A DNA stretch of 64,000 bases. Origin: Pseudofrankia saprophytica (lineage in GTDB: Bacteria > Actinomycetota > Actinomycetes > Frankiales > Frankiaceae). Shown here piece by piece: positions 1 through 64,000 of this stretch. A model generated the notes under the pieces. The model was not told where the DNA came from. It saw only the letters and a list, made by a program, of their open reading frames with translations, and ran no database searches. Within the stretch, counting starts at the first letter, position 1. Each line of letters begins with the position of its first letter. The stretch lies in the NCBI RefSeq assembly GCF_000235425.2, contig NZ_KI912266.1, forward strand, positions 1,745,686-1,809,685, given 5' to 3'. The position numbers were made by a program, and so were the translations under genes.

Positions 1-891
1 CGCCTCGGTGAAGGTGATCGGCACCGTGATGGTCAGGTTCGGGCCCTCGCGGCCGAACACCGGATGCGGCTGGACGTGCACGGTGACCTCGAGGTCGCCC
101 GGGCTGCCGCCGCGCTCGCCGGGGCTGCCGCGCCCGCGGACCTTCAGTCGCTGGCCGTCGGCGACCCCCGCCGGGATCCGGATCCGCTGCTCGCGGGCAC
201 GGCGTCCACTGCCCTGGCAGTCCGGGCACGGGTGCTCGATGATCTGACCGACGCCCCGGCACTCCCGGCACGGCTCGGACAGCGCGAACCCACCCTGCGA
301 GCGGGAGATGACCCCGAGCCCGCGGCAGACCGGGCAGGTCCGCGGCATCGTCCCCGGCCGGGAGCCGACGCCGTTGCAGGTCGCGCAGGTCGCGGCGCCC
401 GGGATGCGGACCGTCGCCTCCAGGCCGGTCAGCGACTTCTCGAACGGAATCGTGACCTCGGCCTCGATGTCGCCGCCGCGGCGCGGTCCCCGACCCTGCG
501 AGGACCGCTGGAAGATGTCACCGAAGCCGCCGAGCAGGTCGTCGAGGTTGACCCCGCCCTGGTTGCCGAAGCCGCCGTAGCCCCCGGGACCGCCGTAGCC
601 GGCGCCCGGGGCGCCGTGCCCGGGGGCGCCTGGGCCCCCGGGGAAACGGCCGGACTGGAACGAGGCCCTGGCTTCGTCGTACTCGCGTCGGCGGCGCTCG
701 TCGGAGAGGACGTCGTACGCCTCGGAGATCTCCTTGAACCGGGCCTCGGCCTTGGCATCCCCGGGATTCTTGTCCGGGTGCAGCTCGCGGGCCAGCTTGC
801 GGTACGCCTTCTTGATATCCGCGGCCGGCGCGTCCTTGGGAACGCCGAGAGCGGCGTAGTAGTCCTTCTCGACCATGTCGCGAACACTCAC
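1..891 (-). CDS. dnaJ: Chaperone protein DnaJ (3' end outside window)
   Basis: Hsp40 co-chaperone that stimulates DnaK ATPase and delivers unfolded substrates in the cytoplasm. Visible are 297 codons: a J-domain with the HPD motif at residues 38-40, a Gly/Phe-rich linker (about 75-125), and a zinc-binding region with four CxxCxGxG-type motifs ([32 protein letters not shown]). The C-terminal substrate-binding region runs off the window edge. The GTG at 891 is preferred because an AAGGAGG site lies six bases upstream; an ATG at 876 is the alternative. It is the third gene of the dnaK-grpE-dnaJ operon, 30 bp after grpE. The identification is secure. Confidence 0.96.
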
Positions 892-921
892 GGCGCCCCT
901 CCTTTCTTCATGAGACGGGGC

Positions 922-1646
922 TCACCTGTCAACGCTGGGGCCGCCGCCCCCCGGGCCGGGAACACTGCCCGTGTCGTCGGGAACCGACCCGTCCGCGCCG
1001 TTCTCGTCCGCGGGCTCGGCCGGTGCCTCCGGCTCGTCGACCGGCTCGGCCACCGCGACCTGCGCCACCCGCAGGACCCGGCCGCCGTACGAGTAGCCGG
1101 CCCGGAAGACCTCGACGCAGGTCGTCGAGCTGACGTCGCCGCGGTACGAGTGCATCAGCGCCTCGTGCAGCAGCGGGTCGAACTCGTCGCCGGCGGTGCC
1201 GAACCGCTCCAGCCCGACCCCCTCCAGGGCGGTCTCGAGCGACTCGGCGACCGCCTTGAAGGGGCCTTCCAGATCGCCGTGGTCACGGGCGCGACCGATG
1301 TCGTCGAGGGTGGGCAGCACCGCGCCGAGGACCCGGCCGGTCGCCTGCTCGGCGATCAGCTGGCGGTCCCGCTCGACACGGCGGCGGTAGTTGTCGTATT
1401 CCGCCTTCAGCCGCTGCAGGTCGGCGGTGCGCTCCTGCACCGCCGCGTTCAGCGACTCGATCAGCGCCAGTGTCTCGGCGTCCGGGCCGGCGCCCCCGGC
1501 GGCGGAGGCCGCCGCCGGAGAACCGGTGCCCGCGCCCGTGTGGGCGCGGACCTCCCCGCTGGTGGGGTCGATGCGTCGACGGTCCCGGACCACGACAGGA
1601 GGCTCCTCGTCTCGGCCTGACGCCCGGCCCGCGTCGTGGGCAGAGC

Positions 1647-1650
<4 letters not shown>
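922..1650 (-). CDS. grpE: Nucleotide exchange factor GrpE
   Basis: GrpE releases ADP from DnaK and so resets the chaperone cycle. The 242-aa product has a low-complexity acidic N-terminus, a long helix (about residues 55-95, including [16 protein letters not shown]) that forms the dimer stalk, and the typical C-terminal beta domain with a GEFDP-like segment ([13 protein letters not shown]). A Pro/Glu/Ala-rich tail follows the beta domain. The GTG start overlaps the dnaK stop (GTGA), so translation is probably coupled. Its place between dnaK and dnaJ confirms the call. Confidence 0.95.
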
Positions 1651-3479
<1,829 letters not shown>

Positions 3480-3819
3480 GTCTGTGTGCCTCTCGATCTG
3501 ATGGCACCGCCGCACGGAGTCCCGTCGGATCAGCGACCGGATCCCTGTCGGATCGGCCAGGCCAACCCGGGAGGTCGTCGATCTGGAGGCACGCCGTGTG
3601 CGGAGCCGCCGTTAAATGTGCTGTTGTACTCGCCCGTACTCGCCAACCGCCGAGCGAGGCCCGCGGGCCGCCGAGTCCCTGGCCGAGCGGAGCTCGACGC
3701 CGGGGCCTGGGCGGTCGGGCCGCTCCGCGGCGAGGCCCGGAGCCGCGCCCGGTGGGAGTCGCGGCCATCGGAAGCCGACTGGGTGCCAGCTAACACGGTG
3801 AGCCGCTCGGGTCGGGTAG

Positions 3820-3840
3820 GTTGAGTGCGGATGGCTCAGG
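3820..3840 (-). promoter_or_regulatory. HAIR-like HspR operator, site 1
   Basis: The sequence GTTGAGT-N7-GCTCAGG matches the HspR inverted repeat consensus CTTGAGT-N7-ACTCAAG at 11 of 14 positions. It lies about 340 bp upstream of dnaK. In Streptomyces and mycobacteria HspR represses the dnaK operon through such sites. The hspR gene itself is not in the window; in related genomes it often follows dnaJ. Confidence 0.6.
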
Positions 3841-3868
3841 ATCGTCGTAGCCAGGATAGCTCGTCGAA

Positions 3869-3889
3869 CCTGAGTCGTGTTGGCTCAAC
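3869..3889 (-). promoter_or_regulatory. HAIR-like HspR operator, site 2
   Basis: The sequence CCTGAGT-N7-GCTCAAC also matches the HAIR consensus at 11 of 14 positions. Read on the dnaK strand it is GTTGAGC-N7-ACTCAGG, nearly identical to site 1. The two sites sit 49 bp apart in the 518-bp gene-free stretch (3480-3997) between dnaK and the NERD gene. That stretch must contain the dnaK promoter; I see no coding sequence in it. Confidence 0.6.
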
Positions 3890-3997
3890 CTATCGGAGTC
3901 GACTTCTCTTCCCGGCAGCTACCCGGCACAGCGGGCACGCCAAACACCCGGCGCGGCCCGAGAGGTGGCCGGCCGGCCGAGGCGGGAGTGTCGTGCC

Positions 3998-5257
3998 TCA
4001 GGCCTTCTTGGGACCGTCTGAGCCCTTCGGGGGAGCGGGCGGCTCCTGCTCGGGACGGACAGCGGCGAGGCTCGGCCGGCCGCCGCTCGACCGGCGGCCA
4101 CGGGGGCGCCCCGCGGACCGCAGTGACGAGATGTTCCCGCCGGTGGACTCGGGGGGCTCGGTGGCGCGGGGCAGCGGTGGCCCGGCGGCGTCACCGCCGT
4201 GGATACCGGTGTCGTCGGCATCGAGGCCCAGGCCGACGTCGTCGAGCAGGCCCAGATCGGCGTCGATCTCGTCCACCCCACCGGGGATGCCGGTCCTGGT
4301 GAAGCCGTCTGCCTGGCGGGACAGCTGAGCCTCCAACGACGCCAGCCGGTCGAGCAGGTCGGAGGCGTCGCCGTCGCGTTCCCGGATGGTGTGCAGCGTT
4401 TCCATCAGCATCAGCCACTGGTCGCGGTGCAGCGTGACCTGCTCGATGGACCGGTTGTCGACGAACGCGGGGAACAACGTGTGCGCCGCCGCCACGACCT
4501 GCTTGACCTCGGCCGGGTTGAGCCGGCGAGGCCGGCCACGCGCCCAGTCGACGATCCCGCGGATGCTGATGATCGTGACCCCGTTGACGGCGCCGTCCTT
4601 CCACAGGACGTCCGCCTCGACCATGACCAGGACCGGGCTCACCGGAATCTTCACCAGCGGGACCTCGGCACGCAGCTCGGTCTTGATCTGCTCGGCGAGG
4701 AAGGCGGCCCGCTCGATCGCGCCCGTGAGCGGCTCGCCGTCGATGCTGGCGACCTTCTTGGTGTACCGGACGACGCCCTTGCCCGGCTCGCTGCTGAGGA
4801 TCAGTACGCCGGCCGGGCCGACGAGCAGGTGGCCGACGACCGCGTCGGCGCTCGGCAGCCGCATGTCGTGCATGACCACCCAGCCATGCCGGCGCAGGCG
4901 GGCGAGGGCGCGGGCCGTCTTGCGTTCCGCCTCGGCGCCTATGCGCAGGGTCTCGATCTCTGTGTCGCCGCCGAACGCGGACACGACGATGACGCCGCTC
5001 CAGCCAGCGACGATCAGTACGAATATGCCGACCGCGAAGCCACCGGGCAGGCCGACGCCGAACGCCAGCACCAGGCTGACGAGCAGGGCGACCGGCACGG
5101 ATTTGGCCAGCGAGCGTGGCAGCACCCGGCCGAGCCGGTCGCGCCGCACCAGTGCCCGATGTTCACGGGCACGCCGATATTCGGAGTAGAGGTACTGACC
5201 GGGGCGCCCGGTCTTGTTCGCCGTCGCCGCCCTGGTGATCGTCGCCATCGTGCCCAC
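3998..5257 (-). CDS. NERD-domain membrane protein
   Basis: The 419-aa product has a basic N-terminus, two adjacent membrane helices (about residues 54-95), and then a nuclease-related NERD domain (about 105-215). The NERD domain is recognised from GAEAERKTARALARL, GWVVMHDMRLP and HLLVGPAGVLILSS. The C-terminal part is Pro/Gly/Arg-rich and probably disordered. NERD domains are related to restriction-type nucleases, but the cellular role of single-gene actinobacterial members is unknown. The usual catalytic Asp before VGHLLVGP is replaced by a DAVVGH context, so nuclease activity is uncertain. An ATG at 5248 is an alternative start. No clear ribosome site is visible. Confidence 0.7.
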   Translation of the reverse strand: MGTMATITRAATANKTGRPGQYLYSEYRRAREHRALVRRDRLGRVLPRSLAKSVPVALLVSLVLAFGVGLPGGFAVGIFVLIVAGWSGVIVVSAFGGDTEIETLRIGAEAERKTARALARLRRHGWVVMHDMRLPSADAVVGHLLVGPAGVLILSSEPGKGVVRYTKKVASIDGEPLTGAIERAAFLAEQIKTELRAEVPLVKIPVSPVLVMVEADVLWKDGAVNGVTIISIRGIVDWARGRPRRLNPAEVKQVVAAAHTLFPAFVDNRSIEQVTLHRDQWLMLMETLHTIRERDGDASDLLDRLASLEAQLSRQADGFTRTGIPGGVDEIDADLGLLDDVGLGLDADDTGIHGGDAAGPPLPRATEPPESTGGNISSLRSAGRPRGRRSSGGRPSLAAVRPEQEPPAPPKGSDGPKKA

Positions 5258-6229
5258 CGTGGTTCGCAGGGGTGTTCAACGGAGGTCGGAGCCCGCGTCG
5301 GCGCGGCACCGCGCGGCCGGACCCGGACAGCACGCCGCTGGCGTGGTTCATCTTGCGGCCCGTGGAAGCGTGCGCACAAGCCTCGACTGACCAGGAACAG
5401 GCTGCGCCAGGAGCTGGGGCGTTGTCGCGCCGAAGGCCATCGTCGGGCGGGCCAGTGGTCGCGCCGGCTGGTAGCCGGCAGGCAGGCGCCGGTCAGCGGC
5501 CATAGCCCCGTTCCCTCCCTGTATCGCAGCCGCTCCCTGGATCGCTGCCGCCCTGGGGGGCGCGGCGTTGCGCGTGCCGGAACCGCCGGCGACTGGCCTC
5601 GGCTCACGGCGGACCACGACCTGGCGGCCCGCGCGTGCCGACGGCCCGGTGCCGCTGGCGGTCGGACGCGCCACGTGGCCAGGGTGGGGCGGACGGTGCG
5701 GAGAGTGCTGATTTCGGGACTTCTGTGCCACCGAGCGTAGCAGCGCGCCGAGGGATGGTGTGGGCGAACTGGTGATCCGTCCTCCCCGAGGCCACGCCCC
5801 CGCGAGTGCCGGCCCGCGGCCCGCTGACCTGGCCGCCAACGAGATCAGGAACGGGTCGGGCGGGTGCGTCATCCTCTCGGATCGCCGCCGGACGGATGCC
5901 CGGGGTGGCGGGGTGCGTGCGGCCGGGCGGCGGGCGATGTGTCTGAGTCGGTCTCGATTGGGGAGAAGGAATTCGTGCCGGACGGACCACGCCGTGGCAG
6001 GGTCGGGGATGCGGCGGTCGTCGAGGAGGGCGCCAGGGCCTGGGCGCCCTGACGGACCTCCTGACGGGGTAGCCGTGGATGATCGAGGCCGGGCCCGACT
6101 CGCGGTCGGGATCCTGGCGGAGTTTGGTCCGGCGTCGTGCGGTGCTGGTGGCGCGGGACACTCTGGACCACAAGTTACCGAGCAGTACGAGTAGGCTACG
6201 GCCCGTTCGCGGAGCCATAGGAGGAGCTA
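5258..6229. other. Gene-free stretch, about 970 bp
   Basis: No open frame here looks like a protein. All are Arg/Pro/Gly-rich readings of GC-rich DNA. One 25-codon frame (5975-6052) follows a good GGGAGAAGGA ribosome site but has no recognisable sequence. The right end must carry the promoter of the Fe-S oxidoreductase gene, whose AGGAGGAG ribosome site is at about 6219-6226. Confidence 0.5.
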
Positions 6230-8461
6230 GTGAGAATCGCGATCGGTGGGGCGATCACGCTGATCGCCCTTGCGGTGGCCGGAAGGCGATTCTTCTGGCT
6301 GTTCACGCTGATCCGGACCGGACAGCCGGCCCAAGGGCGCCTCGACGACCTCCCGACCCGGGTCTGGAGCGAGATCTCCGAGGTCGGCGGGCAGCGCAAG
6401 CTCCTCAAATGGTCGGTGCCCGGCATCGCGCACGCGCTGACGTTCTGGGGCTTCACGGTCCTGATCCTGACGATCATCGAGACCTTCGGTGGCCTGTTCG
6501 ACGACGACTTCCACATCCCGCTGTTCGGGCACTGGGCCGCCATCGGGTTCCTCGAGGACTTCTTCGCCGTCGGCGTGCTGGTGGGCCTCGCGACGTTCAC
6601 CGTCATCCGTATCCAGCGGGCGCCGGCGCGCCTCGAGCGCAAGTCGCGCTTCTATGGCTCACACCTCGGCCCGGCCTGGGTCATCCTGGGCATGATCACG
6701 TCCGTCATCGTGACGCTGCTGATCACCCGGGGCGCCCAGTGGAACACCGGCAACCTGCCGCAGGGCCAGACGAAGTGGGCCTTCGCCTCCTACGGCGTCA
6801 GCAGGATCTTCTCCGGCCTCTCGCACGACGCCAACGAGGCGATCGAGACCGCCTTCCTGCTGCTCAACCTGGCCATCGTCATGGGCTTCCTGGTGCTGGT
6901 GGCCTACTCCAAGCACCTGCACATCTTCCTGGCGCCGATCAACGTCATCCTCAAGCGGGAGCCGAAGGCGCTCGGCGCGCTGGGCACCACGCCTGACATC
7001 GAGACGCTGATGGAGGAGGACGAGCCGATCATCGGCGCGGGCAAGGTCGAGGACTTCTCCTGGAAGGCGATGCTCGACTTCTCCACCTGCACCGAGTGCG
7101 GCCGCTGCCAGAGCCAGTGCCCGGCCTGGAACACCGGGAAGCCGCTGTCCCCGAAGCTGATCATCATGGACCTGCGCGACCACCTGTTCGCGAAGGCCCC
7201 GTACCTGCTGGCCGGGAGCACCGCCGAGGAGCGCGACGCGGCCGCGGAGAAGCTGGCGAAGAAGAAGGCCGTCACCGGCGTTTCCGAGGACGGCTCGGAG
7301 GAGCACACCGTCCACCACGTGCCCGAGTCCGGCTTCGGCCGCGTTCCCGAGCCGGGCAAGGCCCAGGCGGAGCGCCCGCTCGTCGGCACGGCGGAAGAGG
7401 GCGGGGTCATCGACCCCGACGTGCTGTGGTCGTGCACGAACTGCGGCGCCTGCGTCGAGCAGTGCCCGGTGGACATCGAGCACGTCGACCACATCGTCGA
7501 CATGCGCCGCTACCAGGTGATGATCGAGTCGGCGTTCCCCTCGGAAGCCGGCGTGATGCTGCGCAACCTGGAGAACAACGGCAACCCGTGGGGCGTCTCG
7601 CCGCGCAGCCGCACCGAGTGGACCGATGGCCTGCCCTTCGAGGTCAAGATCATCGGCGAGGGCGAGCAGATCCCGGACGACGTCGAGTACCTCTTCTGGG
7701 TCGGCTGCGCCGGTGCCATCGAGGACCGGGCGAAGAAGGTCTCCCGTGCCTTCGTCGAGCTGCTGGACATGGCCGGCGTCTCGTTCGCCATCCTCGGCTC
7801 GCAGGAGTCCTGCACCGGCGACCCGGCGCGCCGCCTCGGCAACGAGTACCTGTTCCAGGAGATGGCCAAGGCCAACATCGAGCTGCTGAACTCCACGGGC
7901 GTCAAGAAGATCGTCGCGACCTGCCCGCACTGCTTCAACAGCCTGTCGAAGGAGTACTCGGCGCTCGGCGGCACCTGGGAGGTCATCCACCACACCCAGC
8001 TGCTCGGCAGGCTCGTCGAGGAGAAGAAGCTGGTGCCGCTCACGCCGATCGAGTCGTCGGTGACCTACCACGACCCGTGCTTCCTCGGCCGGCACAACAA
8101 GGTCTACACCCCGCCGCGCGAGATCCTCGAGGCCATTCCGGGCCTCCGTGGCCAGGAGATGCACCGGTGCAAGGAGCGCGGCTTCTGCTGCGGCGCCGGC
8201 GGCGCGCGGATGTGGATGGAGGAGAAGATCGGCACCCGGGTCAACACGAACCGGGTGGAGGAGGCCCTCGGCCTCGACCCGGACGTCGTGTCGACCGCGT
8301 GCCCGTTCTGCATCGTCATGCTGTCCGACGCGGTGACGGAGCAGAAGCTCGCGGGCAAGGCGAAGGAGACCGTCGAGGTCCTCGACGTCTCCCAGCTCCT
8401 CGCCCGTTCCCTCGCGCCGTCCACCGACGGCGCCGGAGCCCAGGCGGCCACCACCGGCTGA
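6230..8461 (+). CDS. Membrane-bound Fe-S oxidoreductase (heterodisulfide reductase-like, Rv0338c type)
   Basis: The 743-aa protein combines a NarI-like membrane region of about five helices (residues 1-250) with two [4Fe-4S] ferredoxin motifs (CTECGRCQSQCP from residue 287, CTNCGACVEQCP from residue 402) and two CCG domains. The CCG cysteines are seen in CPHCFNSLSKEY, HDPCFLGRHNK and CCGAGGARMWMEE near residue 653. It resembles HdrD-type and GlpC-type reductases and the conserved actinobacterial protein typified by M. tuberculosis Rv0338c. The electron donor and acceptor are unknown, so a role in quinone-linked electron transfer is an inference. The GTG start is fixed by AGGAGGAGCTA just upstream. 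It appears to be a single-gene unit closed by a strong hairpin. Confidence 0.88.
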   Translation: MRIAIGGAITLIALAVAGRRFFWLFTLIRTGQPAQGRLDDLPTRVWSEISEVGGQRKLLKWSVPGIAHALTFWGFTVLILTIIETFGGLFDDDFHIPLFGHWAAIGFLEDFFAVGVLVGLATFTVIRIQRAPARLERKSRFYGSHLGPAWVILGMITSVIVTLLITRGAQWNTGNLPQGQTKWAFASYGVSRIFSGLSHDANEAIETAFLLLNLAIVMGFLVLVAYSKHLHIFLAPINVILKREPKALGALGTTPDIETLMEEDEPIIGAGKVEDFSWKAMLDFSTCTECGRCQSQCPAWNTGKPLSPKLIIMDLRDHLFAKAPYLLAGSTAEERDAAAEKLAKKKAVTGVSEDGSEEHTVHHVPESGFGRVPEPGKAQAERPLVGTAEEGGVIDPDVLWSCTNCGACVEQCPVDIEHVDHIVDMRRYQVMIESAFPSEAGVMLRNLENNGNPWGVSPRSRTEWTDGLPFEVKIIGEGEQIPDDVEYLFWVGCAGAIEDRAKKVSRAFVELLDMAGVSFAILGSQESCTGDPARRLGNEYLFQEMAKANIELLNSTGVKKIVATCPHCFNSLSKEYSALGGTWEVIHHTQLLGRLVEEKKLVPLTPIESSVTYHDPCFLGRHNKVYTPPREILEAIPGLRGQEMHRCKERGFCCGAGGARMWMEEKIGTRVNTNRVEEALGLDPDVVSTACPFCIVMLSDAVTEQKLAGKAKETVEVLDVSQLLARSLAPSTDGAGAQAATTG

Positions 8462-8502
8462 CCGGCTGACCGGCGGCCGGTGAACCCGGCGGCGAAACCG
8501 AA

Positions 8503-8543
8503 CGGACGGGCCCGGCGCGAGCTTCTCGCGCCGGGCCCGTCCG
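8503..8543 (+). terminator. Strong hairpin terminator
   Basis: A perfect 19-bp stem (8503-8521 with 8525-8543) closes on a 3-nt loop 42 bp after the oxidoreductase stop. Further complementarity outside it is interrupted by a 2-nt bulge. There is no U-tract, as is common for actinobacterial terminators. Confidence 0.85.
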
Positions 8544-8636
8544 CGTTCGGCGGGTGAGCCACTCGCTCCCCGCCCAGTCCCGGACCGCTCGCGAACTTTC
8601 ATACAGGGGTTGATGTGAGTGGATGATCGGCTTACA

Positions 8637-8697
8637 GTCGGTTCAGCATTCTGACCAGGCGGTCGAAGTACTGAACCGACGGTTCAAGTCAGTGAAC
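8637..8697 (+). promoter_or_regulatory. Inverted-repeat operator region upstream of the ABC uptake operon
   Basis: A perfect 10-bp inverted repeat, GTCGGTTCAG (8637-8646) and CTGAACCGAC (8671-8680), is followed at once by a second one, GTTCA (8682-8686) and TGAAC (8693-8697). All use the half-site GTTCA(G). They lie 38-98 bp before the ATP-binding gene, where a regulator would act. The IclR protein encoded at the end of this locus is a candidate ligand; this is inference. Confidence 0.55.
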
Positions 8698-8734
8698 GGA
8701 TCGTCTGGCCGCCACGCTGACAGGGCGGTGTTCC

Positions 8735-9634
8735 ATGACTGTTCAAGCGTCGTCGGAGGCGGGTGGGCCTGCCTTAGCCGGCCTGGGCCCGCGACCAAAG
8801 ATCCGGGCCGTCGGCACGGAGCGGAAGTTCGGCCGCGGGGCCAGGACGGTCCATGCGCTCGGCCCGCTCGACCTGGCGGTCGGTGACGGCGAGTTCGTCT
8901 GCGTCGTCGGGCCCTCCGGCTGCGGGAAGTCGACCTTCCTGCGGATCGTCGCCGGCCTGGTCCGCCCGACCGGGGGAACCGTCGAGGTGCGGGCCAGCTC
9001 CCCGAACCCGGCCGCGATGATCTTCCAGGACTACGGCATCTACCCGTGGAAGACGGTCGAGGCGAACGTCCGGTTCGGTCTCGACGTGCGCGGCGTGCCG
9101 CGCGGGGAAGCCCGGGATCGGGCGCGAACCTGGCTCGAGCGGATGGGGCTCGCGGAGTTCGCGTACGCCTACCCACACCAGCTCTCGGGCGGCATGCGCC
9201 AGCGGGTGTCGATTGCCCGGGCCCTCGCCGTCGAGCCCGAGATCCTGCTGATGGACGAGCCGTTCGCGGCGCTGGACGCACAGCTGCGCACCATCCTGCA
9301 GGACGAGCTGCTCGCCATCTGCCAGGCGGAACGGCGCACGGTGCTCTTCGTGACCCACAGCCTGGAAGAAGCGATCGTGCTGGGCGACCGGGTCGTCGTC
9401 ATGAGCGCGCGGCCGGGCCGGATCCTCGCCGAACGGGTACCGCCGTTCCCGCGGCCGAGGTCCGCCGAGGTCCGCGAGTCCGCCGAGTTCGCCGCGTTCC
9501 GCGGCGAGCTGTGGACGTTGCTGCGCGGCGAGGTGGAAACCGGTGCGCCCGCGGCCATCGCCGCCACCGCCACCACCGCCGCCACCTCGTGGGCCGGCGT
9601 GGCCGGGCCACCGGCCACGCCGAAGGGAGCCTGA
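8735..9634 (+). CDS. ABC transporter ATP-binding protein (SsuB/TauB-like)
   Basis: Cytoplasmic ATPase of an uptake system of the nitrate/sulfonate/taurine family. The 299-aa product has Walker A GPSGCGKST (about residues 66-74), a Q-loop in IFQDYGIYPWK, the signature LSGGMRQRVSIARAL, Walker B ILLMDEPFAALD and the switch His in FVTHSLEEA. It is followed two bases after its stop by the permease, then by the binding protein, so the three form one operon. The substrate cannot be read from the sequence. The C-terminal 30 residues are Ala/Thr-rich. Start ATG 8735 has only a weak ribosome site. Confidence 0.88.
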   Translation: MTVQASSEAGGPALAGLGPRPKIRAVGTERKFGRGARTVHALGPLDLAVGDGEFVCVVGPSGCGKSTFLRIVAGLVRPTGGTVEVRASSPNPAAMIFQDYGIYPWKTVEANVRFGLDVRGVPRGEARDRARTWLERMGLAEFAYAYPHQLSGGMRQRVSIARALAVEPEILLMDEPFAALDAQLRTILQDELLAICQAERRTVLFVTHSLEEAIVLGDRVVVMSARPGRILAERVPPFPRPRSAEVRESAEFAAFRGELWTLLRGEVETGAPAAIAATATTAATSWAGVAGPPATPKGA

Positions 9635-9636
9635 CG

Positions 9637-10500
9637 ATGGCGGGGACGCGGGCCTTCGCGGCCGAAGAGGTACTCATCCGGGCACCGGGACGGGCCGAGC
9701 GGGACCCGAGCGGCACGGCCCACCGCCGCGCAGTCCTCGAGATCGGCCTCGCCGTCGGCGTGCCGGTGGTCCTGCTTGGCCTCTGGCAGGCGGCCAGCGG
9801 CCTTGGCTGGATCGACTCGCGGCTCTATCCGTCGCCCACCGACATCGTCCGGACCGGCGGCCGAATGCTCGGCCACGGCCAGCTGTGGGACGACATCTGG
9901 CACACCACCTTTCGCGTGCTCGCCGGCTTCGCCCTCGGCACGCTGGCCGGCGTGCTGTTCGGGCTGGCCATGGGCTCGGTCCGGCTCATCCAGGTCGCGC
10001 TCGAGCCCACCCTGGACGCGTTGTACGTCGTGCCAAAGCTCGCGCTGCTGCCCATCTTCCTGACGATGTTCGGCCTCGGTGAGGGCCCGAAGATCGCGCT
10101 CGTGGCGGTGACGGTCTTCTTCTTCGTCTGGATCTCGACGATGTCGGCGATCATCGCCGTGGAGGACGGCTATCGCGAGGCGGGCCGCTGTTTCGGCGCG
10201 AACAGGTGGCAGATGTTCCGCCATGTGCTGGTCCCGGCCGCGCTGCCGCAGATGTTCGTCGCGATGCGCGTCGCGGCGGGCGTGGCGTTCCTCGTCATCA
10301 TCGCGGCCGAGTTCATCGTCGGTGACGACGGCCTCGGCTATCTGATCTTCCAGTCGCGGACGCTGTTCATCAACGACCAGATGTTCGTGGGCATCGTGGT
10401 CGTCGCGCTGGAGGGCGTGCTCTTCGCCGAGCTGGTCCGGCTGGTCGGCCGCCGGGTGACCAGGTGGGCGCCCGCGGACCAGGAACGCGCCCGCGGCTGA
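9637..10500 (+). CDS. ABC transporter permease (SsuC/TauC-like)
   Basis: Inner-membrane channel subunit of the same importer, 287 aa with about six membrane helices. It shows the conserved cytoplasmic loop with EAGRCFGANRWQMFRHVLVPAALPQ, the EAA motif that docks to the ATPase. The start at 9637 follows the ATPase stop by two bases and a GAAGGGAG ribosome site. The binding protein follows after an inverted repeat. The substrate is unknown. Confidence 0.88.
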   Translation: MAGTRAFAAEEVLIRAPGRAERDPSGTAHRRAVLEIGLAVGVPVVLLGLWQAASGLGWIDSRLYPSPTDIVRTGGRMLGHGQLWDDIWHTTFRVLAGFALGTLAGVLFGLAMGSVRLIQVALEPTLDALYVVPKLALLPIFLTMFGLGEGPKIALVAVTVFFFVWISTMSAIIAVEDGYREAGRCFGANRWQMFRHVLVPAALPQMFVAMRVAAGVAFLVIIAAEFIVGDDGLGYLIFQSRTLFINDQMFVGIVVVALEGVLFAELVRLVGRRVTRWAPADQERARG

Positions 10501-10566
10501 CCCCCACCGGCGCCGCGCCGACGCGGTCGCCGCTCCGCGAGTCCCCGTCGAGACAAGTCCCCGCCG

Positions 10567-10618
10567 AGATCAGTCAGACCCTGCGCGCCGCCGATGACGC
10601 GTGGCGTCTGACTGATCT
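10567..10618 (+). promoter_or_regulatory. Long inverted repeat between permease and binding-protein genes
   Basis: Two perfect 13-nt arms, AGATCAGTCAGAC (10567-10579) and GTCTGACTGATCT (10606-10618), are separated by 26 nt. The element lies in the 195-bp gap inside the ABC operon. It could be an operator, or an RNA stem that changes relative expression of the binding protein. It is unrelated in sequence to the inverted repeat at 8637. Confidence 0.5.
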
Positions 10619-10695
10619 TGCCCGCGGCCGGGTGGGCCGGCTGTCGCCCACCTTGATTCGCCAGTCCGACTCGCCAGCTCTGAGGAGGAACCTCG

Positions 10696-11841
10696 ATGAG
10701 ATTCAGGCGCCGTGTGTCCCTGCTGCTCTTACCCGTGTTGTCCGCCGGCGTCGCCCTGACCGCGTGTGGTGACAGCGGCGGCAAGAACACGACCTTCACG
10801 CCGGCGTCGGCCGCCCCCATCGTGGCGGTGGCCGGCTGCGAGAACGGCTGGACCAACCCGACCGACCTTTCCGCCGGCCGCAAGCCGGCGCGCTGCGCGG
10901 CGAACGCGCCGGCGCCGGACCCGCTGCCAACCAAGACCAAGATCGTCATCACCGCGGCGACGCCGAAGGCGGAGTTCATCGCGCCGATCCGGTGGGCGAT
11001 CGACAAGGGCGAGTTCGCCAAGGAGAACCTGGACGTCGAGCTGCGCCAGGTGCCGGCGGCCGACGGCCTCAACCTGCTCGCGCAGGGGCAGACCGACGTC
11101 ATGGTCGGGTCGCCCGACGGCGCCTTCTTCAACGCGGTCAACCAGGGGTTTGGGATCCGCTGGGTGATGGGCAACTTCTCGGCGCCGGCCGCGAGCAGGA
11201 CCGGCGTCTGGGCACGCGACGTGGACGGCCGGCCGGCGACCTTCGCGGACCTGAAGGGCAAGACGTTCGCGAGCGTCCTGGGCAGCGGCAGCCCGGTGAT
11301 GTACCCGATCGTCCAGCAGGCCGAGAAGGCGGGCCTCGCCTTCAGTGACCTGAAGTTCAAGACGCTGCCCGCGGCCGACCTGGTGACCGCGCTGCAGAAC
11401 GGCGGGATCGACGCCGCCTGGGTTCTCGACCCGCTGTGGATCCAGCTGGTCGGCAAGCCAGGGCTGACCTACCTGGGTGGGCAGCCGCCCGGCGAGCCGC
11501 TCGGCGGCGTGCTGTTCGGCCCGAACGTCCTCGGCGACAAGCGCGCCGCGGGCGTCGCGTTCACCCGCGCGGTGGTCCGGACGATCAACACGGCGTTCGC
11601 CGGCGACTACAAGTCGGACCCGACCTTCGTGGACGACCTCGCCAAGGTGGTCGAGCTGCCGGCCAGCCAGCTCACGGCGACGCCCTCGCTCACGACGGAC
11701 TGGGAGATCCGCTCGGGCACGTCGACCCGGCTGCAGGATGCGATGATCAAGAGCGGTGCGCTCAGCTACAAGGCGCCCCTGGACGAGTCCAAGGTCGTCG
11801 ACCGGTCGTTCTACGAGGCGGCCGTCGGTCACAAGGCATAG
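10696..11841 (+). CDS. ABC transporter substrate-binding lipoprotein (NMT1/SsuA-like)
   Basis: Extracytoplasmic receptor of the importer, 381 aa. The signal peptide ends in the lipobox LTAC with the lipidated Cys at residue 24. The mature protein has the SsuA/THI5-like fold signature: a start such as KTKIVITAATPKAEFIAPIRWAIDKGEF, then GQTDVMVGSPDGAFFNAV and a C-terminal ligand lobe. The family binds sulfonates, nitrate, aromatic acids or thiamine precursors. With an IclR gene next door, an aromatic or organic-acid ligand is plausible but unproven. A GAGGAGGAA ribosome site precedes ATG 10696. Confidence 0.87.
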   Translation: MRFRRRVSLLLLPVLSAGVALTACGDSGGKNTTFTPASAAPIVAVAGCENGWTNPTDLSAGRKPARCAANAPAPDPLPTKTKIVITAATPKAEFIAPIRWAIDKGEFAKENLDVELRQVPAADGLNLLAQGQTDVMVGSPDGAFFNAVNQGFGIRWVMGNFSAPAASRTGVWARDVDGRPATFADLKGKTFASVLGSGSPVMYPIVQQAEKAGLAFSDLKFKTLPAADLVTALQNGGIDAAWVLDPLWIQLVGKPGLTYLGGQPPGEPLGGVLFGPNVLGDKRAAGVAFTRAVVRTINTAFAGDYKSDPTFVDDLAKVVELPASQLTATPSLTTDWEIRSGTSTRLQDAMIKSGALSYKAPLDESKVVDRSFYEAAVGHKA

Positions 11842-11898
11842 AAGTCGAAATCGCCTCCCAGGCATAGAAACCGCCTCCCGGCATAGAAACCGCCTCCG
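11835..11898 (+). repeat. Triplicated 19-bp unit at the gene end
   Basis: The segment ggcatagaa...cgcctccc, which contains the stop codon of the binding-protein gene, occurs three times in a row (11835-11860 with a 7-bp insertion, 11861-11879, 11880-11898). It looks like replication slippage just after the reading frame. Confidence 0.7.
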
Positions 11899-11902
11899 CC
11901 AT

Positions 11903-11937
11903 CCGGTCCGGTGGGCTCGCCGAGCTCACCGGACCGG
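11903..11937 (+). terminator. Hairpin terminator of the ABC operon
   Basis: The 17-nt arms CCGGTCCGGTGGGCTCG and CGAGCTCACCGGACCGG pair with one G-U pair. The hairpin lies 62 bp after the binding-protein stop and before the IclR gene. There is no U-tract. Confidence 0.7.
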
Positions 11938-12027
11938 CATCCGGCCCCGCGCCCCCGGGCCGCTGGCCCGCCCCGCTGGCGGTGCCTGGCCCGGTCGGGC
12001 TGGTCATCGAAGAAAGGTGAGGCCTCG

Positions 12028-12930
12028 ATGGCGACGTCGAATCCGACCCTGCGGGTGGTTGGACTCCTTGACGTGCTGATCCGCTATCCGCACCGAGGAT
12101 TTGGCCTTTCCGAGCTCGCGCGCGAGGTCGGCATCAGCAAGGGAACCTGCCTGGCGATCGCCGACACCCTCGTCGAGCACGGCTTCCTCGTCCAGCACGC
12201 GAAGACGCGCGCCTACCGGCTCGGCCCGGCGCTGATCACCGCGGGCCAGGCGGTTCTCAGCGGTTTCGTCGACCTGCGGCCCGCACTCGGGGCGCTGGCC
12301 CGGGTGACCGCCGAGTTCGACGTCTCGTGCTCGGTGCTCGCGGTCGACAACGACCAGCTCGTCGTCCTGGAACGCGTCGGCAACCCCGACCCGACCTACG
12401 GCCTGAGCCAGGTCGGCGCCCGGATGCCGTTCGCGCCGCCGTGGGGGGCGCCGTTCGTCGCCTGGGGCCGGCCGACGGACATCGACGGCTGGCTGGACCG
12501 GAGTCTCGTTCCCTTGTCGGAGGAGACCAGGAGTGCGCTGCGCCGGGCGCTGCAGGCCGGTCGCCGCCTCGGTTTCATCGCCACCAGGGAGATCCCGCCG
12601 ACTCATCCTGCGGCCGTCGACCTTCATCGCATCCGAGCCACCGCGGGAGCCGTGGACCTCGCCGCGCTACGCCGGCTCGCCGCCGCCCGCCTGTCCGAGA
12701 TCGGCTATTTCATCGACGATCTGGACGCGGCGGCGACATACCAGGTGAACCACATCGCGGTCCCGCTCATCGGCCCGGACGGCCGGGTCGTCGCGAGTCT
12801 GCTTGCCACGATGTTCGGCCGGCACGTCACCGGCGAGGAGGTCCAGCGCATCGGAACCCGCCTGATCGACGTCGCCGCCGACGTCGTCGCCCGCGTCTCG
12901 CATCACCGAACAGCGCCGGAACATTTCTGA
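12028..12930 (+). CDS. IclR-family transcriptional regulator
   Basis: DNA-binding regulator of 300 aa. An N-terminal winged helix-turn-helix (about residues 8-70, with FGLSELAREVGISKGTCLAIADTLVEHGFL) precedes an IclR effector domain (about 85-295) with the usual VLERVG and LLATMFG segments. IclR proteins commonly respond to aromatic or short organic acids. It follows the ABC uptake operon in the same orientation, so control of that operon is a reasonable inference. The start at 12028 follows GAAAGGTGAGG; longer in-frame readings are not family-like. Confidence 0.85.
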   Translation: MATSNPTLRVVGLLDVLIRYPHRGFGLSELAREVGISKGTCLAIADTLVEHGFLVQHAKTRAYRLGPALITAGQAVLSGFVDLRPALGALARVTAEFDVSCSVLAVDNDQLVVLERVGNPDPTYGLSQVGARMPFAPPWGAPFVAWGRPTDIDGWLDRSLVPLSEETRSALRRALQAGRRLGFIATREIPPTHPAAVDLHRIRATAGAVDLAALRRLAAARLSEIGYFIDDLDAAATYQVNHIAVPLIGPDGRVVASLLATMFGRHVTGEEVQRIGTRLIDVAADVVARVSHHRTAPEHF

Positions 12931-12970
12931 ACGCACCGCGCTGGTGGCTCAGCCATCATTCGAGTAGGGA

Positions 12971-13043
12971 GATCGTCGCGACCGTGTTGCTGTCGTCGTG
13001 GATGTGGCGAAATCGCGACGCTGGCAACACGGTGGCGACGATC
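12971..13043. repeat. 20-bp inverted repeat with 33-bp spacer
   Basis: Arms GATCGTCGCGACCGTGTTGC (12971-12990) and GCAACACGGTGGCGACGATC (13024-13043) are complementary except for one base. The element lies in the 194-bp gap between the convergent IclR and GH65 genes. The spacer is long for a terminator. It may be a bidirectional terminator with a large loop or a small palindromic repeat element. Confidence 0.6.
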
Positions 13044-13124
13044 AACGGCCGGGCGGCGACGAGAACCGTATGAGCCGCTGCCCCGCTGGGGCCGGACGCG
13101 CCTCGACAGCGCGGGCCGCCAGAG

Positions 13125-15494
13125 CTATTCCTCCTCCGAAGTGCCCGGGTGGTGGTAGAAGAGCGGCTCGCGGCCGGCGGGCTGGTGGGGTTGTTCGGTG
13201 GGGGCGATGGGCGAGATCGGGAAAGTGGCCGGGGTGTCCGGTTCCAGGCGGAATGGCTCGCCGTGGTGGGTGAGGGTGATCGCCTCACCGTCCTCGATGG
13301 AGTAGGTCGCCGACGCGCGGTGAACCTCGACGCGCAGGTGGCGGCCGCGCACGCAGAGGCCGAAGGACAACCGGGAAAGGCCCTCGGACAGGCGCGGGGC
13401 GAAGCTGAGGACGTCGCCCTGGTCCCGCAGGCCGCCGAACCCCTCGACCAGGACTATCCAGGTGCCCGCCAGCGAGGCTATGTGCAGGCCGTCGGACGTG
13501 TTGTGCTCGATGTCGTGCAGGTCCATCAGCGCTGCCTCGCGCAGGTAGGCGTGCGCGAGCGCCAGATGCCCGCACTCCGCCGCGAGCACGCCCTGCACGC
13601 TGGCGGACAGCGACGAGTCCCGAACGGTCAGCGCCTCGTAGTAGGCGAAGTTGCGCAGCTTCTCCTCACGGGTGAACGCGTCGCCGCGCCGCTGCATCGC
13701 CAGCACCAGGTCCGCCTGCTTGACGACCTGCTTGCGGTACAGGTCGAAATACGGGAAGTGCAGCAGCAAGGGGTACTGGTCCTGCGCGGTGTTCTGGAAG
13801 TTCCAGATCTCGTGGCCGGTGAATCCGTCCGACTGTGGGTGGACGCCCAGGTGGTGGTCGTACGGGATGTACATGTCCTCGGCGGCGTCCCGCCAGGAGG
13901 CGGTCTCCTCGGCGTCGACGCCGAACTCGTACGCCCGGTCGGGGTGCCGTTTTGCCGCGTCCGCCGCCGCGCGCAGGTTCCGCTGCGCCATCAGGTTCGT
14001 GTAGACGTTGTTGTCCGCGATCGCCGAGTACTCGTCGGGCCCGGTCACCCCGTCGATCCGGAATCGGCCGTCGAGGTCGTGGTGGCCGAGCGAACGCCAT
14101 AGCCGGGCGGTCTCGACCAGCAGCTCCAGCCCGACGGAATTCTCGAAGTCGTAGTCCTCGGTGACGTTGACGTAGCGGATGGCGGCGTCGGCGATGTCGG
14201 CGTTGACGTGGAAGGCGGCGGTGCCGGCCGGCCAGTACCCGGAGCACTCCTCCCCGTTGATGGTGCGCCACGGGAAGCAAGCACCGCGCAGGTTGAGCTG
14301 CTGGGCGCGTTCCTGCGCCAGCTTCAGGGTGGAGTGCCGCCAGCGCAGCGCGTCGGCCGCGGCCGACGGCTGCGTGTAGGTCAGCACCGGCAGCACGTAG
14401 CTTTCGGTGTCCCAGAACGCATGACCGTCATAACCCGGCCCCGTCAGCCCCTTCGCCGAGATAGCGCGGCGTTCGGAGCGCGCGCCGGCCTGTAGCACGT
14501 GGAACAGCGCGAACCGGACGGCCTGCTGAACCTCGGGGTCGCCCTCCACCTCCACGTCCGAGCGCCGCCAGAACTCGGCCAGGTAGGCGCGTTGCTCGTC
14601 GAGCAGGCCATCCCAACCGGTCTCCTTCGCCGCGACGAGCGCCGCCGCGGCCTGGTCACGCATGGCCGGCAGCGACCGCTGCTGCGACCAGCCATACGCC
14701 AAGAACTTGATGATCCGCAGCTTCTGCCCGGGTTTCAACAGGCCGGTGACGGTCACCCGCCCCGAGTTCGGCTCGCTCTCCGAGAGCACGCCCAACGCGC
14801 CTGGACCGTCGATGACGTGATCCATCGCCACGGCGACGCGGAGCTTGCTGTGCTGGGTGATGTGCACCAGCTCGACGGAGCAGTCCCGGGCGAAGTGCAG
14901 CTCCGGCATCAGCGGGGACTCGAGCACCGCGGCGGCCCGTGGGTCGCCTGTGCGTATCGGGAGCGTCTCGTTGGCCACCAGCTCGGACTGGACGACCACC
15001 CGCGGAGCGTCGGTGATCGACTCGACCTCGTAGCAGATCGCCGCGATCGCTCGCTGGGAGAACGAGACCAGCCGTCGCGAGACCACCCGCACCACCTGGC
15101 CTGCGGGTGACTCCCACTCGGCCTCGCGAACCAGCACCCCGTCGCGGAAGTCGATGGAACGCCGGTGCGAGCGCAGCTCGCCGTAACGGACGTCGAGCGG
15201 CTCATCGTCGACCATCAGCCGGATCAGTTTGCCGTTGGTGACGTTGATGACCGTCTGTCCCGACTCGGGATAGCCGTAGCCGGCCTCCGCGTACGGCAGC
15301 GGGCGCAACTCGTGCACCGAGTTCAGGTAGGTACCGGGCAGGCCGTGCGGCTCGCCTTCGTCGAGGTTGGCGCGCAGGCCGATGTGGCCGTTGGAGAGCG
15401 CGAACAACGACTCGGCGCGCGCGGGGTCGTCCATGTTGAGGCCGGTCTCGCGCAGGCCCCACGGGTCGACCGTGTAGCGGGCTTCCCCGCTCAT
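13125..15494 (-). CDS. Glycoside hydrolase family 65 protein (disaccharide phosphorylase type)
   Basis: The 789-aa enzyme probably cleaves an alpha-glucosyl disaccharide (maltose, trehalose or kojibiose) by phosphorolysis. GH65 features in order are the N-terminal beta-sandwich (ALSNGHIGLRANLDEGEPHGLPGTYLN), the (alpha/alpha)6 barrel with GHAFWDTESYVLPVLTYTQP, the proposed general acid Glu in GVTGPDEYSAIADNNVYTN, and the phosphate-site region around GLHIASLAGTW. The length is typical for the family. It overlaps the upstream beta-phosphoglucomutase gene by ATGA, so the pair would convert beta-glucose-1-phosphate to glucose-6-phosphate, as in the mycobacterial Rv3400-Rv3401 pair. The disaccharide cannot be assigned from sequence alone. 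Confidence 0.88.
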   Translation of the reverse strand: MSGEARYTVDPWGLRETGLNMDDPARAESLFALSNGHIGLRANLDEGEPHGLPGTYLNSVHELRPLPYAEAGYGYPESGQTVINVTNGKLIRLMVDDEPLDVRYGELRSHRRSIDFRDGVLVREAEWESPAGQVVRVVSRRLVSFSQRAIAAICYEVESITDAPRVVVQSELVANETLPIRTGDPRAAAVLESPLMPELHFARDCSVELVHITQHSKLRVAVAMDHVIDGPGALGVLSESEPNSGRVTVTGLLKPGQKLRIIKFLAYGWSQQRSLPAMRDQAAAALVAAKETGWDGLLDEQRAYLAEFWRRSDVEVEGDPEVQQAVRFALFHVLQAGARSERRAISAKGLTGPGYDGHAFWDTESYVLPVLTYTQPSAAADALRWRHSTLKLAQERAQQLNLRGACFPWRTINGEECSGYWPAGTAAFHVNADIADAAIRYVNVTEDYDFENSVGLELLVETARLWRSLGHHDLDGRFRIDGVTGPDEYSAIADNNVYTNLMAQRNLRAAADAAKRHPDRAYEFGVDAEETASWRDAAEDMYIPYDHHLGVHPQSDGFTGHEIWNFQNTAQDQYPLLLHFPYFDLYRKQVVKQADLVLAMQRRGDAFTREEKLRNFAYYEALTVRDSSLSASVQGVLAAECGHLALAHAYLREAALMDLHDIEHNTSDGLHIASLAGTWIVLVEGFGGLRDQGDVLSFAPRLSEGLSRLSFGLCVRGRHLRVEVHRASATYSIEDGEAITLTHHGEPFRLEPDTPATFPISPIAPTEQPHQPAGREPLFYHHPGTSEEE

Positions 15495-16408
15495 CGACCG
15501 TGCCCGGCCCGCGGCTTGGCCTCACCTCGGGCGCGGCCACCCGCCGCACCCGCCGCACCCGCCGTGCCTGGCGCACCCGCCGCGCCTGGCGTCGGCGGTG
15601 GGTAGGCGTCGGCGAGCAGGTCGCCCAGGTCGGTGACCACCACGTCGGCGCCATGCGCCCGCAGCGCGTCCGCGTGCCCGTGCCCGATCCGGTCGAGTCC
15701 GACGACGTAGCCGAAGCCGCCGGCCCGTCCGGCCGCGACGCCGGCCTCCGCGTCCTCGAAGACCGCCGCCCGCTCGGGCGGCACGCCCAGCTCCCGCGCC
15801 GCGGCGAGGAACGTGTCCGGAGCCGGCTTGCCGGCGAGCCCGCGCTGCGCGATGGTCTCGCCGTCGACGCGCACCTGGAGCAGGTCGGCGAGCCCGGCGG
15901 CCCGCGCCACCTCGCCGGCGTTCGCGCTGGACGAGACGAGCGCCCGCGCCTTCCCCGCGCTGGCGCAGGCCTCCAGGTAGGGCCTTGACCCCGGGTATGG
16001 CTGGACGCCATCATCGGCGATCTTGTTCAGGACGAGGATGTTCTTGCGGTTCCCCAGGGCGTGGACCGTAAGGGCGGACGGCGGATCGCCATCGGTGCCC
16101 TCGGGCAGATGGATGTCGCGGGAAGCCAGGAACGAGCGGACGCCGTCGAGCCTTGGCAGCCCGTCCACGTACCGCTCGTAGTCCCCCTCGATGTCGAACG
16201 GCTTCTCCGGGTCGCCGGACCGCGAGGCCCAGTTCTCCAGGAAGCCGTCGAACATCTCCTTCCAGGCCCGTGCGTGGACCTCCGCCGTGCTCGTGAGCAC
16301 GCCGTCGAGGTCGAAGAGGCACGCATCGATGTGGGCCGGTAGTCCAAGCGTGGCTTCGGCACCGGCCCCGGCTTCGCGGCGCCGCAGCCGCGCGAACGGC
16401 AAACGCAT
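15491..16408 (-). CDS. HAD-family beta-phosphoglucomutase
   Basis: The 305-aa HAD enzyme probably interconverts beta-glucose-1-phosphate and glucose-6-phosphate. Motif I is [22 protein letters not shown], with the nucleophile and acid/base Asp pair. Motif II is the Ser in [10 protein letters not shown], and the last motif is the acidic pair in [25 protein letters not shown]. Its stop overlaps the GH65 start (ATGA), making a two-gene operon. The C-terminal 40 residues are Ala/Gly-rich and not part of the fold. GH65 plus beta-PGM is a well-known pairing. Confidence 0.87.
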
Positions 16409-16566
16409 GCCTGCCGTCTACCCCGCCGGCGCGGGTCACTACCACGTCAATCCGGACGAACCTGGCCCGCGACGGCGGGCTCACCCGCGCCGGGTGGCTA
16501 CGAGCGGGCGCCGCGGGGCAGGCGGCGCGCGGCAGGCGGTTTGCGCGGGGCGGTAGTTTGCAGGAC

Positions 16567-17175
16567 GTGTTGTTGTCCGACCGGGACATCCGGGCCGAGA
16601 TCACCTCCGGACGCGTGTGCCTCGATCCCTACGACCCTGGCCTGATCCAGCCGAGCAGCATCGATCTGCGCCTCGACCGGGCGTTCCGGGTATTCCAGAA
16701 CCATCGGTACAGCCACATCGATCCGGCTGTCGAGCAGGAGGACCTGACCGAGCTCGTCGCCCCCGAGGGGGATGAGCCGTTCGTGCTGCACCCGGGCGAG
16801 TTCGTGCTCGGCTCCACCCTCGAGGTCATCACGCTGCCGGATGACCTGGCAGGCAGGCTCGAGGGCAAGTCCAGCCTTGGCCGGCTTGGCCTGCTCACCC
16901 ACTCGACGGCCGGCTTCATCGATCCCGGCTTCTCCGGCCACGTCACGTTGGAGCTCTCCAACGTCGCGACGCTGCCGATCAAGCTCTGGCCCGGCATGAA
17001 GATCGGTCAGCTCTGCCTGTTCCGCCTCTCGTCCCCGGCCGAGCATCCCTACGGCGCCGCCGTCTACGGCTCCCGCTACCAGGGCCAGCGCGGCCCGACC
17101 CCGTCCCGCGCCTACCGCGACTTCACCCGCGCCCCGGTCCCCCCGGTGGTTCCGCCGGTCAACGGACAGGCCTGA
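16567..17175 (+). CDS. dcd: dCTP deaminase
   Basis: Makes dUTP (or dUMP in bifunctional forms) from dCTP for thymidylate synthesis. The 202-aa product begins MLLSDRDIR, the standard family start, so GTG 16567 is chosen over TTG 16558. Seen are [18 protein letters not shown], the nucleotide-binding [10 protein letters not shown] and the catalytic [21 protein letters not shown]. The C-terminal [11 protein letters not shown] closes over the active site. Actinobacterial members such as the mycobacterial one are bifunctional deaminase-dUTPases; whether this one is remains an inference. Confidence 0.93.
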
Positions 17176-17306
17176 ACCGCGGCGACGAGAACCGCGGCGA
17201 CGAGAGCGGTCGCCGACTGGTTTCAAATTATTGGTAAAGAGTCGGTCGGGCACCCGACAGCGGTCTTTGTGGTGGAATTTATGTCGGGTTTCTAACCTTC
17301 TTTTCC

Positions 17307-18068
17307 ATGACCACAAGGAACGAAATCGAACCCCGCCGGAATGGACGGCGCGTTCTCCGGGCGGCCCTGGCCGCGACCGCGACGGTGGCGCTCGTCACGG
17401 CGCTGGCCGCGTGCGGGAACGGCGACTCGTCGGACCCGGCGAGCGTTGGCGACGGCGCCACGACCGCGTCGGCGCCCGCTGCGCCGCCGCTGCGCCCCGC
17501 CGACTATGTCCTCGTCGCCGGGCCCGCGACCAGCGGCTACTCGATGGAGGACAACACCGACACCACCGAGAGTTCCGTCTTCGAGGACCCGGTACCCAGC
17601 TGCATGCACCTGTCCAGCTCCGATCTGGGACCGGCGTCCACCGACCACGCCAACGGCCCGGTCTTCAACGACGACGACGAGGGCACCTCGATCCAGTCCG
17701 GCGCACGGGTGTTCGCGAGCGCGGACACGGTCGCGGCGCACCGCGCGCTCACCCAGCGCCCGGACTTTCCCGGCTGCGTGGCCGAGGCGATCGTCAGCCA
17801 GCTGTCCAACAGGGACAGGGAGAAGACGACCGTGACGGTCCAGAGCGCTCAGGCCGGCACGCCGCCGACCGGCTCCACTGCCCTGACGCGGCTCGACCTC
17901 GCGGTCAGCTCCGACGGCCAGAACATTGATGTCAACGTCGACCTGGTCAGCATCTTCACCGGTCGCGTCGAGTCCGTGATTCTCATCGTCAGCCCGGCGG
18001 GACCGATCGACGACAGCGAGCTGAACGGCCTGACCGGCCAGGTGGTGGCCACACTCGCCAAGCAGTGA
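17307..18068 (+). CDS. Putative secreted lipoprotein
   Basis: The 253-aa product starts with a basic n-region, a hydrophobic segment and the lipobox LAAC (Cys 35), followed by a Ser/Asp/Ala-rich linker. The globular part (about 65-253) contains DYVLVAGPATSGY and FPGCVAEAIVSQL, with paired Cys. It resembles PknH-sensor/DUF3558-like extracytoplasmic lipoproteins in style, but I cannot assign a family with confidence. It stands alone, with a lower-GC AT-rich upstream region (17220-17300) that probably holds its promoter. Confidence 0.65.
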   Translation: MTTRNEIEPRRNGRRVLRAALAATATVALVTALAACGNGDSSDPASVGDGATTASAPAAPPLRPADYVLVAGPATSGYSMEDNTDTTESSVFEDPVPSCMHLSSSDLGPASTDHANGPVFNDDDEGTSIQSGARVFASADTVAAHRALTQRPDFPGCVAEAIVSQLSNRDREKTTVTVQSAQAGTPPTGSTALTRLDLAVSSDGQNIDVNVDLVSIFTGRVESVILIVSPAGPIDDSELNGLTGQVVATLAKQ

Positions 18069-18070
18069 CG

Positions 18071-18122
18071 TGACCGACCGGCCTGACCGACCGGCCTGAC
18101 CGACCGGCCTGACCGACCGGCC
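18071..18122. repeat. Four perfect 13-bp tandem repeats
   Basis: TGACCGACCGGCC is repeated four times without change directly after the lipoprotein stop codon. The array can fold on itself because CCGG is palindromic. It may act as a terminator-like stem or simply be a variable-number repeat. Confidence 0.85.
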
Positions 18123-18369
18123 TGAACCCGACTCTGGCAATCGGCCACCAGCCCCGGCCCGGCAGCGCCGCTCTCGAATCGGAGGATCGGAGCGTGCGGC
18201 GGCGTTCAGACACCCGCGCTGAATTCCGCGCCCGGGCCGGGGGCATTCGGGAGGCGTGTCGCGTTGGTGGTTCTTTCCTGGCGTGGTGGGTGCGCGGGAT
18301 GCTTGCGGTGTGGGTGGTCAGGCGGGAACGCGAGGTGGCGCCGCTGGTGGCCCGTTCCTGGCTGACGCG

Positions 18370-21300
18370 ATGGTCGGGCGGGGGCGGGAGATCGCGGCGC
18401 TGCGGGGGTGGCTCGACCAGACACGGAGCGGGGTCGGGCGGTTGGTGCTGTGCGGGGGCGACGCGGGGATCGGGAAGACGAGGCTGGCGCGGGAACTGGC
18501 CGGGATGGCGTTGGCCGGTGGGTGCGCGGTCGCGTGGGGGCGTTGCTCCGAGGTGGAGGGTGCGCCCGCGTTCTGGCCGTGGCGGCAGGCGCTGCGGTCG
18601 CTCGGTGTCGACCCCGACAGCGTGCTGGGACGAGGCGAGGCCCAGTCGCCTGAGGACCGGTTCCCGGTGTTCGACGGCTTGGCCGACGTGGTGGGCGCCG
18701 TCGCCTCTCGGAATGGCCTGACCGTCGTCCTCGACGACATCCACCGGGCCGACGAGCCGTCGCTGCTGGTCCTGCGCCATCTCGCCGATCAGGTGGCCGA
18801 TGTGCCTCTGATCGTTTTCGCCGCATTTCGTGACCGCGAACCTTCCGGCGTCCTGGCCCGGGTGCTGCCCGACCTGTTGCGTTCACCGGCCGCCGTGCGA
18901 CTGGACCTGCGGGGTTTCGACCTGGCGGAGGTCCGCGAGCAACTACGGCGCATGACGGAATCGGCGGCCTCGGAGTTGCCAGCGGATTCGCCCGCCCGAG
19001 ACGGCGAGTCCGCTGGTGACGTCGGGGATCTCGCGTCCGCCGGCGCGGAGGCGACAGCGCGGTTGGTGCTAGGCGTCACCGCCGGTAATCCCCTGTTCGT
19101 CCGGGAGATCGGGCGGGCGGTGGCCGACGGGACCTGGCGGCCCGACCGGCCGCCGCGCAGTGTGCTCGACGTCGTCGGTGCCCGGCTTGAACGGGTCGGG
19201 CCGGACTGTCGCCGGCTGGTGCAGGCCGCCGCCATCATCGGCCGGCGGTTCGGGATCGCGCTCGTCGCGGCGGTGCTCGGCGAGCCTGTCGAGGAGTGCC
19301 TCACCCTGGCCGACGAGGCGGCCGAGCACGGCCTGCTCGATCGGCTGAACTCCGGTGAGTTCCAGTTCGCGCACGCACTGACCAGGGACGCCGTCGAGGC
19401 CTCGCTCGCCGGTGCCGCGGTCACCGTGCTGCACCGCGCGGTCGCCACCGTCCTCGCGGACCGGTTCGCGGACGACCTCTCCGAACACCTCGCGGACATC
19501 GCGCGGCACTGGGCGCACCTCGCGCCTCTTGGCGTGACCGAGGCGGCCACGGCGCGGGCCTGGTCGGCGCGCGCCGCCGAGGAGGCGGTTCGCCGCCTCG
19601 CCTACGAGGAGGGCGCGCGGCTGTACCGGGCCGCGCTCACGTTCGACCAAGGCTCGGTGACCGACGCCGAAAGGTGCCGGCTGCTGGTCGCGCTTGGTCG
19701 GGCCGCCTACTTCGCCGGCGATCTGGCAGGCTGCGTGGACGCCGCGGTGCGCGCGGCCGAGGCAGGGCGGGCGGCCGGCAACCCTGAGCTGGTAGCCGAG
19801 GCCGCGCTGGTGCTCGAGGCCGCGCCGGGGCAGGGCGTCAACGCGGTCGCCGACCAGTTGTGCGAGGAGGCCCTCGCCGGCCTGGGTTCCGCCGGTGAGC
19901 ATTCGAACGCCTCGCCGCCAGCCGGTCTTGCGGGTTCGGGTGGCCGGGTGGTCGCGGATGGGTTGGCCCAGGACACGGCGCGCCGGAGAATAGCGCTGCG
20001 CGCCCGACTGGTGGCACAGCGTGCCCATTTGGCGTTCTACGGCGGGGAGCAGGAGCGGTTGGCGAGCCAGAGCGCCGAGGCGCTCGCGCTTGCCCGCGCG
20101 TCTGGTGACGACCATGCGCTGGGCGAAGCCCTGCGCGCCAGGCAGGAGGCCTGTCCCGGCCCGGCCGGCCGGGCCGAGCGGCTGGAACTGGCGACCGAGA
20201 TGCTGGACCTCGCTCGGCGGACGGCTGGCCCGCAGGAGGAGCCTCGAAGTCGACGTAGCCGATCAGACGGCTACCCGGGCGCCAGAGCGGCCATGTGGGG
20301 CGAGCTGTGGCGGATCGAGGCACTGGTCGAGAGCGGCCGGATCCCGGCGGCGGCCGAGGAGCTCGCGGGGTTGCGGGTGGCGGTCGAACGGGTTGGCGGG
20401 CCGGTCAGCGCCTGGCACCTAGACCGGGCGACCGCGTGCGTCGCCCAGGCACAGGGGCGCTACGCCGAGGCACGAGCGGCCGGGCGGCGTGGGTTCGACC
20501 GGATGCGGGTGATCGAGCCCGCTCCGGCCGGCGGCGCCTACCTGGCGCTCACCTGCGCGCTCGCCTGCCATCTGGGTGTCGGCGCCGGTGCTGACGCCGA
20601 GATGTTCCTGCGGCAGACGTTTGAGTCACCACCGCGCTTCCGGACGATGGCTCCGCTGACCCGGGCGGTCATGCACGTCGCCGCCGGACGGCTGGACGAG
20701 GCGGCGGCGACGTACCAGCTGGCTGGGCCGCGCGACTCGTGGTCGCTGCCGGCGTTCTTCGTCGTACCCGGGCACGTGTACGCCGTGCTCGTGGTCGCTG
20801 CCCTCGTCACCGCCGGGCTCGGCCGGCCCGACGAGCTCACCGACCTGCTCGACCGGCTCTCGGTATTCCGCGGCGAGCACGCGGTCGGCGGCGGGGTCGC
20901 GTACATGGGGCCGACGGAGCTGACGCTGGGGCGCGGCGCGCTCGCCCTCGGCCGGCTCGGCCAGGCCGTCGACGACCTGGCCGCCGCGGCCGAGAGCGCT
21001 GGCCGAGCCGGCGCGCCGGGCTTCGCGGCCGAGGCGCGCTACCACCTGGCGACCGCGTTGGTGGCCCGTTCCGCGCCCGGTGACCGGGACCTGGCCGTCG
21101 TCGCCGCCCGCGACGCGCGTCGAGTCGCCCGGGCACTCGGCATGACGGCGTACACCGACCGCGCCGCGGCGCTCGTCGTCGAACTCGACGGCGCCGCCGA
21201 GCTCGCCGGCGCCGCCGAGCTCGCCGCCGCGCGGACCCCGGGGCTCGGTGACGCCGCGCTCAGCCCGCGGGAGGACGAGGTCGCCCGGCTGGTCGCGCAG

Positions 21301-21441
21301 GGCCTGACCAATCGCCAGATCGCGGCGCGGCTCGTCATCTCCGAGCGCACCGCGCAGAACCACGTCCAGCACATCCTCACCAAGCTCGGTTTCAGCGCGC
21401 GCAGCCAGATCGCCGCCTGGGTCGTGCGTGCCTCCGGCTGA
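18370..21441 (+). CDS. LAL-type LuxR transcriptional regulator with AAA ATPase domain
   Basis: Large ATP-binding regulator of the LuxR family, 1023 aa from ATG 18370. The N-terminal AAA_16 domain has Walker [10 protein letters not shown] (about residues 29-37), Walker [13 protein letters not shown] and a sensor ARG-rich stretch. A long TPR-like helical middle follows. The C-terminal LuxR helix-turn-helix is [43 protein letters not shown] at 18256 would add 38 non-conserved residues but has a GGGAGG site right before it, so the start is open. Targets and ligand are unknown. It could control the two small downstream genes in the same direction; this is a guess. Confidence 0.88.
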
Positions 21442-21579
21442 CGGCCGCCGTGGTGGCGGATGAGTATGCGCGGTGAGTAGTTCGGCGGATGGCGTGCCGG
21501 CCGCGGCCTCCTAACGTTCCCTTCGTCGTCGGCCCCGGCTTCGGGGCCGCCAGGCGAAAGGGAACCTGGAGGAAGAGAA

Positions 21580-21870
21580 ATGCAGTGGATCACGGTCGCC
21601 GTTCCGCCCTTCGGCACGGTCGAGCAGGCCGACGCGGTGTTCGCCCAGCAGGAACCGCCGCCTGACGGGCTCGTGGCGCGCTACGTCGGCACGGCCGACG
21701 GCAAGCTGCGCATCGTCGCCCTGTGGGAGTCCAAGGCGCACGCCGAGCGTTTCTTTGCCACGTCGCTCGGCCCCGCGCTGGCCCGCGCCCTGGGCCCCGA
21801 ACCCGCCGGCATGCCCGAGGTCATCGGCTTCGATGTCGTCCGGTCCTACCTCCGAGAGCCGGTCGCCTGA
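21580..21870 (+). CDS. Small alpha/beta-barrel-like hypothetical protein
   Basis: The 96-aa protein starts MQWITVAVPPFGTVEQADAVF and contains LRIVALWESKAHAERFF. This pattern is typical of small dimeric alpha-beta (ABM-like) barrels. A strong GGAGGAAGAG ribosome site precedes it. The gene lies just after the LuxR regulator and before a cupin in the same orientation. No catalytic residues are evident and the function is unknown. Confidence 0.7.
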   Translation: MQWITVAVPPFGTVEQADAVFAQQEPPPDGLVARYVGTADGKLRIVALWESKAHAERFFATSLGPALARALGPEPAGMPEVIGFDVVRSYLREPVA

Positions 21871-22062
21871 CCTGTATCGGCTGACGGCCCGGCCGCGCCA
21901 GGCTTCGCCATCGCCGCGCCGGCCACGGCCCGCCGCTCACTCTGACCGCTCACCCGGCCTGACGGGGTGCCCGCTCGGGCTGGCCGGGCGCTGGGGTTCG
22001 GTCCGATGCGGGCCGGCTCCAGCGACTGCTCTCCAGATCCGCCGCAATGAGATGAGGCGACC

Positions 22063-22413
22063 ATGTGCATGGACCCGGCGGTCACGGACCCGAGTCTTTA
22101 CCGGTTGATATTTGAGAACGACCGCGTCCGTGTCCTGGAGTACCGGGACGTTCCGGGCGACAGGACCAACCCGCACCGTCACCCGGACAGCGTGATGGTC
22201 ACGCTCAGCGCCTTCCGCCGCCGGGTCAGCGTCGGCGGCCGCGCGGTCGAGGTCGATCTCCCCGCCGGCCAGGCCCGCTGGCTCGACGCCCAGGAGCACA
22301 GCGGCGAGAACATCGGCGACACCGACACTCACTCGATCTTCGTCGAGCTGAAGGAGCCGCGCGCCGTCGCTCTCGCCACCGCCACCGACCCTTTGGGCCC
22401 CAGCGCCGGCTGA
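22063..22413 (+). CDS. Small cupin-domain protein
   Basis: The 116-aa single-domain cupin has a first motif in NPHRHPDSVMVTLSAFRRRV with two His in the metal-binding position, then a Gly/Pro-bend (DLPAGQARWLDAQEHSGENIG) and a final beta-strand (THSIFVELKEP) with a third His. It is probably a cytoplasmic metal-binding cupin. The substrate is unknown. It shares orientation with the small gene before it. Confidence 0.75.
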   Translation: MCMDPAVTDPSLYRLIFENDRVRVLEYRDVPGDRTNPHRHPDSVMVTLSAFRRRVSVGGRAVEVDLPAGQARWLDAQEHSGENIGDTDTHSIFVELKEPRAVALATATDPLGPSAG

Positions 22414-22532
22414 CCGGCCGTCGCACCGCCCGGCGACCGTTGCCCGTACCGGGCCCGGCCGTTTCGGCCGCGGCTCCAGGCTGAACATTCGCGATCGACG
22501 ACCGTGCATATCCCGACGGGAAGGAAAATCCT

Positions 22533-23447
22533 GTGAACAGGATGGCGAGCAGGCGGGTGGGGCTGCGTGGGCGGATGGCCGTCGGCGTCGCGGTAGTCGT
22601 CGCCGCCACCGGGCTCACCCTGGTGTCGGCGCCACCCGCGTCGGCCGCCTGGCTCTCCAACTATGAAGGACTGGCGGACTTCAACGGCGACGGCTGCCAG
22701 GACATCGTGTGGAGAATCCACTCGGACTCGCCCCATCCCCAAGAGGGCCAGTTGTGGTTGGACGTCGGCAGCTGTACCCGCGATGGTGATGGTTTTGGCG
22801 GAAGGTATCAGATTGGTAGCGGGTGGGACGGATACACCATTGCCGGGTTTGGGGACTGGGACAGCGACGGCTACCTGGACGTCGTGGCCAGAGACCCGAA
22901 CGGTGACCTGTGGCTGTACCCCTGTGAAGGCGCCCGCGGATTCACTCAGCCACGGGTGCAGATCGGTGACGGGTGGAACGGGTACACCTTCGCCGGGGTC
23001 GCGGACTGGGACCGTGACGGCAATCAGGACATCGTGGCCAAAGACTACTGGGGTTACCTTTGGCTGTACCCCGGTGACAGCGTCCGCGGGTACAGCAGCC
23101 AGCGGAGGATGCAGATCGGTAACGGGTGGAACGGGTACACCTTCGCCGGGGTCGCGGACTGGGACAGCGACGGCAACCAGGACATCGTGGCCAGAGACAG
23201 GAACGGTTACCTGTGGCTGTACCCGGGCGAGGGCGTCCGCGGGTACAGCAGCCAGCAGAGGGTGCTGATCGGTAACGGGTGGAACGGGTACACCTTCGTC
23301 GGAATCGGGGACTGGGACCGCGACCTCCACCAGGACATCGTGGCCAGAGACTTCAACAGTGAGCCGGTCCATTACCTGTGGCTGTACCCGGGTGAGGGCG
23401 TCCGCGGGTACAGCGGTCAGCCGCGGGTGCGGCTCAATTGGTACTGA
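22533..23447 (+). CDS. Secreted FG-GAP/VCBS repeat protein
   Basis: The 304-aa exported protein has a signal peptide (basic start, hydrophobic core, cleavage near PPASAAW). Five repeats of about 50 residues follow, each with a calcium-loop-like motif: DFNGDGCQD, DWDSDGYLD, DWDRDGNQD, DWDSDGNQD and DWDRDLHQD. Each repeat also has a GWNGYTFAG strand and an LWLYPGEGVRGYS strand. The repeats would fold as a beta-propeller-like, calcium-binding surface. The middle copies are nearly identical in DNA, so they duplicated recently. No enzyme domain is present. It may be an adhesin- or lectin-like protein; this is inference. Confidence 0.82.
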   Translation: MNRMASRRVGLRGRMAVGVAVVVAATGLTLVSAPPASAAWLSNYEGLADFNGDGCQDIVWRIHSDSPHPQEGQLWLDVGSCTRDGDGFGGRYQIGSGWDGYTIAGFGDWDSDGYLDVVARDPNGDLWLYPCEGARGFTQPRVQIGDGWNGYTFAGVADWDRDGNQDIVAKDYWGYLWLYPGDSVRGYSSQRRMQIGNGWNGYTFAGVADWDSDGNQDIVARDRNGYLWLYPGEGVRGYSSQQRVLIGNGWNGYTFVGIGDWDRDLHQDIVARDFNSEPVHYLWLYPGEGVRGYSGQPRVRLNWY

Positions 23448-23457
23448 CGGCGCGACG

Positions 23458-24210
23458 TCAGCTGCCCGCGGTCCAGCCGCCGTCGACGACGAGGTAGGAG
23501 CCGGTCATGTAGGAGGCGTCGTCGGAGGCCAGGAACGCGGCGACGGCAGCGACCTCGTCCGGATGGCCGGGGCGGTTCATCGCGGACCTCGAGGCCGCGT
23601 GCCGCGCGAGATCCGGAAACTTCTCCTCGCCCATGAGGGTCATACCGGTGGGATAGATGAAGCCGGGGCAGATCGCGTTGACCCGGACGTTCTGCTGACC
23701 CCACTCGCGGGCGGCGGTCCGGGTCAACGAGAGGATCGCGGCCTTGCTGGCGCCATAGGCACCCGAGGTTGGCGATGCTGCCAAGGCGCCGACTGAAGAC
23801 CAGTTGATGACGGAGCCTCCGCCGCCCGCGACCATCGCGGGGATCGCGTACTTCATGCCCAGAAAGATGCTCTTGAGGTTGATGGTCAGCAGGCGGTCGA
23901 AGTCGTCCTCGTCGACGTCCGGGATCAGCGCCTGCGCCACCCCGGCGACCCCGACGACGTTGCACATGATGTCCAGCCGGCCGAACCGCTCCGTCGCCTC
24001 GCGGACGAGCGCCTCGACGTCCGCCGACCGGGTGACGTCCACCTGGAACGGCACGATCGCGTCCGACTCGGCGGCGGTCTCCTTCTCCGCTCCGCTGAGA
24101 TCGGCGGCGATGACCGTCGCGCCCTCGCTGGCCAGCCGTAACGCCGTCGACTTGCCCTGTCCGATCCCAGCGCCGGTGACAATCGCGACCTTGCCCGCGA
24201 GACGCTCCAT
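23458..24210 (-). CDS. Short-chain dehydrogenase/reductase
   Basis: NAD(P)-dependent oxidoreductase of 250 aa with the classical SDR fold. It has the TGAGIGQGKS cofactor loop (near residue 12), an NVVGVAG segment replacing NNAG, the catalytic Ser in INWSSVGA and the Tyr-Lys pair in YGASKAA, and ends DGGWTAG. The variant NVVG, in place of NNAG, is seen in some mycofactocin-dependent and steroid-type SDRs; the cofactor habit here is unproven. It is convergent with the repeat protein and 156 bp from the amidohydrolase gene on the same strand. Confidence 0.88.
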   Translation of the reverse strand: MERLAGKVAIVTGAGIGQGKSTALRLASEGATVIAADLSGAEKETAAESDAIVPFQVDVTRSADVEALVREATERFGRLDIMCNVVGVAGVAQALIPDVDEDDFDRLLTINLKSIFLGMKYAIPAMVAGGGGSVINWSSVGALAASPTSGAYGASKAAILSLTRTAAREWGQQNVRVNAICPGFIYPTGMTLMGEEKFPDLARHAASRSAMNRPGHPDEVAAVAAFLASDDASYMTGSYLVVDGGWTAGS

Positions 24211-24365
24211 GATCTTCCCTTCGTCGGCCGCCTGTGGCCTGGCAGCCTATGTGGGTGAGCGTTCGCTTTCAACGAACTGCCGAGGTCAACGAACGACCGA
24301 GGCCAGGGACGCGTCGCCTGCCGGCGCACGCCGAGCTACCGCCTGGCGGGCTACCGCGTGCCCGG

Positions 24366-26078
24366 CTATGCGTCCGGCGCGGCGTACACCCGGGCCCCGG
24401 CGACGAACGTCTGCAGCACCCGGGTGTTGCCGATGTCGGTTGGCGGGCCGGCGAACGGATCCCGGTCCAGCACGACGAGGTCCGCGTCCTTGCCGACGGA
24501 GACCGTGCCCGTGACGTCGTCGAGGTGGTTCACCCACGCCGACCCTGACGTGTAGGCGGCCAGCGCGCTCGCCAGGTCGAGGCGCTGCTCCGGCAGGAAG
24601 ACCTCGTGCTCGAAGGCCTCGTGCTCGCCACCCGGCGCGACCTCGCTCGGTGAGGGAGTCCGGTTGACGGCCACGTGGATCGCGGCGAGCGGGTTGGGCG
24701 TCGAGACCGGCCAGTCACTGCCGGCCACCAGCACCGCCCCGGTCTCCTGAAGCCGCCGGAACGGGTACTGCCACGAGCCCCGCTCGGGGCCGAGGAAGGG
24801 CAGGTTCAGCTCGATCATCTGCGCCTCCAGCACCGCCCACAGGAACTGCAGGTTCGCCGCGACCCCGAGCCGTCCGAACCGCGGGACGTCATCGGGATGG
24901 ACGACCTGCAGATGGGCGATGTGATGACGCAGATCGCCACGGCCGTTCGCGGTGATCGCCGCCGCCACCGCGTCGAGGCAGTCACGGACGGCCCGGTCGC
25001 CGATGGCGTGAAAATGCGTCTGGAAGCCCGCGGCGTCGAGCGCTGGAACGGCTTCGAGCAGCAGCTCGCGGGGGAAGAACGTGATGCCGTCGCCCTTGCC
25101 GCCGTTGCTGTCTCCGCCTGCACCGTCGTTGCCGCGTTTGCCGCATCCGCAGGGCGACAGGTAAGGGTCCAACATCGCCGCGGTGAAGTTCTCCGGTATG
25201 CCGTCCTGCATGATCTTCACGCTGGTCGCGCGGAACCGGCCGTGGGTGAAGGTCTCACGCCGGTGGCGTAGATCGTCGAGCTGTTCGACGCCCCGGTCGC
25301 GCTCGAACCACAGCGACCCGATCACCCGCGCGGTGAGCTGGCCCGACGTCGCGCACGCGAGGTATGCCGGTGCGGGGTCGTCCGCGTTGCCGTAGGTCCC
25401 GACGATGGCGTCCTGCCAGGCGGTGACGCCGAACGAGTGCAGATACTCCTGCCCCCGCAGCAGCGCCCGGGCCATCGTCTCGGCGGTCACCGGCGGCAGC
25501 AGCCCGTTGACCAGGGAGATCGCGCCTTCGTGCAGCGTCCCGGTCGGCGCCCCGTTCGCGTCGCGCTCGATCCGCCCGTCGGCCGGGTCGGGTGTGCGCG
25601 TGTCGACGCCCGCGAGTTCGAGCGCCCGCGAGTTCACCCACGCCCCATGGCCATCCCGGTTCATCAGCATCACGGGCCGGTCCGGCACGACCGCGTCGAG
25701 ATCCGCCGCGAGCGGAGTGCCACCGGGGAACGCGGGCATGCTCCAGCCACTGCCGACGATCCACGCGGCGTCGGCGTGGATCCGGGCATATTCGGCGACC
25801 AGGGCCAGATAGCCGGCCCGGTCGGTCGCGGACCGCAGGTCGCACCGCAACAGGTCGAGCCCGCCCCATACCGGGTGCACGTGGGCGTCCTGGAACCCCG
25901 GAACGAGCAGCTTCCCCGAAAGGTCGACGACCTCCGTCGACGGCCCGACCAGCGCCTCGGCACCGCGCCCGACGGCAACGATCCGCCCCCCGCGCACCGC
26001 CACCGCGTGCGTACGCGTGCGGGCCGCGTCGGCGGTGAACACCGGCCCACCGGTGAAGACCAGTTCCGCGTCGGTCAT
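24366..26078 (-). CDS. Amidohydrolase family protein (YtcJ-like)
   Basis: The 570-aa metal-dependent hydrolase of the amidohydrolase superfamily is of the YtcJ/amidohydrolase_3 type. It shows the N-terminal sandwich (VDLSGKLLVPGFQDAHVHP) with the first HxH pair, FQTHFHAIGDRAVRDCLDAV, HHIAHLQVVHPDD, and the final metal Asp in VAGSDWPVSTPNPLAAI. Start ATG 26078 (MTDAELVFTGGPVFTADAA) is chosen because the metal-site sandwich begins there. The substrate is unknown. It shares strand with the SDR and may form a catabolic pair with it. Confidence 0.87.
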   Translation of the reverse strand: MTDAELVFTGGPVFTADAARTRTHAVAVRGGRIVAVGRGAEALVGPSTEVVDLSGKLLVPGFQDAHVHPVWGGLDLLRCDLRSATDRAGYLALVAEYARIHADAAWIVGSGWSMPAFPGGTPLAADLDAVVPDRPVMLMNRDGHGAWVNSRALELAGVDTRTPDPADGRIERDANGAPTGTLHEGAISLVNGLLPPVTAETMARALLRGQEYLHSFGVTAWQDAIVGTYGNADDPAPAYLACATSGQLTARVIGSLWFERDRGVEQLDDLRHRRETFTHGRFRATSVKIMQDGIPENFTAAMLDPYLSPCGCGKRGNDGAGGDSNGGKGDGITFFPRELLLEAVPALDAAGFQTHFHAIGDRAVRDCLDAVAAAITANGRGDLRHHIAHLQVVHPDDVPRFGRLGVAANLQFLWAVLEAQMIELNLPFLGPERGSWQYPFRRLQETGAVLVAGSDWPVSTPNPLAAIHVAVNRTPSPSEVAPGGEHEAFEHEVFLPEQRLDLASALAAYTSGSAWVNHLDDVTGTVSVGKDADLVVLDRDPFAGPPTDIGNTRVLQTFVAGARVYAAPDA

Positions 26079-26402
26079 CGGTTGTCCCCACCCTCGGCAC
26101 CCTCGTTGGCGCAGCGGCGATCGCAATGCCGCTCCAGCACGACAGGATGACACCCTCATCCTGGCCGCGGCGACCCCCGCGGGCCCCCCACCTGCCGAGA
26201 TACCGCGCCGGTATTGCCCCGGTGTCCCTGGTGCCGGGCCAGGCCGGCGGGCGGACCCCGCGAGGCGGCCGGGTGCTGCCGTCGGTGATGACGAGGACGA
26301 CCGGGCATTGCGGCCGCCAGACCGAGCGCGCGGGACCGTGGATTTCGGCCCGCTCCGCGCCCCTTGGTCAATATCATCGAGATGGTGGCTGGGTCTCGCC
26401 GC

Positions 26403-26485
26403 GAGTGCTGGACCGCAAGTACCAGACCGCGAGTGCCCAGACCGCAAATACCAGACCGCGAGTGCCCAGACCGCAAATACCTGGA
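26403..26485. repeat. Tandem repeat of 28-29 bp, about three copies, before gene at 26501
   Basis: Units begin gagtgcccagaccgcaaata and are themselves made of two similar half-units (ccagaccgcgagtgc / ccagaccgcaaatac). They start at 26403, 26431 and 26460, ending only about 15 bp before the next start codon. They could be protein-binding sites in the leader of the following gene. Confidence 0.7.
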
Positions 26486-26500
26486 CGGCGGAGGTGAAAC

Positions 26501-27787
26501 GTGGCTCGCCGCATGTCGCACGAACGAAGCGTCTTACTGGCCGAGCGGGCGCTGGGTACACAGGGAGATTCACCCCGATGGCGCGTGTGGTCGGCCATGG
26601 CGCGGCTCCGGCGGGCTATCAGGCGCCGAGACGACGCGGCGCTCGGCGCCGTGGTCCTCATCGGCCGGTCGAACGAGCGGGCATTCACGAAGGCCCGCGA
26701 CCTGCTTGCCGCGGCGGCAGGTGATCCACGCATCTCGGTCTGGCTCGCGTATGGCTTGCGAAAGGGCTCGAGGCACGAGGATCTCCCGCTTTTCGCCTCG
26801 GTGCTGACGAGCCCCGCGAAGGGACCCGTGGAGGGCGTTCCGCCCGTGCACCTCACCAAGATCCTTACCGTCGACGAGTCGCGGTTCCCTCGGCGGGAAC
26901 GCTATCGCTTCTTTGAGGTGTACAACGGCCTGCCGAGAATGCTGGTCGACCTGCTGACGCAGGACGCGACTCCACCGGCCGAGATCGCGACGTTTCTTCG
27001 GGAGACCGACAACCGGGCGGTCCTGAACGCGCTCGCCCGCGCCTGGACGGCCGGCGTCTCCTGGCAGGAGCCGTCCGAGGTGTTGACGCCTGTAGTCATG
27101 GCCAACGACCATCTCCCGCGGGGTGGGCCGCAGCCCGAACCGGGCGACATCTTGATTGCGATCATCAAAGGTCGTGACGATGTCGTCGAGGAACTTCTCC
27201 GGTCCGACCGCACGGCCGGGGATGCTGTAGAGACCCTGCTCGACGGTCTGTCCGCCTCTGGCGCGCTGTCTGACAGCTGCTGGCGAATTCTGCATGGATT
27301 GGAATCCGGCGCCGCGTTGGATTCTCTCCGTGCCAAGCTTTTGAGGGGTCCGCGGAGAAGTAACAAGACTACTCGCCTGATCATGGAAATGGGCTTCTTT
27401 CGCCCAAGCGAGGCGTATTTGCTGCTCGATCTCTTTCAGCACGGCGATCTCGACCTCGTCGCGTCCGTGGACCCTGGAGGTGTGAACCTCCGCGCGGCAT
27501 ACCATTCGGTTTCTCTGGACTGGCAGACGAGTATCCGAGATTTCGTGAAATGGCTCGTCGCTGAACTGGCGAAGCCTGTCGAGGCGCGGTCCACCGCCGG
27601 CGCTCCACGCGTCAACGCGTTCCCCGCCGATCTTTCCATCAGCCCGCAGGCGCGCCAGGTCGTCGACGGGCTGAGCGCCGTCATCGCGGCGGACGACGCC
27701 GATTGGCGACGGCGGGTCGCGGACCGGGAGGAGAGGCGACGGTCCGCGGCCTCCCGGTCCTCCTATGACGTGCCGTCGTGCGGGTGA
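26501..27787 (+). CDS. Hypothetical protein next to an MNIO enzyme
   Basis: I do not recognise this 428-aa protein. It is mostly helical, with a basic N-terminus (residues 1-70) and Leu-rich helices between about 70 and 330 (for example GLPRMLVDLLTQDATPPAEIATFLRE), suggesting a HEAT-like or TPR-like solenoid. The C-terminal 90 residues are charged. GTG 26501 follows GGAGG by about seven bases. Base composition in 27230-27440 is visibly lower in GC than its neighbours. It ends 41 bp before the DUF692/MNIO gene in the same direction, so it is probably a functional partner of that enzyme. Confidence 0.6.
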   Translation: MARRMSHERSVLLAERALGTQGDSPRWRVWSAMARLRRAIRRRDDAALGAVVLIGRSNERAFTKARDLLAAAAGDPRISVWLAYGLRKGSRHEDLPLFASVLTSPAKGPVEGVPPVHLTKILTVDESRFPRRERYRFFEVYNGLPRMLVDLLTQDATPPAEIATFLRETDNRAVLNALARAWTAGVSWQEPSEVLTPVVMANDHLPRGGPQPEPGDILIAIIKGRDDVVEELLRSDRTAGDAVETLLDGLSASGALSDSCWRILHGLESGAALDSLRAKLLRGPRRSNKTTRLIMEMGFFRPSEAYLLLDLFQHGDLDLVASVDPGGVNLRAAYHSVSLDWQTSIRDFVKWLVAELAKPVEARSTAGAPRVNAFPADLSISPQARQVVDGLSAVIAADDADWRRRVADREERRRSAASRSSYDVPSCG

Positions 27788-27827
27788 CCGGGCGGTCGTC
27801 ACCACGCAGCCTCGATATCGAGGCGGA

Positions 27828-28964
27828 ATGCCAGGCCGAGTGGGCGTGAAACCGCGGCCATTGGGCTACGGAATCGGCTGGCGACCGGCGATCGACGAGG
27901 TCGTCTCCAGCCTTCCCGGCCTTGATTTCATCGAGGTGATCGCCGAAGGAATCGATCCGCGCCGTGTTCCCGACGGGTTGATGGAGCTGCGCGCACACGG
28001 CGTGACGATCATCCCGCACGGGACGACCCTCAACCTGGGCGGGGCCGGACCCCCCGATCCGGGGCGGCTGGCGCACCTCGCGGCGGTCGCGCGGGCGCTC
28101 GATGCGCCCCTCGTCAGCGAGCACGTGGCCCTGTGCCGGTCCGGCGACCTGAACAGCGGGCATCTCCTCCCAGTGCCACTGACCCGGACATCGCTGATCG
28201 TGACGGCTGAGAACGCGCGCATCGCGCGGTCCGCCCTGCCGGTGCCACTCGCGGTCGAGAATGTCGCGCCCCTGTTCGGATGGCCGGACGACAAGATGTC
28301 CCAGGCGCGTTTCCTGGCCGAGCTCGTCGAGCGTGCCGACGTCGACCTTCTGCTGGACGTCGCGAACCTGCGCACCGCCTGGATCAACCTCGACCACGAT
28401 CCGATCTCCGCGCTGCGGGACCTGCCGTTGGACCGAGTCGCCTACGTACACGTCGCCGGCGGCGAACTACGAGACGGGCTGTGGCATGACACCCACAACC
28501 GTCCGGTGCCGGATCCCACGTTGCGACTGCTCGCGGAACTGACGGCCCGCTGCGACCCGCCGGGAGTGCTCCTCGAGCGTGACCGTGACTATCCGCCCGC
28601 GGCGGAGATCGCCGACGAGCTGGCGCTGATCCGCAAGACCGTCGAGGAGGCGCGCGACTCCCGCCCGGCTACCGGACCGGGTGACTCGCGCGACCAGCGC
28701 GCCCGCGCGGATGGGCGCCGCCGTCTTCCGACGCGCCGACCTCTCAGCCGTCCCGTTCCGGACGCCGTACGGCAGCGCCTGGGGCATGCGCAGCATGATC
28801 TACTCGCCGCCTTGGTCGGGCACGGCCCGGTACCGGCCGGATTCGACGCCCATCGGCTCGCCGTCCAGACCCAGGCCCTGGCAGAGCGGAGAGCGAGGTT
28901 GGTCAGCCCGCTCCTGCCAGATGTCGCGGACGACCTTGACTCCGATGGGCAGGCGGATAGCTGA
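27828..28964 (+). CDS. DUF692 / MNIO-family multinuclear iron enzyme with SCO6045-like tail
   Basis: The MNIO (MbnB/TglH-type) TIM-barrel family uses two or three iron ions to modify Cys or Asp residues of peptides. The family pattern is clear: GYGIGWRPAIDEVV, FIEVIAEGI, the metal ligands in LVSEHVAL, AVENVAP, LLLDVANL, YVHVAGGE, WHDTHNRPV and VLLERDRDYP. From about residue 300 an Arg-rich linker leads to a short tail (RLGHAQHDLLAALVGHGPVPAGFD) resembling the SCO6045-like domain usually encoded next to DUF692 in actinobacteria. Here the tail is fused and apparently truncated. ATG 27828 is one of several possible starts. No obvious precursor peptide is seen; the partner may be the 428-aa gene upstream. 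Confidence 0.82.
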   Translation: MPGRVGVKPRPLGYGIGWRPAIDEVVSSLPGLDFIEVIAEGIDPRRVPDGLMELRAHGVTIIPHGTTLNLGGAGPPDPGRLAHLAAVARALDAPLVSEHVALCRSGDLNSGHLLPVPLTRTSLIVTAENARIARSALPVPLAVENVAPLFGWPDDKMSQARFLAELVERADVDLLLDVANLRTAWINLDHDPISALRDLPLDRVAYVHVAGGELRDGLWHDTHNRPVPDPTLRLLAELTARCDPPGVLLERDRDYPPAAEIADELALIRKTVEEARDSRPATGPGDSRDQRARADGRRRLPTRRPLSRPVPDAVRQRLGHAQHDLLAALVGHGPVPAGFDAHRLAVQTQALAERRARLVSPLLPDVADDLDSDGQADS

Positions 28965-29022
28965 GTGCGGACCTGCTGCGCGTGCGGCGTCCTACCCGGT
29001 ATGCCTATCCGAATGGTGTCGG

Positions 29023-29187
29023 TCATCCCTGGCCGCTGGGCCGATTCAGCCAGACGTCGAGGATGCGGGCGGCGGTTGCGGCGATGGTCTGGTCGGTGGT
29101 GTCGATGACCGTCGCGCCCATCGGGTCACCCCGGGCGATCATGCGTGCAACCCAGTGACCACGATCTGTGCAACCTGTGGTGTGCTG
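29023..29187 (-). pseudogene. C-terminal remnant of an unidentified gene beside tRNA-Gly
   Basis: The minus strand reads VARMIARGDPMGATVIDTT and continues to ILDVWLNRPSGQG and a stop at 29023. This looks like the C-terminus of a nucleotide-binding or kinase-like protein. No start or N-terminal domain exists upstream, because the reading frame runs into the tRNA-Gly gene. It is probably a relic left by a deletion or insertion at the tRNA. Confidence 0.35.
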
Positions 29188-29226
29188 CCCGGCGTTCCGA
29201 TCCAGGTCAGGCGCTGTGATCGTGAG

Positions 29227-29297
29227 AGCGGGTGACGGGAATCGAACCCGCGTTGCAAGCTTGGGAAGCTCGTGTTCTGCCTCTGAACTACACCCGC
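29227..29297 (-). tRNA. tRNA-Gly (CCC)
   Basis: The cloverleaf is complete: acceptor GCGGGTG/CACCCGC, D-arm, anticodon stem CGAGC/GCTTG around loop TTCCCAA with anticodon CCC, and T-arm GCGGGTTCGATTCCCGT. No CCA is encoded. Confidence 0.95.
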
Positions 29298-29413
29298 GTG
29301 GTGCTGCCTTCGCATCCTAGCGGATCGCTCGGGTGGGGTGGGGGAGACATCGTCCGGCGCTGGAGCGCCTAGGCCAGCTGGGCAGATCGTCGAGGGCGGC
29401 GTCAGCTCGGGGC

Positions 29414-29821
29414 TCAGCCGGGGATGACGAGGCGGGCGAGGGTTCGGGGGGCGACCAGGGTGTAGGAGATGCGGATCCATTCCTCGACCTGGTCCCAGCG
29501 GTCCTCGGCCTCGTCGGAGGTGAGGGTGAGCGCGACCCAGCCGTGGCGGCCCAGGCCGTAGCCGGCGGGCTTGGCGGCCGGGTCGGAGGCGCATACGGCC
29601 GCGGCCTCGTCCTTGGGCAGCTTGACCGTGATGCCGGCGCCTTCGGGGTGGGCGAACACGAAGGTCTTGCCGCGGACGCGGAAGGTCGGCTCGCCGTCCC
29701 AGGCCTCGACGTCGACCCGCTGCGCCTCGGGCAGCGCCAGCGCGATGGATTCGAGCCGCCGCAGGTTCGGGTGGTCCCGTTGGCCATCCATGCCCTTAAG
29801 CGTCGCATGGAGATCCGACAT
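29414..29821 (-). CDS. MmcQ/YjbR family protein
   Basis: The 135-aa protein has the CyaY-like YjbR fold. Seen are the N-terminal helix LRRLESIALALPEAQRVDVEAWDGEPTFRVRGKTF, the FVFAHPEG strand, AGYGLGRHGWVALTL and the C-terminal helix with WIRISYTLVAPRTLARL. Such proteins are often annotated as DNA-binding or as phosphoribosylglycinamide-like, but the role is not known. ATG 29821 is used; ATG 29791 (MDGQRDHPN) is equally possible. Confidence 0.8.
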   Translation of the reverse strand: MSDLHATLKGMDGQRDHPNLRRLESIALALPEAQRVDVEAWDGEPTFRVRGKTFVFAHPEGAGITVKLPKDEAAAVCASDPAAKPAGYGLGRHGWVALTLTSDEAEDRWDQVEEWIRISYTLVAPRTLARLVIPG

Positions 29822-29980
29822 GTCATGCGCGGCTCTCAGGCTCGGACCGAACCGAGGATGTCGAGTCGATGCCTGGGCCGATGGACCTGGACTGACACAG
29901 GACCTGGCCCAGACCAGGGACGGGGCGGTCGTCGGGACCCGGGAACACGCCGCCATGCCGCTGGTCTGGGCCGCGGTCCG

Positions 29981-30409
29981 TCACAAGGTGAGCTCGATCG
30001 TGCCGTCGGCGGCGAGCCGGACCGGGTAACAGCCGATCGGCGGTGCCCCCGAGGAGGACTCGCCGGTGGCCAGGTTGAAGACGTGGGAGTGCAACGGGCA
30101 GATGACGACGCCCGCGTCGGCCTGGCCGTCGGCGAGCGGCCCGCCCGCGTGCGGGCAGACCGCGTCGACGGCCCGCAGGATGTCGCCGCGTAGCCGGAAG
30201 ACGGCGATCTGCGCGTCGCCGACGGCGTACGCCCGCGCCTCGCCGATCGGAATCTCGTTGAGGAGGCCGAGCCGGTGCACGGCGCCGGTTCCCGTCGCCG
30301 CCAGCTGGGCTGATTTCGCCTCGGTTCCGACCGGACCGCCCTTGTCCGGGCCGGATCCGGCGGCGTCGGCAGGAATGGCGGTCATGGCGACGGCGCTCTG
30401 CGCGCTCAT
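29981..30409 (-). CDS. nirD: Assimilatory nitrite reductase small subunit NirD
   Basis: Rieske-like small subunit of NADH-dependent nitrite reductase, 142 aa. An Ala/Gly-rich N-terminus (residues 1-42) precedes the ferredoxin fold with the [2Fe-2S]-type ligands CPHAGGPL and CPLHSHVF, here both Cys-x-His pairs intact. Many NirD proteins lack these ligands, so this one probably binds a cluster. Its start overlaps the nirB stop by ATGA, so it belongs to the nasA-nirB-nirD operon. Confidence 0.9.
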   Translation of the reverse strand: MSAQSAVAMTAIPADAAGSGPDKGGPVGTEAKSAQLAATGTGAVHRLGLLNEIPIGEARAYAVGDAQIAVFRLRGDILRAVDAVCPHAGGPLADGQADAGVVICPLHSHVFNLATGESSSGAPPIGCYPVRLAADGTIELTL

Positions 30410-33087
30410 CGGACCGGGACCTGGGGCAGGGCGACGAGCGGCAGGGAGGTGAGGAACTGGCCGGAGGTGGCCGGCTTCTCGCGCTCCAGCCAGGGGTCGA
30501 CGTAGGCGTCGATCGACTCCTGGATGCGGGCGTCCAGATCCGCGGCGATGCCCTCCGCGTCGTCCACGATGACGGCCCGGATCTTCTCGATGCCGATTCT
30601 CGGGACGAACGTGTACGTCCGCTCCAGCCATTTCGCGTTCTCGCGGTAGTACTGCAGGAAGCGGCCCGTCAGCGTCATGACCTCCTCGGGGCTGCCGACG
30701 GTGGCCAGCAGGTCGCCCTTGCGGACGTGCGCGCCGCCCGCTCCGCCGATGTAGATCTCCCAACGACCACCGTCGATCGCGACGACGCCGACGTCCTTGA
30801 TCAGGCCCTCGGCGCAGTTGCGCGGGCAGCCGTTGACCGCCAGCTTGAGCTTCCCGGGGCTTTCCAGGCCGTGATAACGCTGCTCGATCGCGACACCGAG
30901 GGCGGTCGAGTCGCCGACCCCGAAGCGGCAGAAGTCCTTGCCGACGCAGGTCTTCACCGTGCGGAAGCTCTTGCCGTACGCGTGGCCGCTCGGCATGTCC
31001 AGATCGGCCCAGACCTTCGGCAGGTCCTCCTTGCGCACGCCCAGCAGGTCGATGCGCTGGCCGCCGGTGATCTTCACCATCGGGACGTCGTACTTCTCGG
31101 CGACGTCGGCGATCCGGCGCAGCTCGTCCGGGCTGGTGACGCCGCCGGCGATCATCGGGACGACCGAGAAGGTGCCGTCCTTCTGGATGTTGGCGTGGAC
31201 ACGGTCGTTGATGAACCGGCCGTCGCGTTCGTCGATGAAGTCGTTGCCCCAGACGATGCGCAGCAGCGACGTCAACGCCATCTTGCTGGCCGCGTCCTCC
31301 TTGCCCTCGGGCGCCAGGGCGGCGAAGACCGCGGACACCGACCGCAGGTTCCGCTCACGCACGGCCGCCATCAGCGCCGGCTTGTCCAGCGGAACACCGG
31401 GGACGTACCAGTTCGCCGAGAGGTCCTCCTCCACCTCTCCGTCGGCCGCCCACTCGACGATCTCCTTGACGAGCAGCTTGCACGAGCCGCAGCCCTTGCC
31501 GGCGCGGGTCGCGTTCATGACGCCGGGGACGGTCTTCATCCCGCCCTTGACGCAGGCGACGATCTTCCCCTTGCTCACGCCGTTGCAGTTGCAGACCTGG
31601 GCGTCGTCGGCCATCTCCGCCGCCCCGACCTCGGCCGCGGGCAGGCCGATGTCGAACAGCAGCTGGAGCCGCTCGTCCGGCAGTGGCAGGCCGTTGTCGA
31701 ACGCCTGGATGAGCGAGGCCGACTTGGCCGTGTCGCCGAGCAGGGTGGCGCCGACGAGCTTTCCGTCGCGAATGATGACGCTCTTGTAGACGCCCCGGCG
31801 CGGCTCGACGAACCGGACCACCTCGTCGTCGGGGTGCTCCGCGTCCTTGAGGCCCATCGCGGCGACGGCCACACCGGCGACCTTGAGCTTCGTGGCGGTC
31901 TTCGAGCCGTGGTAGGCGGCGTCCGGGTCGGCGCCGGTGATGTGCTCGGCGAGTACCGTCGCCTGCTCCCACAGCGGCGCGACCAGGCCGTAGACCTGGC
32001 CACGGTGCTGCGCGCACTCGCCGACCACGTAGATGTCGGGATCGTCGACCGAGCGCAGCTGGTCGTCGGTGACGATGCCGCGCTCGACGGTCAGCCCGCC
32101 GCGCAGCCCGATCTCGACGTTGGGCCGGATCCCGGCCGCCACCACGATCATGTCGACGTCGAGCCGTGCCCCGTCGGTGAACTCCAGCCCGATCGCCCTG
32201 CCAAGGCCGGCGTTCTCGCCCGTGCTCTCGCCCGTACCCCCGCCGGCCTCGCCACTGGTCTGATCGTCGGTTTCGCGGCCGGTCTCGTCGTCGGCGAGCA
32301 GGATCCGCGCGGTGCGCGCTCCCGGATGCACGGTGATCCCGAGCTCCTCGACGCCGCGCCGCAGGATGGCACCAGCCTCGGCGCACAGCTGCTGGTTCAT
32401 CAGCGTCGGTGCGGCATCGATGATGTGCACCTCGAGCCCGTAGGTCTGCAGGCCGCGGGCGGCCTCCAGACCGAGCAGACCGCCGCCGATGACGGCCGCG
32501 GTCCGCCGCCCCTCGGCGAATCCGATCATGGCGCGGCAGTCGTCGATCGTGCGGAACGCGAAGACACCGCCCGGAAGCCGGCCATCGGGTCCGGCGAGGC
32601 CCTTGATGGGCGGGATGAACGAGCGGCTGCCGGTGGCGATGATCAGTTTGTCGTAGGGGGCGACGGTGCCGTCCTCGACCGTGACGACGCGGGCGTACCG
32701 GTCGAGCCCGGTGACCCGGACGCCGGCGCGCAGGCGGATGCCGTTGTCCGAGTACCACTCCGGCGTGTTGAGGAAGATCTCGTCCTCGGTGTCGGCGCCG
32801 GCCAGCACGTTGGACAGCAGGATCCGGTTGTAGTTGCCGTACGGCTCGTCGCCGAACACGGTGATGTCGAACAGGTCGCCGCCATGCCGGGCGAGGATCT
32901 CCTCGACGGCGCGTATGCCGGCCATGCCGTTGCCGACGACGACGAGGCGCTCGCGCCCGCCGGCGGGCGTTCGGCCATGGGCCCGCTGCGCCGGAACGAC
33001 GTCGGCGGAGGTGGGCACGGTGGAGGCGGCAGACGCGGTGGCGTTGGCGGCGTTGGATGTGCCTGGGGCGTTCTCGGTGATGGTCAT
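30406..33087 (-). CDS. nirB: Assimilatory nitrite reductase large subunit NirB
   Basis: Reduces nitrite to ammonium with NAD(P)H in the cytoplasm. The 893-aa product has an FAD/NAD(P) module (VVVGNGMAGIRAVEEIL from about residue 48, NRILLSNVLAG), a BFD-like [2Fe-2S] site (CNCNGVSKG ... GKGCGSCK), and a sulfite/nitrite reductase half. The siroheme-[4Fe-4S] cysteines lie in TCVGKDFCRFG and NGCPRNCAEG. It sits 12 bp after nasA and overlaps nirD. An insertion rich in Asp/Glu/Gly (near residues 265-290, ETDDQTSGEAGGGTGE) is unusual for the family and looks like a low-complexity loop. Confidence 0.95.
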   Translation of the reverse strand: MTITENAPGTSNAANATASAASTVPTSADVVPAQRAHGRTPAGGRERLVVVGNGMAGIRAVEEILARHGGDLFDITVFGDEPYGNYNRILLSNVLAGADTEDEIFLNTPEWYSDNGIRLRAGVRVTGLDRYARVVTVEDGTVAPYDKLIIATGSRSFIPPIKGLAGPDGRLPGGVFAFRTIDDCRAMIGFAEGRRTAAVIGGGLLGLEAARGLQTYGLEVHIIDAAPTLMNQQLCAEAGAILRRGVEELGITVHPGARTARILLADDETGRETDDQTSGEAGGGTGESTGENAGLGRAIGLEFTDGARLDVDMIVVAAGIRPNVEIGLRGGLTVERGIVTDDQLRSVDDPDIYVVGECAQHRGQVYGLVAPLWEQATVLAEHITGADPDAAYHGSKTATKLKVAGVAVAAMGLKDAEHPDDEVVRFVEPRRGVYKSVIIRDGKLVGATLLGDTAKSASLIQAFDNGLPLPDERLQLLFDIGLPAAEVGAAEMADDAQVCNCNGVSKGKIVACVKGGMKTVPGVMNATRAGKGCGSCKLLVKEIVEWAADGEVEEDLSANWYVPGVPLDKPALMAAVRERNLRSVSAVFAALAPEGKEDAASKMALTSLLRIVWGNDFIDERDGRFINDRVHANIQKDGTFSVVPMIAGGVTSPDELRRIADVAEKYDVPMVKITGGQRIDLLGVRKEDLPKVWADLDMPSGHAYGKSFRTVKTCVGKDFCRFGVGDSTALGVAIEQRYHGLESPGKLKLAVNGCPRNCAEGLIKDVGVVAIDGGRWEIYIGGAGGAHVRKGDLLATVGSPEEVMTLTGRFLQYYRENAKWLERTYTFVPRIGIEKIRAVIVDDAEGIAADLDARIQESIDAYVDPWLEREKPATSGQFLTSLPLVALPQVPVR

Positions 33088-33099
33088 GGTCGCACCCGC

Positions 33100-36042
33100 T
33101 CAGAACTCGATCAGGCCGAGATCGATGACCACGGTGCCCTCGATGCCCTCCGGGGCGGCGAGATGCAGCTCGATGCGGGTGTCGCCGAGCAGGTCCTCGA
33201 CCACCCGCAGCGGGACGTGCACATCGGCACGGGCGCCGATCGGGAAGTAGCGCATCGGCGCGCCGTCCCGGACGAGCAGCACGTAGACCAGCTCGTCCGA
33301 GGCGTTGCCGCCGCGGAAGTACACCGGCTGCGCGGTCGCTCCGGGCGGGACCGTGTAGGTCAGCGACGGGTCGAGGAATGCCGGCTTGGTCAGCCCCTGC
33401 CCCTCGAACGAGAAGACGCCCTGCAAGAAGCGGGGTGTGCTGTGCATGCGACGGTCCTTCCGGTGTGACACGGGCGCGGTGTCCTGTGCGCTGTCGGAGC
33501 CAGTCCGGGCGGAGCCGGTGCCCGGGAACGTGCGGACGGAGGCCGGGGCGGTCGCCACCGGCCCGGCGAGGTCGGCAAGGTCGGCAAGGTCGGCGAGACC
33601 GGCTGAGGGGGCGCCACCGGCACCGCCGCCGCCGGCGACGTTGGTGCCTGCGGTGCCGGTGTTGGCGGCGGTGGATGGCGACGTGGTGCGTGGGCGGGAC
33701 CATTCGGTGGCCACCGGGACGGTTGCCTCGGTCGGCAGGGCGGCGCCTCCGTCGGGAAGGTGATCGATCCGGCGCAGCGCCACCGCGCACGCCTTGAACT
33801 CGGGCATCCGCGAGGTTGGGTCGAGTGCTGGATTGGTCAGCAGGTTGACGGTCGAGTAGCCGCCCCAGTGGAACGGCGCGAACAACGTGTCCTGGCGGAT
33901 GGTGTCGGTCACGCGGGCCCGGAACACCGCCCGTCCGCGACGGGAGCTCAGTTCGACCAGATCCCCTGCGGTGATCTCATACTTGGTCGCCAGAACCGGG
34001 TGCAGCTCGACAACCGGGTCGGGATCGTCGGCGACGAGCGCCCGGACCCGCCGGGTCTGCGTTCCCGACTGGTACTGGCGCATCGTGCGGCCGGTAGTCA
34101 GGTAGTAGGGGTAGTCACGGTCGGGCGTCTCCGCCGCGCCCCGGTGATGTACCGCGACGAACCGCGCCCGCCCGTCCGGCGTGGCGAAACGTTCGGCGAA
34201 CAGCCGCGGCGTGCCCGGGTGAACCGCCTCGCCGGCCTCGCCCAGCTCGCCGACGGCGTTCGCGCTGTCCTCGCCAGCGGCGGCGGGGGCCGGGCAGGGC
34301 CAGAAGACGCCCTTCTCGGCCTCGATCCGCTCGTAGCTGATGCCGGAGTAGTCGGCGAGCCCGCCGGCGCTCGCCCGCCGCAGTTCCTCGAACACCGCCC
34401 GCGGCTCGACGGGGAACGCCTCGGCGGAACGCCCGAGACGGATGGCGAGCTCGGAGATGACCTCCAGGTCGGTACGCACCCCGGGTGGCGGAGCGAGCGC
34501 CCGGCGGCGGCGCAGCACCCGGCCTTCGAGGTTGGTCATCGTGCCCTCCTCCTCCGCCCACTGCGCGACCGGCAGCACGACGTCGGCGAGGGCCGCCGTC
34601 TCGGAGAGGAAGAAGTCGGAGACGACCAAAAGGTCCAGGGCCGCGAGCCGGTCGGCGATCCGGTTCGCGTCCGGGCCGGACACGATCGGGTTGGAGCCGA
34701 GCACCCACATGGCCCGCACACCGCCTTCGGTGCCCAACGCGTCGAGCATCTCGAAGGCGGACACACCGGGCGGCGGCAGCTCGTCCGGCGAGACACCCCA
34801 GATCGCGGCGATGTGCGCGCGGTCGGCCGGGTCGGCGAGCTTGCGGTATCCGGGCAGCTGATCAGCCTTCTGCCCGTGCTCCCGGCCACCCTGGCCGTTG
34901 CCCTGGCCGGTGATCGTGCCGTAGCCGGAGAACGAGCGCCCGGGGAGGCCGAGCGCGAGCGCCAGGTTGATGAACGCCTGCGTGGTGTCGGTGCCGGACG
35001 CGTGCTGTTCGGCCCCGCGAGCGGTCAGCACCATGGCGCGTTCCGCCTCGGCGAGCAGCCGGACGGCCTCGCGCAGGTTCGTCTCGGGCACCCCGGTGAT
35101 CCGCTCGACCCGGCCGGGCCAGTAGGCCGTGACCGCCCGGCGGACAGCGTCGAACCCGGTCGTGCGACTGGCGACGAAGTCGGTGTCCACCAGCCCGTCG
35201 CGGATCGCGATGTGCAGCAGGCCGGCGGCGAGCGCGAGGTCGGTGCCCGGGGTGGGCTGCAGGTGCAGGTGCGCTCCGCGGGCGGTCGGGGTCGCGCGCG
35301 GGTCGACGACGATATGCCGCGCGCCCTTCGCCCTGCCCGCGTCGAACCACTGCATGATCGGCGGCATCGTGTCGGCCGGGTTGCTTCCGACCAGCAGGAC
35401 GACGTCGGCTTCGGCGATGTCGCTCACCGGGAACGGCAGCCCGCGGTCGATTCCGAACGCGCGATTGCCGGCCGCGGCGGCCGACGACATGCAGAAGCGG
35501 CCGTTGTAGTCGATGGATCGGCTGCGCAGCGCGACCCGGACGAACTTGCCGAGCGCGTACGCCTTCTCGTTGGTCAGTCCGCCGCCGCCGAACACGCCGA
35601 CGCTGTCCCGGCCATACCGGCGCTGGCAGTCACGCCAGCTGGTGACGATCCGCTCCAGCGCCTCGTCCCAGGTCGCCGGCCGAAGCTCGCCGCGGGCGCC
35701 CCCGGCAGACCGGTCGCGCAGCAGCGGAGTGGTCAGCCTGTCGGGGTGGTCAAGCAGCCCGGCGGCCGTCCAGCCCTTGGAGCACAGGCCTCCGCGGTTC
35801 GTCGGGAAGTCGTCCTGGGGGATGAGGTCGACCACGCCCGGCCGTGGGCGTAGCTCGATGCCGCACTGCAGCGCGCAGTACGGGCAGTGTGACGGCGTGA
35901 AGGCGCGGCTCGCCGTCGCGACGGTGTCGCCTGTGCCGGAAGCGGCAGCCCCGGCGGTGGCGGCAGCCGCGGCCTGGGCTTGGTCGGGGGACACAAGCCC
36001 ATCCTGGGATCTTCGTGTTTCGCCAGGCGCCTCTTGACGCAT
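33100..36042 (-). CDS. nasA: Assimilatory nitrate reductase catalytic subunit with fused C-terminal domain
   Basis: Molybdopterin (bis-MGD) enzyme reducing nitrate to nitrite, 980 aa. The N-terminal [4Fe-4S] motif is CPYCALQCGI ... GGLCSKGW. Molybdopterin-binding segments include GRFCMSSAAAAGNRAFGIDRGLPFP with the Mo-ligand Cys, GSNPADTMPP and YYLTTGRTMRQYQSGTQT. The reductase ends near residue 775. A disordered linker with LADLADLADLAG leads to a 115-aa domain (from about residue 866, MHSTPRFLQGVFSFEG) that looks like an independent nitrate-assimilation accessory protein. A ribosome-like GGAAGGA precedes that Met, so a second gene from 33447 is possible. It leads nasA-nirB-nirD. Confidence 0.92.
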   Translation of the reverse strand: MRQEAPGETRRSQDGLVSPDQAQAAAAATAGAAASGTGDTVATASRAFTPSHCPYCALQCGIELRPRPGVVDLIPQDDFPTNRGGLCSKGWTAAGLLDHPDRLTTPLLRDRSAGGARGELRPATWDEALERIVTSWRDCQRRYGRDSVGVFGGGGLTNEKAYALGKFVRVALRSRSIDYNGRFCMSSAAAAGNRAFGIDRGLPFPVSDIAEADVVLLVGSNPADTMPPIMQWFDAGRAKGARHIVVDPRATPTARGAHLHLQPTPGTDLALAAGLLHIAIRDGLVDTDFVASRTTGFDAVRRAVTAYWPGRVERITGVPETNLREAVRLLAEAERAMVLTARGAEQHASGTDTTQAFINLALALGLPGRSFSGYGTITGQGNGQGGREHGQKADQLPGYRKLADPADRAHIAAIWGVSPDELPPPGVSAFEMLDALGTEGGVRAMWVLGSNPIVSGPDANRIADRLAALDLLVVSDFFLSETAALADVVLPVAQWAEEEGTMTNLEGRVLRRRRALAPPPGVRTDLEVISELAIRLGRSAEAFPVEPRAVFEELRRASAGGLADYSGISYERIEAEKGVFWPCPAPAAAGEDSANAVGELGEAGEAVHPGTPRLFAERFATPDGRARFVAVHHRGAAETPDRDYPYYLTTGRTMRQYQSGTQTRRVRALVADDPDPVVELHPVLATKYEITAGDLVELSSRRGRAVFRARVTDTIRQDTLFAPFHWGGYSTVNLLTNPALDPTSRMPEFKACAVALRRIDHLPDGGAALPTEATVPVATEWSRPRTTSPSTAANTGTAGTNVAGGGGAGGAPSAGLADLADLADLAGPVATAPASVRTFPGTGSARTGSDSAQDTAPVSHRKDRRMHSTPRFLQGVFSFEGQGLTKPAFLDPSLTYTVPPGATAQPVYFRGGNASDELVYVLLVRDGAPMRYFPIGARADVHVPLRVVEDLLGDTRIELHLAAPEGIEGTVVIDLGLIEF

Positions 36043-36235
36043 TCAGTCGGTTACTAGGTACTCACCCCGAGAAACGCCACTCTGTGAGGTCTGAGCGTGG
36101 GCGACGTGCGGATCGTCTCGTATCGTTCGGGCGCGATGGCAGTCGGGCAGGCAACCGGGTACGGACGGGCCGGACGGTACAGGGGGGCCGGACCAACCGG
36201 AGAAGCCGCCTCGCGGTCAGGGCTAGGGTGAGACC

Positions 36236-36877
36236 GTGACGACCGAGAGCCAGAGTGCTCCCGCCATCGACGCCTCCGCCGGCGCGGCCGGACAGGCCGA
36301 CGCCGTCGTGCCCGACGACAAGGACTGGACCTGGGTCCTGGAGCGGGCCTGCCCGGAGTGTGGGTTCGACGCGGCGACCTTCCCGGCCACCGACGTCTCC
36401 GGCCTCGTGCTGCGCGTCGCCTCTGCCTGGCTGGCGGTGCTCGCGGACAAGCCGGACGACGAGGTGCGGGGCCGGCCGTCACCTGAGCGCTGGTCGACGC
36501 TGGAGTACGCCTGCCATGTGCGCGATGTCCTGCGCCTTTACGACGAGCGGCTCCAGTTGATGCTCACGCGGGACAACCCGCTGTATCCGAACTGGGACCA
36601 GGACGACACCGCCGTGGCCGACCGCTACGGCGAGCAGGACCCGGCCCGGGTCGCCGGCGACCTCGCGGGCGCGGCAGCCAAGATCGCCGCCCGGTTCGCG
36701 ACCGTCTCCGGTGCCCAGTGGCAACGGACCGGTAGGCGTTCCGACGGCGCCAGCTTCACCATCGACACCTTCGCCCGCTACTTTGCGCATGATCCGGTGC
36801 ATCACCTGTACGACGTGACCGGGCTGCCTCTGGGCGGCGTCGGTCCAGCCGAGGACGTCGCTCCCGCCAAGGACTGA
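36236..36877 (+). CDS. DinB-family protein
   Basis: The 213-aa four-helix DinB/mycothiol-dependent-enzyme-like protein contains WVLERACPECGFDAATFP, LRVASAWLAVL, RWSTLEYACHVRDVLRLYDERL with a metal-type His, and a second His pair in YFAHDPVHHLYDV. DinB proteins include thiol transferases using mycothiol. The exact reaction is unknown. GTG 36236 follows AGGGTGAG. It is divergent from nasA across 193 bp, which must hold both promoters. Confidence 0.78.
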   Translation: MTTESQSAPAIDASAGAAGQADAVVPDDKDWTWVLERACPECGFDAATFPATDVSGLVLRVASAWLAVLADKPDDEVRGRPSPERWSTLEYACHVRDVLRLYDERLQLMLTRDNPLYPNWDQDDTAVADRYGEQDPARVAGDLAGAAAKIAARFATVSGAQWQRTGRRSDGASFTIDTFARYFAHDPVHHLYDVTGLPLGGVGPAEDVAPAKD

Positions 36878-36956
36878 GCCGCCGGCTGACGCGGCCGACG
36901 GCTGGTGTGGGGCAACGGCCGTTGTGGGTAACGGCTGCTGTGAGGTAACGGCTGCC

Positions 36957-36990
36957 GTGGGGTAGCCGGCACGGACGCCGGCTACCCCAC
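36957..36990. terminator. Bidirectional hairpin terminator
   Basis: A perfect 14-bp stem (GTGGGGTAGCCGGC with GCCGGCTACCCCAC) closes on a 6-nt loop between the convergent DinB gene and the lasso exporter gene. It would serve both. Confidence 0.8.
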
Positions 36991-37015
36991 CCCCGCGGTC
37001 AGGTCGCTGGTTCGG

Positions 37016-39163
37016 TCAGGTCGCCGGTTCGGCGGCGCGGGCCGGGGCGGCCGAACCGAGGTCCGTGGCGGACAGGCGGCGGTAGAGGGGGCAGGTCTCC
37101 CGCAGCTCCTCGTGGGTGCCGGTCGCCAGCACCCGGCCCTCGTCGAGCACGATGATCCGGTCCGCGGCCCGCACGGTGGACATCCGGTGCGCGATCACCA
37201 GCAGGGCGTGCCGCGTGGCGATGTCATGCATGACCTGGGTCAGGGCGCGCTCGTTGACGCTGTCCATCTGCGACGTCGGCTCGTCGAGCAGCAGCACCGC
37301 CGGCCGCGCGAGCATCGCCCGCGCGATCGCCACCCGCTGGCGTTCCCCACCGGACAGCAGCACCCCGTGATCGCCCACGTCGGTCCACACGCCGTGTGAC
37401 ATCCGCGTGACCAGGTCGCCCAGACGCGCGGTCTCGACGGCTTCGTCGATCTCGGCCTCGGTGGCGTCCGGGGCGGCATAGGTGATGTTGTCGCGCAGCG
37501 AGCCCTGCAACACCGGCGCGTTCTGCTCGACGAGGTTCACCCAGCCGCGCGCCGCGTCCCGCGACATCGCCCGCACGTCGACGCCGCGCAACAGGATCTC
37601 GCCGCGGTCGGCGTCGTAGAACCGTTCCAGCAGCTCGAACGTCGTCGACTTGCCCGCGCCGGACGGCCCGACCAGCGCGACGTGTCCGCGCGACGGGATC
37701 GTGAATGAGACATCGCGCAGCACTGGCCGGTCCGGCGTGTAACCGAACCACACGTCGCGGAACTCGACGGCCGGCGCTTCGGCGTGGCCCTCCGCCTGCT
37801 CGGCGTCGGGTGTGCTCGCCGGCGTCTCCGGATCCGTGACCCGCGCCGTCGCGGGTGTCTCGACCGCCGGGATGACGCGGACCAGCGGCCTGGTCGCCTC
37901 GTCGGCAAGGCCGGCGTCGAGGTCGGCGCCGCGGTCGGTGTCGAGGGCGGTATCGAGGTCGGCCTCACACGGCAGGTCGAAGACGGCGTCGACGCGGTCC
38001 AGCGCGCCCATCCCGCGCTGCATGATCCCGGAGGCCTCGATCAGCTGCGAGAGCGGCACGACCAGGTAGGTCGCATAGAGCAGGAACGCGACCAGCGAGC
38101 CCAACGACGTCACGCCGTGCGCGACGAGCACGCCGCCGACCAGCAGGACGACGAGCACCGATCCCTGCACGGCCAGCTCCATCGCCGGCGCGATGACGGA
38201 GTTCAGCCGCGCCATTCGCACCCCGAGCCGGTAGGCGTCGCGCGCGTGCACGGCGATCCGCTCGGCCTCGCGCTCCTCGGCACGGCTCGCCCGGACGGTG
38301 CGGATCGCGGACAGCGAGCGTTCCAGGTCGGCGGTCATCCGCCCGACGCTCGCCTGGCCCTCCTCCGAGGTTCCCCGGATCCGGCGCAGGGCCGACAGCA
38401 CGCCGACGCTCGCGACCAGCACGGCGACGACGACCAGCAGGAAGAGCCGGACGTCGATGTAGATCATCAGCGCGATCGCGCCGGCGGCGCCGATCAGGCT
38501 GGTCAGGAACGCGGCGAAGCTGTAGGCGACGGCCTCTCGGACGACCACCGTGTCGGTGTTCGCCCGGGAGATGAGATCGCCCATCCTTCGCTCGTCGTAG
38601 ACGCTGACCCGCAGCCGCAGCAGGTGGCCGACCAGCCGGGTGCGCAGGCCGAGGATGATGCCCTGGCCGGTGCGCTCCAGCAGGTAGTGGCCAAGCGTGT
38701 CGACGAAGGCCTGGCCGACGAACAGCCCCAGCAGGGTGCACAGCAACCAGGCGGAGATCCCGCCGTGCTGGGCGCCGTCGATCACCCGCTTGACCAGCAG
38801 CGGCTGGACGACCCCGAACAGCGTGCCGAGGGCGGTGAGGGCGACGCCGATCATGACGGTCCGGCTGTGCCCGCGCATCAGCTGCCACAGCCGCCCGAGC
38901 CCGAGGCCGCCCGGCCGCCGGCCGCCGGTACCGGGCGGCGGCGGTCCTGGCGGTCCCAGCGGTCCTGGCGGTCCCAGCGATCCTGGCGGCCCGAGCGGTC
39001 CCGCGGGCCCCAGTGGTCCTGGAGGCCCCAGCGGCCCCGGGGGTCTCGGGGGTCTCGGTGAGCCCTGCGGTCCAGGCGGTCCAAACAGGTCCGGCGATCC
39101 TGGCGGTCCCGGCGGCTCGGGCGTGCCGCCCGGTCGAGGCCGCCCCCACACCATGCCGGTCAT
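37016..39163 (-). CDS. Lasso-peptide ABC exporter (D protein) with collagen-like N-terminus
   Basis: Fused permease-ATPase of 715 aa that probably exports the lasso peptide. Residues 12-80 are an unusual collagen-like stretch of Gly-Pro-Pro and Gly-Pro-Leu triplets before the first membrane helix. Then comes a six-helix ABC_membrane domain (about 95-390) and an ATPase domain with Walker [10 protein letters not shown], signature [16 protein letters not shown], Walker [14 protein letters not shown] and the His in [12 protein letters not shown] variable acidic linker (about 400-470) joins the two. ATG 39163 overlaps the B2 stop (ATGA), so it is the last gene of the lasso operon. Confidence 0.88.
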
Positions 39164-39774
39164 CGCGTGGCCGCCGGGAGGTCGCCGGCGGACGGTCCCG
39201 CCGCTGATCCGGTCGGTGTCGCCGGCGCGTCCGTAGCCGGCCTGGCCGTGCTCGCGGTGGGAACGGCGGCCGGCGAGGCCGGCCTGCTGGTCACCGTCGT
39301 CACCCTGGCCGCCGACCGCGCCGTTCGGCGCGGCTCCACCGCCAGCAGTGGGCGGAAGTAGCCCGCGGGCTCGTCCTCGCCCACCATCAGCCCGTCCGCC
39401 TCGACCCAGGCATGCGCGGCGAACGGCGCGATGGTGCGCACGCCCACGCACCACGTTGGCCACGTGCCTGACATCCGGCACAGCAGCGCCGTCGCCACCG
39501 ACCGGGGGACGCAGCCGCGGGACCCGCGACAGACCAGGCTGACGGTGGTCACGTCGTCCCTGGCCATCTGAGCTCGGCGCCGGCTGGCCGCCTCGGCGCC
39601 GTGGCTCGCCGCGGAGAGGAAGGCGCGGATCCTGGCCGGCGGCTGGGTGGCGAGTGCCCGGGCGGCCGCGACCGCGAGGTGCGCGCGCAGGCGGCGAGGC
39701 AGCGGTGGCGGTGGCGGCGGTCGTCGGCGCGCTGACATCGGTATCGACATCGGTGTCGGCATCGGCACTGTCAT
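39160..39774 (-). CDS. Lasso-peptide leader peptidase B2 (McjB transglutaminase-like)
   Basis: Cleaves the leader from the lasso precursor. The 204-aa product has a Pro-rich N-terminus and the McjB/B2 core with the catalytic Cys in [16 protein letters not shown] (Cys 88) and the His in [11 protein letters not shown] (His 121), with acidic partners just after. The Gly-Cys-x-x-x-Ser and HAWVE patterns are diagnostic of the family. The C-terminal 50 residues are Ala/Thr-rich. Its start overlaps the B1 stop and its stop overlaps the exporter start, both by ATGA, so all three are translationally coupled. Confidence 0.88.
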
Positions 39775-40250
39775 CGACCTCCCTCGCGGCGGTCGTCGCG
39801 CCGGTCGATCGGCCGCCGGTCGTCCAGCTGCTGGTTGCCCCGCGGGCCGCCGTTTCGTCTGCTGTGCCGGCCGGCTGGGGCCTCGCCTGGACGACGGCGG
39901 AACGGCAGTCGGACCCCTCGTGGGGCGCTGGCCCGCCGGCTGGCCCGTCGAACGGCCTCCTGGCCGGTGACCGGCTCGGCAGCCGACGCGGAGTCGGTCA
40001 GCAGGCCCGCCGAGCACAGTTGCTCGACCAGCCGGTCGACGTCGGCGCGTGCTGTGTCCGGCTCGACGTCGAAGTGGTCGAGCAGGGCACGCGTGGCGCT
40101 CGGCCGGTCTCCGCCGTCGAGCAGCACGCGCAGGATGAGAGTGGCCGTAGGGTTCAGCGTCCAGTACCGGCCGGAACGCTGATCCAACAGCGCCGTCCCG
40201 TAGTCGGTGTCGGTCGAGACGACCGACCGGCTCAACGTCAACATGTCCAC
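39771..40250 (-). CDS. Lasso-peptide RRE protein B1 (PqqD-like)
   Basis: RiPP recognition element that binds the precursor leader and presents it to B2. Residues 1-95 of 159 are PqqD-like: [45 protein letters not shown] and the final helix [16 protein letters not shown]. The remaining 65 residues are an Arg/Gly-rich extension not found in typical B1 proteins (about 80-90 aa). They may be disordered or a product of reading past the old stop. GTG 40250 follows GAAGGAG by seven bases. It lies between the cyclase and B2. Confidence 0.88.
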
Positions 40251-40287
40251 TCCAGCGCTCCTTCCCCACCGATGGGCAGTCCGACGG

Positions 40288-42387
40288 CTACGGGATGTCC
40301 CAGGCGCGTAACCAGACCTCGGCGGCGGCGGTCTGCTGCAGCGCCAGGTGCGGCAGGTCGGGCGCCGGGGTGTATCGGCAGGCCCGCAGCAGCGCCTCCT
40401 CGTCCACGAGCCCGAGCGCGGCCAGCCGCGACCCGGTGAACAGGGCGCGCAGGGCGTCCTGGTTGGTGCGCAGCCCCGCCTCCTCCTCGACCGAGCCTTC
40501 CGCCTTCGTCTGCCGCCGCAGACAGTCCGCCGGCACGTGGAAGCGCATCGCCGCCTTCAGGAGCGGCTTGTACTCCCAGGGCGTGCATCGTTCGGCCGTC
40601 CGCACGGCGAGCGCCGCCTCGACCACCCGGTCGTCGTAGAACGGTGTGGTCAGCGGTGGTCCGGTAGGGGCGGCGAGCTGCGCGAAGCCACGTGCCACGG
40701 CCGCGCCGGCGCGGATCGCGAACAGATCGGCGTGCCTGTCCCGGGTGGGACCGAGCGGCTCGGCCTCCTCGACCGCTTCGGTGAGCGCGGCGCGCAGCAG
40801 CTCCACGGCCCTGGGGGTAAGCCAGGCCGGAATCCGCGGCGGAATCGACCAGTCGAGCTCGGCGACCGGCCGCGGCGACAGGCGCCGAAGACGCCGGCGG
40901 GGATGGGCGCGGGCGCGGCGGCGGTCCGGGCGGGACGCGGGGGCGAGCAGGTCGGCGAGCCAGGTCCGGTAGGAACGCGGGCGCAGCGTCCAGACGCTGG
41001 CGGCGAGTGGCCAGCGGCCCTGCGCGCGCAGGGCGCGCAGCCGCGCGTACGCGGCCAGTGGGTGGCCGAGAGCGAGGCCGGCCAGGCAGTTCGGCGATCC
41101 CTGCGCCACCTCGTCGCCGCCGAGGCCGCACAGGTGCAGCCTGGGTCGGTGGCGGCCGGCGAGGCGGAGCCCGGCGAGCAGCTTCGCGCGGTCGATCACC
41201 CCGATGAACGGGCGGTCGAGCGGCTCGCCGGCCAGGCCGATCCCGTCGTAGACCAGCGGGACGCGCTCGCGGGGGAGCAGCTCGAAGGCGCCTGGCGAGC
41301 CGTCGGCGGCGCCGGGCAACGCCGCGCGCGCGAGGGCGGCCCAGGCGGCGTCCTCGTCCGCCGGGTCACGTCCCACCCCGGTGTAGGGGACGACCGTCGC
41401 CGCCCCGGCGGCGGCGAGGAAACACAGGGCGGTGGAGTCCAGCCCGCCGGACAGGTCGGCGGTGACGGTGCCGCCAGCCGCCGTACGGAAACCCACGGCC
41501 TCGACCAGGGCACGGCGCAGCGCCGCCGCGCCCACGCGGCCGTCGAGCTCCGGTTTCGGCGCGTGCCACCAGCGCCGATGGGTCGCGGCCGGCCCGGCGG
41601 TGCCCGGCGGGTCGACGCGTAGCCAGTGGTCGGGCGGGACGGCGGTCAGGCCCAGCCACAGCGGCCGGTCGTCGAGCGGGTGCGGGGCGACCGGATCGAC
41701 CAGGCAGAGCGCGAGCGCGGTGAGATCGAGATCAGGGCGATCCCCACTGAGGGCCATGACGACGTCCGCGCGGTCTCCCGCGACGACCGCGCCGTCGAGA
41801 CGGCTGCCGTCGAGACGGTTTCCGCCGGGGCAGCCTGGGACGGGGGAGGCGCTCAGCCCGGCATGGAAGACGCGGCGCAGGCCGGAGGCCGTGCCCTGGA
41901 CCCGGCCGTGGCCGTCGATCTCCGCGACCAGGTGAAAACTGCCGGGCAGCTCGTTCGCCAGCTGGTCGAGGTCGGCGACGTCCCTGACGCGCGCGAGCCG
42001 GTCCGCGAGCTCACCGGGGCCGATCGGAACGTCGCCGATCAGTGCGAGCCGCGACCGGCCGACGGCCGCGTGCACGATGCCAGCAGCGGTGCTGGCGGCG
42101 GCGCCGGTGCGAGCAGCGGTGACACTGCCGGCGCGGGTGCCAGCAGCGGTGCCGGTGCCGGTGGCCGCGGTGGCGCTGTCGGCCGTGGTGGTCGCGCTGG
42201 CGGCCCATCGGCCGATCAGCCAGGGTCGGCCGGAGCCACGTCGCACTGCCGCGACGGTGTCGTCCGCGGCCAGCACGGCGGCGCCGAGGGCGCCGCCGGC
42301 GGGCGTGTCCGGAAGGACGGCGAACCACGGCGCGCCCGGCGCGAGCACCCGAGGCGTCCGCGGCATCGCGCGGGTCAGAGTCGTCAT
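40288..42387 (-). CDS. Lasso-peptide macrolactam synthetase (C protein, asparagine synthase-like)
   Basis: Adenylates the side-chain carboxylate of the core acceptor (here predicted Asp8) and closes the ring on the N-terminal amine. The 699-aa product has a degenerate glutaminase-like N-terminal half and a synthetase half with the PP-loop SGGLDST at residues 313-319. LHLCGLGGDEVAQGSPN and PLLKAAMRFHVP follow later. An Ala/Thr/Gly-rich insert at residues 63-103 looks like a slippage expansion. It is the first gene after the precursor, separated by a terminator hairpin. Identification is firm from family and cluster context. Confidence 0.92.
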   Translation of the reverse strand: MTTLTRAMPRTPRVLAPGAPWFAVLPDTPAGGALGAAVLAADDTVAAVRRGSGRPWLIGRWAASATTTADSATAATGTGTAAGTRAGSVTAARTGAAASTAAGIVHAAVGRSRLALIGDVPIGPGELADRLARVRDVADLDQLANELPGSFHLVAEIDGHGRVQGTASGLRRVFHAGLSASPVPGCPGGNRLDGSRLDGAVVAGDRADVVMALSGDRPDLDLTALALCLVDPVAPHPLDDRPLWLGLTAVPPDHWLRVDPPGTAGPAATHRRWWHAPKPELDGRVGAAALRRALVEAVGFRTAAGGTVTADLSGGLDSTALCFLAAAGAATVVPYTGVGRDPADEDAAWAALARAALPGAADGSPGAFELLPRERVPLVYDGIGLAGEPLDRPFIGVIDRAKLLAGLRLAGRHRPRLHLCGLGGDEVAQGSPNCLAGLALGHPLAAYARLRALRAQGRWPLAASVWTLRPRSYRTWLADLLAPASRPDRRRARAHPRRRLRRLSPRPVAELDWSIPPRIPAWLTPRAVELLRAALTEAVEEAEPLGPTRDRHADLFAIRAGAAVARGFAQLAAPTGPPLTTPFYDDRVVEAALAVRTAERCTPWEYKPLLKAAMRFHVPADCLRRQTKAEGSVEEEAGLRTNQDALRALFTGSRLAALGLVDEEALLRACRYTPAPDLPHLALQQTAAAEVWLRAWDIP

Positions 42388-42626
42388 CTGCTCGTCAGCC
42401 GATCCTTTCCGGGCCAGGTGCCTAGAGGGCCGGAGGCTGTTGTCCCCGGGTCGCTAACAGCTCGTACTCCTGTCCGTCCTCTTCTTCGCGTTCTTGGTGC
42501 CAACTCCTTCTTTCCCCTTAGTTCAACGGAGAGCTCGCGTGGCCCGCTGGAATCTTCCGTTCCATGGAGGAAGGGGCCTTCGGGCCCTGAGGACGAATCC
42601 TGGTTTCGGTGGAATCGGCGTGAAAA

Positions 42627-42665
42627 GAACTGGCGGGCCGGCCGCGATGGCCGGCCCGCCAGTTC
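42627..42665 (-). terminator. Intrinsic terminator/attenuator between lasso precursor and cyclase
   Basis: A perfect 17-bp stem (GAACTGGCGGGCCGGCC pairs with GGCCGGCCCGCCAGTTC) has a 5-nt loop and is followed on the minus strand by TTTT. Partial termination here would give excess precursor transcript over the enzymes, a usual arrangement in RiPP clusters. Confidence 0.85.
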
Positions 42666-42756
42666 GTGGCAGGTTCCGTGGTGTGTCAGGTGTCAGGTGT
42701 CAGGCGCCAGATGCCCGATGCCAGGGTTCAGGCGTCGATGGCGTCGACGAGGTCCG

Positions 42757-42942
42757 TCACCAGCCGCCTCCGCCTCCGCCGATGATGATCACACCGCCGC
42801 CTCCACCGCCGCCGGGGCCGCGGGGGTAGCCACCCCAGAAGCTGCGCCAAAGCCAGTCACGACCCCAGCCAAACCGGCCACCGGTCACCTCGGCGAACGA
42901 GCCGGCACCGTCCAGTTCGGGCATCTCGTAACGAGCCTTCAT
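42757..42942 (-). CDS. Lasso-peptide precursor with unusually long Gly-rich core
   Basis: The 61-aa peptide is directly upstream of the cyclase. Its leader, MKARYEMPELDGAGSFAEVT plus Gly, carries the actinobacterial YxxPxLxxxGxFxxxT recognition pattern (Tyr5, Pro8, Leu10, Gly14, Phe16, Thr20). Thr20 sits at -2, so the core should begin at Gly22. Core residues 1-8 are GRFGWGRD, giving Gly1-Asp8 ring closure. The rest runs WLWRSFWGGYPRGP, then GGGGGGGVIIIGGGGGGW to the stop. A 40-residue core with such a tail is far longer than usual (about 15-25). GGGAG lies nine bases before ATG 42942. A longer in-frame reading from 43077 lacks leader features. Confidence 0.85.
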   Translation of the reverse strand: MKARYEMPELDGAGSFAEVTGGRFGWGRDWLWRSFWGGYPRGPGGGGGGGVIIIGGGGGGW

Positions 42943-43077
42943 AGGGCAAAACTCCCATCGGTCGCTGTCGGGGCCCATCGGGCGCATGTCGTCCGGGCTG
43001 TACCCAGTGGTGTCCGGGCCGCGCCGGTGGCATGGCCGCGGTGGGCGGCCAAAGCCTGGTCGGTGCTTCGTCGACAT

Positions 43078-43111
43078 GTTCGTGAGCCGTGAGCCGCTTG
43101 TTCGTGAGTCG
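43078..43111 (-). promoter_or_regulatory. Direct repeats spaced 22 bp, possible SARP site
   Basis: GTTCGTGAGCCG (43078) and GTTCGTGAGTCG (43100) repeat with exactly 22-bp spacing, with a third CGTGAG between them at 43088. SARP regulators bind direct repeats spaced by multiples of 11 bp, and a SARP gene is adjacent. The site lies about 135 bp upstream of the lasso precursor. The rest of the 514-bp gap 42943-43456 shows no gene. Confidence 0.45.
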
Positions 43112-43456
43112 CATATTCGGGGCCGCCGGGCGGGTTCACCGGAGCGGTGGGCCTGCGCCCGCTGGCTCGAAGGGCCGTTCGCCCGGGCCGTTCGCCAGAA
43201 CGCCGGTCACTGAACCGGCGGCGACGGTCCGGCTCGGCGTGGGCGTCGATGCCCGCCGCGTCCGCCGCGCCCTGGCCCCGATGTCGGCGAGTGGGCTTTC
43301 CGCTCGCCTCTCCGGCAGCCCCGGGGCATCAGCGGCGCTCGCCGTGCCCTTCCTGCGCCCTTGCCTCCAGAATCTCTCGTGAGTTCCGCGTCCAGATCGC
43401 CACGTCGGCGGCCTAGCTAGGCACTGCCCAGCATCGGTTCAGCCCCGGTTCATCGC

Positions 43457-44437
43457 TCACCGTGGCGATCCGCGGCGGTGCCGCCTGGCCGGCGGCGGGC
43501 CGGCGTGGGCGGGCCGCGCGTCGGCGTGGGCGGGCCGCGGGCCGGACAGCTCCGTGGCGGCCGGCCCGCCGGTGCCGCGCAGGATGCGCTGGTGCAGGGC
43601 ACGCAGGTCCTCGCCCGGCTCGATGCCGAGCCGCTCGGTGAGGGTCCGGTAGACCGCCTGGTAGGCGCGCAACGCCTCGGCCCGCCGGCCGTCCTGGTCG
43701 AGCGCGACCAGGAGCTGGCCCCACAGCCGCTCCCTGGTCGGGTGCTCGATGGTCAGCGCGCGCAGCGCCGGCAGCACCAGTCCGTGTTGGCCGAGCCGCA
43801 GGCGGGCGTCGGCCAGGTTCTCCCAGGCGTTCCAGCGCAGCTCCTCGAGCCGGGCGGTCTCGGCGACCGCGAGGTCGGCGGGCAGGTCGTCATACGGCCG
43901 GCCACGCCAGAGCTTCAGCGCCTGCTCGAGCAGCCGGACGGCCCGGGCCGGATCTCCTTCGGCGAGGGCATCGTCGCCAGCACGGGCCCCCGCGTCGAAC
44001 AGGTCGACGTCCAGCTCGCCAGGTGCCAGCCGGATGGCGTACTCGCCGTCCCGGCTGGCTATGCGGCCGGGCCTGTGCGCCGCGGTCGGCGGATCGTGAC
44101 CCGCCGACGTGCTCGCCGTCGGCGGCGGTGAGGGCAACGCATGGCGCAGCTCGGAGACGTACGTCTTGATGTTGCCGAGCGCGGAGCGTGGGGGGTCGTC
44201 CTCCCACAGCGCCACGCCGATCTGCTCGGTGCCCACCCAGGAGCCCGCGTGCAACAGGAGCAGGGACAACAGGCGACGTCTCTTGCGCTGGCCGATGAAC
44301 ACGGGCGTTCCGTCGGCCGCCGAGACCTCCAGCGGCCCCAGGGCGCCGAACCGGGCCACGTCCAGACCCACCTCCGCGCCGCCGTCATCGCGATGATCGC
44401 CGGCGATGACAGCGGCTGCGGTCGCGGCTGTATGCAT
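43457..44437 (-). CDS. SARP-family transcriptional regulator
   Basis: The 326-aa Streptomyces-antibiotic-regulatory-type protein has an OmpR-like winged helix at about residues 25-110 (FGALGPLEV ... GQRKRRRLLSLLLLHAGSWVGTEQIGVALWEDDPP). A bacterial transcriptional activation domain follows, with YAIRLAPGELDVDLFD, LWRGRPYDDLPAD and ALRAYQAVYRTLTERLGIEPGEDLRALHQRIL. ATG 44437 follows GGGGGACAG; GTG 44488 is an alternative. It lies upstream of and on the same strand as the lasso genes, so it is the likely cluster activator. The C-terminal 35 residues are Ala/Pro/Arg-rich. The 400-bp gap to the next gene (44438-44840) shows no coding sequence. Confidence 0.85.
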   Translation of the reverse strand: MHTAATAAAVIAGDHRDDGGAEVGLDVARFGALGPLEVSAADGTPVFIGQRKRRRLLSLLLLHAGSWVGTEQIGVALWEDDPPRSALGNIKTYVSELRHALPSPPPTASTSAGHDPPTAAHRPGRIASRDGEYAIRLAPGELDVDLFDAGARAGDDALAEGDPARAVRLLEQALKLWRGRPYDDLPADLAVAETARLEELRWNAWENLADARLRLGQHGLVLPALRALTIEHPTRERLWGQLLVALDQDGRRAEALRAYQAVYRTLTERLGIEPGEDLRALHQRILRGTGGPAATELSGPRPAHADARPAHAGPPPARRHRRGSPR

Positions 44438-44840
44438 CGACGCTGTCCCCCAACCCGCACCGATGATGGCGCGCACACGACTGGTCACGCACTGTGGCCA
44501 TGTTGCGCTGTCTACCCGCTCCTATCTCCGCCAGACGGCCGCCTCGGCTCGAAACGACCATCCCCCGCAGAGGGTGACCAAGTGGTCCCGGTAACAGGGT
44601 GGGTGACACCGGACAGGTCCGGGCACATCGACTGCCAGGCGCCCGAGCCGTCAGAGGTTGCATGCTGGTGGGTGAGCGGCGGTTCGCTAGGCGGGCACCG
44701 CGCGGGGCGGGTCGCCGGTGGGCGGAGTTCGCCCCGCTCCGCCCCACTAGGCCCCGTTCCGCCCCGCGCCGTCAGGCGCCTCGGCGGGTGGTGACAGGTG
44801 GCGGCGGGCCATGACGGTAACGGCGGGTGGTGGAGGCAAG

Positions 44841-45767
44841 ATGTGCCAGATGTTCGCGCTGACCAGCGGAGCGCAGCCGATCGAAGCAACGTTCTGGCTG
44901 CTCGACGCTCCGGACAGCGAGCGGGCGCGAACGTCGCGATCCCCTGACGGCGCCGGCATCGCGACGTTCGCGCCGGATGGCACCCCCCGCGTCATCAAAC
45001 AACCGATCACCGAGCGCGCCGGCGCGGAGTTCGCCCACCAGCCGCGAACCGTCGTCTCGTCGACGTTCATCGCCCACGTGCGGCACGCGTCCACAGGACG
45101 CGCCAACCTGGCCAACACCCACCCTTTTCAGTACGGGAACCGGGTCTTCGCCCACAACGGGGTGATCGAGGACCTGGGCCGACTGGACGCTCACCTCGGC
45201 AACGACCGTGCGCTGGTCCAGGGCGACACCGACTCGGAGCGATACTTCGCGCTGATCAACCGGGAGATCGCGGCCGCGGACGGCGACGTCGGATCGGGCA
45301 TCGTCGCCGCCGCCCGGTGGATCGCGGCGAACCTGCCGCTCTACTCGATCAACATGGTGATGGCCACCGCGGACGAGCTCTGGGCGCTGCGTTACCCGGA
45401 CACGAACCGGCTCTACGCGCTGTGCCGTGAGCCGGGCGGTCGCCACCAGCGCCACCTCGACCACGCGAGCCCGTTCAGCGAGATCAGGGCCCGGTCCTTC
45501 GACCTGGCCGACCGGCCGGCGGTGGCGGTGGAAAGCGAGCGGATGGACGAGGACCCTTCCTGGCGCCTGATGGCGTCCGGCGAGCTGCTCCACGTCGCCC
45601 CCGACCTGACGGTCACCTCCCGGGTGGTCCTGGCGATCCCGCCGGCCCACCAGCTCTCCCTCGACGACCTGCGCCCCGAGGCCGCCTTGTCCCAGACCAT
45701 CAACGTCTCGCCGGCCGACGTCGACGCCGACGTCGAGGTCGAGGTCGAGTCGGCGGCGACGGCATAG
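44841..45767 (+). CDS. Class II glutamine amidotransferase
   Basis: Ntn-type amidotransferase of the YafJ/Egt-like group, 308 aa. Start 44841 is fixed by the catalytic Cys directly after Met (MCQMFALTSG) and by GGAGG five bases upstream. Other family motifs are IAHVRHAST, NTHPFQYGNRVFAHNGVIED with the oxyanion Asn, and QGDTDSERYFALI. It releases ammonia from glutamine, but no synthetase partner is adjacent, so the acceptor is unknown. The C-terminal 25 residues are Asp/Val/Glu-rich. It is divergent from the SARP gene. Confidence 0.87.
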   Translation: MCQMFALTSGAQPIEATFWLLDAPDSERARTSRSPDGAGIATFAPDGTPRVIKQPITERAGAEFAHQPRTVVSSTFIAHVRHASTGRANLANTHPFQYGNRVFAHNGVIEDLGRLDAHLGNDRALVQGDTDSERYFALINREIAAADGDVGSGIVAAARWIAANLPLYSINMVMATADELWALRYPDTNRLYALCREPGGRHQRHLDHASPFSEIRARSFDLADRPAVAVESERMDEDPSWRLMASGELLHVAPDLTVTSRVVLAIPPAHQLSLDDLRPEAALSQTINVSPADVDADVEVEVESAATA

Positions 45768-45973
45768 CGGATACCCGCCGCCGCCCCGCCCCGCCGCGCG
45801 TCGCCTGCCGCCCGCCGTCCCGTCGCCGCCCCGCCGCCGGTCCGAGCCTGCTCGGACCGGCCGTCGGCGCGCGCTCAGAAGTTTCTTCCGAGTTTCTCCT
45901 GTTTCGTCTCAACGTCCCCAGACGAATGGCGCGTTGATACGAGTGTGGCAACCGTGCCGCAGAGGAGGACGCA

Positions 45974-46864
45974 ATGACGATGTCCGACCTACCGGGGCGA
46001 CAGTCGGCCAACGGTCGAACCATCCGAACCGCTCGAACCCGCTGGAGAATGCGCCTGACCGGGCTTGTTCTGCTGATCGTCGGCGCCGTGGCCCTGGTTC
46101 CGATGGAGGGGGCGCTGGCAGCCGACAATGCATTCCAGCCGACACTCCCGGGAGCGGAGTCCGCAATCAGGGCGGCGTACGCGCAGGCGTTCACCGGTGG
46201 TGGGGACCAGGCGCACGCCCTCGCCGCGGTGGATGACGGCCCGGCGCTGGCCGGCACCCTGGCACTGGCGGCGCAGAACTTCCCGCAGGCTGTCGAGACC
46301 GCGCAGGTGACCGTCAGCAACGTCACCTTCAATAACCTGTTCAACGCGAAAGTGCGTTTCCACATCACCTACCAGGGTGGCGCCGACTTCGGCGAGCGGG
46401 ACGGCACCGCCGTGTTCGTCAACCTCAAGTGGAAGGTCAGTCGGGAAACGTACTGCACCGTGATGGGCTGGGCCGGCGCCACCTGCCCGCCCAGGGCTGG
46501 ACTTCCGCCGCTGAATCCGGCCGCGGCACAGAACGCCATCCGGCAGGCCTACGCGCAGGCGTTCACCGGCGGCCAGGACCCGGCGGTCGTGCTCGCGGCG
46601 ATCGAGGGCGGCCAGGGGCTGGCCGGAACACTGGCACAGGCGGCCCAGAACTATCCCGACATCGTCGCCTCGTCCACGGTGACCACAAGCGACATCGTTT
46701 TCACCGATCCGTGGCATGCGTGGGTTCGCTACCACATCAGCTACCAGGGCGGCGGCCTCGGCAGCACCGGCACTGCGGTGATCTCCGACGGCCACTGGAA
46801 GGTCAGCCGGGCCACGTACTGCTCGGTGGCGAGCCTGCTGGGAGCTGTCTGCCCGGCTCCCTGA
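45974..46864 (+). CDS. Secreted protein with two tandem MTB12-like domains
   Basis: The 296-aa exported protein has a basic start, a hydrophobic helix and a cleavage site near GALAADN. Two homologous domains of about 115 residues follow: each begins with (A)IRxAYAQAFTGG, continues with ALAGTLAxAAQNxP and xYHIxYQGG, and ends WKVSRxTYC ... GAxCP with a Cys pair. The fold and the WKVSR ending resemble the low-molecular-weight antigen MTB12 family (NTF2-like); this is a moderate-confidence assignment. GAGGAGGAC precedes the ATG. The function is unknown. The gap 45768-45973 holds only GC-rich sequence. Confidence 0.75.
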   Translation: MTMSDLPGRQSANGRTIRTARTRWRMRLTGLVLLIVGAVALVPMEGALAADNAFQPTLPGAESAIRAAYAQAFTGGGDQAHALAAVDDGPALAGTLALAAQNFPQAVETAQVTVSNVTFNNLFNAKVRFHITYQGGADFGERDGTAVFVNLKWKVSRETYCTVMGWAGATCPPRAGLPPLNPAAAQNAIRQAYAQAFTGGQDPAVVLAAIEGGQGLAGTLAQAAQNYPDIVASSTVTTSDIVFTDPWHAWVRYHISYQGGGLGSTGTAVISDGHWKVSRATYCSVASLLGAVCPAP

Positions 46865-47127
46865 TCCGGCTCCCTGATCTTCAGATGACTCCCGAGCGAA
46901 GCGCCGGTGGCGGCCCCTGGGTGCCGCCACCGGCGTCGGGAGGGCGGCTGGCGCGGCGGCGTGAACCGGAACGCGTACGGGACCGCGCCGAGGCCGGCGG
47001 ACGAACCGGAACGCTGACTGGAATACTGGTGGACGACCAGCCGTCGGCCGCCGTGCCGACGGTGTCGCGGGACGAAGGCGGCCATGCCCGAGCTTGCTCG
47101 GCGCCGGTACCGTCGGACCGCCGGTCG

Positions 47128-47214
47128 GGAGGGCTCGCCTAGTGGCCGATGGCGGCGGTCTTGAAAACCGCTATGGGGGCAACCTCATCGTGGGTTCGAA
47201 TCCCACGCCCTCCG
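47128..47214 (+). tRNA. tRNA-Ser (UGA)
   Basis: The acceptor GGAGGGC/GCCCTCC, anticodon stem GCGGT/ACCGC with loop CTTGAAA (anticodon TGA), a long variable arm and T-arm GTGGGTTCGAATCCCAC form a complete class II tRNA. No CCA is encoded. Confidence 0.96.
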
Positions 47215-47418
47215 CTCGTGACCTGCACGTTTGCGTTCTTGCGAGGCCGGCTCGGCGCCCTGAAGATCGTTGTGGGTGTCAGGTGGGCGTGGGAGTGTGC
47301 GTCGAACGCGGGATTGCGTTCGCCACGGCGAGGGTGGCGCGTCGCCCATCATCTGACCGACCACCATGACCTGAGCTGCGCGTACCGCCACCACCATCCC
47401 CCGTGGGTCGCCAGATAG

Positions 47419-47748
47419 GTCGACAACGGGGCAGGCCTGCGAACCGGGGGCAACGGTCTGGACGGCCAGCTCGCCGCCCACGCACACCGGACCGGCCTCG
47501 ACCTGGTCGAGGTGTTCGTCGACCGCGACACGACCGCTAGCCAAAGCGACAGGCACGGCCTGGCCCTCACTGTCGACGCGATCACCCTTCACCCGAACGC
47601 GCTGCTCATGATCCCCGACCTGTCGCACCTGCCCACCGGGCCGGCCGCCGGGGTGCCGTCCGACGAGTGGCTCACCAGCGTGGTGCACGAGATCCGTACG
47701 GTGAGTCCCGCCCGCACCCACCCCTCGACCGGGGCGTCGTCCCCTTGA
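47419..47748 (+). pseudogene. Possible resolvase-like gene remnant after tRNA-Ser
   Basis: The plus frame reads LAAHAHRTGLDLVEVFVDRD, then TTASQSDRHGL and NALLMIPDLSHL, a pattern like the N-terminal domain of serine recombinases (helix, strand, D-x-S-x-S region, DLDRL-like strand). The reading frame extends upstream of the first start codon (GTG 47512), and a stop lies at 47416, so the 5' part is missing. The family assignment is weak. It may be debris of an element that used the tRNA-Ser. Confidence 0.35.
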
Positions 47749-48175
47749 GGCCGAGCCGATGCTGTCAGTCCCGGCGGGCCGAGCCCGGCTGACCGCCGGG
47801 CGAGAGCCTGTTCAGGGTGACCAGCTACCGGCGGCCAGGCACCGGCCGCCGAAATCCACGGAGGCACCGCACACCGCCGCATCGTCGAGTTCCGCCGCCG
47901 GACATCACCGCCGCCTGATCGCCGTCTCATGGACGAGGGCAACCTTCAGCTGGAGTGTCCCGACCGGCCAGCGTCGCCCGATCGGTCGCGAGCTGGTCGG
48001 CCTCACCGCTGATGACCTCGCCGGCAGCAGGACGAACACGTCCTGGCCCGGCTAGCGACCCAGACCGCCGACCGTGCCCTCACCATCAGCAGCCTCCTTG
48101 AATCCTTGTGAGAAAGGCACTCACGCCCGCGGCGTGTCGGCGATGCTGGGCCAGGTGCCAATCCGGAAGGAACCC
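47749..48175. other. Decayed stretch without an intact gene
   Basis: No full gene is visible. Just before 48112 the plus strand reads DEHVLARLATQTADRALTIS and ends in a stop, but the frame has stops a few codons upstream. This looks like another broken gene end. Together with the remnant before it, about 750 bp after tRNA-Ser appears degraded. Confidence 0.4.
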
Positions 48176-48820
48176 ATGGACCTCGCGGAGCGTTACCAGG
48201 CCCTGATGCACGGCGCGACGCTGGTCGCCGAGTCCGCTGAGGACGCCTACCGGCTGGGTGCCTTGGACGGTTTCCTCAAGCCGTGGATCCGGAGCAGGTT
48301 CGACCGGCTCGCCGGGGTTTTCGCGAGCTGTGACACAAGCCGTGAGCTGGCCGCGGACAGCAGAGGAGTGGCCAGGGCGGCGGCCGATTACTCCGAGCTG
48401 CGTGAACAGCTGTTTTCCGACCTCCACCACGCCCGTCCGGAGCCGCCTTGGCGCGTCGTCGAACGGCGAGCGTTCGCGATCCGCGTCCAGTCCGTGGTGC
48501 TGCTACGACAGCCGACGTTCGTCCTGCGCGATCTCCACTCCGGCCAGGACGTTCCAGGCGCGGCGGCCTGGGAGTTCAGCGCACTCTCCAGACCGTCCGA
48601 CCCGGCCGACACGGGGAAATCCTTCGTGGTCATGGTGTCGACAGGGGACCAGCGGTTCGGTGTTCCCGTCCAGGTGTCGAGGGAACTCGAGCGGGAACGC
48701 ACCTGGTACCAGCAGCTGGAATACGGCTTCTACGCCCTCGGGATCACGCCCTCGCTACTCGCTCTCCAGGATCCGGACCGTCACCTCGGACGGCCGACCG
48801 GTGACGGGGACGATCTCTGA
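48176..48820 (+). CDS. Hypothetical protein
   Basis: I do not recognise this 214-aa soluble protein. It starts MDLAERYQALMHGATLVAESAEDAYRLGAL after a GGAAGGA ribosome site. A helical N-terminal half (to about residue 85) is followed by a beta-rich part with FAIRVQSVVLLRQPTFVLRD and SFVVMVSTGDQRFGVPV, and a helix with WYQQLEYGFYALGI. There are no Cys clusters or membrane segments. It stands alone between decayed DNA and a gene-free stretch. Confidence 0.55.
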   Translation: MDLAERYQALMHGATLVAESAEDAYRLGALDGFLKPWIRSRFDRLAGVFASCDTSRELAADSRGVARAAADYSELREQLFSDLHHARPEPPWRVVERRAFAIRVQSVVLLRQPTFVLRDLHSGQDVPGAAAWEFSALSRPSDPADTGKSFVVMVSTGDQRFGVPVQVSRELERERTWYQQLEYGFYALGITPSLLALQDPDRHLGRPTGDGDDL

Positions 48821-49283
48821 CCGTTGCGGACAGCCAGCGGACTCGCGTCGACAGCCTCTCCAATAGGTTGGTGTCCCGCTGGTGCGCTGACCACTTACGT
48901 TTGCCGAGGCAAGACACAGTGATCGGTTGTCGCTTGCCGGGTGTCCAGGCCCATCTATTCCGGCACACATGGCGCTTGTGGCGAAGCCACAAGCGCTCAG
49001 GAATTCCCCTCCCGTCCGTTGCCGCGCAATCCGGCGACTACGGCGACCCGGACGGCGAAGGAAACTGCGCCGTGGAGGGAACGAAGATCGGAAAGGTCGG
49101 CGGGCGGCGCGCTCACCGGCAGTCGGACGCGCACCGCTTCCCGGCTGGACCTGGTGGCACGGGCAGGTCGACCCGCGCGGCTCCTGGCGGCAAGGCCGGC
49201 TGCTGACCGAGTGTGGGCCCACAGGACGCACATACCTTGCCAACCCTCCCGATCCTGGTGATAGCCGGGGCCAGTTCTAGAAG
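48821..49283. other. Gene-free stretch with a GAA-loop hairpin
   Basis: No gene is visible. The notable element is a perfect 11-bp hairpin (48972-48996, GCGCTTGTGGC-GAA-GCCACAAGCGC) with a very stable loop. It begins within an 18-bp sequence, TCCGGCACACATGGCGCT (48959-48976), that recurs exactly at 50929-50946. Confidence 0.55.
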
Positions 49284-49832
49284 GTGAAACCGGGAAATCG
49301 GATAGCCGGTCAAGGTCAGCCCGCTACGGTGGCGGCCGTGGAGGCTGCGACCGGCTCGGCTGGGTTGGCCTGGCAGCGTGGGCTGCCGCGTAAGCGGATG
49401 GCGGCCGCGGTTGTGCTGGTGGACGACGGGGGCCGGGTGCTTCTGGTGCGGCCGACGTATCGGCCGGGCTGGGATCTTCCGGGTGGAGTGATCGAGCAGG
49501 ACGAGGCGCCGCGTGCGGCGGCGCGTCGGGAGCTCGTCGAGGAGCTGAGCCTGGACCGGGCTCTCGGCAGCCTGTTGGCTGTCGATTGGGTGCCAGCGAC
49601 AGCTGAGCGTACCGAGGGTCTGATCGTGGTTTTCGACGGCGGGCGGCTGACTGCGGCCGAGGCCGCTGGCATCCGGCTGCCTGCCGAGGAGCTGGCGGAG
49701 TGGACGTTCGCGGCGGCCGACCAGCTGTCCGCGCTGATGATGCCGCTACTTGCCCGGCGGGTGGCTGCCTGTCTGAGGGCGCGGGTGGTCGGTCGGACCG
49801 TCTATCTGGAGGACGGAACGGCGCTGGGCTGA
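49284..49832 (+). CDS. Nudix hydrolase
   Basis: The 182-aa protein cleaves a nucleoside-diphosphate-linked substrate. The Nudix box reads GGVIEQDEAPRAAARRELVEEL; the final Gly of the consensus is replaced (EELSL), while all catalytic Glu are kept. Upstream, MAAAVVLVDDGGRVLLVRPTYRPGWDLPGG is typical. Substrate is not predictable. The N-terminal 30 residues are non-conserved; GTG 49284 is used, but GTG 49338 or ATG 49398 are possible starts. Confidence 0.85.
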   Translation: MKPGNRIAGQGQPATVAAVEAATGSAGLAWQRGLPRKRMAAAVVLVDDGGRVLLVRPTYRPGWDLPGGVIEQDEAPRAAARRELVEELSLDRALGSLLAVDWVPATAERTEGLIVVFDGGRLTAAEAAGIRLPAEELAEWTFAAADQLSALMMPLLARRVAACLRARVVGRTVYLEDGTALG

Positions 49833-49944
49833 CCCGCGGCAGGTCTCCTCCGGTCAGGCACTCGCTCGTTGTCGCCTTGGTCCGTGCGCAGCGCGAGGAA
49901 GGCGGCGCCGTCGTCCGTGCTGGGTGAAGGTGGGGTTGTCACGG

Positions 49945-50658
49945 TCAAGATCCAGGCTGGTAGTAGGAGTGGACGGCGGGCTGGTGGGTGTAGTTGGGGC
50001 CGGCGTGGTCGTCGGCGCCCAGGTAGCGGAACGGGAGAAGGATCTCGCGTCGGCCGTGGCAGGCTAGTCGGTGTCGACGGGCGTCGTAGGAGAGCCCGGC
50101 GGCGCGAAGCGCCGTCGTCAGGCCGCGCCCCATGGGCTGTCCGTCCGGGCGCCGAATGCTCGCGGCGTCGAAGTCGGCGATGAACAGTCCCGTTTCGGTC
50201 AGCGCATCCACGGCGCGGGTGAGGACCGCGAGCTTGTCGCCGACGTAGTGCAGCCCGTGGACGCAGGTGATCAGGTCGAACCGGCCGGATGGCTGCCAGC
50301 TCACGACCGACGCGGTGACCAGTTCCACGTTGCCGCCCGGCGGTCGCGGCGTGAACGCGTCGACCAGGTCGATGCCGACGAGGCGGGTCGCGTCGCCGAG
50401 ACCCTCCGTGCGTAGCGCGTCGGCGGCCTGGAGCAACGCCCGGCCGGTGCCGCAGCACAGGTCGAGCCATGCAACCCGGGTCTTCTCGGTCCTGCGGTCG
50501 TCGTCTGTCAGACGAGCGCGTAGCCAGTCCAGTGGCCGGAAACCGAGCTCACGCTCGTAGCTGTTGACCCCGGTGAGCTGGCGCTCCCGGTTCATCGCCC
50601 GGTTCGCCACTACCGACGAGGCGGTCAGCGCGTCCTCGTTGAGCAGGCTGGTCACCAC
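49945..50658 (-). CDS. Class I SAM-dependent methyltransferase
   Basis: The 237-aa methyltransferase has motif I in WLDLCCGTGRALLQAADAL, the acidic ribose-binding VGIDLVDAF, and motif IV FDLITCVHGLHYV. The C-terminal part may bind the substrate (PNYTHQPAVHSYYQPGS). The acceptor is unknown. It is convergent with the Nudix gene. The upstream 360 bp to the toxin-antitoxin operon holds an 8-bp hairpin (GCGGGGGT/ACCCCCGC at 50841-50867) and the operator palindrome. Confidence 0.85.
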   Translation of the reverse strand: MVTSLLNEDALTASSVVANRAMNRERQLTGVNSYERELGFRPLDWLRARLTDDDRRTEKTRVAWLDLCCGTGRALLQAADALRTEGLGDATRLVGIDLVDAFTPRPPGGNVELVTASVVSWQPSGRFDLITCVHGLHYVGDKLAVLTRAVDALTETGLFIADFDAASIRRPDGQPMGRGLTTALRAAGLSYDARRHRLACHGRREILLPFRYLGADDHAGPNYTHQPAVHSYYQPGS

Positions 50659-50966
50659 AGAAGTGTCACGGATCGCCGCTCGGCGTCCGGTCGCGGTGGG
50701 GGCCGTCTGCGATGGCCGGGCCGGTACAACCGAGCGCTGAAGGCGTCGGCACGTTGCCGCGTCGCAAGGCTCCGCACCTTTCGAACCGGTCCTGAGTTGC
50801 CTGCGTTGTTCGTATGCGGTATTGGTCGGCCGGACGACCGGCGGGGGTGTCGCAGTCGGACCCCCGCAGGTGCCCCGGCTCGCTGGAACCCGCTCCGAGT
50901 CCCAAGATCACAGACCAAACGCTTCTCCTCCGGCACACATGGCGCTGGGGCTGCTCCTCGTCGCTA

Positions 50967-51002
50967 CTGTTCGGTGTTCGGTATTGACCGAACACCGAAC
51001 AG
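50967..51002 (+). promoter_or_regulatory. 36-bp operator palindrome of the AbiE-like operon
   Basis: The 16-nt arms CTGTTCGGTGTTCGGT and ACCGAACACCGAACAG are perfect complements separated by ATTG. Each arm holds two tandem GTTCGGT heptamers. It ends 16 bp before the start codon of the AbiEi-like gene, so binding would block transcription or translation. AbiEi antitoxins are known to autorepress through inverted repeats. Confidence 0.75.
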
Positions 51003-51018
51003 CGGGAACGCTGGTGGT

Positions 51019-52062
51019 GTGGACACGGAAGCACTCGTGGCCGACGCCTTCACTCAGCTGGGAATCGAGGCCCGGCCGCCTGCCGGCCGGCCCGATGGTC
51101 GGGTCGACCTGATGGTCGACCTGGTGGTCGAGCCGGAGGGGGCGGCGGTGCCGATCGTGCTCAGGCGCCGGTCGCTGGTGTCCGAGGACGTCGCGGCGCG
51201 GCTGCTGGCGGCCAACCGCGAGCCCATCGGGGCTGGCGGCGCGGTCCTGTTGGTCGTCGGGGACCGGGTGACCGAGGCGGCGCGGAAGGTGCTGACCGAG
51301 CAGCGGGCTGGCTACTACGACCTGCGCGGCCGGATCGCGCTGCGGTCGAGCCGCCTCGTGATCGACGCCGAGGTCGCGCCGATTGGAGAACGCGGCGTTC
51401 GGACACAAGCCCTGGGCGGTAAGGCTGGGCTCGAGGTCGCGATCGCTCTGCTCCTGGAACCGAATGAGGGCGTGGCCGTCCGGGAGTTGGCGCGCAGCCT
51501 CGGCCGGTCGGCCAGCACGGTGTCGCAGGTTCTCGCGGCGCTGCGACGTGACCAGCTCGTCGACTCGGCGAACGCGGTCGTAGATGCGCGGCTGTTCTGG
51601 CAGGTGGCCGAGCAGTGGCCGACCTCGCGCACCCTGCTCGCCAGATGTCCAGATCCAGACGATCAGAGCGGCGTCGCGAAATCCCTGCGCCTCGGCCTCG
51701 CTGACCTGGCGAACGAGACCGGCTGGGCGCTGACGGACACGACCGCCGCGGCGGCCTATGGCGCTCCGGTCGCGGTCCGCGCCGACCAGACGCTCGACTT
51801 CTTCGTCCCAGATCAGGTGGTGCTTCGGCGGGCGACCACGCTCCTTGGCGCCGCCGCGACGCCGGCCCGGGCCGGCGCCTCGGTGCGGGTCGCGCCGGTG
51901 GCGGCCGTCTGCGCCCGCCGTTTCGACCTCCCGGGTGGCAGTTGGCGTTGGCCGCTCGCGCATCCGCTGTTCGTCGCACTCGACCTGGCACAGGACGAGG
52001 GCCGCGGACGCGAGATCCTGGATGCCTGGAACCCTGACCCGAGGTGGTCCCGTGCCTGGTAG
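51019..52062 (+). CDS. AbiEi-like antitoxin/transcriptional regulator
   Basis: The 347-aa protein is the likely antitoxin of a type IV toxin-antitoxin pair. It contains a winged helix near residues 150-190 (AVRELARSLGRSASTVSQVLAALRRDQLVDS). Flanking regions are reminiscent of AbiEi and related proteins (RAGYYDLRGRIALRSSRLVID, AAAAYGAPVAVRADQTLDFFVP). The N-terminus is a predicted nuclease-like fold (VDLMVDLVVEPEGAAVPIVLRRR). GTG 51019 is the first plausible start after the palindrome. Its stop overlaps the nucleotidyltransferase start by 11 nt. Family assignment rests on domain order and pairing. Confidence 0.65.
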   Translation: MDTEALVADAFTQLGIEARPPAGRPDGRVDLMVDLVVEPEGAAVPIVLRRRSLVSEDVAARLLAANREPIGAGGAVLLVVGDRVTEAARKVLTEQRAGYYDLRGRIALRSSRLVIDAEVAPIGERGVRTQALGGKAGLEVAIALLLEPNEGVAVRELARSLGRSASTVSQVLAALRRDQLVDSANAVVDARLFWQVAEQWPTSRTLLARCPDPDDQSGVAKSLRLGLADLANETGWALTDTTAAAAYGAPVAVRADQTLDFFVPDQVVLRRATTLLGAAATPARAGASVRVAPVAAVCARRFDLPGGSWRWPLAHPLFVALDLAQDEGRGREILDAWNPDPRWSRAW

Positions 52063-52807
52063 CCGCGTGATCTTCCTGGGCGACGCGATGGCCGCGGTCG
52101 TCCAGGCCGTCGAGGAGGTGCGCAAACTCATCGACCAGCCGCCCGTCGTGGTGGGCGGGCTGGCGGTGTTGTGCAGACTCTCCACGATGCATCGGGCAAC
52201 GGTCGACCTCGATGTCGTCGACCGGCTTCAGGGGAGTGCTCCACACCTGGAGGTGCTCCGCGCCGCCCAAGGCGCGAAGGTCGTGGAGCCGGCCGGCGTC
52301 CTGCTGCCGACTCCCTATGGCCTGGTCAAGGTGGACGTGCTGGAGGTGCGGCAGGTAGAGCTCGACCAGCCCAGCGACGATCCCGGCGACCGCCTTCACG
52401 CCTCCGCGCACGCCTGGGCGAACGACACCGCCACTGAGATCACCGTCGAAGTGATCCGCTCCGACGGTGACCGCCTGGAGTGCTCAGCTCTCGTCGCCGA
52501 GCCCGGCCCGATCATCGCGATGAAACTGCAGGCGATCATGAACCGCGCTGTGCACAAGCAGGGCACGGACCTGCTCGACATCGTCCGACTCACCCTCGAC
52601 GACGCGTCCCGCCCGGCGGTGCTGGGGCAGCTCAATGCCTGTGCTCCGCCCACCGCCGCCGACATCGCCCTGCACGTCGGACTCTGGCTCGTCCAACGCC
52701 GCGACCAGGCCATCCGATGGGTACACAGTGTCGGCGGCGGCGACGTTACAACCGACGACCTGGACCTTGTCGCCGACCTTCTCCTCGACGCCTGCAAACG
52801 CATCTGA
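52052..52807 (+). CDS. AbiEii-like nucleotidyltransferase (putative toxin)
   Basis: The 251-aa protein has a minimal nucleotidyltransferase fold: VVVGGLAVLCRLSTMHRATVDLDVV (GG at residues 35-36, acidic pair at 52 and 54), then LVKVDVLEV with the third acid, and LVAEPGPIIAMKLQAIMNRAVHKQGTDLLDIVRL. This is the AbiEii/MenA-like pattern, whose members inactivate tRNA by adding nucleotides. Whether this protein is toxic is not shown. GTG 52052 overlaps the upstream gene by 11 nt, so the two are coupled. Confidence 0.75.
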   Translation: MPGSRVIFLGDAMAAVVQAVEEVRKLIDQPPVVVGGLAVLCRLSTMHRATVDLDVVDRLQGSAPHLEVLRAAQGAKVVEPAGVLLPTPYGLVKVDVLEVRQVELDQPSDDPGDRLHASAHAWANDTATEITVEVIRSDGDRLECSALVAEPGPIIAMKLQAIMNRAVHKQGTDLLDIVRLTLDDASRPAVLGQLNACAPPTAADIALHVGLWLVQRRDQAIRWVHSVGGGDVTTDDLDLVADLLLDACKRI

Positions 52808-52914
52808 TGCAATCAGGGCCGTCGCTGTCAGGCTGCTGGTCCTGTTCGTCGGCGCGACCATCCGACCCGGCTGAGCCTCGCGGCAGGGTCATCGTGGGCG
52901 GGTCCTCGGCGCCG

Positions 52915-53727
52915 TCAGCTCGCGAGCGTGTACTGCACCTCTAGCTGACCCGGTGACCGGTTGACCGTGATCGCCACGCTGTCAGCTGGCAGCAGCGCGT
53001 AGTCGTCGATGACCGGGTTTCCCGTGGCGGTGAAGCTGACCCGGTGGCTGAGCAGCGCGAGACTGGACTGGGGCCGGGCGAGATCGTGAGCGTCGTTCGC
53101 GCCGAGTGCCGCGGGGGTGATGGTCTCGTCCGCCCGAGCGATGGCCAGCCCGTGCTCGGCGAGGATCGTGTAGAGACCGCGAAGCCGCAGGTCCTCCGGC
53201 TCGACGACGGCGGCCAGCGCGGCCGGCAGGTATGAGGTCTGGACGATCAGCGGCCGGCCGCCCGCCAGCCGCAGGCGGCGCAGCCGGAGCACCTCGCCGG
53301 GTGCGCCGAGCCGCGCGGCGACGTCCGCGGGTGGAGTGACGGTACCGGCGGCGAGAAGCTCGGTGGTGACGCCGGCGTCCTGGGCGCTGAGATCGGCGGC
53401 GAAGCTGCGCAGACCGCCAAGGTCATAGGCGTGGCGGGCGGCGACGTAGGTCCCGGCGCCGTGGCGGGTCTGGATCAGGCCGTCATCGGCCAGTAGCTGA
53501 AGAGCCTGGCGCAAGGTCATGACGCTGACCCCGAACTGGGCCGCGAGCTGCTGCTGGGAGGGCAACAGGCTGCCGGCCGGCCACTGCCCGCTGGCGATGC
53601 GATCGCTCAGCTCGCGGTGGATGCGCAGGTACTTCGGCTGCCGGCCGCCGAGGTCCCCTCGGGCGGGCGCATCCGCCGCGCGCCCACCGGGAGCAGCCCG
53701 CGGACCAGCATCGGTTCCGGTCGCCAT
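52915..53727 (-). CDS. GntR/HutC-family transcriptional regulator
   Basis: The 270-aa regulator has an N-terminal winged helix (about residues 30-100, LRIHRELSDRIASGQWPAGSLLPSQQQLAAQFGVSVMTLRQAL) and a UTRA ligand-binding domain (about 115-265, including RLAGGRPLIVQTSYLP and ALLSHRVSFTATGNPVIDDYALLPAD). HutC-type members bind sugars, amino acids or related effectors. It is divergent from trpB across 76 bp with TCTAG repeats, so it probably represses trpBA and itself. Confidence 0.88.
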   Translation of the reverse strand: MATGTDAGPRAAPGGRAADAPARGDLGGRQPKYLRIHRELSDRIASGQWPAGSLLPSQQQLAAQFGVSVMTLRQALQLLADDGLIQTRHGAGTYVAARHAYDLGGLRSFAADLSAQDAGVTTELLAAGTVTPPADVAARLGAPGEVLRLRRLRLAGGRPLIVQTSYLPAALAAVVEPEDLRLRGLYTILAEHGLAIARADETITPAALGANDAHDLARPQSSLALLSHRVSFTATGNPVIDDYALLPADSVAITVNRSPGQLEVQYTLAS

Positions 53728-53745
53728 GGGCCACCACGATAGCGG

Positions 53746-53775
53746 GTCTTCTAGTCGTCTAGACTTCTAGAAGAC
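53746..53775. promoter_or_regulatory. TCTAG-repeat operator between gntR and trpB
   Basis: The arms GTCTTCTAG (53746-53754) and CTAGAAGAC (53767-53775) form a 9-bp inverted repeat. Inside it TCTAG occurs three times with exact 8-bp spacing (53750, 53758, 53766). HutC-type GntR proteins recognise TCTAGA-centred palindromes. The site lies 19 bp before the gntR start and 28 bp before trpB. Confidence 0.75.
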
Positions 53776-53803
53776 ACGAGCGACGGTGAGGGGAAGTGAC
53801 GCC

Positions 53804-55129
53804 ATGCCTGCCTCAACTGATCGGCGCGGCGAGCGTGCTGTGACCGGTGCGGAGTGGACCGGTGAGGAGTCCTGGGTGAGCGCGGACCCCTGGGTGAGCG
53901 ACAGCGCGCCCGGGTACTTCGGCGATTTCGGCGGCCGGTACGTGCCCGAGGTCCTCGTACCGGCACTGGATGAGCTCCAGCACGCCTACCAGGACGCGAA
54001 GGCTGATCCGGAGTTCGCGGCCGAGTTCGCTCACCTGCTGGCGACGTTCGCCGGGCGCCCGACACCGCTGACCTTCGCGGGGCGGCTGACGGAGCGACTC
54101 GGCGGTGCCCGGATCTATCTCAAGAACGAGGGCGTCAACATCACCGGCGCCCACAAGATCACGCACTGCCTGGGCCAGGCGCTGCTGGCGAAGCGGATGG
54201 GCCGGACGCGGCTGGTCGCCGAGACCGGGGCCGGCCAGCACGGGCTCGCGACCGCCACCGTGGCGGCCAAGTTCGGGTTCGAGTGCACGGTCTACATGGG
54301 CGAGGTGGACATCGCGCGCCAGCGGCCCAACGTCTTCATGATGGAACGGCTCGGCGCGACGGTGGTGCCCGTGCGGTACGGCAGCCGCACCCTCAAGGAC
54401 GCCGTCAACGCGGCCCTGAAGGACTACATCGCATCGAGCGCGGACACGCACTACCTGCTCGGCTCGGCGCTCGGGCCGCACCCCTACCCGACGATGGTGC
54501 GCGACTTCCAGTCGGTGGTCGGGCAGGAAATCATGGCGCAGCTACGACAGGCGGAGGGCAGGCTCCCCGACTACGTGGTCGCCTGCGTCGGCGGCGGGAG
54601 CAACGCGATCGGGGCATTCAACCCGTTCGTCCCGCACGAGTCCGTGGCGCTGGTCGGCGTCGAGGCGGGCGGCAAGGGGGACGGGACCGGCGAGCATGCC
54701 CAGCGCTTCCCGCACGGCCGCACCGGCATCGTCGAGGGATACAAGTCGGTGTTCCTGCAGGACGACGACGGTCAGCTGTCACCCACGCACAGCATCTCGG
54801 CGGGCCTGGACTACCCGGGCATCGGCCCGGAGCTGGCCTGGCTCCATGACCGGGGCCGGATCAGCTTCGCCAGCGCCCGCGACGACGCGGTGATCGAGGC
54901 GGTCGACCTGCTGGCCCGCACCGAGGGCATCCTGCCGGCGCTGGAGTCGGCGCACGCGGTGGCCCACGTCATCGACCTGGCTCCCCGGCTGGGCCGGGAC
55001 GAGATAGTCGTGATCAATATCTCCGGCCGCGGCGACAAGGACCTGTTCATCCTCGCCGACGCGTTCGCCGACCAGGAGTTCTACGCGTTTCTCAGGACGG
55101 AGGCCGCGCGCCATGGCCAACAGGATTGA
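53804..55129 (+). CDS. trpB: Tryptophan synthase beta chain (divergent paralogue)
   Basis: PLP enzyme condensing indole with serine. The 441-aa product is collinear with TrpB: YFGDFGGRYVPEVL, the PLP Lys 118 in GAHKITH, the catalytic Glu 140 in ETGAGQHG, GGGSNAIG for phosphate, and SAGLDYPGIGPEL. Several near-invariant residues differ: KREDLNHTGAHKINN is here KNEGVNITGAHKITH. Start ATG 53804 follows GAGGGGAAG. A 20-codon N-terminal extension is present. It overlaps trpA by 17 bp. No trpE, trpD or trpC is in the window, so this is probably a second, specialised trpBA under GntR control. Confidence 0.9.
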   Translation: MPASTDRRGERAVTGAEWTGEESWVSADPWVSDSAPGYFGDFGGRYVPEVLVPALDELQHAYQDAKADPEFAAEFAHLLATFAGRPTPLTFAGRLTERLGGARIYLKNEGVNITGAHKITHCLGQALLAKRMGRTRLVAETGAGQHGLATATVAAKFGFECTVYMGEVDIARQRPNVFMMERLGATVVPVRYGSRTLKDAVNAALKDYIASSADTHYLLGSALGPHPYPTMVRDFQSVVGQEIMAQLRQAEGRLPDYVVACVGGGSNAIGAFNPFVPHESVALVGVEAGGKGDGTGEHAQRFPHGRTGIVEGYKSVFLQDDDGQLSPTHSISAGLDYPGIGPELAWLHDRGRISFASARDDAVIEAVDLLARTEGILPALESAHAVAHVIDLAPRLGRDEIVVINISGRGDKDLFILADAFADQEFYAFLRTEAARHGQQD

Positions 55130-55922
55130 CGAGCGCCTCGCCGGCCTGGCCGCCGGAGGGCGCAAGGGGCTCATGACCCACGTGGTGGTGGGCTACCCGT
55201 CGCTGGCGTCGACGAGCGCGCTCGTCGACGCCATGGACGAGGCGGGCGCCGACTTCATCGAACTGCAGATTCCCTTCTCCGATCCCCTCGCGGACGGCCC
55301 GACCATCCAGTCCGCCTGCGAGGTCGCGATCGCGCGCGGCGCCCGGGTCAGGGACGCCTTCACCATCGCGGCCGAGTGCTCCGGCCGGGTGCGGGCACCG
55401 CTGCTGTTCATGGCGTACGCCAACACGGTCTACCGGTACGGCACGGAGGCGTTCTGCCGGGACGCCGCCGCGGCCGGCATCAGCGGGCTCATCGTGCCGG
55501 ATCTCCCCACCGAGGCCGCCCGGCATGAGGGCTACCTCGAGGCCTGCCGTCGCCACGGTCTGCACAACATCGTCACGCTCGCGCCCACCTCGACCAGCGA
55601 CCGCATGGTGGTGAACGCGTCAGTCGCGAGCGGGTTCGTCTACTGCATGTCGCGCCAGGGCGTCACCGGCGCCCAGCTCGGCCTCGCGCCGGACATCCAG
55701 GCCTACCTGCGCCGAGTGCGGGAACACCTGACCGTTCCGATGGCGGTCGGGTTCGGCATCTCCGACCGGGGCCGCCTGGAGCAGGTACTGCCGTACTGCG
55801 ACGTCGCGACGGTGGGCAGCGCGCTGATCGACCGCCTCGCCGACGCCGAGCCCGGCGATGTGACCGGCCAGGCGGACACCACCAGGGCATTCCTGCGGAC
55901 GCTGACTCCCGCCCTCGCCTAG
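55113..55922 (+). CDS. trpA: Tryptophan synthase alpha chain (divergent paralogue)
   Basis: Cleaves indole-3-glycerol phosphate to indole. The 269-aa product is a TIM barrel with the catalytic Glu 50 in FIELQIPFSDPLADGPTIQ and Asp 61. Also seen are LLFMAYANTVYRYG, GLIVPDLPTEAA, LAPTSTSDRM, GFVYCMSRQGVTGAQ and VGFGIS. The usual ELGVPFSDP is ELQIPFSDP, in keeping with the divergent TrpB partner. The start overlaps trpB by 17 bp, so expression is coupled. Confidence 0.9.
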   Translation: MANRIDERLAGLAAGGRKGLMTHVVVGYPSLASTSALVDAMDEAGADFIELQIPFSDPLADGPTIQSACEVAIARGARVRDAFTIAAECSGRVRAPLLFMAYANTVYRYGTEAFCRDAAAAGISGLIVPDLPTEAARHEGYLEACRRHGLHNIVTLAPTSTSDRMVVNASVASGFVYCMSRQGVTGAQLGLAPDIQAYLRRVREHLTVPMAVGFGISDRGRLEQVLPYCDVATVGSALIDRLADAEPGDVTGQADTTRAFLRTLTPALA

Positions 55923-56000
55923 AGGCGATCGCCGGGCACACCGCGGCCATCGCCTGCCCGGTCAAGGTGTCGGGCAGTGGTGGTGGGGAACGTCCGTGGT

Positions 56001-56471
56001 GTGACTACTACTACGTCGCGGGCGGCGGGGGTGCGACCGGATACGGCAAGGTACGAGGGAGAGGACCGGACGGCGCCGAGGGTGGACGACGCGACCGCCG
56101 AGGCGGTCGGGAAGCTCAGCGAGGCGCTGGAATGGGTCGAACGGGCCCGAGGCGCGCTCTATGAGTTCCACCAGCTGTCCGGGCACGCGGACGGGACTCT
56201 GGGCGAGGCGATCGATGCCCTGGCCGCCGCTGGCCACCCGCGGGCCGCGGCTCAGCTGCGCCGGGAGCTCCACGGACGCAACGTGCTCGACGGGCGCTGG
56301 ACGTTCCAGATCGTCGAGGAGTACGACGAGCTCTACTACCGGCCCTTCGTGGACGCCGACGAACGGATCAGGATTCGCTTCACCGGTGGCCGCCGGCATG
56401 TGCACGAGGCCCGGATGAAGGCGGCCGAACGCGAGGACGCCGGCCGCGACCCGTGGAGCCTTGGCGCCTAG
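56001..56471 (+). CDS. Conserved actinobacterial hypothetical protein
   Basis: The 156-aa protein has a central helical and alpha/beta part: LSEALEWVERARGALYEFHQLSGHADGTLGEAIDALAAAGHPRAAAQLRRELHGRNVLDGRWTF is the core, split here by its turns, followed by IVEEYDELYYRPF. I recall similar proteins as widespread hypotheticals in high-GC actinobacteria, without a known role. GTG 56001 (MTTTTSRAAG) is chosen; GTG 55977 would add eight residues. Confidence 0.65.
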   Translation: MTTTTSRAAGVRPDTARYEGEDRTAPRVDDATAEAVGKLSEALEWVERARGALYEFHQLSGHADGTLGEAIDALAAAGHPRAAAQLRRELHGRNVLDGRWTFQIVEEYDELYYRPFVDADERIRIRFTGGRRHVHEARMKAAEREDAGRDPWSLGA

Positions 56472-56590
56472 CGCGGCCGCCGGCGAGGGCGAGGCGGGTG
56501 AGGCGGGTGTCCGGGTCAGGCGGGTGTAGGAGGTTCGGCCGGGCACGGAGCGCCCTGAGGCTGGCGGCGGCTCCGTGCCCGGCTTCGGCC

Positions 56591-57361
56591 TTAGGCGTCC
56601 CGGCGTTTCGCGAGGCCCACCGCGAGGGCTAGCACGACGGCGGCGACCAGCGCGAAGTAGAGCAGCGATCCCCAGGCGCCGAGCGGCATGTCGCTCGGGG
56701 TGGCGTCGTTGTTCTGACCCACCTGCTGGCCGGCGTACAGGAAGTTGTTGCCGACGGTGAACGGCAGCCACTTCTGGATGGTGTCGCCGACCCGCGGGAT
56801 GGCCGGGAGCAGGTTCTCCGCGACCATCACCCAGATCAGCAGGGCCGTGATCGCGCCGGCGGAGTGCCGGATGAGCAGCCCGACGGAGATCGCGATGACC
56901 GTCGCCACCATGTACACCAGACCTACGCCGATCACGACCCGGTAGTCCTGCGCGCTGTTGAGCGCCAGCGGCGCGTCGGGCCGGATCGCCCTGGACAGCG
57001 CCCAGGCGCCCACGCCGGCCGCCTCGCCGACGAGACCCGCCAGCAGGGCGACGACGGCGGTCTTGGCCAGCAACGCGTCGACACGGCCGGGCACCGCGAG
57101 GAACGTCGCCCTGATCGTCCCGAACCGGTACTCGGTGGTGATCGCGAGGATCGCCATCACCATCATGATCAGGAAGCCGAAGTTGTAGGAGAACTGGGTC
57201 GTGGCCGGCGTCAGGTCCTGGAGATCGCTGTTGCGGATCGTCCCGGCGAGAAGCGCGGTGAACCCGACGGTGATGAAGACCGCGGCACCCATGCACCACC
57301 ACGGCGACCGGGTCGAGAACAGCTTGATCCGTTCGACCTTGAGCAACGTGAGCGTGGTCAT
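56591..57361 (-). CDS. ABC-2 type transporter permease
   Basis: The 256-aa integral membrane protein has about six helices, starting MTTLTLLKVERIKLFSTRSPWW. It shows the ABC-2 pattern with ITTEYRFGTIRATFLAVPGR in the first cytoplasmic loop and AKRRDA at the C-terminus. It pairs with the upstream ATPase by an ATGA overlap. The exported substrate is unknown. Confidence 0.88.
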   Translation of the reverse strand: MTTLTLLKVERIKLFSTRSPWWCMGAAVFITVGFTALLAGTIRNSDLQDLTPATTQFSYNFGFLIMMVMAILAITTEYRFGTIRATFLAVPGRVDALLAKTAVVALLAGLVGEAAGVGAWALSRAIRPDAPLALNSAQDYRVVIGVGLVYMVATVIAISVGLLIRHSAGAITALLIWVMVAENLLPAIPRVGDTIQKWLPFTVGNNFLYAGQQVGQNNDATPSDMPLGAWGSLLYFALVAAVVLALAVGLAKRRDA

Positions 57362-58428
57362 CGCGCGTCCGCCTTCCTCGCGGCCGTCACCGGGGTGCCT
57401 GCCCGTGGGGATGGCTGGGACTCGTCCAGCTGGCCGGGCACGCCGGCGGGCGCGCCCGTCGCCGTCACCGCCGTCGCGCCCACGGAGGCGGGCGTGGAGG
57501 CGTGCGCGGATTCGCCCGTGCGGTACTCGACGTCGCCACCGGTCATCTGGATGAACGCCTGCTCGAGCGAGCCACGCTGGGCGGCGAGCTCGTGCAGGAC
57601 CAGCCCGGCGCGGCCGGCGAGTTCGCCGACGGCGTCGGTGGTCGCGCCGTGCACGACGAGCGCCGCCGGCCCCTCGGCGGTCTCGTCGGCGTCGTCGGTC
57701 TGCAGGCCGCCGGCGGTGATCACCTCGCGGAGCCTGGCGAGCTCGGGGCCGCGCACCCGGACGCTCGAGCCGGACGAGGCGTCGATGAACGCGCTCGTGC
57801 TGGTCTGGGCGATCAGCCGGCCCCGGCCGATCACGACGAGGTCCCGCGCGGTCAGCGCCATCTCGGAGAGCAGATGGCTGGACACGAACACGGTGCGGCC
57901 CTCGTCGGCCAGCCGGTGCATGAACTGCCGGATCCAGAGGATGCCCTCCGGGTCGAGCCCGTTGACGGGCTCGTCGAACAACAGCACCCCGGGGTCGCCG
58001 AGCAGCGCGCCGGCGATGCCGAGCCGCTGCGACATGCCGAGTGAGTAGCCGCCGGCTCGCCTGCCCGCGACGTCGGTCAGCCCGACCAGCGCCAGGACCT
58101 CCTCGACCCGCTTCTCCGGCAGCTTGTTGGAGACCGCGAGCCAACGCAGGTGCGCACGGGCCGAACGGTTCGGGTGCACCCACTTCGCGTCGAGCAGCGC
58201 GCCGACGTGGCGAAGTGGTTCCTTCAGGTCGGTGTAGCGCTTCCCGTCGATGCGGACGGCCCCGGCCGTCGGGCGGTCCAGCCCGAGGATCATCCGCATG
58301 GTGGTCGACTTGCCGGCCCCGTTCGGCCCCAGGAAGCCGGTGACCCGGCCTGGCTGCACGGTGAAGGACAGATCGTTGACGGCAAGCGTGCGACCGTAAC
58401 GTTTGGTGAGCCCGCGCGCCTCGATCAT
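57358..58428 (-). CDS. ABC transporter ATP-binding protein (export type)
   Basis: The 356-aa ATPase of an ABC-2 export pair has Walker A GPNGAGKST, a signature region YSLGMSQRLGIAGALLGDPGVLLFDEPVNGLDPEG and the switch His in VFVSSHLLSEM. A DUF4162-like C-terminal domain (about 225-310) is followed by a Pro/Ala/Thr-rich tail of 50 residues. ATG 58428 and GTG 58431 are both possible. The AAAGTGATATCACTTT palindrome lies 58 bp upstream. The pair resembles drug or lantibiotic-immunity exporters; the substrate is not known. Confidence 0.88.
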   Translation of the reverse strand: MIEARGLTKRYGRTLAVNDLSFTVQPGRVTGFLGPNGAGKSTTMRMILGLDRPTAGAVRIDGKRYTDLKEPLRHVGALLDAKWVHPNRSARAHLRWLAVSNKLPEKRVEEVLALVGLTDVAGRRAGGYSLGMSQRLGIAGALLGDPGVLLFDEPVNGLDPEGILWIRQFMHRLADEGRTVFVSSHLLSEMALTARDLVVIGRGRLIAQTSTSAFIDASSGSSVRVRGPELARLREVITAGGLQTDDADETAEGPAALVVHGATTDAVGELAGRAGLVLHELAAQRGSLEQAFIQMTGGDVEYRTGESAHASTPASVGATAVTATGAPAGVPGQLDESQPSPRAGTPVTAARKADAR

Positions 58429-58485
58429 CACTCTCCCTCTGTTGGTGTGACCTCTGGTGGCGTGACCTTGCGGTCGATGTCTATC

Positions 58486-58501
58486 AAAGTGATATCACTT
58501 T
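58486..58501. promoter_or_regulatory. Perfect 16-bp palindrome upstream of the ABC-2 operon
   Basis: AAAGTGATATCACTTT is a perfect palindrome (8-bp arms, no spacer) and stands out as AT-rich in GC-rich surroundings. It lies 58 bp before the ATPase start. It should be an operator for a dimeric repressor; no regulator gene is adjacent. Confidence 0.7.
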
Positions 58502-59196
58502 TTGCGCGAGTCGAGAATGGGCAATCTCGCGGGGGTGGTCGGCTGGCGGGCGGCGGTGCGCGCGGCGGGCTTCGAAGCGGCGGGCTCGAAGACGTCGGTG
58601 CACCGGCGGTCACCACCGGCGGCGCACCGGGCGGGCGACCCGACAGGCCTATCGCCGGACGCCCGCCGTTCGGCGCCGAACCGTGGTGCTGGCCCCGCCG
58701 CGGCCGTTCGGTCCGGGCCGATCGATTACGGTGGCCACAGTCAACCGGTCGGACAAGCGTCCCACCATGCGGCTAACCCTACGAACCGCGACCCAGCCGA
58801 CCCCCGGGCACGTTGGAGACGGCCGTACGTTTACCGCGCCACCAGCGGCTCATCGCGATATCAGCCCTGACAGGCACCAGGCCTGACATTTGTCGGACGT
58901 CGTCGCCAAGATGAGGCCGACGTCCGGCTCGTGGCCTGGGTGCCGCGTCGCCCTGGCATTGACCATGCAACTATTCGGCTAGACAGATCGGTGGGGAAGG
59001 TGTCATCCAGTAACGTGTCGCGCCCGGTCATCCGGGTCGAGACCGCGCTCACGCCGAGCGTCGGCCCTCTGGGCACCGGCATCAACGTCCAGGCGCCGTC
59101 GCCTGTCCGTCCTCCAGGCCGGGCCCCCGCGCTCGGCCCGCGGGACGGCGCCAGCCCGGGCGGATCGGTGGGGGAGGGCGTGACCGTCTGGACGGC
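58502..59196. other. Gene-free stretch, about 700 bp
   Basis: None of the open frames on either strand resembles a protein. Around 58860-58980 the composition is less GC-rich, as in promoter regions. I see no repeat or hairpin of note here. Confidence 0.45.
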
Positions 59197-59775
59197 GTGC
59201 GACAGGATGGCCCGGTGCCTGCCCGTCGGTCCCCTTCGTCCGCCTCCGTGGCGTCCTCGCCACCGTTCGCGCGCTCACCTGCCCAGCCAGCCCAGGCCGG
59301 CCGCGAGCCGTCGACCAGGACGGCTTCCGTGACCACCGGCCAGTCCACGCCGGAGCTGCCGGCGGATCTGCCGGTTGACCTCCCGGCAGGCCTGCCAGCG
59401 GGCCTACCGGCAGACCTGCCGGCAGACCTGCCAGATCGGCTTCGCCAATCCGGCAGGGACCCCGGGCTTCGCCAGCCCGGTAGGGAGTCCGGGCGTCGCC
59501 GGTCCGGCAGGATCTCCGTCCGCGTGACCGGTGTTCAGCAGACGCTGCCCGTCCCGCTGCGCACCCTCGGACAGCCCGGGCGGAACAAGCACACCCCGGT
59601 GACGGCCAGCTGCGGCGGCTGCGACCTGCGGTGGACGGAGGAGGACGCGACCCACTGCCGGGGTTGTCATGGCCACTGGTCGGGTGTCGTCGGTTTCGAC
59701 GAGCACCTGCCGGGATGCCCGACGTACGTCCCCATCGCGCCGCCGGTCCGGAGCCGCGCCCGCAAGGCATCCTGA
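59197..59775 (+). CDS. FDXHR-type zinc-ribbon protein with Leu-Pro repeats
   Basis: The 192-aa product ends in a likely zinc-binding module: CGGCDLRWTEEDATHCRGCH then FDEHLPGC. This matches the FDXHR family (CxxC...W...HCxxCH...FDxH...C) found in actinobacteria and phages. The middle (residues 50-85) is a run of LPADLP/LPAGLP repeats, and the rest is Arg/Ser-rich. The start is uncertain: GTG 59197 is arbitrary, and the true start may lie near 59329 (GTG) just before the repeats. Part of the repeat DNA recurs on the opposite strand gene (60298-60327). The function is unknown. Confidence 0.55.
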   Translation: MRQDGPVPARRSPSSASVASSPPFARSPAQPAQAGREPSTRTASVTTGQSTPELPADLPVDLPAGLPAGLPADLPADLPDRLRQSGRDPGLRQPGRESGRRRSGRISVRVTGVQQTLPVPLRTLGQPGRNKHTPVTASCGGCDLRWTEEDATHCRGCHGHWSGVVGFDEHLPGCPTYVPIAPPVRSRARKAS

Positions 59776-59950
59776 GCCCGCGAGACGGCTCGTAGCTGAG
59801 GCGATCCCTCGGCTGGCCCGTGCGGCGGCCCTCCTCGGACGCCTTCCGGGTGCGCTCGTCCTCGGCGTGCGCCCGCCTTCGGCGTGAGCCGGTCTTCGGC
59901 GCAGGCCCGTCGTGCTTCTACGTACGTTCTCGTAGCAGCGTCCGCGTCCG

Positions 59951-62083
59951 TCAACGCGGGGGGCGGTTCGGCACCAGTCGGAGGGGCTTGGTGGGCGCGC
60001 CGGGGTCGTCGCCGCGGCGCCGGGCGGCGGCCACGCAACCCGGCGCGGTCGCCCGGAACCACCACGGAGGTGGCGGGAAACTCAGCGCCGGCTCGTCCGG
60101 GGGCGGCTGGGTCTCGACACTGCCCGGCCCGCCCGCCTTGTCGTCGCCGTGCGCGGTCGCGTCGGCGCCGCCGGGCTCGGCCTGTCGGGGTGCGCCAGGC
60201 AGCCGTTCCACACTGAGACCGTCGCTCCTGGCCCCGTACGCCTGGCCGTCCCGCGGACCGTCCGCCGAGCCGGCGACGCGATCCTGGGCCTCCCAGTAGA
60301 CCTGCCGGCAGACCTCCCAGATCGGCTCGGCCGATCCGGCGGGAGCCCCGGGCTCGACCAGTCCGGCGGGGATCGCGGGCTCCGCCGGTTCGGACGGCAA
60401 GCCACCCGTCGTCGATCCGGCTAGCAGCCAGGAAGCCTCGGCGCCGGGAAGGACGCGGCTGTCGAGAGACTCCACCCGGATGGGCCCGGAAGGGTCGGCC
60501 GCCGCCGTGGTGAAGGATTCCCCCGCCAGGCCGGCGCCTTCTGCCTGGGCTTCGTCGACGGGCGAGGCCGGCGCGATGCTCGGGGGCGCCGTGAGGCTGC
60601 CGGCCGGCACCAGGATCGCGACCAGCTCCCCGGAGTCCGGTGCGCTGAGCCGGCCAGGCCCGGGCGCCCCGCCGGCCGTCGGTGCCTCCCCAGGCGGCGG
60701 TCCGTCCAGCGGGGCGGTGCCCGCCTGGGCCGCCCTGGCCATCGCCGCCGCCAGGGCGGAGGAGGCGAACGAGCCTTCCCCCACCTGGGCGACGTCCAAC
60801 GCCCCAGACAGGGGCTCGACCACCTGGATGGGCTCGGTGACCTGGATGGGCTCGACCACCTGGACGGGAACGGCGTCGGGCGGCGCCGCGGCGAGCACGT
60901 CGTCGATGGCGGGCCCGGCCTCGGGAGCGACGTCGCCCGACTCGTCGTCGGCCGGCTCGGGAAGCTCGACGTCATCGGCCAGGCCGCCGCGCGAAAGGCC
61001 GACGTACGTCAGCTCCTCGTAGGTCAGGTCCTCGCACGTCGGGCGGGGTTGGGTCCCGCCGGCCGGCAGGCCGGAGCCGTCGGGAACGGTAGAACCGTCC
61101 GGACGGCCGCCCCGGCCAGGGCGCTGCGCACCCTGGCCATCCTCGGTGAGCGGGATACGCATCAACATGGTCGTCCTCCTGGCCGCCGCCGTCGCTCCGC
61201 GGATCGTCCGGGCCCTCCTGGTCGCCGCGGCGGCCGATGGCCACGCGATGACGTCGCCGCCCCGAACCCGGGGATGAATGAGGCCGCCGACCGCGGCGAC
61301 GGCGATGAACATCAACACGATGGTCGACCCGGCGGCGGTGACCAGGCCGAGGGCGAACGGGTCCACTCCCGGGGACCACACGTGATCCCGGCCCGGGCTG
61401 ACCCGGACCGCCGCGAGCGCCGTGTAGTACCCGCCGCGGGTGGCGGCGCCCAGCAGGAGCGCCGCCACCAGGGCCTGGCGCCACCGGTCGCCGAGGCGGA
61501 ACGCCACCCAGCACAGGACGGTCGCGGTGCCCACGTTCATCACGACGGACAGCGCGGCGAGCAGGACGTCGTATCCGACCGCATGCGCGGCCCGCATCGC
61601 GGCGATGGTCAGGAAGGTGGCCGTCGACCAGCCGGCGCCGCTGAGTGCGCCACCGACGAGCAGCCGCCGGGCGCTCGTCGGGTCGGCGGCGGCGATCGTG
61701 AGTCCGACGCCCGTCGCCACCGGGACGATCAGCGCGCTGAGCAGCGTCATCCGTAGGTCGAACGACGTGGCGCCGCTGTACTCGCAGGACACGCCACCGG
61801 CCAGTTGCGTCGACCAGACGGCCATGCCCACGGCGACGGCCGCGGCGCAGGTCCAGCCGGCGCCGCGGACGCCGACGGCGGGACCGGCGGGACCGGCGAG
61901 ACCGGCCCGCGGCGCGGCCCTGATGCGGGCCGCGCAGGCGAGCGCCGCGAGCGCGGCGAAGGTCGCGAGCAGGCAGGACACCGCGATGCTCGGTCCACAG
62001 GACGAGGAGAGCTGATCCGCCGCCGCCGGCCCCGGGCGCAGCGATGCCAGGCGCGATAGTGGGACCGCGGTGGCAGTGATCAT
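59951..62083 (-). CDS. MHYT-like membrane protein with degenerate motifs and long cytoplasmic tail
   Basis: The 710-aa protein has about seven membrane helices in residues 30-290, arranged like the MHYT sensor domain. The three Met-His-Tyr-Thr metal motifs are altered: WSTQLAGGV (residue 90), GWSTATFLTIAAMR (151) and GGYYTALAAVRV (217). The C-terminal 420 residues are disordered, Pro/Ala/Glu-rich, with VVEPIQVTEPIQVVEP repeats. ATG 62083 follows GAGGAACC. No enzyme output domain is present. Assignment to MHYT rests on topology and motif spacing. Confidence 0.6.
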   Translation of the reverse strand: MITATAVPLSRLASLRPGPAAADQLSSSCGPSIAVSCLLATFAALAALACAARIRAAPRAGLAGPAGPAVGVRGAGWTCAAAVAVGMAVWSTQLAGGVSCEYSGATSFDLRMTLLSALIVPVATGVGLTIAAADPTSARRLLVGGALSGAGWSTATFLTIAAMRAAHAVGYDVLLAALSVVMNVGTATVLCWVAFRLGDRWRQALVAALLLGAATRGGYYTALAAVRVSPGRDHVWSPGVDPFALGLVTAAGSTIVLMFIAVAAVGGLIHPRVRGGDVIAWPSAAAATRRARTIRGATAAARRTTMLMRIPLTEDGQGAQRPGRGGRPDGSTVPDGSGLPAGGTQPRPTCEDLTYEELTYVGLSRGGLADDVELPEPADDESGDVAPEAGPAIDDVLAAAPPDAVPVQVVEPIQVTEPIQVVEPLSGALDVAQVGEGSFASSALAAAMARAAQAGTAPLDGPPPGEAPTAGGAPGPGRLSAPDSGELVAILVPAGSLTAPPSIAPASPVDEAQAEGAGLAGESFTTAAADPSGPIRVESLDSRVLPGAEASWLLAGSTTGGLPSEPAEPAIPAGLVEPGAPAGSAEPIWEVCRQVYWEAQDRVAGSADGPRDGQAYGARSDGLSVERLPGAPRQAEPGGADATAHGDDKAGGPGSVETQPPPDEPALSFPPPPWWFRATAPGCVAAARRRGDDPGAPTKPLRLVPNRPPR

Positions 62084-62495
62084 GTTGGTTCCTCGCCGTG
62101 TGACGTCGTTGTCACTGTGTGTCCTATCCTGACTTTGGCGCGTCGCGGTCTGGAAGACCACCAGAAGGCACGGACTGGGTCGACCCTGGGTAGTCCGGGC
62201 GCCAACCGTTGTGTCGACGGCGCATCGTGCCTGGTAGAGCGGGTGATTCCCGGCTCCGACAGGCTGGACCACCGCCGAGAGGGGCGCGGCTCGGGCGAGT
62301 GGGGCTGCCTATCCCAATTCGGTCAACGGACCGGTCGGAGGCCCGTCTACCTGCTACTTTCCGTCGCTGGGCATGACCGTCGGCGCGGCGGAAGCCGAGC
62401 CCCGTGTCGTCCCGCGAAGCCCTGCGGCAACTGCCAGGTGGGACGCGGCAGCGGCACGACGGTGGCATGCGACGACGGGGAGAGGAGGCACGGGC
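62084..62495. other. Divergent intergenic region, 412 bp
   Basis: No gene is seen. It must hold the promoters of the divergent MHYT-like gene and the amidotransferase-like gene. The rightward start is fixed by AGAGGAGG at 62481-62488. Confidence 0.45.
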
Positions 62496-63419
62496 GTGAC
62501 CCTGTGCTGCGGCCTGCTACGGCTGGACGGAGCCGATGTCCGCCGCTCCACCCTCACCTCCATGCTGGCGTCCTCCTCGCTGGGGCTGCCGGCGGCGCGC
62601 GGCGTACATCTGGACGGCCCGTTCGGCGTCATCGCGGCCGCCGGCGTGGCGGATGACCCCACGCCCCCGATCGCGGTCGACGACCACGGGCTCACGGTCG
62701 TCGTGGTGACGGCCGCCCGCCCCGTCCACGTGCGCCTCGCCGCGCACGCGGGCCGGTACGCGTCGTCGGACGCCGGCTGGGGCGGCATTGGGCCTGACGG
62801 CGGTCGGCTTGGCGGGGGTGACGGGGGTGGGCCTGACCGCGGTGGGCTCGACCGCGGTGGGCTGGATGCCGGCGAGCCGGACGTCGGTGAGCCGGACGCC
62901 GATGGGCGTGCCGGCGGCGCGGTCGCCTGCCGGGTGGCCGCCGCCTACCGGTCCGTCGGCGAGCGCTGCCTGCGCGGGCTCGCCCCGGACAAGCTCGTCA
63001 TCGTCTGGGACTCGGCGGTCCGCCGCCTTCTGGTCGCGCGCACCGGCAGACTCGCCGCGGACCTGCTGACCTGGTCGGACGGCCGGCACATCGCGTTCGG
63101 CACCGAGCCGGGCCAGCTTCTCGCCGCGTTCCGTGCGCCGCTGCTCGGTCTCTTGCCCGGTCAGGTGCCCGGCCCGTCGGACGCCGTCGCCCGCCTCCGG
63201 CCGCGGCGGGTGGGCGGCGCCGAGCCAGATGCCGCCGGCCCGGAGCTCGCTGCCCCCACACAGCCGCGCAGGCTCGGGCGGGTGCGTCAGCTCGCCCCGG
63301 GCGACCTCGTCTCGATCTCGGTCGCCGTCGCCCGACGTGGGCCGGGAGGCGCCGGCCTGCGGCTCGTCCCACGTCCAGCGGAGCCCGAGTCCGCGCCCGG
63401 CACCGTCCAGGGCGAGTGA
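62496..63419 (+). CDS. Orphan asparagine-synthase-type amidotransferase-like domain
   Basis: The 307-aa protein begins MTLCCGLLRLDG and resembles only the N-terminal half of asparagine synthase-like enzymes. It has GPFGVIAAAG, DKLVIVWDSAVRRLLVARTG and IAFGTEPGQLLAAF (compare family W-D ... R-LL-A-R-D ... FASE-K-LL). The PP-loop synthetase half is absent. Cys is at residues 4-5, not directly after Met as in active amidotransferases, so activity is doubtful. A Gly/Asp repeat insert occupies residues about 100-145. AGGAGG seven bases before GTG 62496 fixes the start. The partner is unknown. Confidence 0.6.
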   Translation: MTLCCGLLRLDGADVRRSTLTSMLASSSLGLPAARGVHLDGPFGVIAAAGVADDPTPPIAVDDHGLTVVVVTAARPVHVRLAAHAGRYASSDAGWGGIGPDGGRLGGGDGGGPDRGGLDRGGLDAGEPDVGEPDADGRAGGAVACRVAAAYRSVGERCLRGLAPDKLVIVWDSAVRRLLVARTGRLAADLLTWSDGRHIAFGTEPGQLLAAFRAPLLGLLPGQVPGPSDAVARLRPRRVGGAEPDAAGPELAAPTQPRRLGRVRQLAPGDLVSISVAVARRGPGGAGLRLVPRPAEPESAPGTVQGE

Positions 63420-63486
63420 TCCGTGCCCGGGCCGATCTCCTGGTCGTCAGGCCGGAGGGTCGGTCGTCAGGCTCGAGGGCCGGTCG

Positions 63487-63915
63487 TCAGGCCCGAGGGG
63501 CGGGGCTGGTGTCCGCCGCCAGGCGGGCGCGCACCTCACGGGTCACCGAGCGCTCGGCGATGAACGAGACGAAGGGGATCGTGCCGGCGAGCATGACCAG
63601 GACGGTGCGCCGGAACGGCAGGCGCGTCTTGGTCGCCAGATCGAAGGTCACGAGCAGGTAGACGATGTACAGCACCCCGTGGATGGGGCCGATCGTCTGG
63701 ACGAGCTGCGGCGTGTCGGCGGCGTACTTCAGCGGCACCGCGACGAGCACCAGCGTGACGAGCACCACGCCGACGATGTAGGCGAGCGCCCGATAGCGGG
63801 TGAGCGCCTTCGCGATGGCGGCGGGCGCGGGCGCGGGCCTGGCCGGCGCCGCGGGGGCCGGGCTGGGCGAGGAGGCCGCGGCGGCGGTGGCCTGGTCCTG
63901 GCTGGGTGCGGTCAT
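63487..63915 (-). CDS. DUF3817 membrane protein
   Basis: The 142-aa membrane protein has a Pro/Ala-rich N-terminus (residues 1-35) and three helices. The family pattern is clear: RYRALAYIVGVVLVTLVLV, IGPIHGVLYIVYLLVTFDLATK and TVLVMLAGTIPFVSFIAERSVTREV. The domain is common in actinobacteria, with no known function. It is convergent with the amidotransferase-like gene. Confidence 0.85.
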   Translation of the reverse strand: MTAPSQDQATAAAASSPSPAPAAPARPAPAPAAIAKALTRYRALAYIVGVVLVTLVLVAVPLKYAADTPQLVQTIGPIHGVLYIVYLLVTFDLATKTRLPFRRTVLVMLAGTIPFVSFIAERSVTREVRARLAADTSPAPRA

Positions 63916-64000
63916 CCGTGGTCTCCGGGCGTCATCGTCGTGGCCGTCGGGACGGGCGGCGGGGCAGTGGGCGGGAGTGAAGGGCGGGAGCTGAGGGCGG

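Follow-up and report, generated by a model that had tools for sequence, protein, structure and literature searches.

Gene content of the lasso peptide locus

The window, the whole stretch of 64,000 nt from Pseudofrankia saprophytica that was analysed, contains a six-gene lasso block consisting of a SARP regulator, a precursor, a cyclase, the B1 protein (RRE), the B2 protease and an ABC exporter (Table 1). The precursor is recognized by the NCBIfam leader model lasso_leader_L3 (NF033521) with 3.4e-05 and 23.7 bits (cut-off 19). B1 provides the RRE of a lasso cluster and exceeds the cut-off of lasso_PqqD_Strm (1e-30), and B2, which carries the Cys and His of the protease, exceeds that of lasso_biosyn_B2 (5.9e-32, scored on the longer ORF 39160-40269). 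The exporter domains were likewise scored on a longer ORF (37016-39481). The cyclase (699 aa) passes the Pfam cut-off and has the PP-loop motif; cyclase-specific NCBIfam models match it below their cut-offs. B1 and B2 overlap by ATGA (39774-39771), as do B2 and the exporter (39163-39160). Profile matches and gene order thus bear out the complete cluster, including these overlaps, that a first-pass annotation had proposed. The SARP gene was matched at 29 of 30 compared loci; the remaining locus (G007) is a contig of 3.3 kb. The region of the hairpin between precursor and cyclase folds with -45.2 kcal/mol (101 nt, z -7.3). A stricter terminator scan made no call at this position, and the hairpin is likely an attenuator that would favour precursor over enzyme mRNA.

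Table 1 Features of the lasso locus in the window
Feature	Position	Strand	Basis or remark
ABC exporter (TMD + NBD), N-terminal extension Gly/Pro-rich	37016..39163	(-)	PF00664, PF00005
B2, transglutaminase-like leader protease	39160..39774	(-)	NF033537; Cys in RGCVPRS, His in HAW
B1, PqqD-like leader-binding protein (RRE)	39771..40250	(-)	NF033530, PF05402
Lasso cyclase (asparagine-synthetase-like), PP-loop SGGLDS	40288..42387	(-)	PF00733 Asn_synthase
Perfect 17-bp hairpin, then UUUU	42627..42665	(-)	between precursor and cyclase
Lasso precursor, 61 aa	42757..42942	(-)	leader, residues 1-21; core, residues 22-61
Gly-rich tail (26 aa, of which 16 Gly) following Phe14 and ending GGGVIIIGGGGGGW	42760..42837	(-)	sequence, codon comparison
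Predicted 8-residue ring GRFGWGRD (Gly1-Asp8)	42856..42879	(-)	Thr(-2) rule and alignment
SARP-type regulator, ATG at 44437, upstream GTG at 44488	43457..44488	(-)	BTAD 6.2e-43

Core peptide and Gly-rich tail in related genomes

The start of a lasso core is placed by the Thr at position -2. By this rule, the core GRFGWGRDWLWRSFWGGYPRGPGGGGGGGVIIIGGGGGGW comprises 40 aa, with Gly as residue 1 and Asp8, within the range of residues 7-9, as the sole acid. Three Trp residues follow the ring (W9, W11 and W15) and W40 is the terminal residue, as had been described for this core before. All 12 aligned precursors have this ring Gly and Asp; they had been picked as matches to the window's precursor. 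The window's core lacks Cys and hence does not fall into the disulfide-containing lasso classes I, III and IV; Cys is present in some Frankia tails.

Orthologues of the precursor are found in five other Pseudofrankia genomes, one of them cut by a contig end. The Gly-rich tail is present in all five complete Pseudofrankia precursors and in six of the seven Frankia precursors that bear Asp8, with a length of 20-34 residues (26 in the window). Its residues vary as well as its length, and this variation fits a flexible or later-trimmed end. All 11 tailed precursors adjoin a cyclase with an intact SGGLDS loop, which is visible even in G013, where the cyclase is cut by a contig end. A scan of genome contigs with one conserved stretch matched 41 stretches, seven of them relatives and all of these from Frankia or Pseudofrankia; the viral contigs searched held no relative. 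In the sister genus g7, one precursor alone, that of G031, combines a clear ring acid with a cyclase, and its Tyr/Arg/Gly tail is free of Gly runs. Five genomes outside Frankiaceae match alignment A1, and their loci encode different lasso-like precursors; these lack such tails, apart from a short Gly run in L070.

Two outcomes had been named beforehand as speaking against a genuine long core. A shorter alternative precursor is ruled out: the leader model finds three places genome-wide, and the two besides the 61-aa precursor lie more than 50 kb away and have acid-free cores. A homologue whose frame ends before the tail occurs once among intact precursors, in G010, where the precursor stops as soon as the shared ring and loop are complete (GRWGWGRDYSWRRFA, 15 residues).

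Taken as a whole, the locus is probably a working lasso cluster whose product carries a selected Gly-rich tail module, judging from the sequence comparisons. Alternatively, the tail could be removed after maturation, leaving a lasso of 15-18 residues similar to GRFGWGRDWLWRSFWGG as the active product and serving as a follower that aids export or keeps the peptide inactive in the cell. The G010 core has the usual lasso size, the tail length varies among relatives, and truncated lassos arising by cleavage through host carboxypeptidases are known (PMC13352647, in the part of the text available). However, the G010 cyclase has SGGLSS in place of SGGLDS, so that this short core may never be cyclised, and no gene other than these six is seen within the window's block. 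Moreover, all six Frankia tails share an identical far C-terminal block, GGFVAGGF, with varying Gly codons, which would be odd for discarded residues unless they form a recognition signal. Removal of the tail is considered rather unlikely.

Cyclase loss and peptides without a ring acid

Among the 31 Frankiaceae genomes that have B2, the cyclase was not found in ten, all of them with B1 and B2 retained. The cyclase was lost at least four times separately, and B1, B2 and the exporter are under purifying selection in the family. The PP-loop is altered in 4 of 21 cyclases, and by eye 6 of 13 Frankia genomes have a precursor that is degenerate or lacks Asp8, or have none. Loss of the cyclase and of the ring acid are not strictly paired, as core positions 5-7 of G032 still carry an Asp run. 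These losses would suit a decaying cluster from which nothing knotted is made today, but the parts in the window are all open and motif-complete and the cyclase has a dN/dS of 0.37 against G001, which makes decay at this locus very unlikely.

By profile search, 24 of 35 genomes contain stand-alone peptides that combine the lasso-type leader seen here with Gly/Trp-rich cores without a ring acid. A VioD-like flavin oxygenase often adjoins them and may hydroxylate or cross-link the tryptophans of the linear peptides. Some of these knot-free peptides share the hydrophobic patch, the Gly run and the Trp of the window's tail, and several cores show this patch-plus-Gly pattern at their start (RHGFIIIGGGGGWGW, RAGVIIVGGGGGGWGG). 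Such a low-complexity likeness is no proof of homology. One candidate for a member outside Frankiaceae, G335, was rejected on reading its sequence.

We read the window's tail as a secreted Gly/Trp module fused to a lasso ring, the two kinds of peptide putatively sharing the machinery. More broadly, and tentatively, the leader-reading, leader-cutting and export machinery of Frankiaceae lasso clusters might serve to secrete Gly/Trp-rich module peptides in general, with the knot as an optional cap. The cyclase would then have been lost or altered in its catalytic loop many times, while B1, B2 and the exporter were selected for linear substrates that are mostly encoded elsewhere, and the window's precursor would be a ring-module chimera. 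If this is true, the linear peptides would represent an undescribed RiPP class. Repeated cyclase loss in clusters that otherwise persist argues directly, and in a testable way, that the lasso machinery can handle peptides without a knot.

Coding pattern, proposed role and known lasso peptides

The codons of the tail drift synonymously. Between G000 and G001, the segment VIIIGGGGGGW has five identical and six synonymous codons and no replacement, and either of them differs from the other three Pseudofrankia genomes by two replacements in seven tail codons. Over the last ten codons, 15 Frankia pairs show 104 identical, 32 synonymous and 14 replacement comparisons. A neutral origin of the tail, through slippage in GGN repeats or loss of a stop codon at high GC content, is very unlikely. 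The high GC content and a first Gly run of 5 to 10 across orthologues would fit it, but they are opposed by mixed Gly codons (GGC, GGT, GGA, GGG), by ATC ATC ATC in five of five complete Pseudofrankia precursors, by the purely synonymous differences between G000 and G001 in VIIIGGGGGGW and by the presence of the tail in two genera. A frameshift or lost stop as the source of the tail is rejected, and a lasso cluster with a genuine Gly-rich tail is supported, also by the orthologues.

In the favoured reading of a working cluster with a selected tail, B1 would bind the YxxPxL..G.F...T leader, B2 would cut after the Gly following Thr(-2), and the cyclase would join Gly1 to Asp8. The chain would be encircled by the ring directly after Trp9-Leu10-Trp11, Arg12, Phe14 and Trp15 being the likely plugs, and the ABC exporter would secrete the product. 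The segment after Phe14 would be a real, selected Gly-rich module with a hydrophobic patch; its conserved far end, like the existence of the knot-free relatives, speaks for a tail with a function. We lean towards the tail staying on the secreted peptide. It could possibly act as an interaction part, in self-assembly or in attachment to the envelope or membrane, for which the ring would form a protease-proof cap.

According to the accessible part of a 2026 review (PMC13352647), no characterised lasso tail is longer than the 18 residues of pandonodin, a peptide of 33 aa, so that the earlier mention of described tails reaching about 30 was too generous. If the tail stays on, a natural lasso family has tails up to nearly twice that length, kept by plant-symbiotic and soil actinobacteria of two genera, and offers a ready test of the purpose of lasso tails. 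In engineered systems, extra tail residues usually lower lasso yield, astexin-1 and pandonodin being among the exceptions (PMC13352647, same part). The literature searched on Gly-rich or long lasso tails, Frankia lasso peptides, Trp-rich lasso-related RiPPs and VioD-linked RiPPs (among others the available parts of PMC13352647, PMC7532629 and PMC11323853; few subscription papers) does not name these peptides, nor the Gly/Trp-rich group paired with a tryptophan-hydroxylase-like enzyme. To call a Gly-run tail unheard of is too strong, as a lasso-like family outside Frankiaceae (f19) has short near-terminal Gly runs (PGGGGGGGIS in the longest seen).

Like the window's core, pandonodin (class IV) has a long tail beyond the plug (PMC13352647, available part). 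It contains a tail-tail disulfide, whereas the window's core has no Cys but 26 Gly-rich tail residues (20-34 in relatives) with a hydrophobic patch. The f19 precursors (SSDQFFWFTSKPGGGGGGGIS) have a lasso-type leader and a C-terminal Gly run in common with the window's precursor, but differ in their core and shorter tail. The ring pattern G..GWG.D is shared with what we take to be the anantin type of class II (Gly1-Asp8 ring, GWGxD), seen outside Frankiaceae in the L071 core GFIGWGKDIFGHYGG, which has 15 residues and, unlike the window's core, no Gly-rich tail. Microcin B17 resembles the tail as a RiPP with natural poly-Gly stretches, but is an azole peptide made by other enzymes and without a lasso ring.

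Gene content of the cluster and its Gly-rich tail

The first-pass annotation had described a complete lasso-peptide cluster, and its gene order is confirmed: SARP regulator, precursor, cyclase, B1, B2 and ABC exporter follow one another on the minus strand, with ATGA overlaps at B1/B2 and B2/exporter. The cyclase scores below the cut-offs of the specific NCBIfam cyclase models. The genome carrying the window comprises 9.98 Mb in two contigs. A collagen-like, Gly/Pro-rich putative N-terminal extension of the exporter is located at 38900-39163 (minus strand). Gly/Pro-rich stretches upstream of the exporter match are also found in the other Pseudofrankia and in g6, another Frankiaceae genus, and are not clear in genus g7 or in Frankia. 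A second, distinct lasso-like B2 gene, adjoined by an Asn-synthetase-like gene, lies at G000:C2:758291-760584 (L067 in part).

Features of the lasso cluster in the window's genome (G000), and related loci
Feature	Location	Strand	Remark
SARP regulator	43457-44488	-	ATG at 44437; first in transcription order
Precursor, 61 aa	42757-42942	-	NCBIfam lasso_leader_L3 over cut-off
Cyclase, 699 aa	40288-42387	-	Pfam Asn_synthase over cut-off
B1	39771-40250	-	NCBIfam lasso_PqqD_Strm over cut-off
B2	39160-39774	-	NCBIfam lasso_biosyn_B2 over cut-off
ABC exporter	37016-39163	-	last in transcription order
Stand-alone peptides of G000 (L156)	G000:C1:1841016-1841183 and 1841515-1841673		second copy next to first
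VioD-like flavin monooxygenase	L156:6657-7979		just downstream of Gly/Trp-rich peptide genes
Cyclase-free B1-B2(-exporter) loci	L089, L090, L091-L096, L062, L063		under purifying selection

The precursor is matched in six of the eight genomes of the genus, the window's own included. Five precursors are complete (G000, G001, G002, G004, G006); that of G007 is cut by the contig end where the Gly/Trp part begins. As proposed in the annotation, tails were compared among orthologs. All five complete precursors share the ring and loop GR[WF]GWGRDWLWRSF and a Gly-rich tail composed of a Gly run, [VA]III and a second Gly run. Family-wide, matches at E<=0.1 occur in 20 of 35 genomes; the weakest are probably fortuitous. 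Seven precursors among the 13 Frankia genomes keep Asp8. In six of them the ring and loop resemble GRWGWGHDYFYRRF (variant GGWGWGHDYYYRRF in G014), and a Gly-rich tail follows that ends in GGFVAGGF[FI][FYV]. The cores are 34-44 residues long in Pseudofrankia and 41-48 in these six Frankia.

The Gly codons of the tail are mixed. Between G000 and G001, the VIIIGGGGGGW segment has five identical, six synonymous and no replacement codons; either genome differs from G002, G004 or G006 by two replacements in seven codons around III. GGFVAGGF is invariant in all six Frankia tails, with third-base variation in three of its four Gly codons. Across 15 Frankia pairs, the last ten codons are identical in 104 cells, synonymous in 32 and replaced in 14, and every replacement falls in the final two residues. 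Though small, these counts speak against an origin of the tail by slippage or loss of a stop codon.

A homologue whose frame ends before the tail had been named as evidence against it. One intact precursor of this kind was found, in the seventh Asp8-bearing Frankia genome (G010), where a stop, overlapping the probable start of the cyclase, comes directly after GRWGWGRDYSWRRFA. The cyclase loop SGGLDS, in which the Asp has a functional role, is present in 17 of 21 cyclases examined (a partial, different match in G033 left out); it is altered in G010 (SGGLSS), G017 and G019 (SGGLAS) and G008 (PGGLAS). Since the sole intact tail-less homologue adjoins a cyclase with an altered ATP-binding loop, it is weak evidence against the tail. 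On visual inspection, G008, G011, G017, G018 and G019 have a degenerate precursor or none. G012 has lost Asp8 and retains GGGGFAAGGFFF, and only a leaderless GGGGVIIIGGGGGGW remnant is left in G005. The loop is intact in G011, G012 and G018 despite their damaged precursors; the cyclase is thus not always the first part to decay.

Cyclase loss with retention of B1, B2 and exporter

The window's cyclase has matches in 22 of 35 family genomes (E<=1e-20), and lasso B2 exceeds its cut-off in 31. Ten genomes (G003, G005, G024-G029, G032, G034) contain a SARP-B1-B2 block without cyclase. The exporter is present in all but G028, whose contig breaks off after B2. Genes matching Asn_synthase at family level occur elsewhere in nine of the ten, in every case on a different contig from the locus; in G026, one such gene accompanies a second lasso-like B2.

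On a tree of B1, B2 and exporter (28 rows, without G007, G013, G021-G023, G028 and G033), five changes are needed to explain the distribution of the cyclase, each of them forced by well-supported branches. G003, G005, G032 and G034 represent at least four separate losses, with g6, which may fall on either side of the root, set aside and regain taken as unlikely. For the three genes, dN/dS ranges over 0-0.49 in six selected pairs lacking the cyclase and over 0.10-0.37 in nine selected pairs with cyclase in both. They are under purifying selection with or without cyclase, perhaps slightly looser without. The Cys and His motifs of B2 are kept in all 28 loci checked.

The orthologous position in g7 (L062, L063, L064, L065) holds a Tyr/Arg/Gly-rich precursor. 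G031 keeps both Asp9 and cyclase, G030 has Gly9 with a cyclase, and G034 has Asn9 without one. G032, also cyclase-free, carries an Asp run at core positions 5-7 (6-8 if the core begins one residue earlier), a candidate ring acid. Ring acid (G030, G034) and cyclase (G032, G034) are each missing in two of four genomes, so their losses are not strictly coupled.

Stand-alone peptides with a lasso-type leader

The leader model has matches in 32 of 35 family genomes (E<=0.1); G021-G023 have neither such a match nor B2. Many matches are stand-alone ORFs with Gly/Trp-rich cores, e.g. MKATYRAPALQDVGSFRERTHGFGLFGFGFGGWGWGHGWGWGWGGGWGHGGGWGGWC in G000 itself, about 31 kb beyond the window's end. Of 393 genomes in the class, 25 match a profile of 15 such peptides, namely 24 of 35 Frankiaceae, many of which had themselves supplied profile sequences, and G335, which was rejected on reading as a different kind of sequence. 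Up to three peptides occur per genome. Sequences from 23 of the 24 genomes (G018 left out) gave 30 distinct peptides, a few cut by contig ends. The core lacks Asp and Glu in 28; in the remaining two, one or two acids occur well away from positions 7-9. Lacking an acid near these positions, such cores could not close the usual lasso ring. Eight of the ten cyclase-free genomes have stand-alone peptides (G003, G005 and the six of g6); in G032 and G034, a leader peptide is encoded at the cluster itself. Co-occurrence, leader similarity and selection suggest that B1, B2 and exporter may act on stand-alone peptides.

A scan found a stand-alone peptide in 18 of 20 fetched loci, and 12 of these 18 have an ORF of a single flavoprotein family downstream on the same strand. 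Among solved structures, the closest relatives of this family are VioD tryptophan hydroxylases (1.3e-42); the best NCBIfam matches, salicylyl-CoA 5-hydroxylase and then VioD, are far below cut-off. The flavoprotein is possibly a tryptophan-modifying RiPP enzyme. Separately, adjacent pairs of lasso-like precursors occur at L133-L155 (mostly family f19), one type ending in the short Gly run PGGGGGGGIS.

Ring, tail and known lasso peptides

Whether or not a ring is present, one finds a common type of leader, a common set of processing and export genes, and a Gly-rich segment that bears a patch. On this basis, we read the window's core as a putative lasso ring bearing a module that may also be secreted unknotted. 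The likeness of VIIIGGGGGGW to FIIIGGGGGWGW is a low-complexity pattern and no proof of common descent. The core start is placed by the Thr(-2) rule; anantin-type lasso peptides (Gly1-Asp8 ring) and microcin B17 (poly-Gly stretches) are among the known peptides taken for comparison. In the literature that could be searched, no paper on Gly-rich lasso tails or on VioD-linked RiPPs came up. Lassopeptide clusters are named in two Frankia genome papers, in passages that leave the peptides undescribed (PMC7532629, PMC11323853). The tail after Phe14 measures 20-34 residues in Pseudofrankia and the six Frankia; the longest characterised lasso tail, according to a passage in a review, has 18 (PMC13352647).
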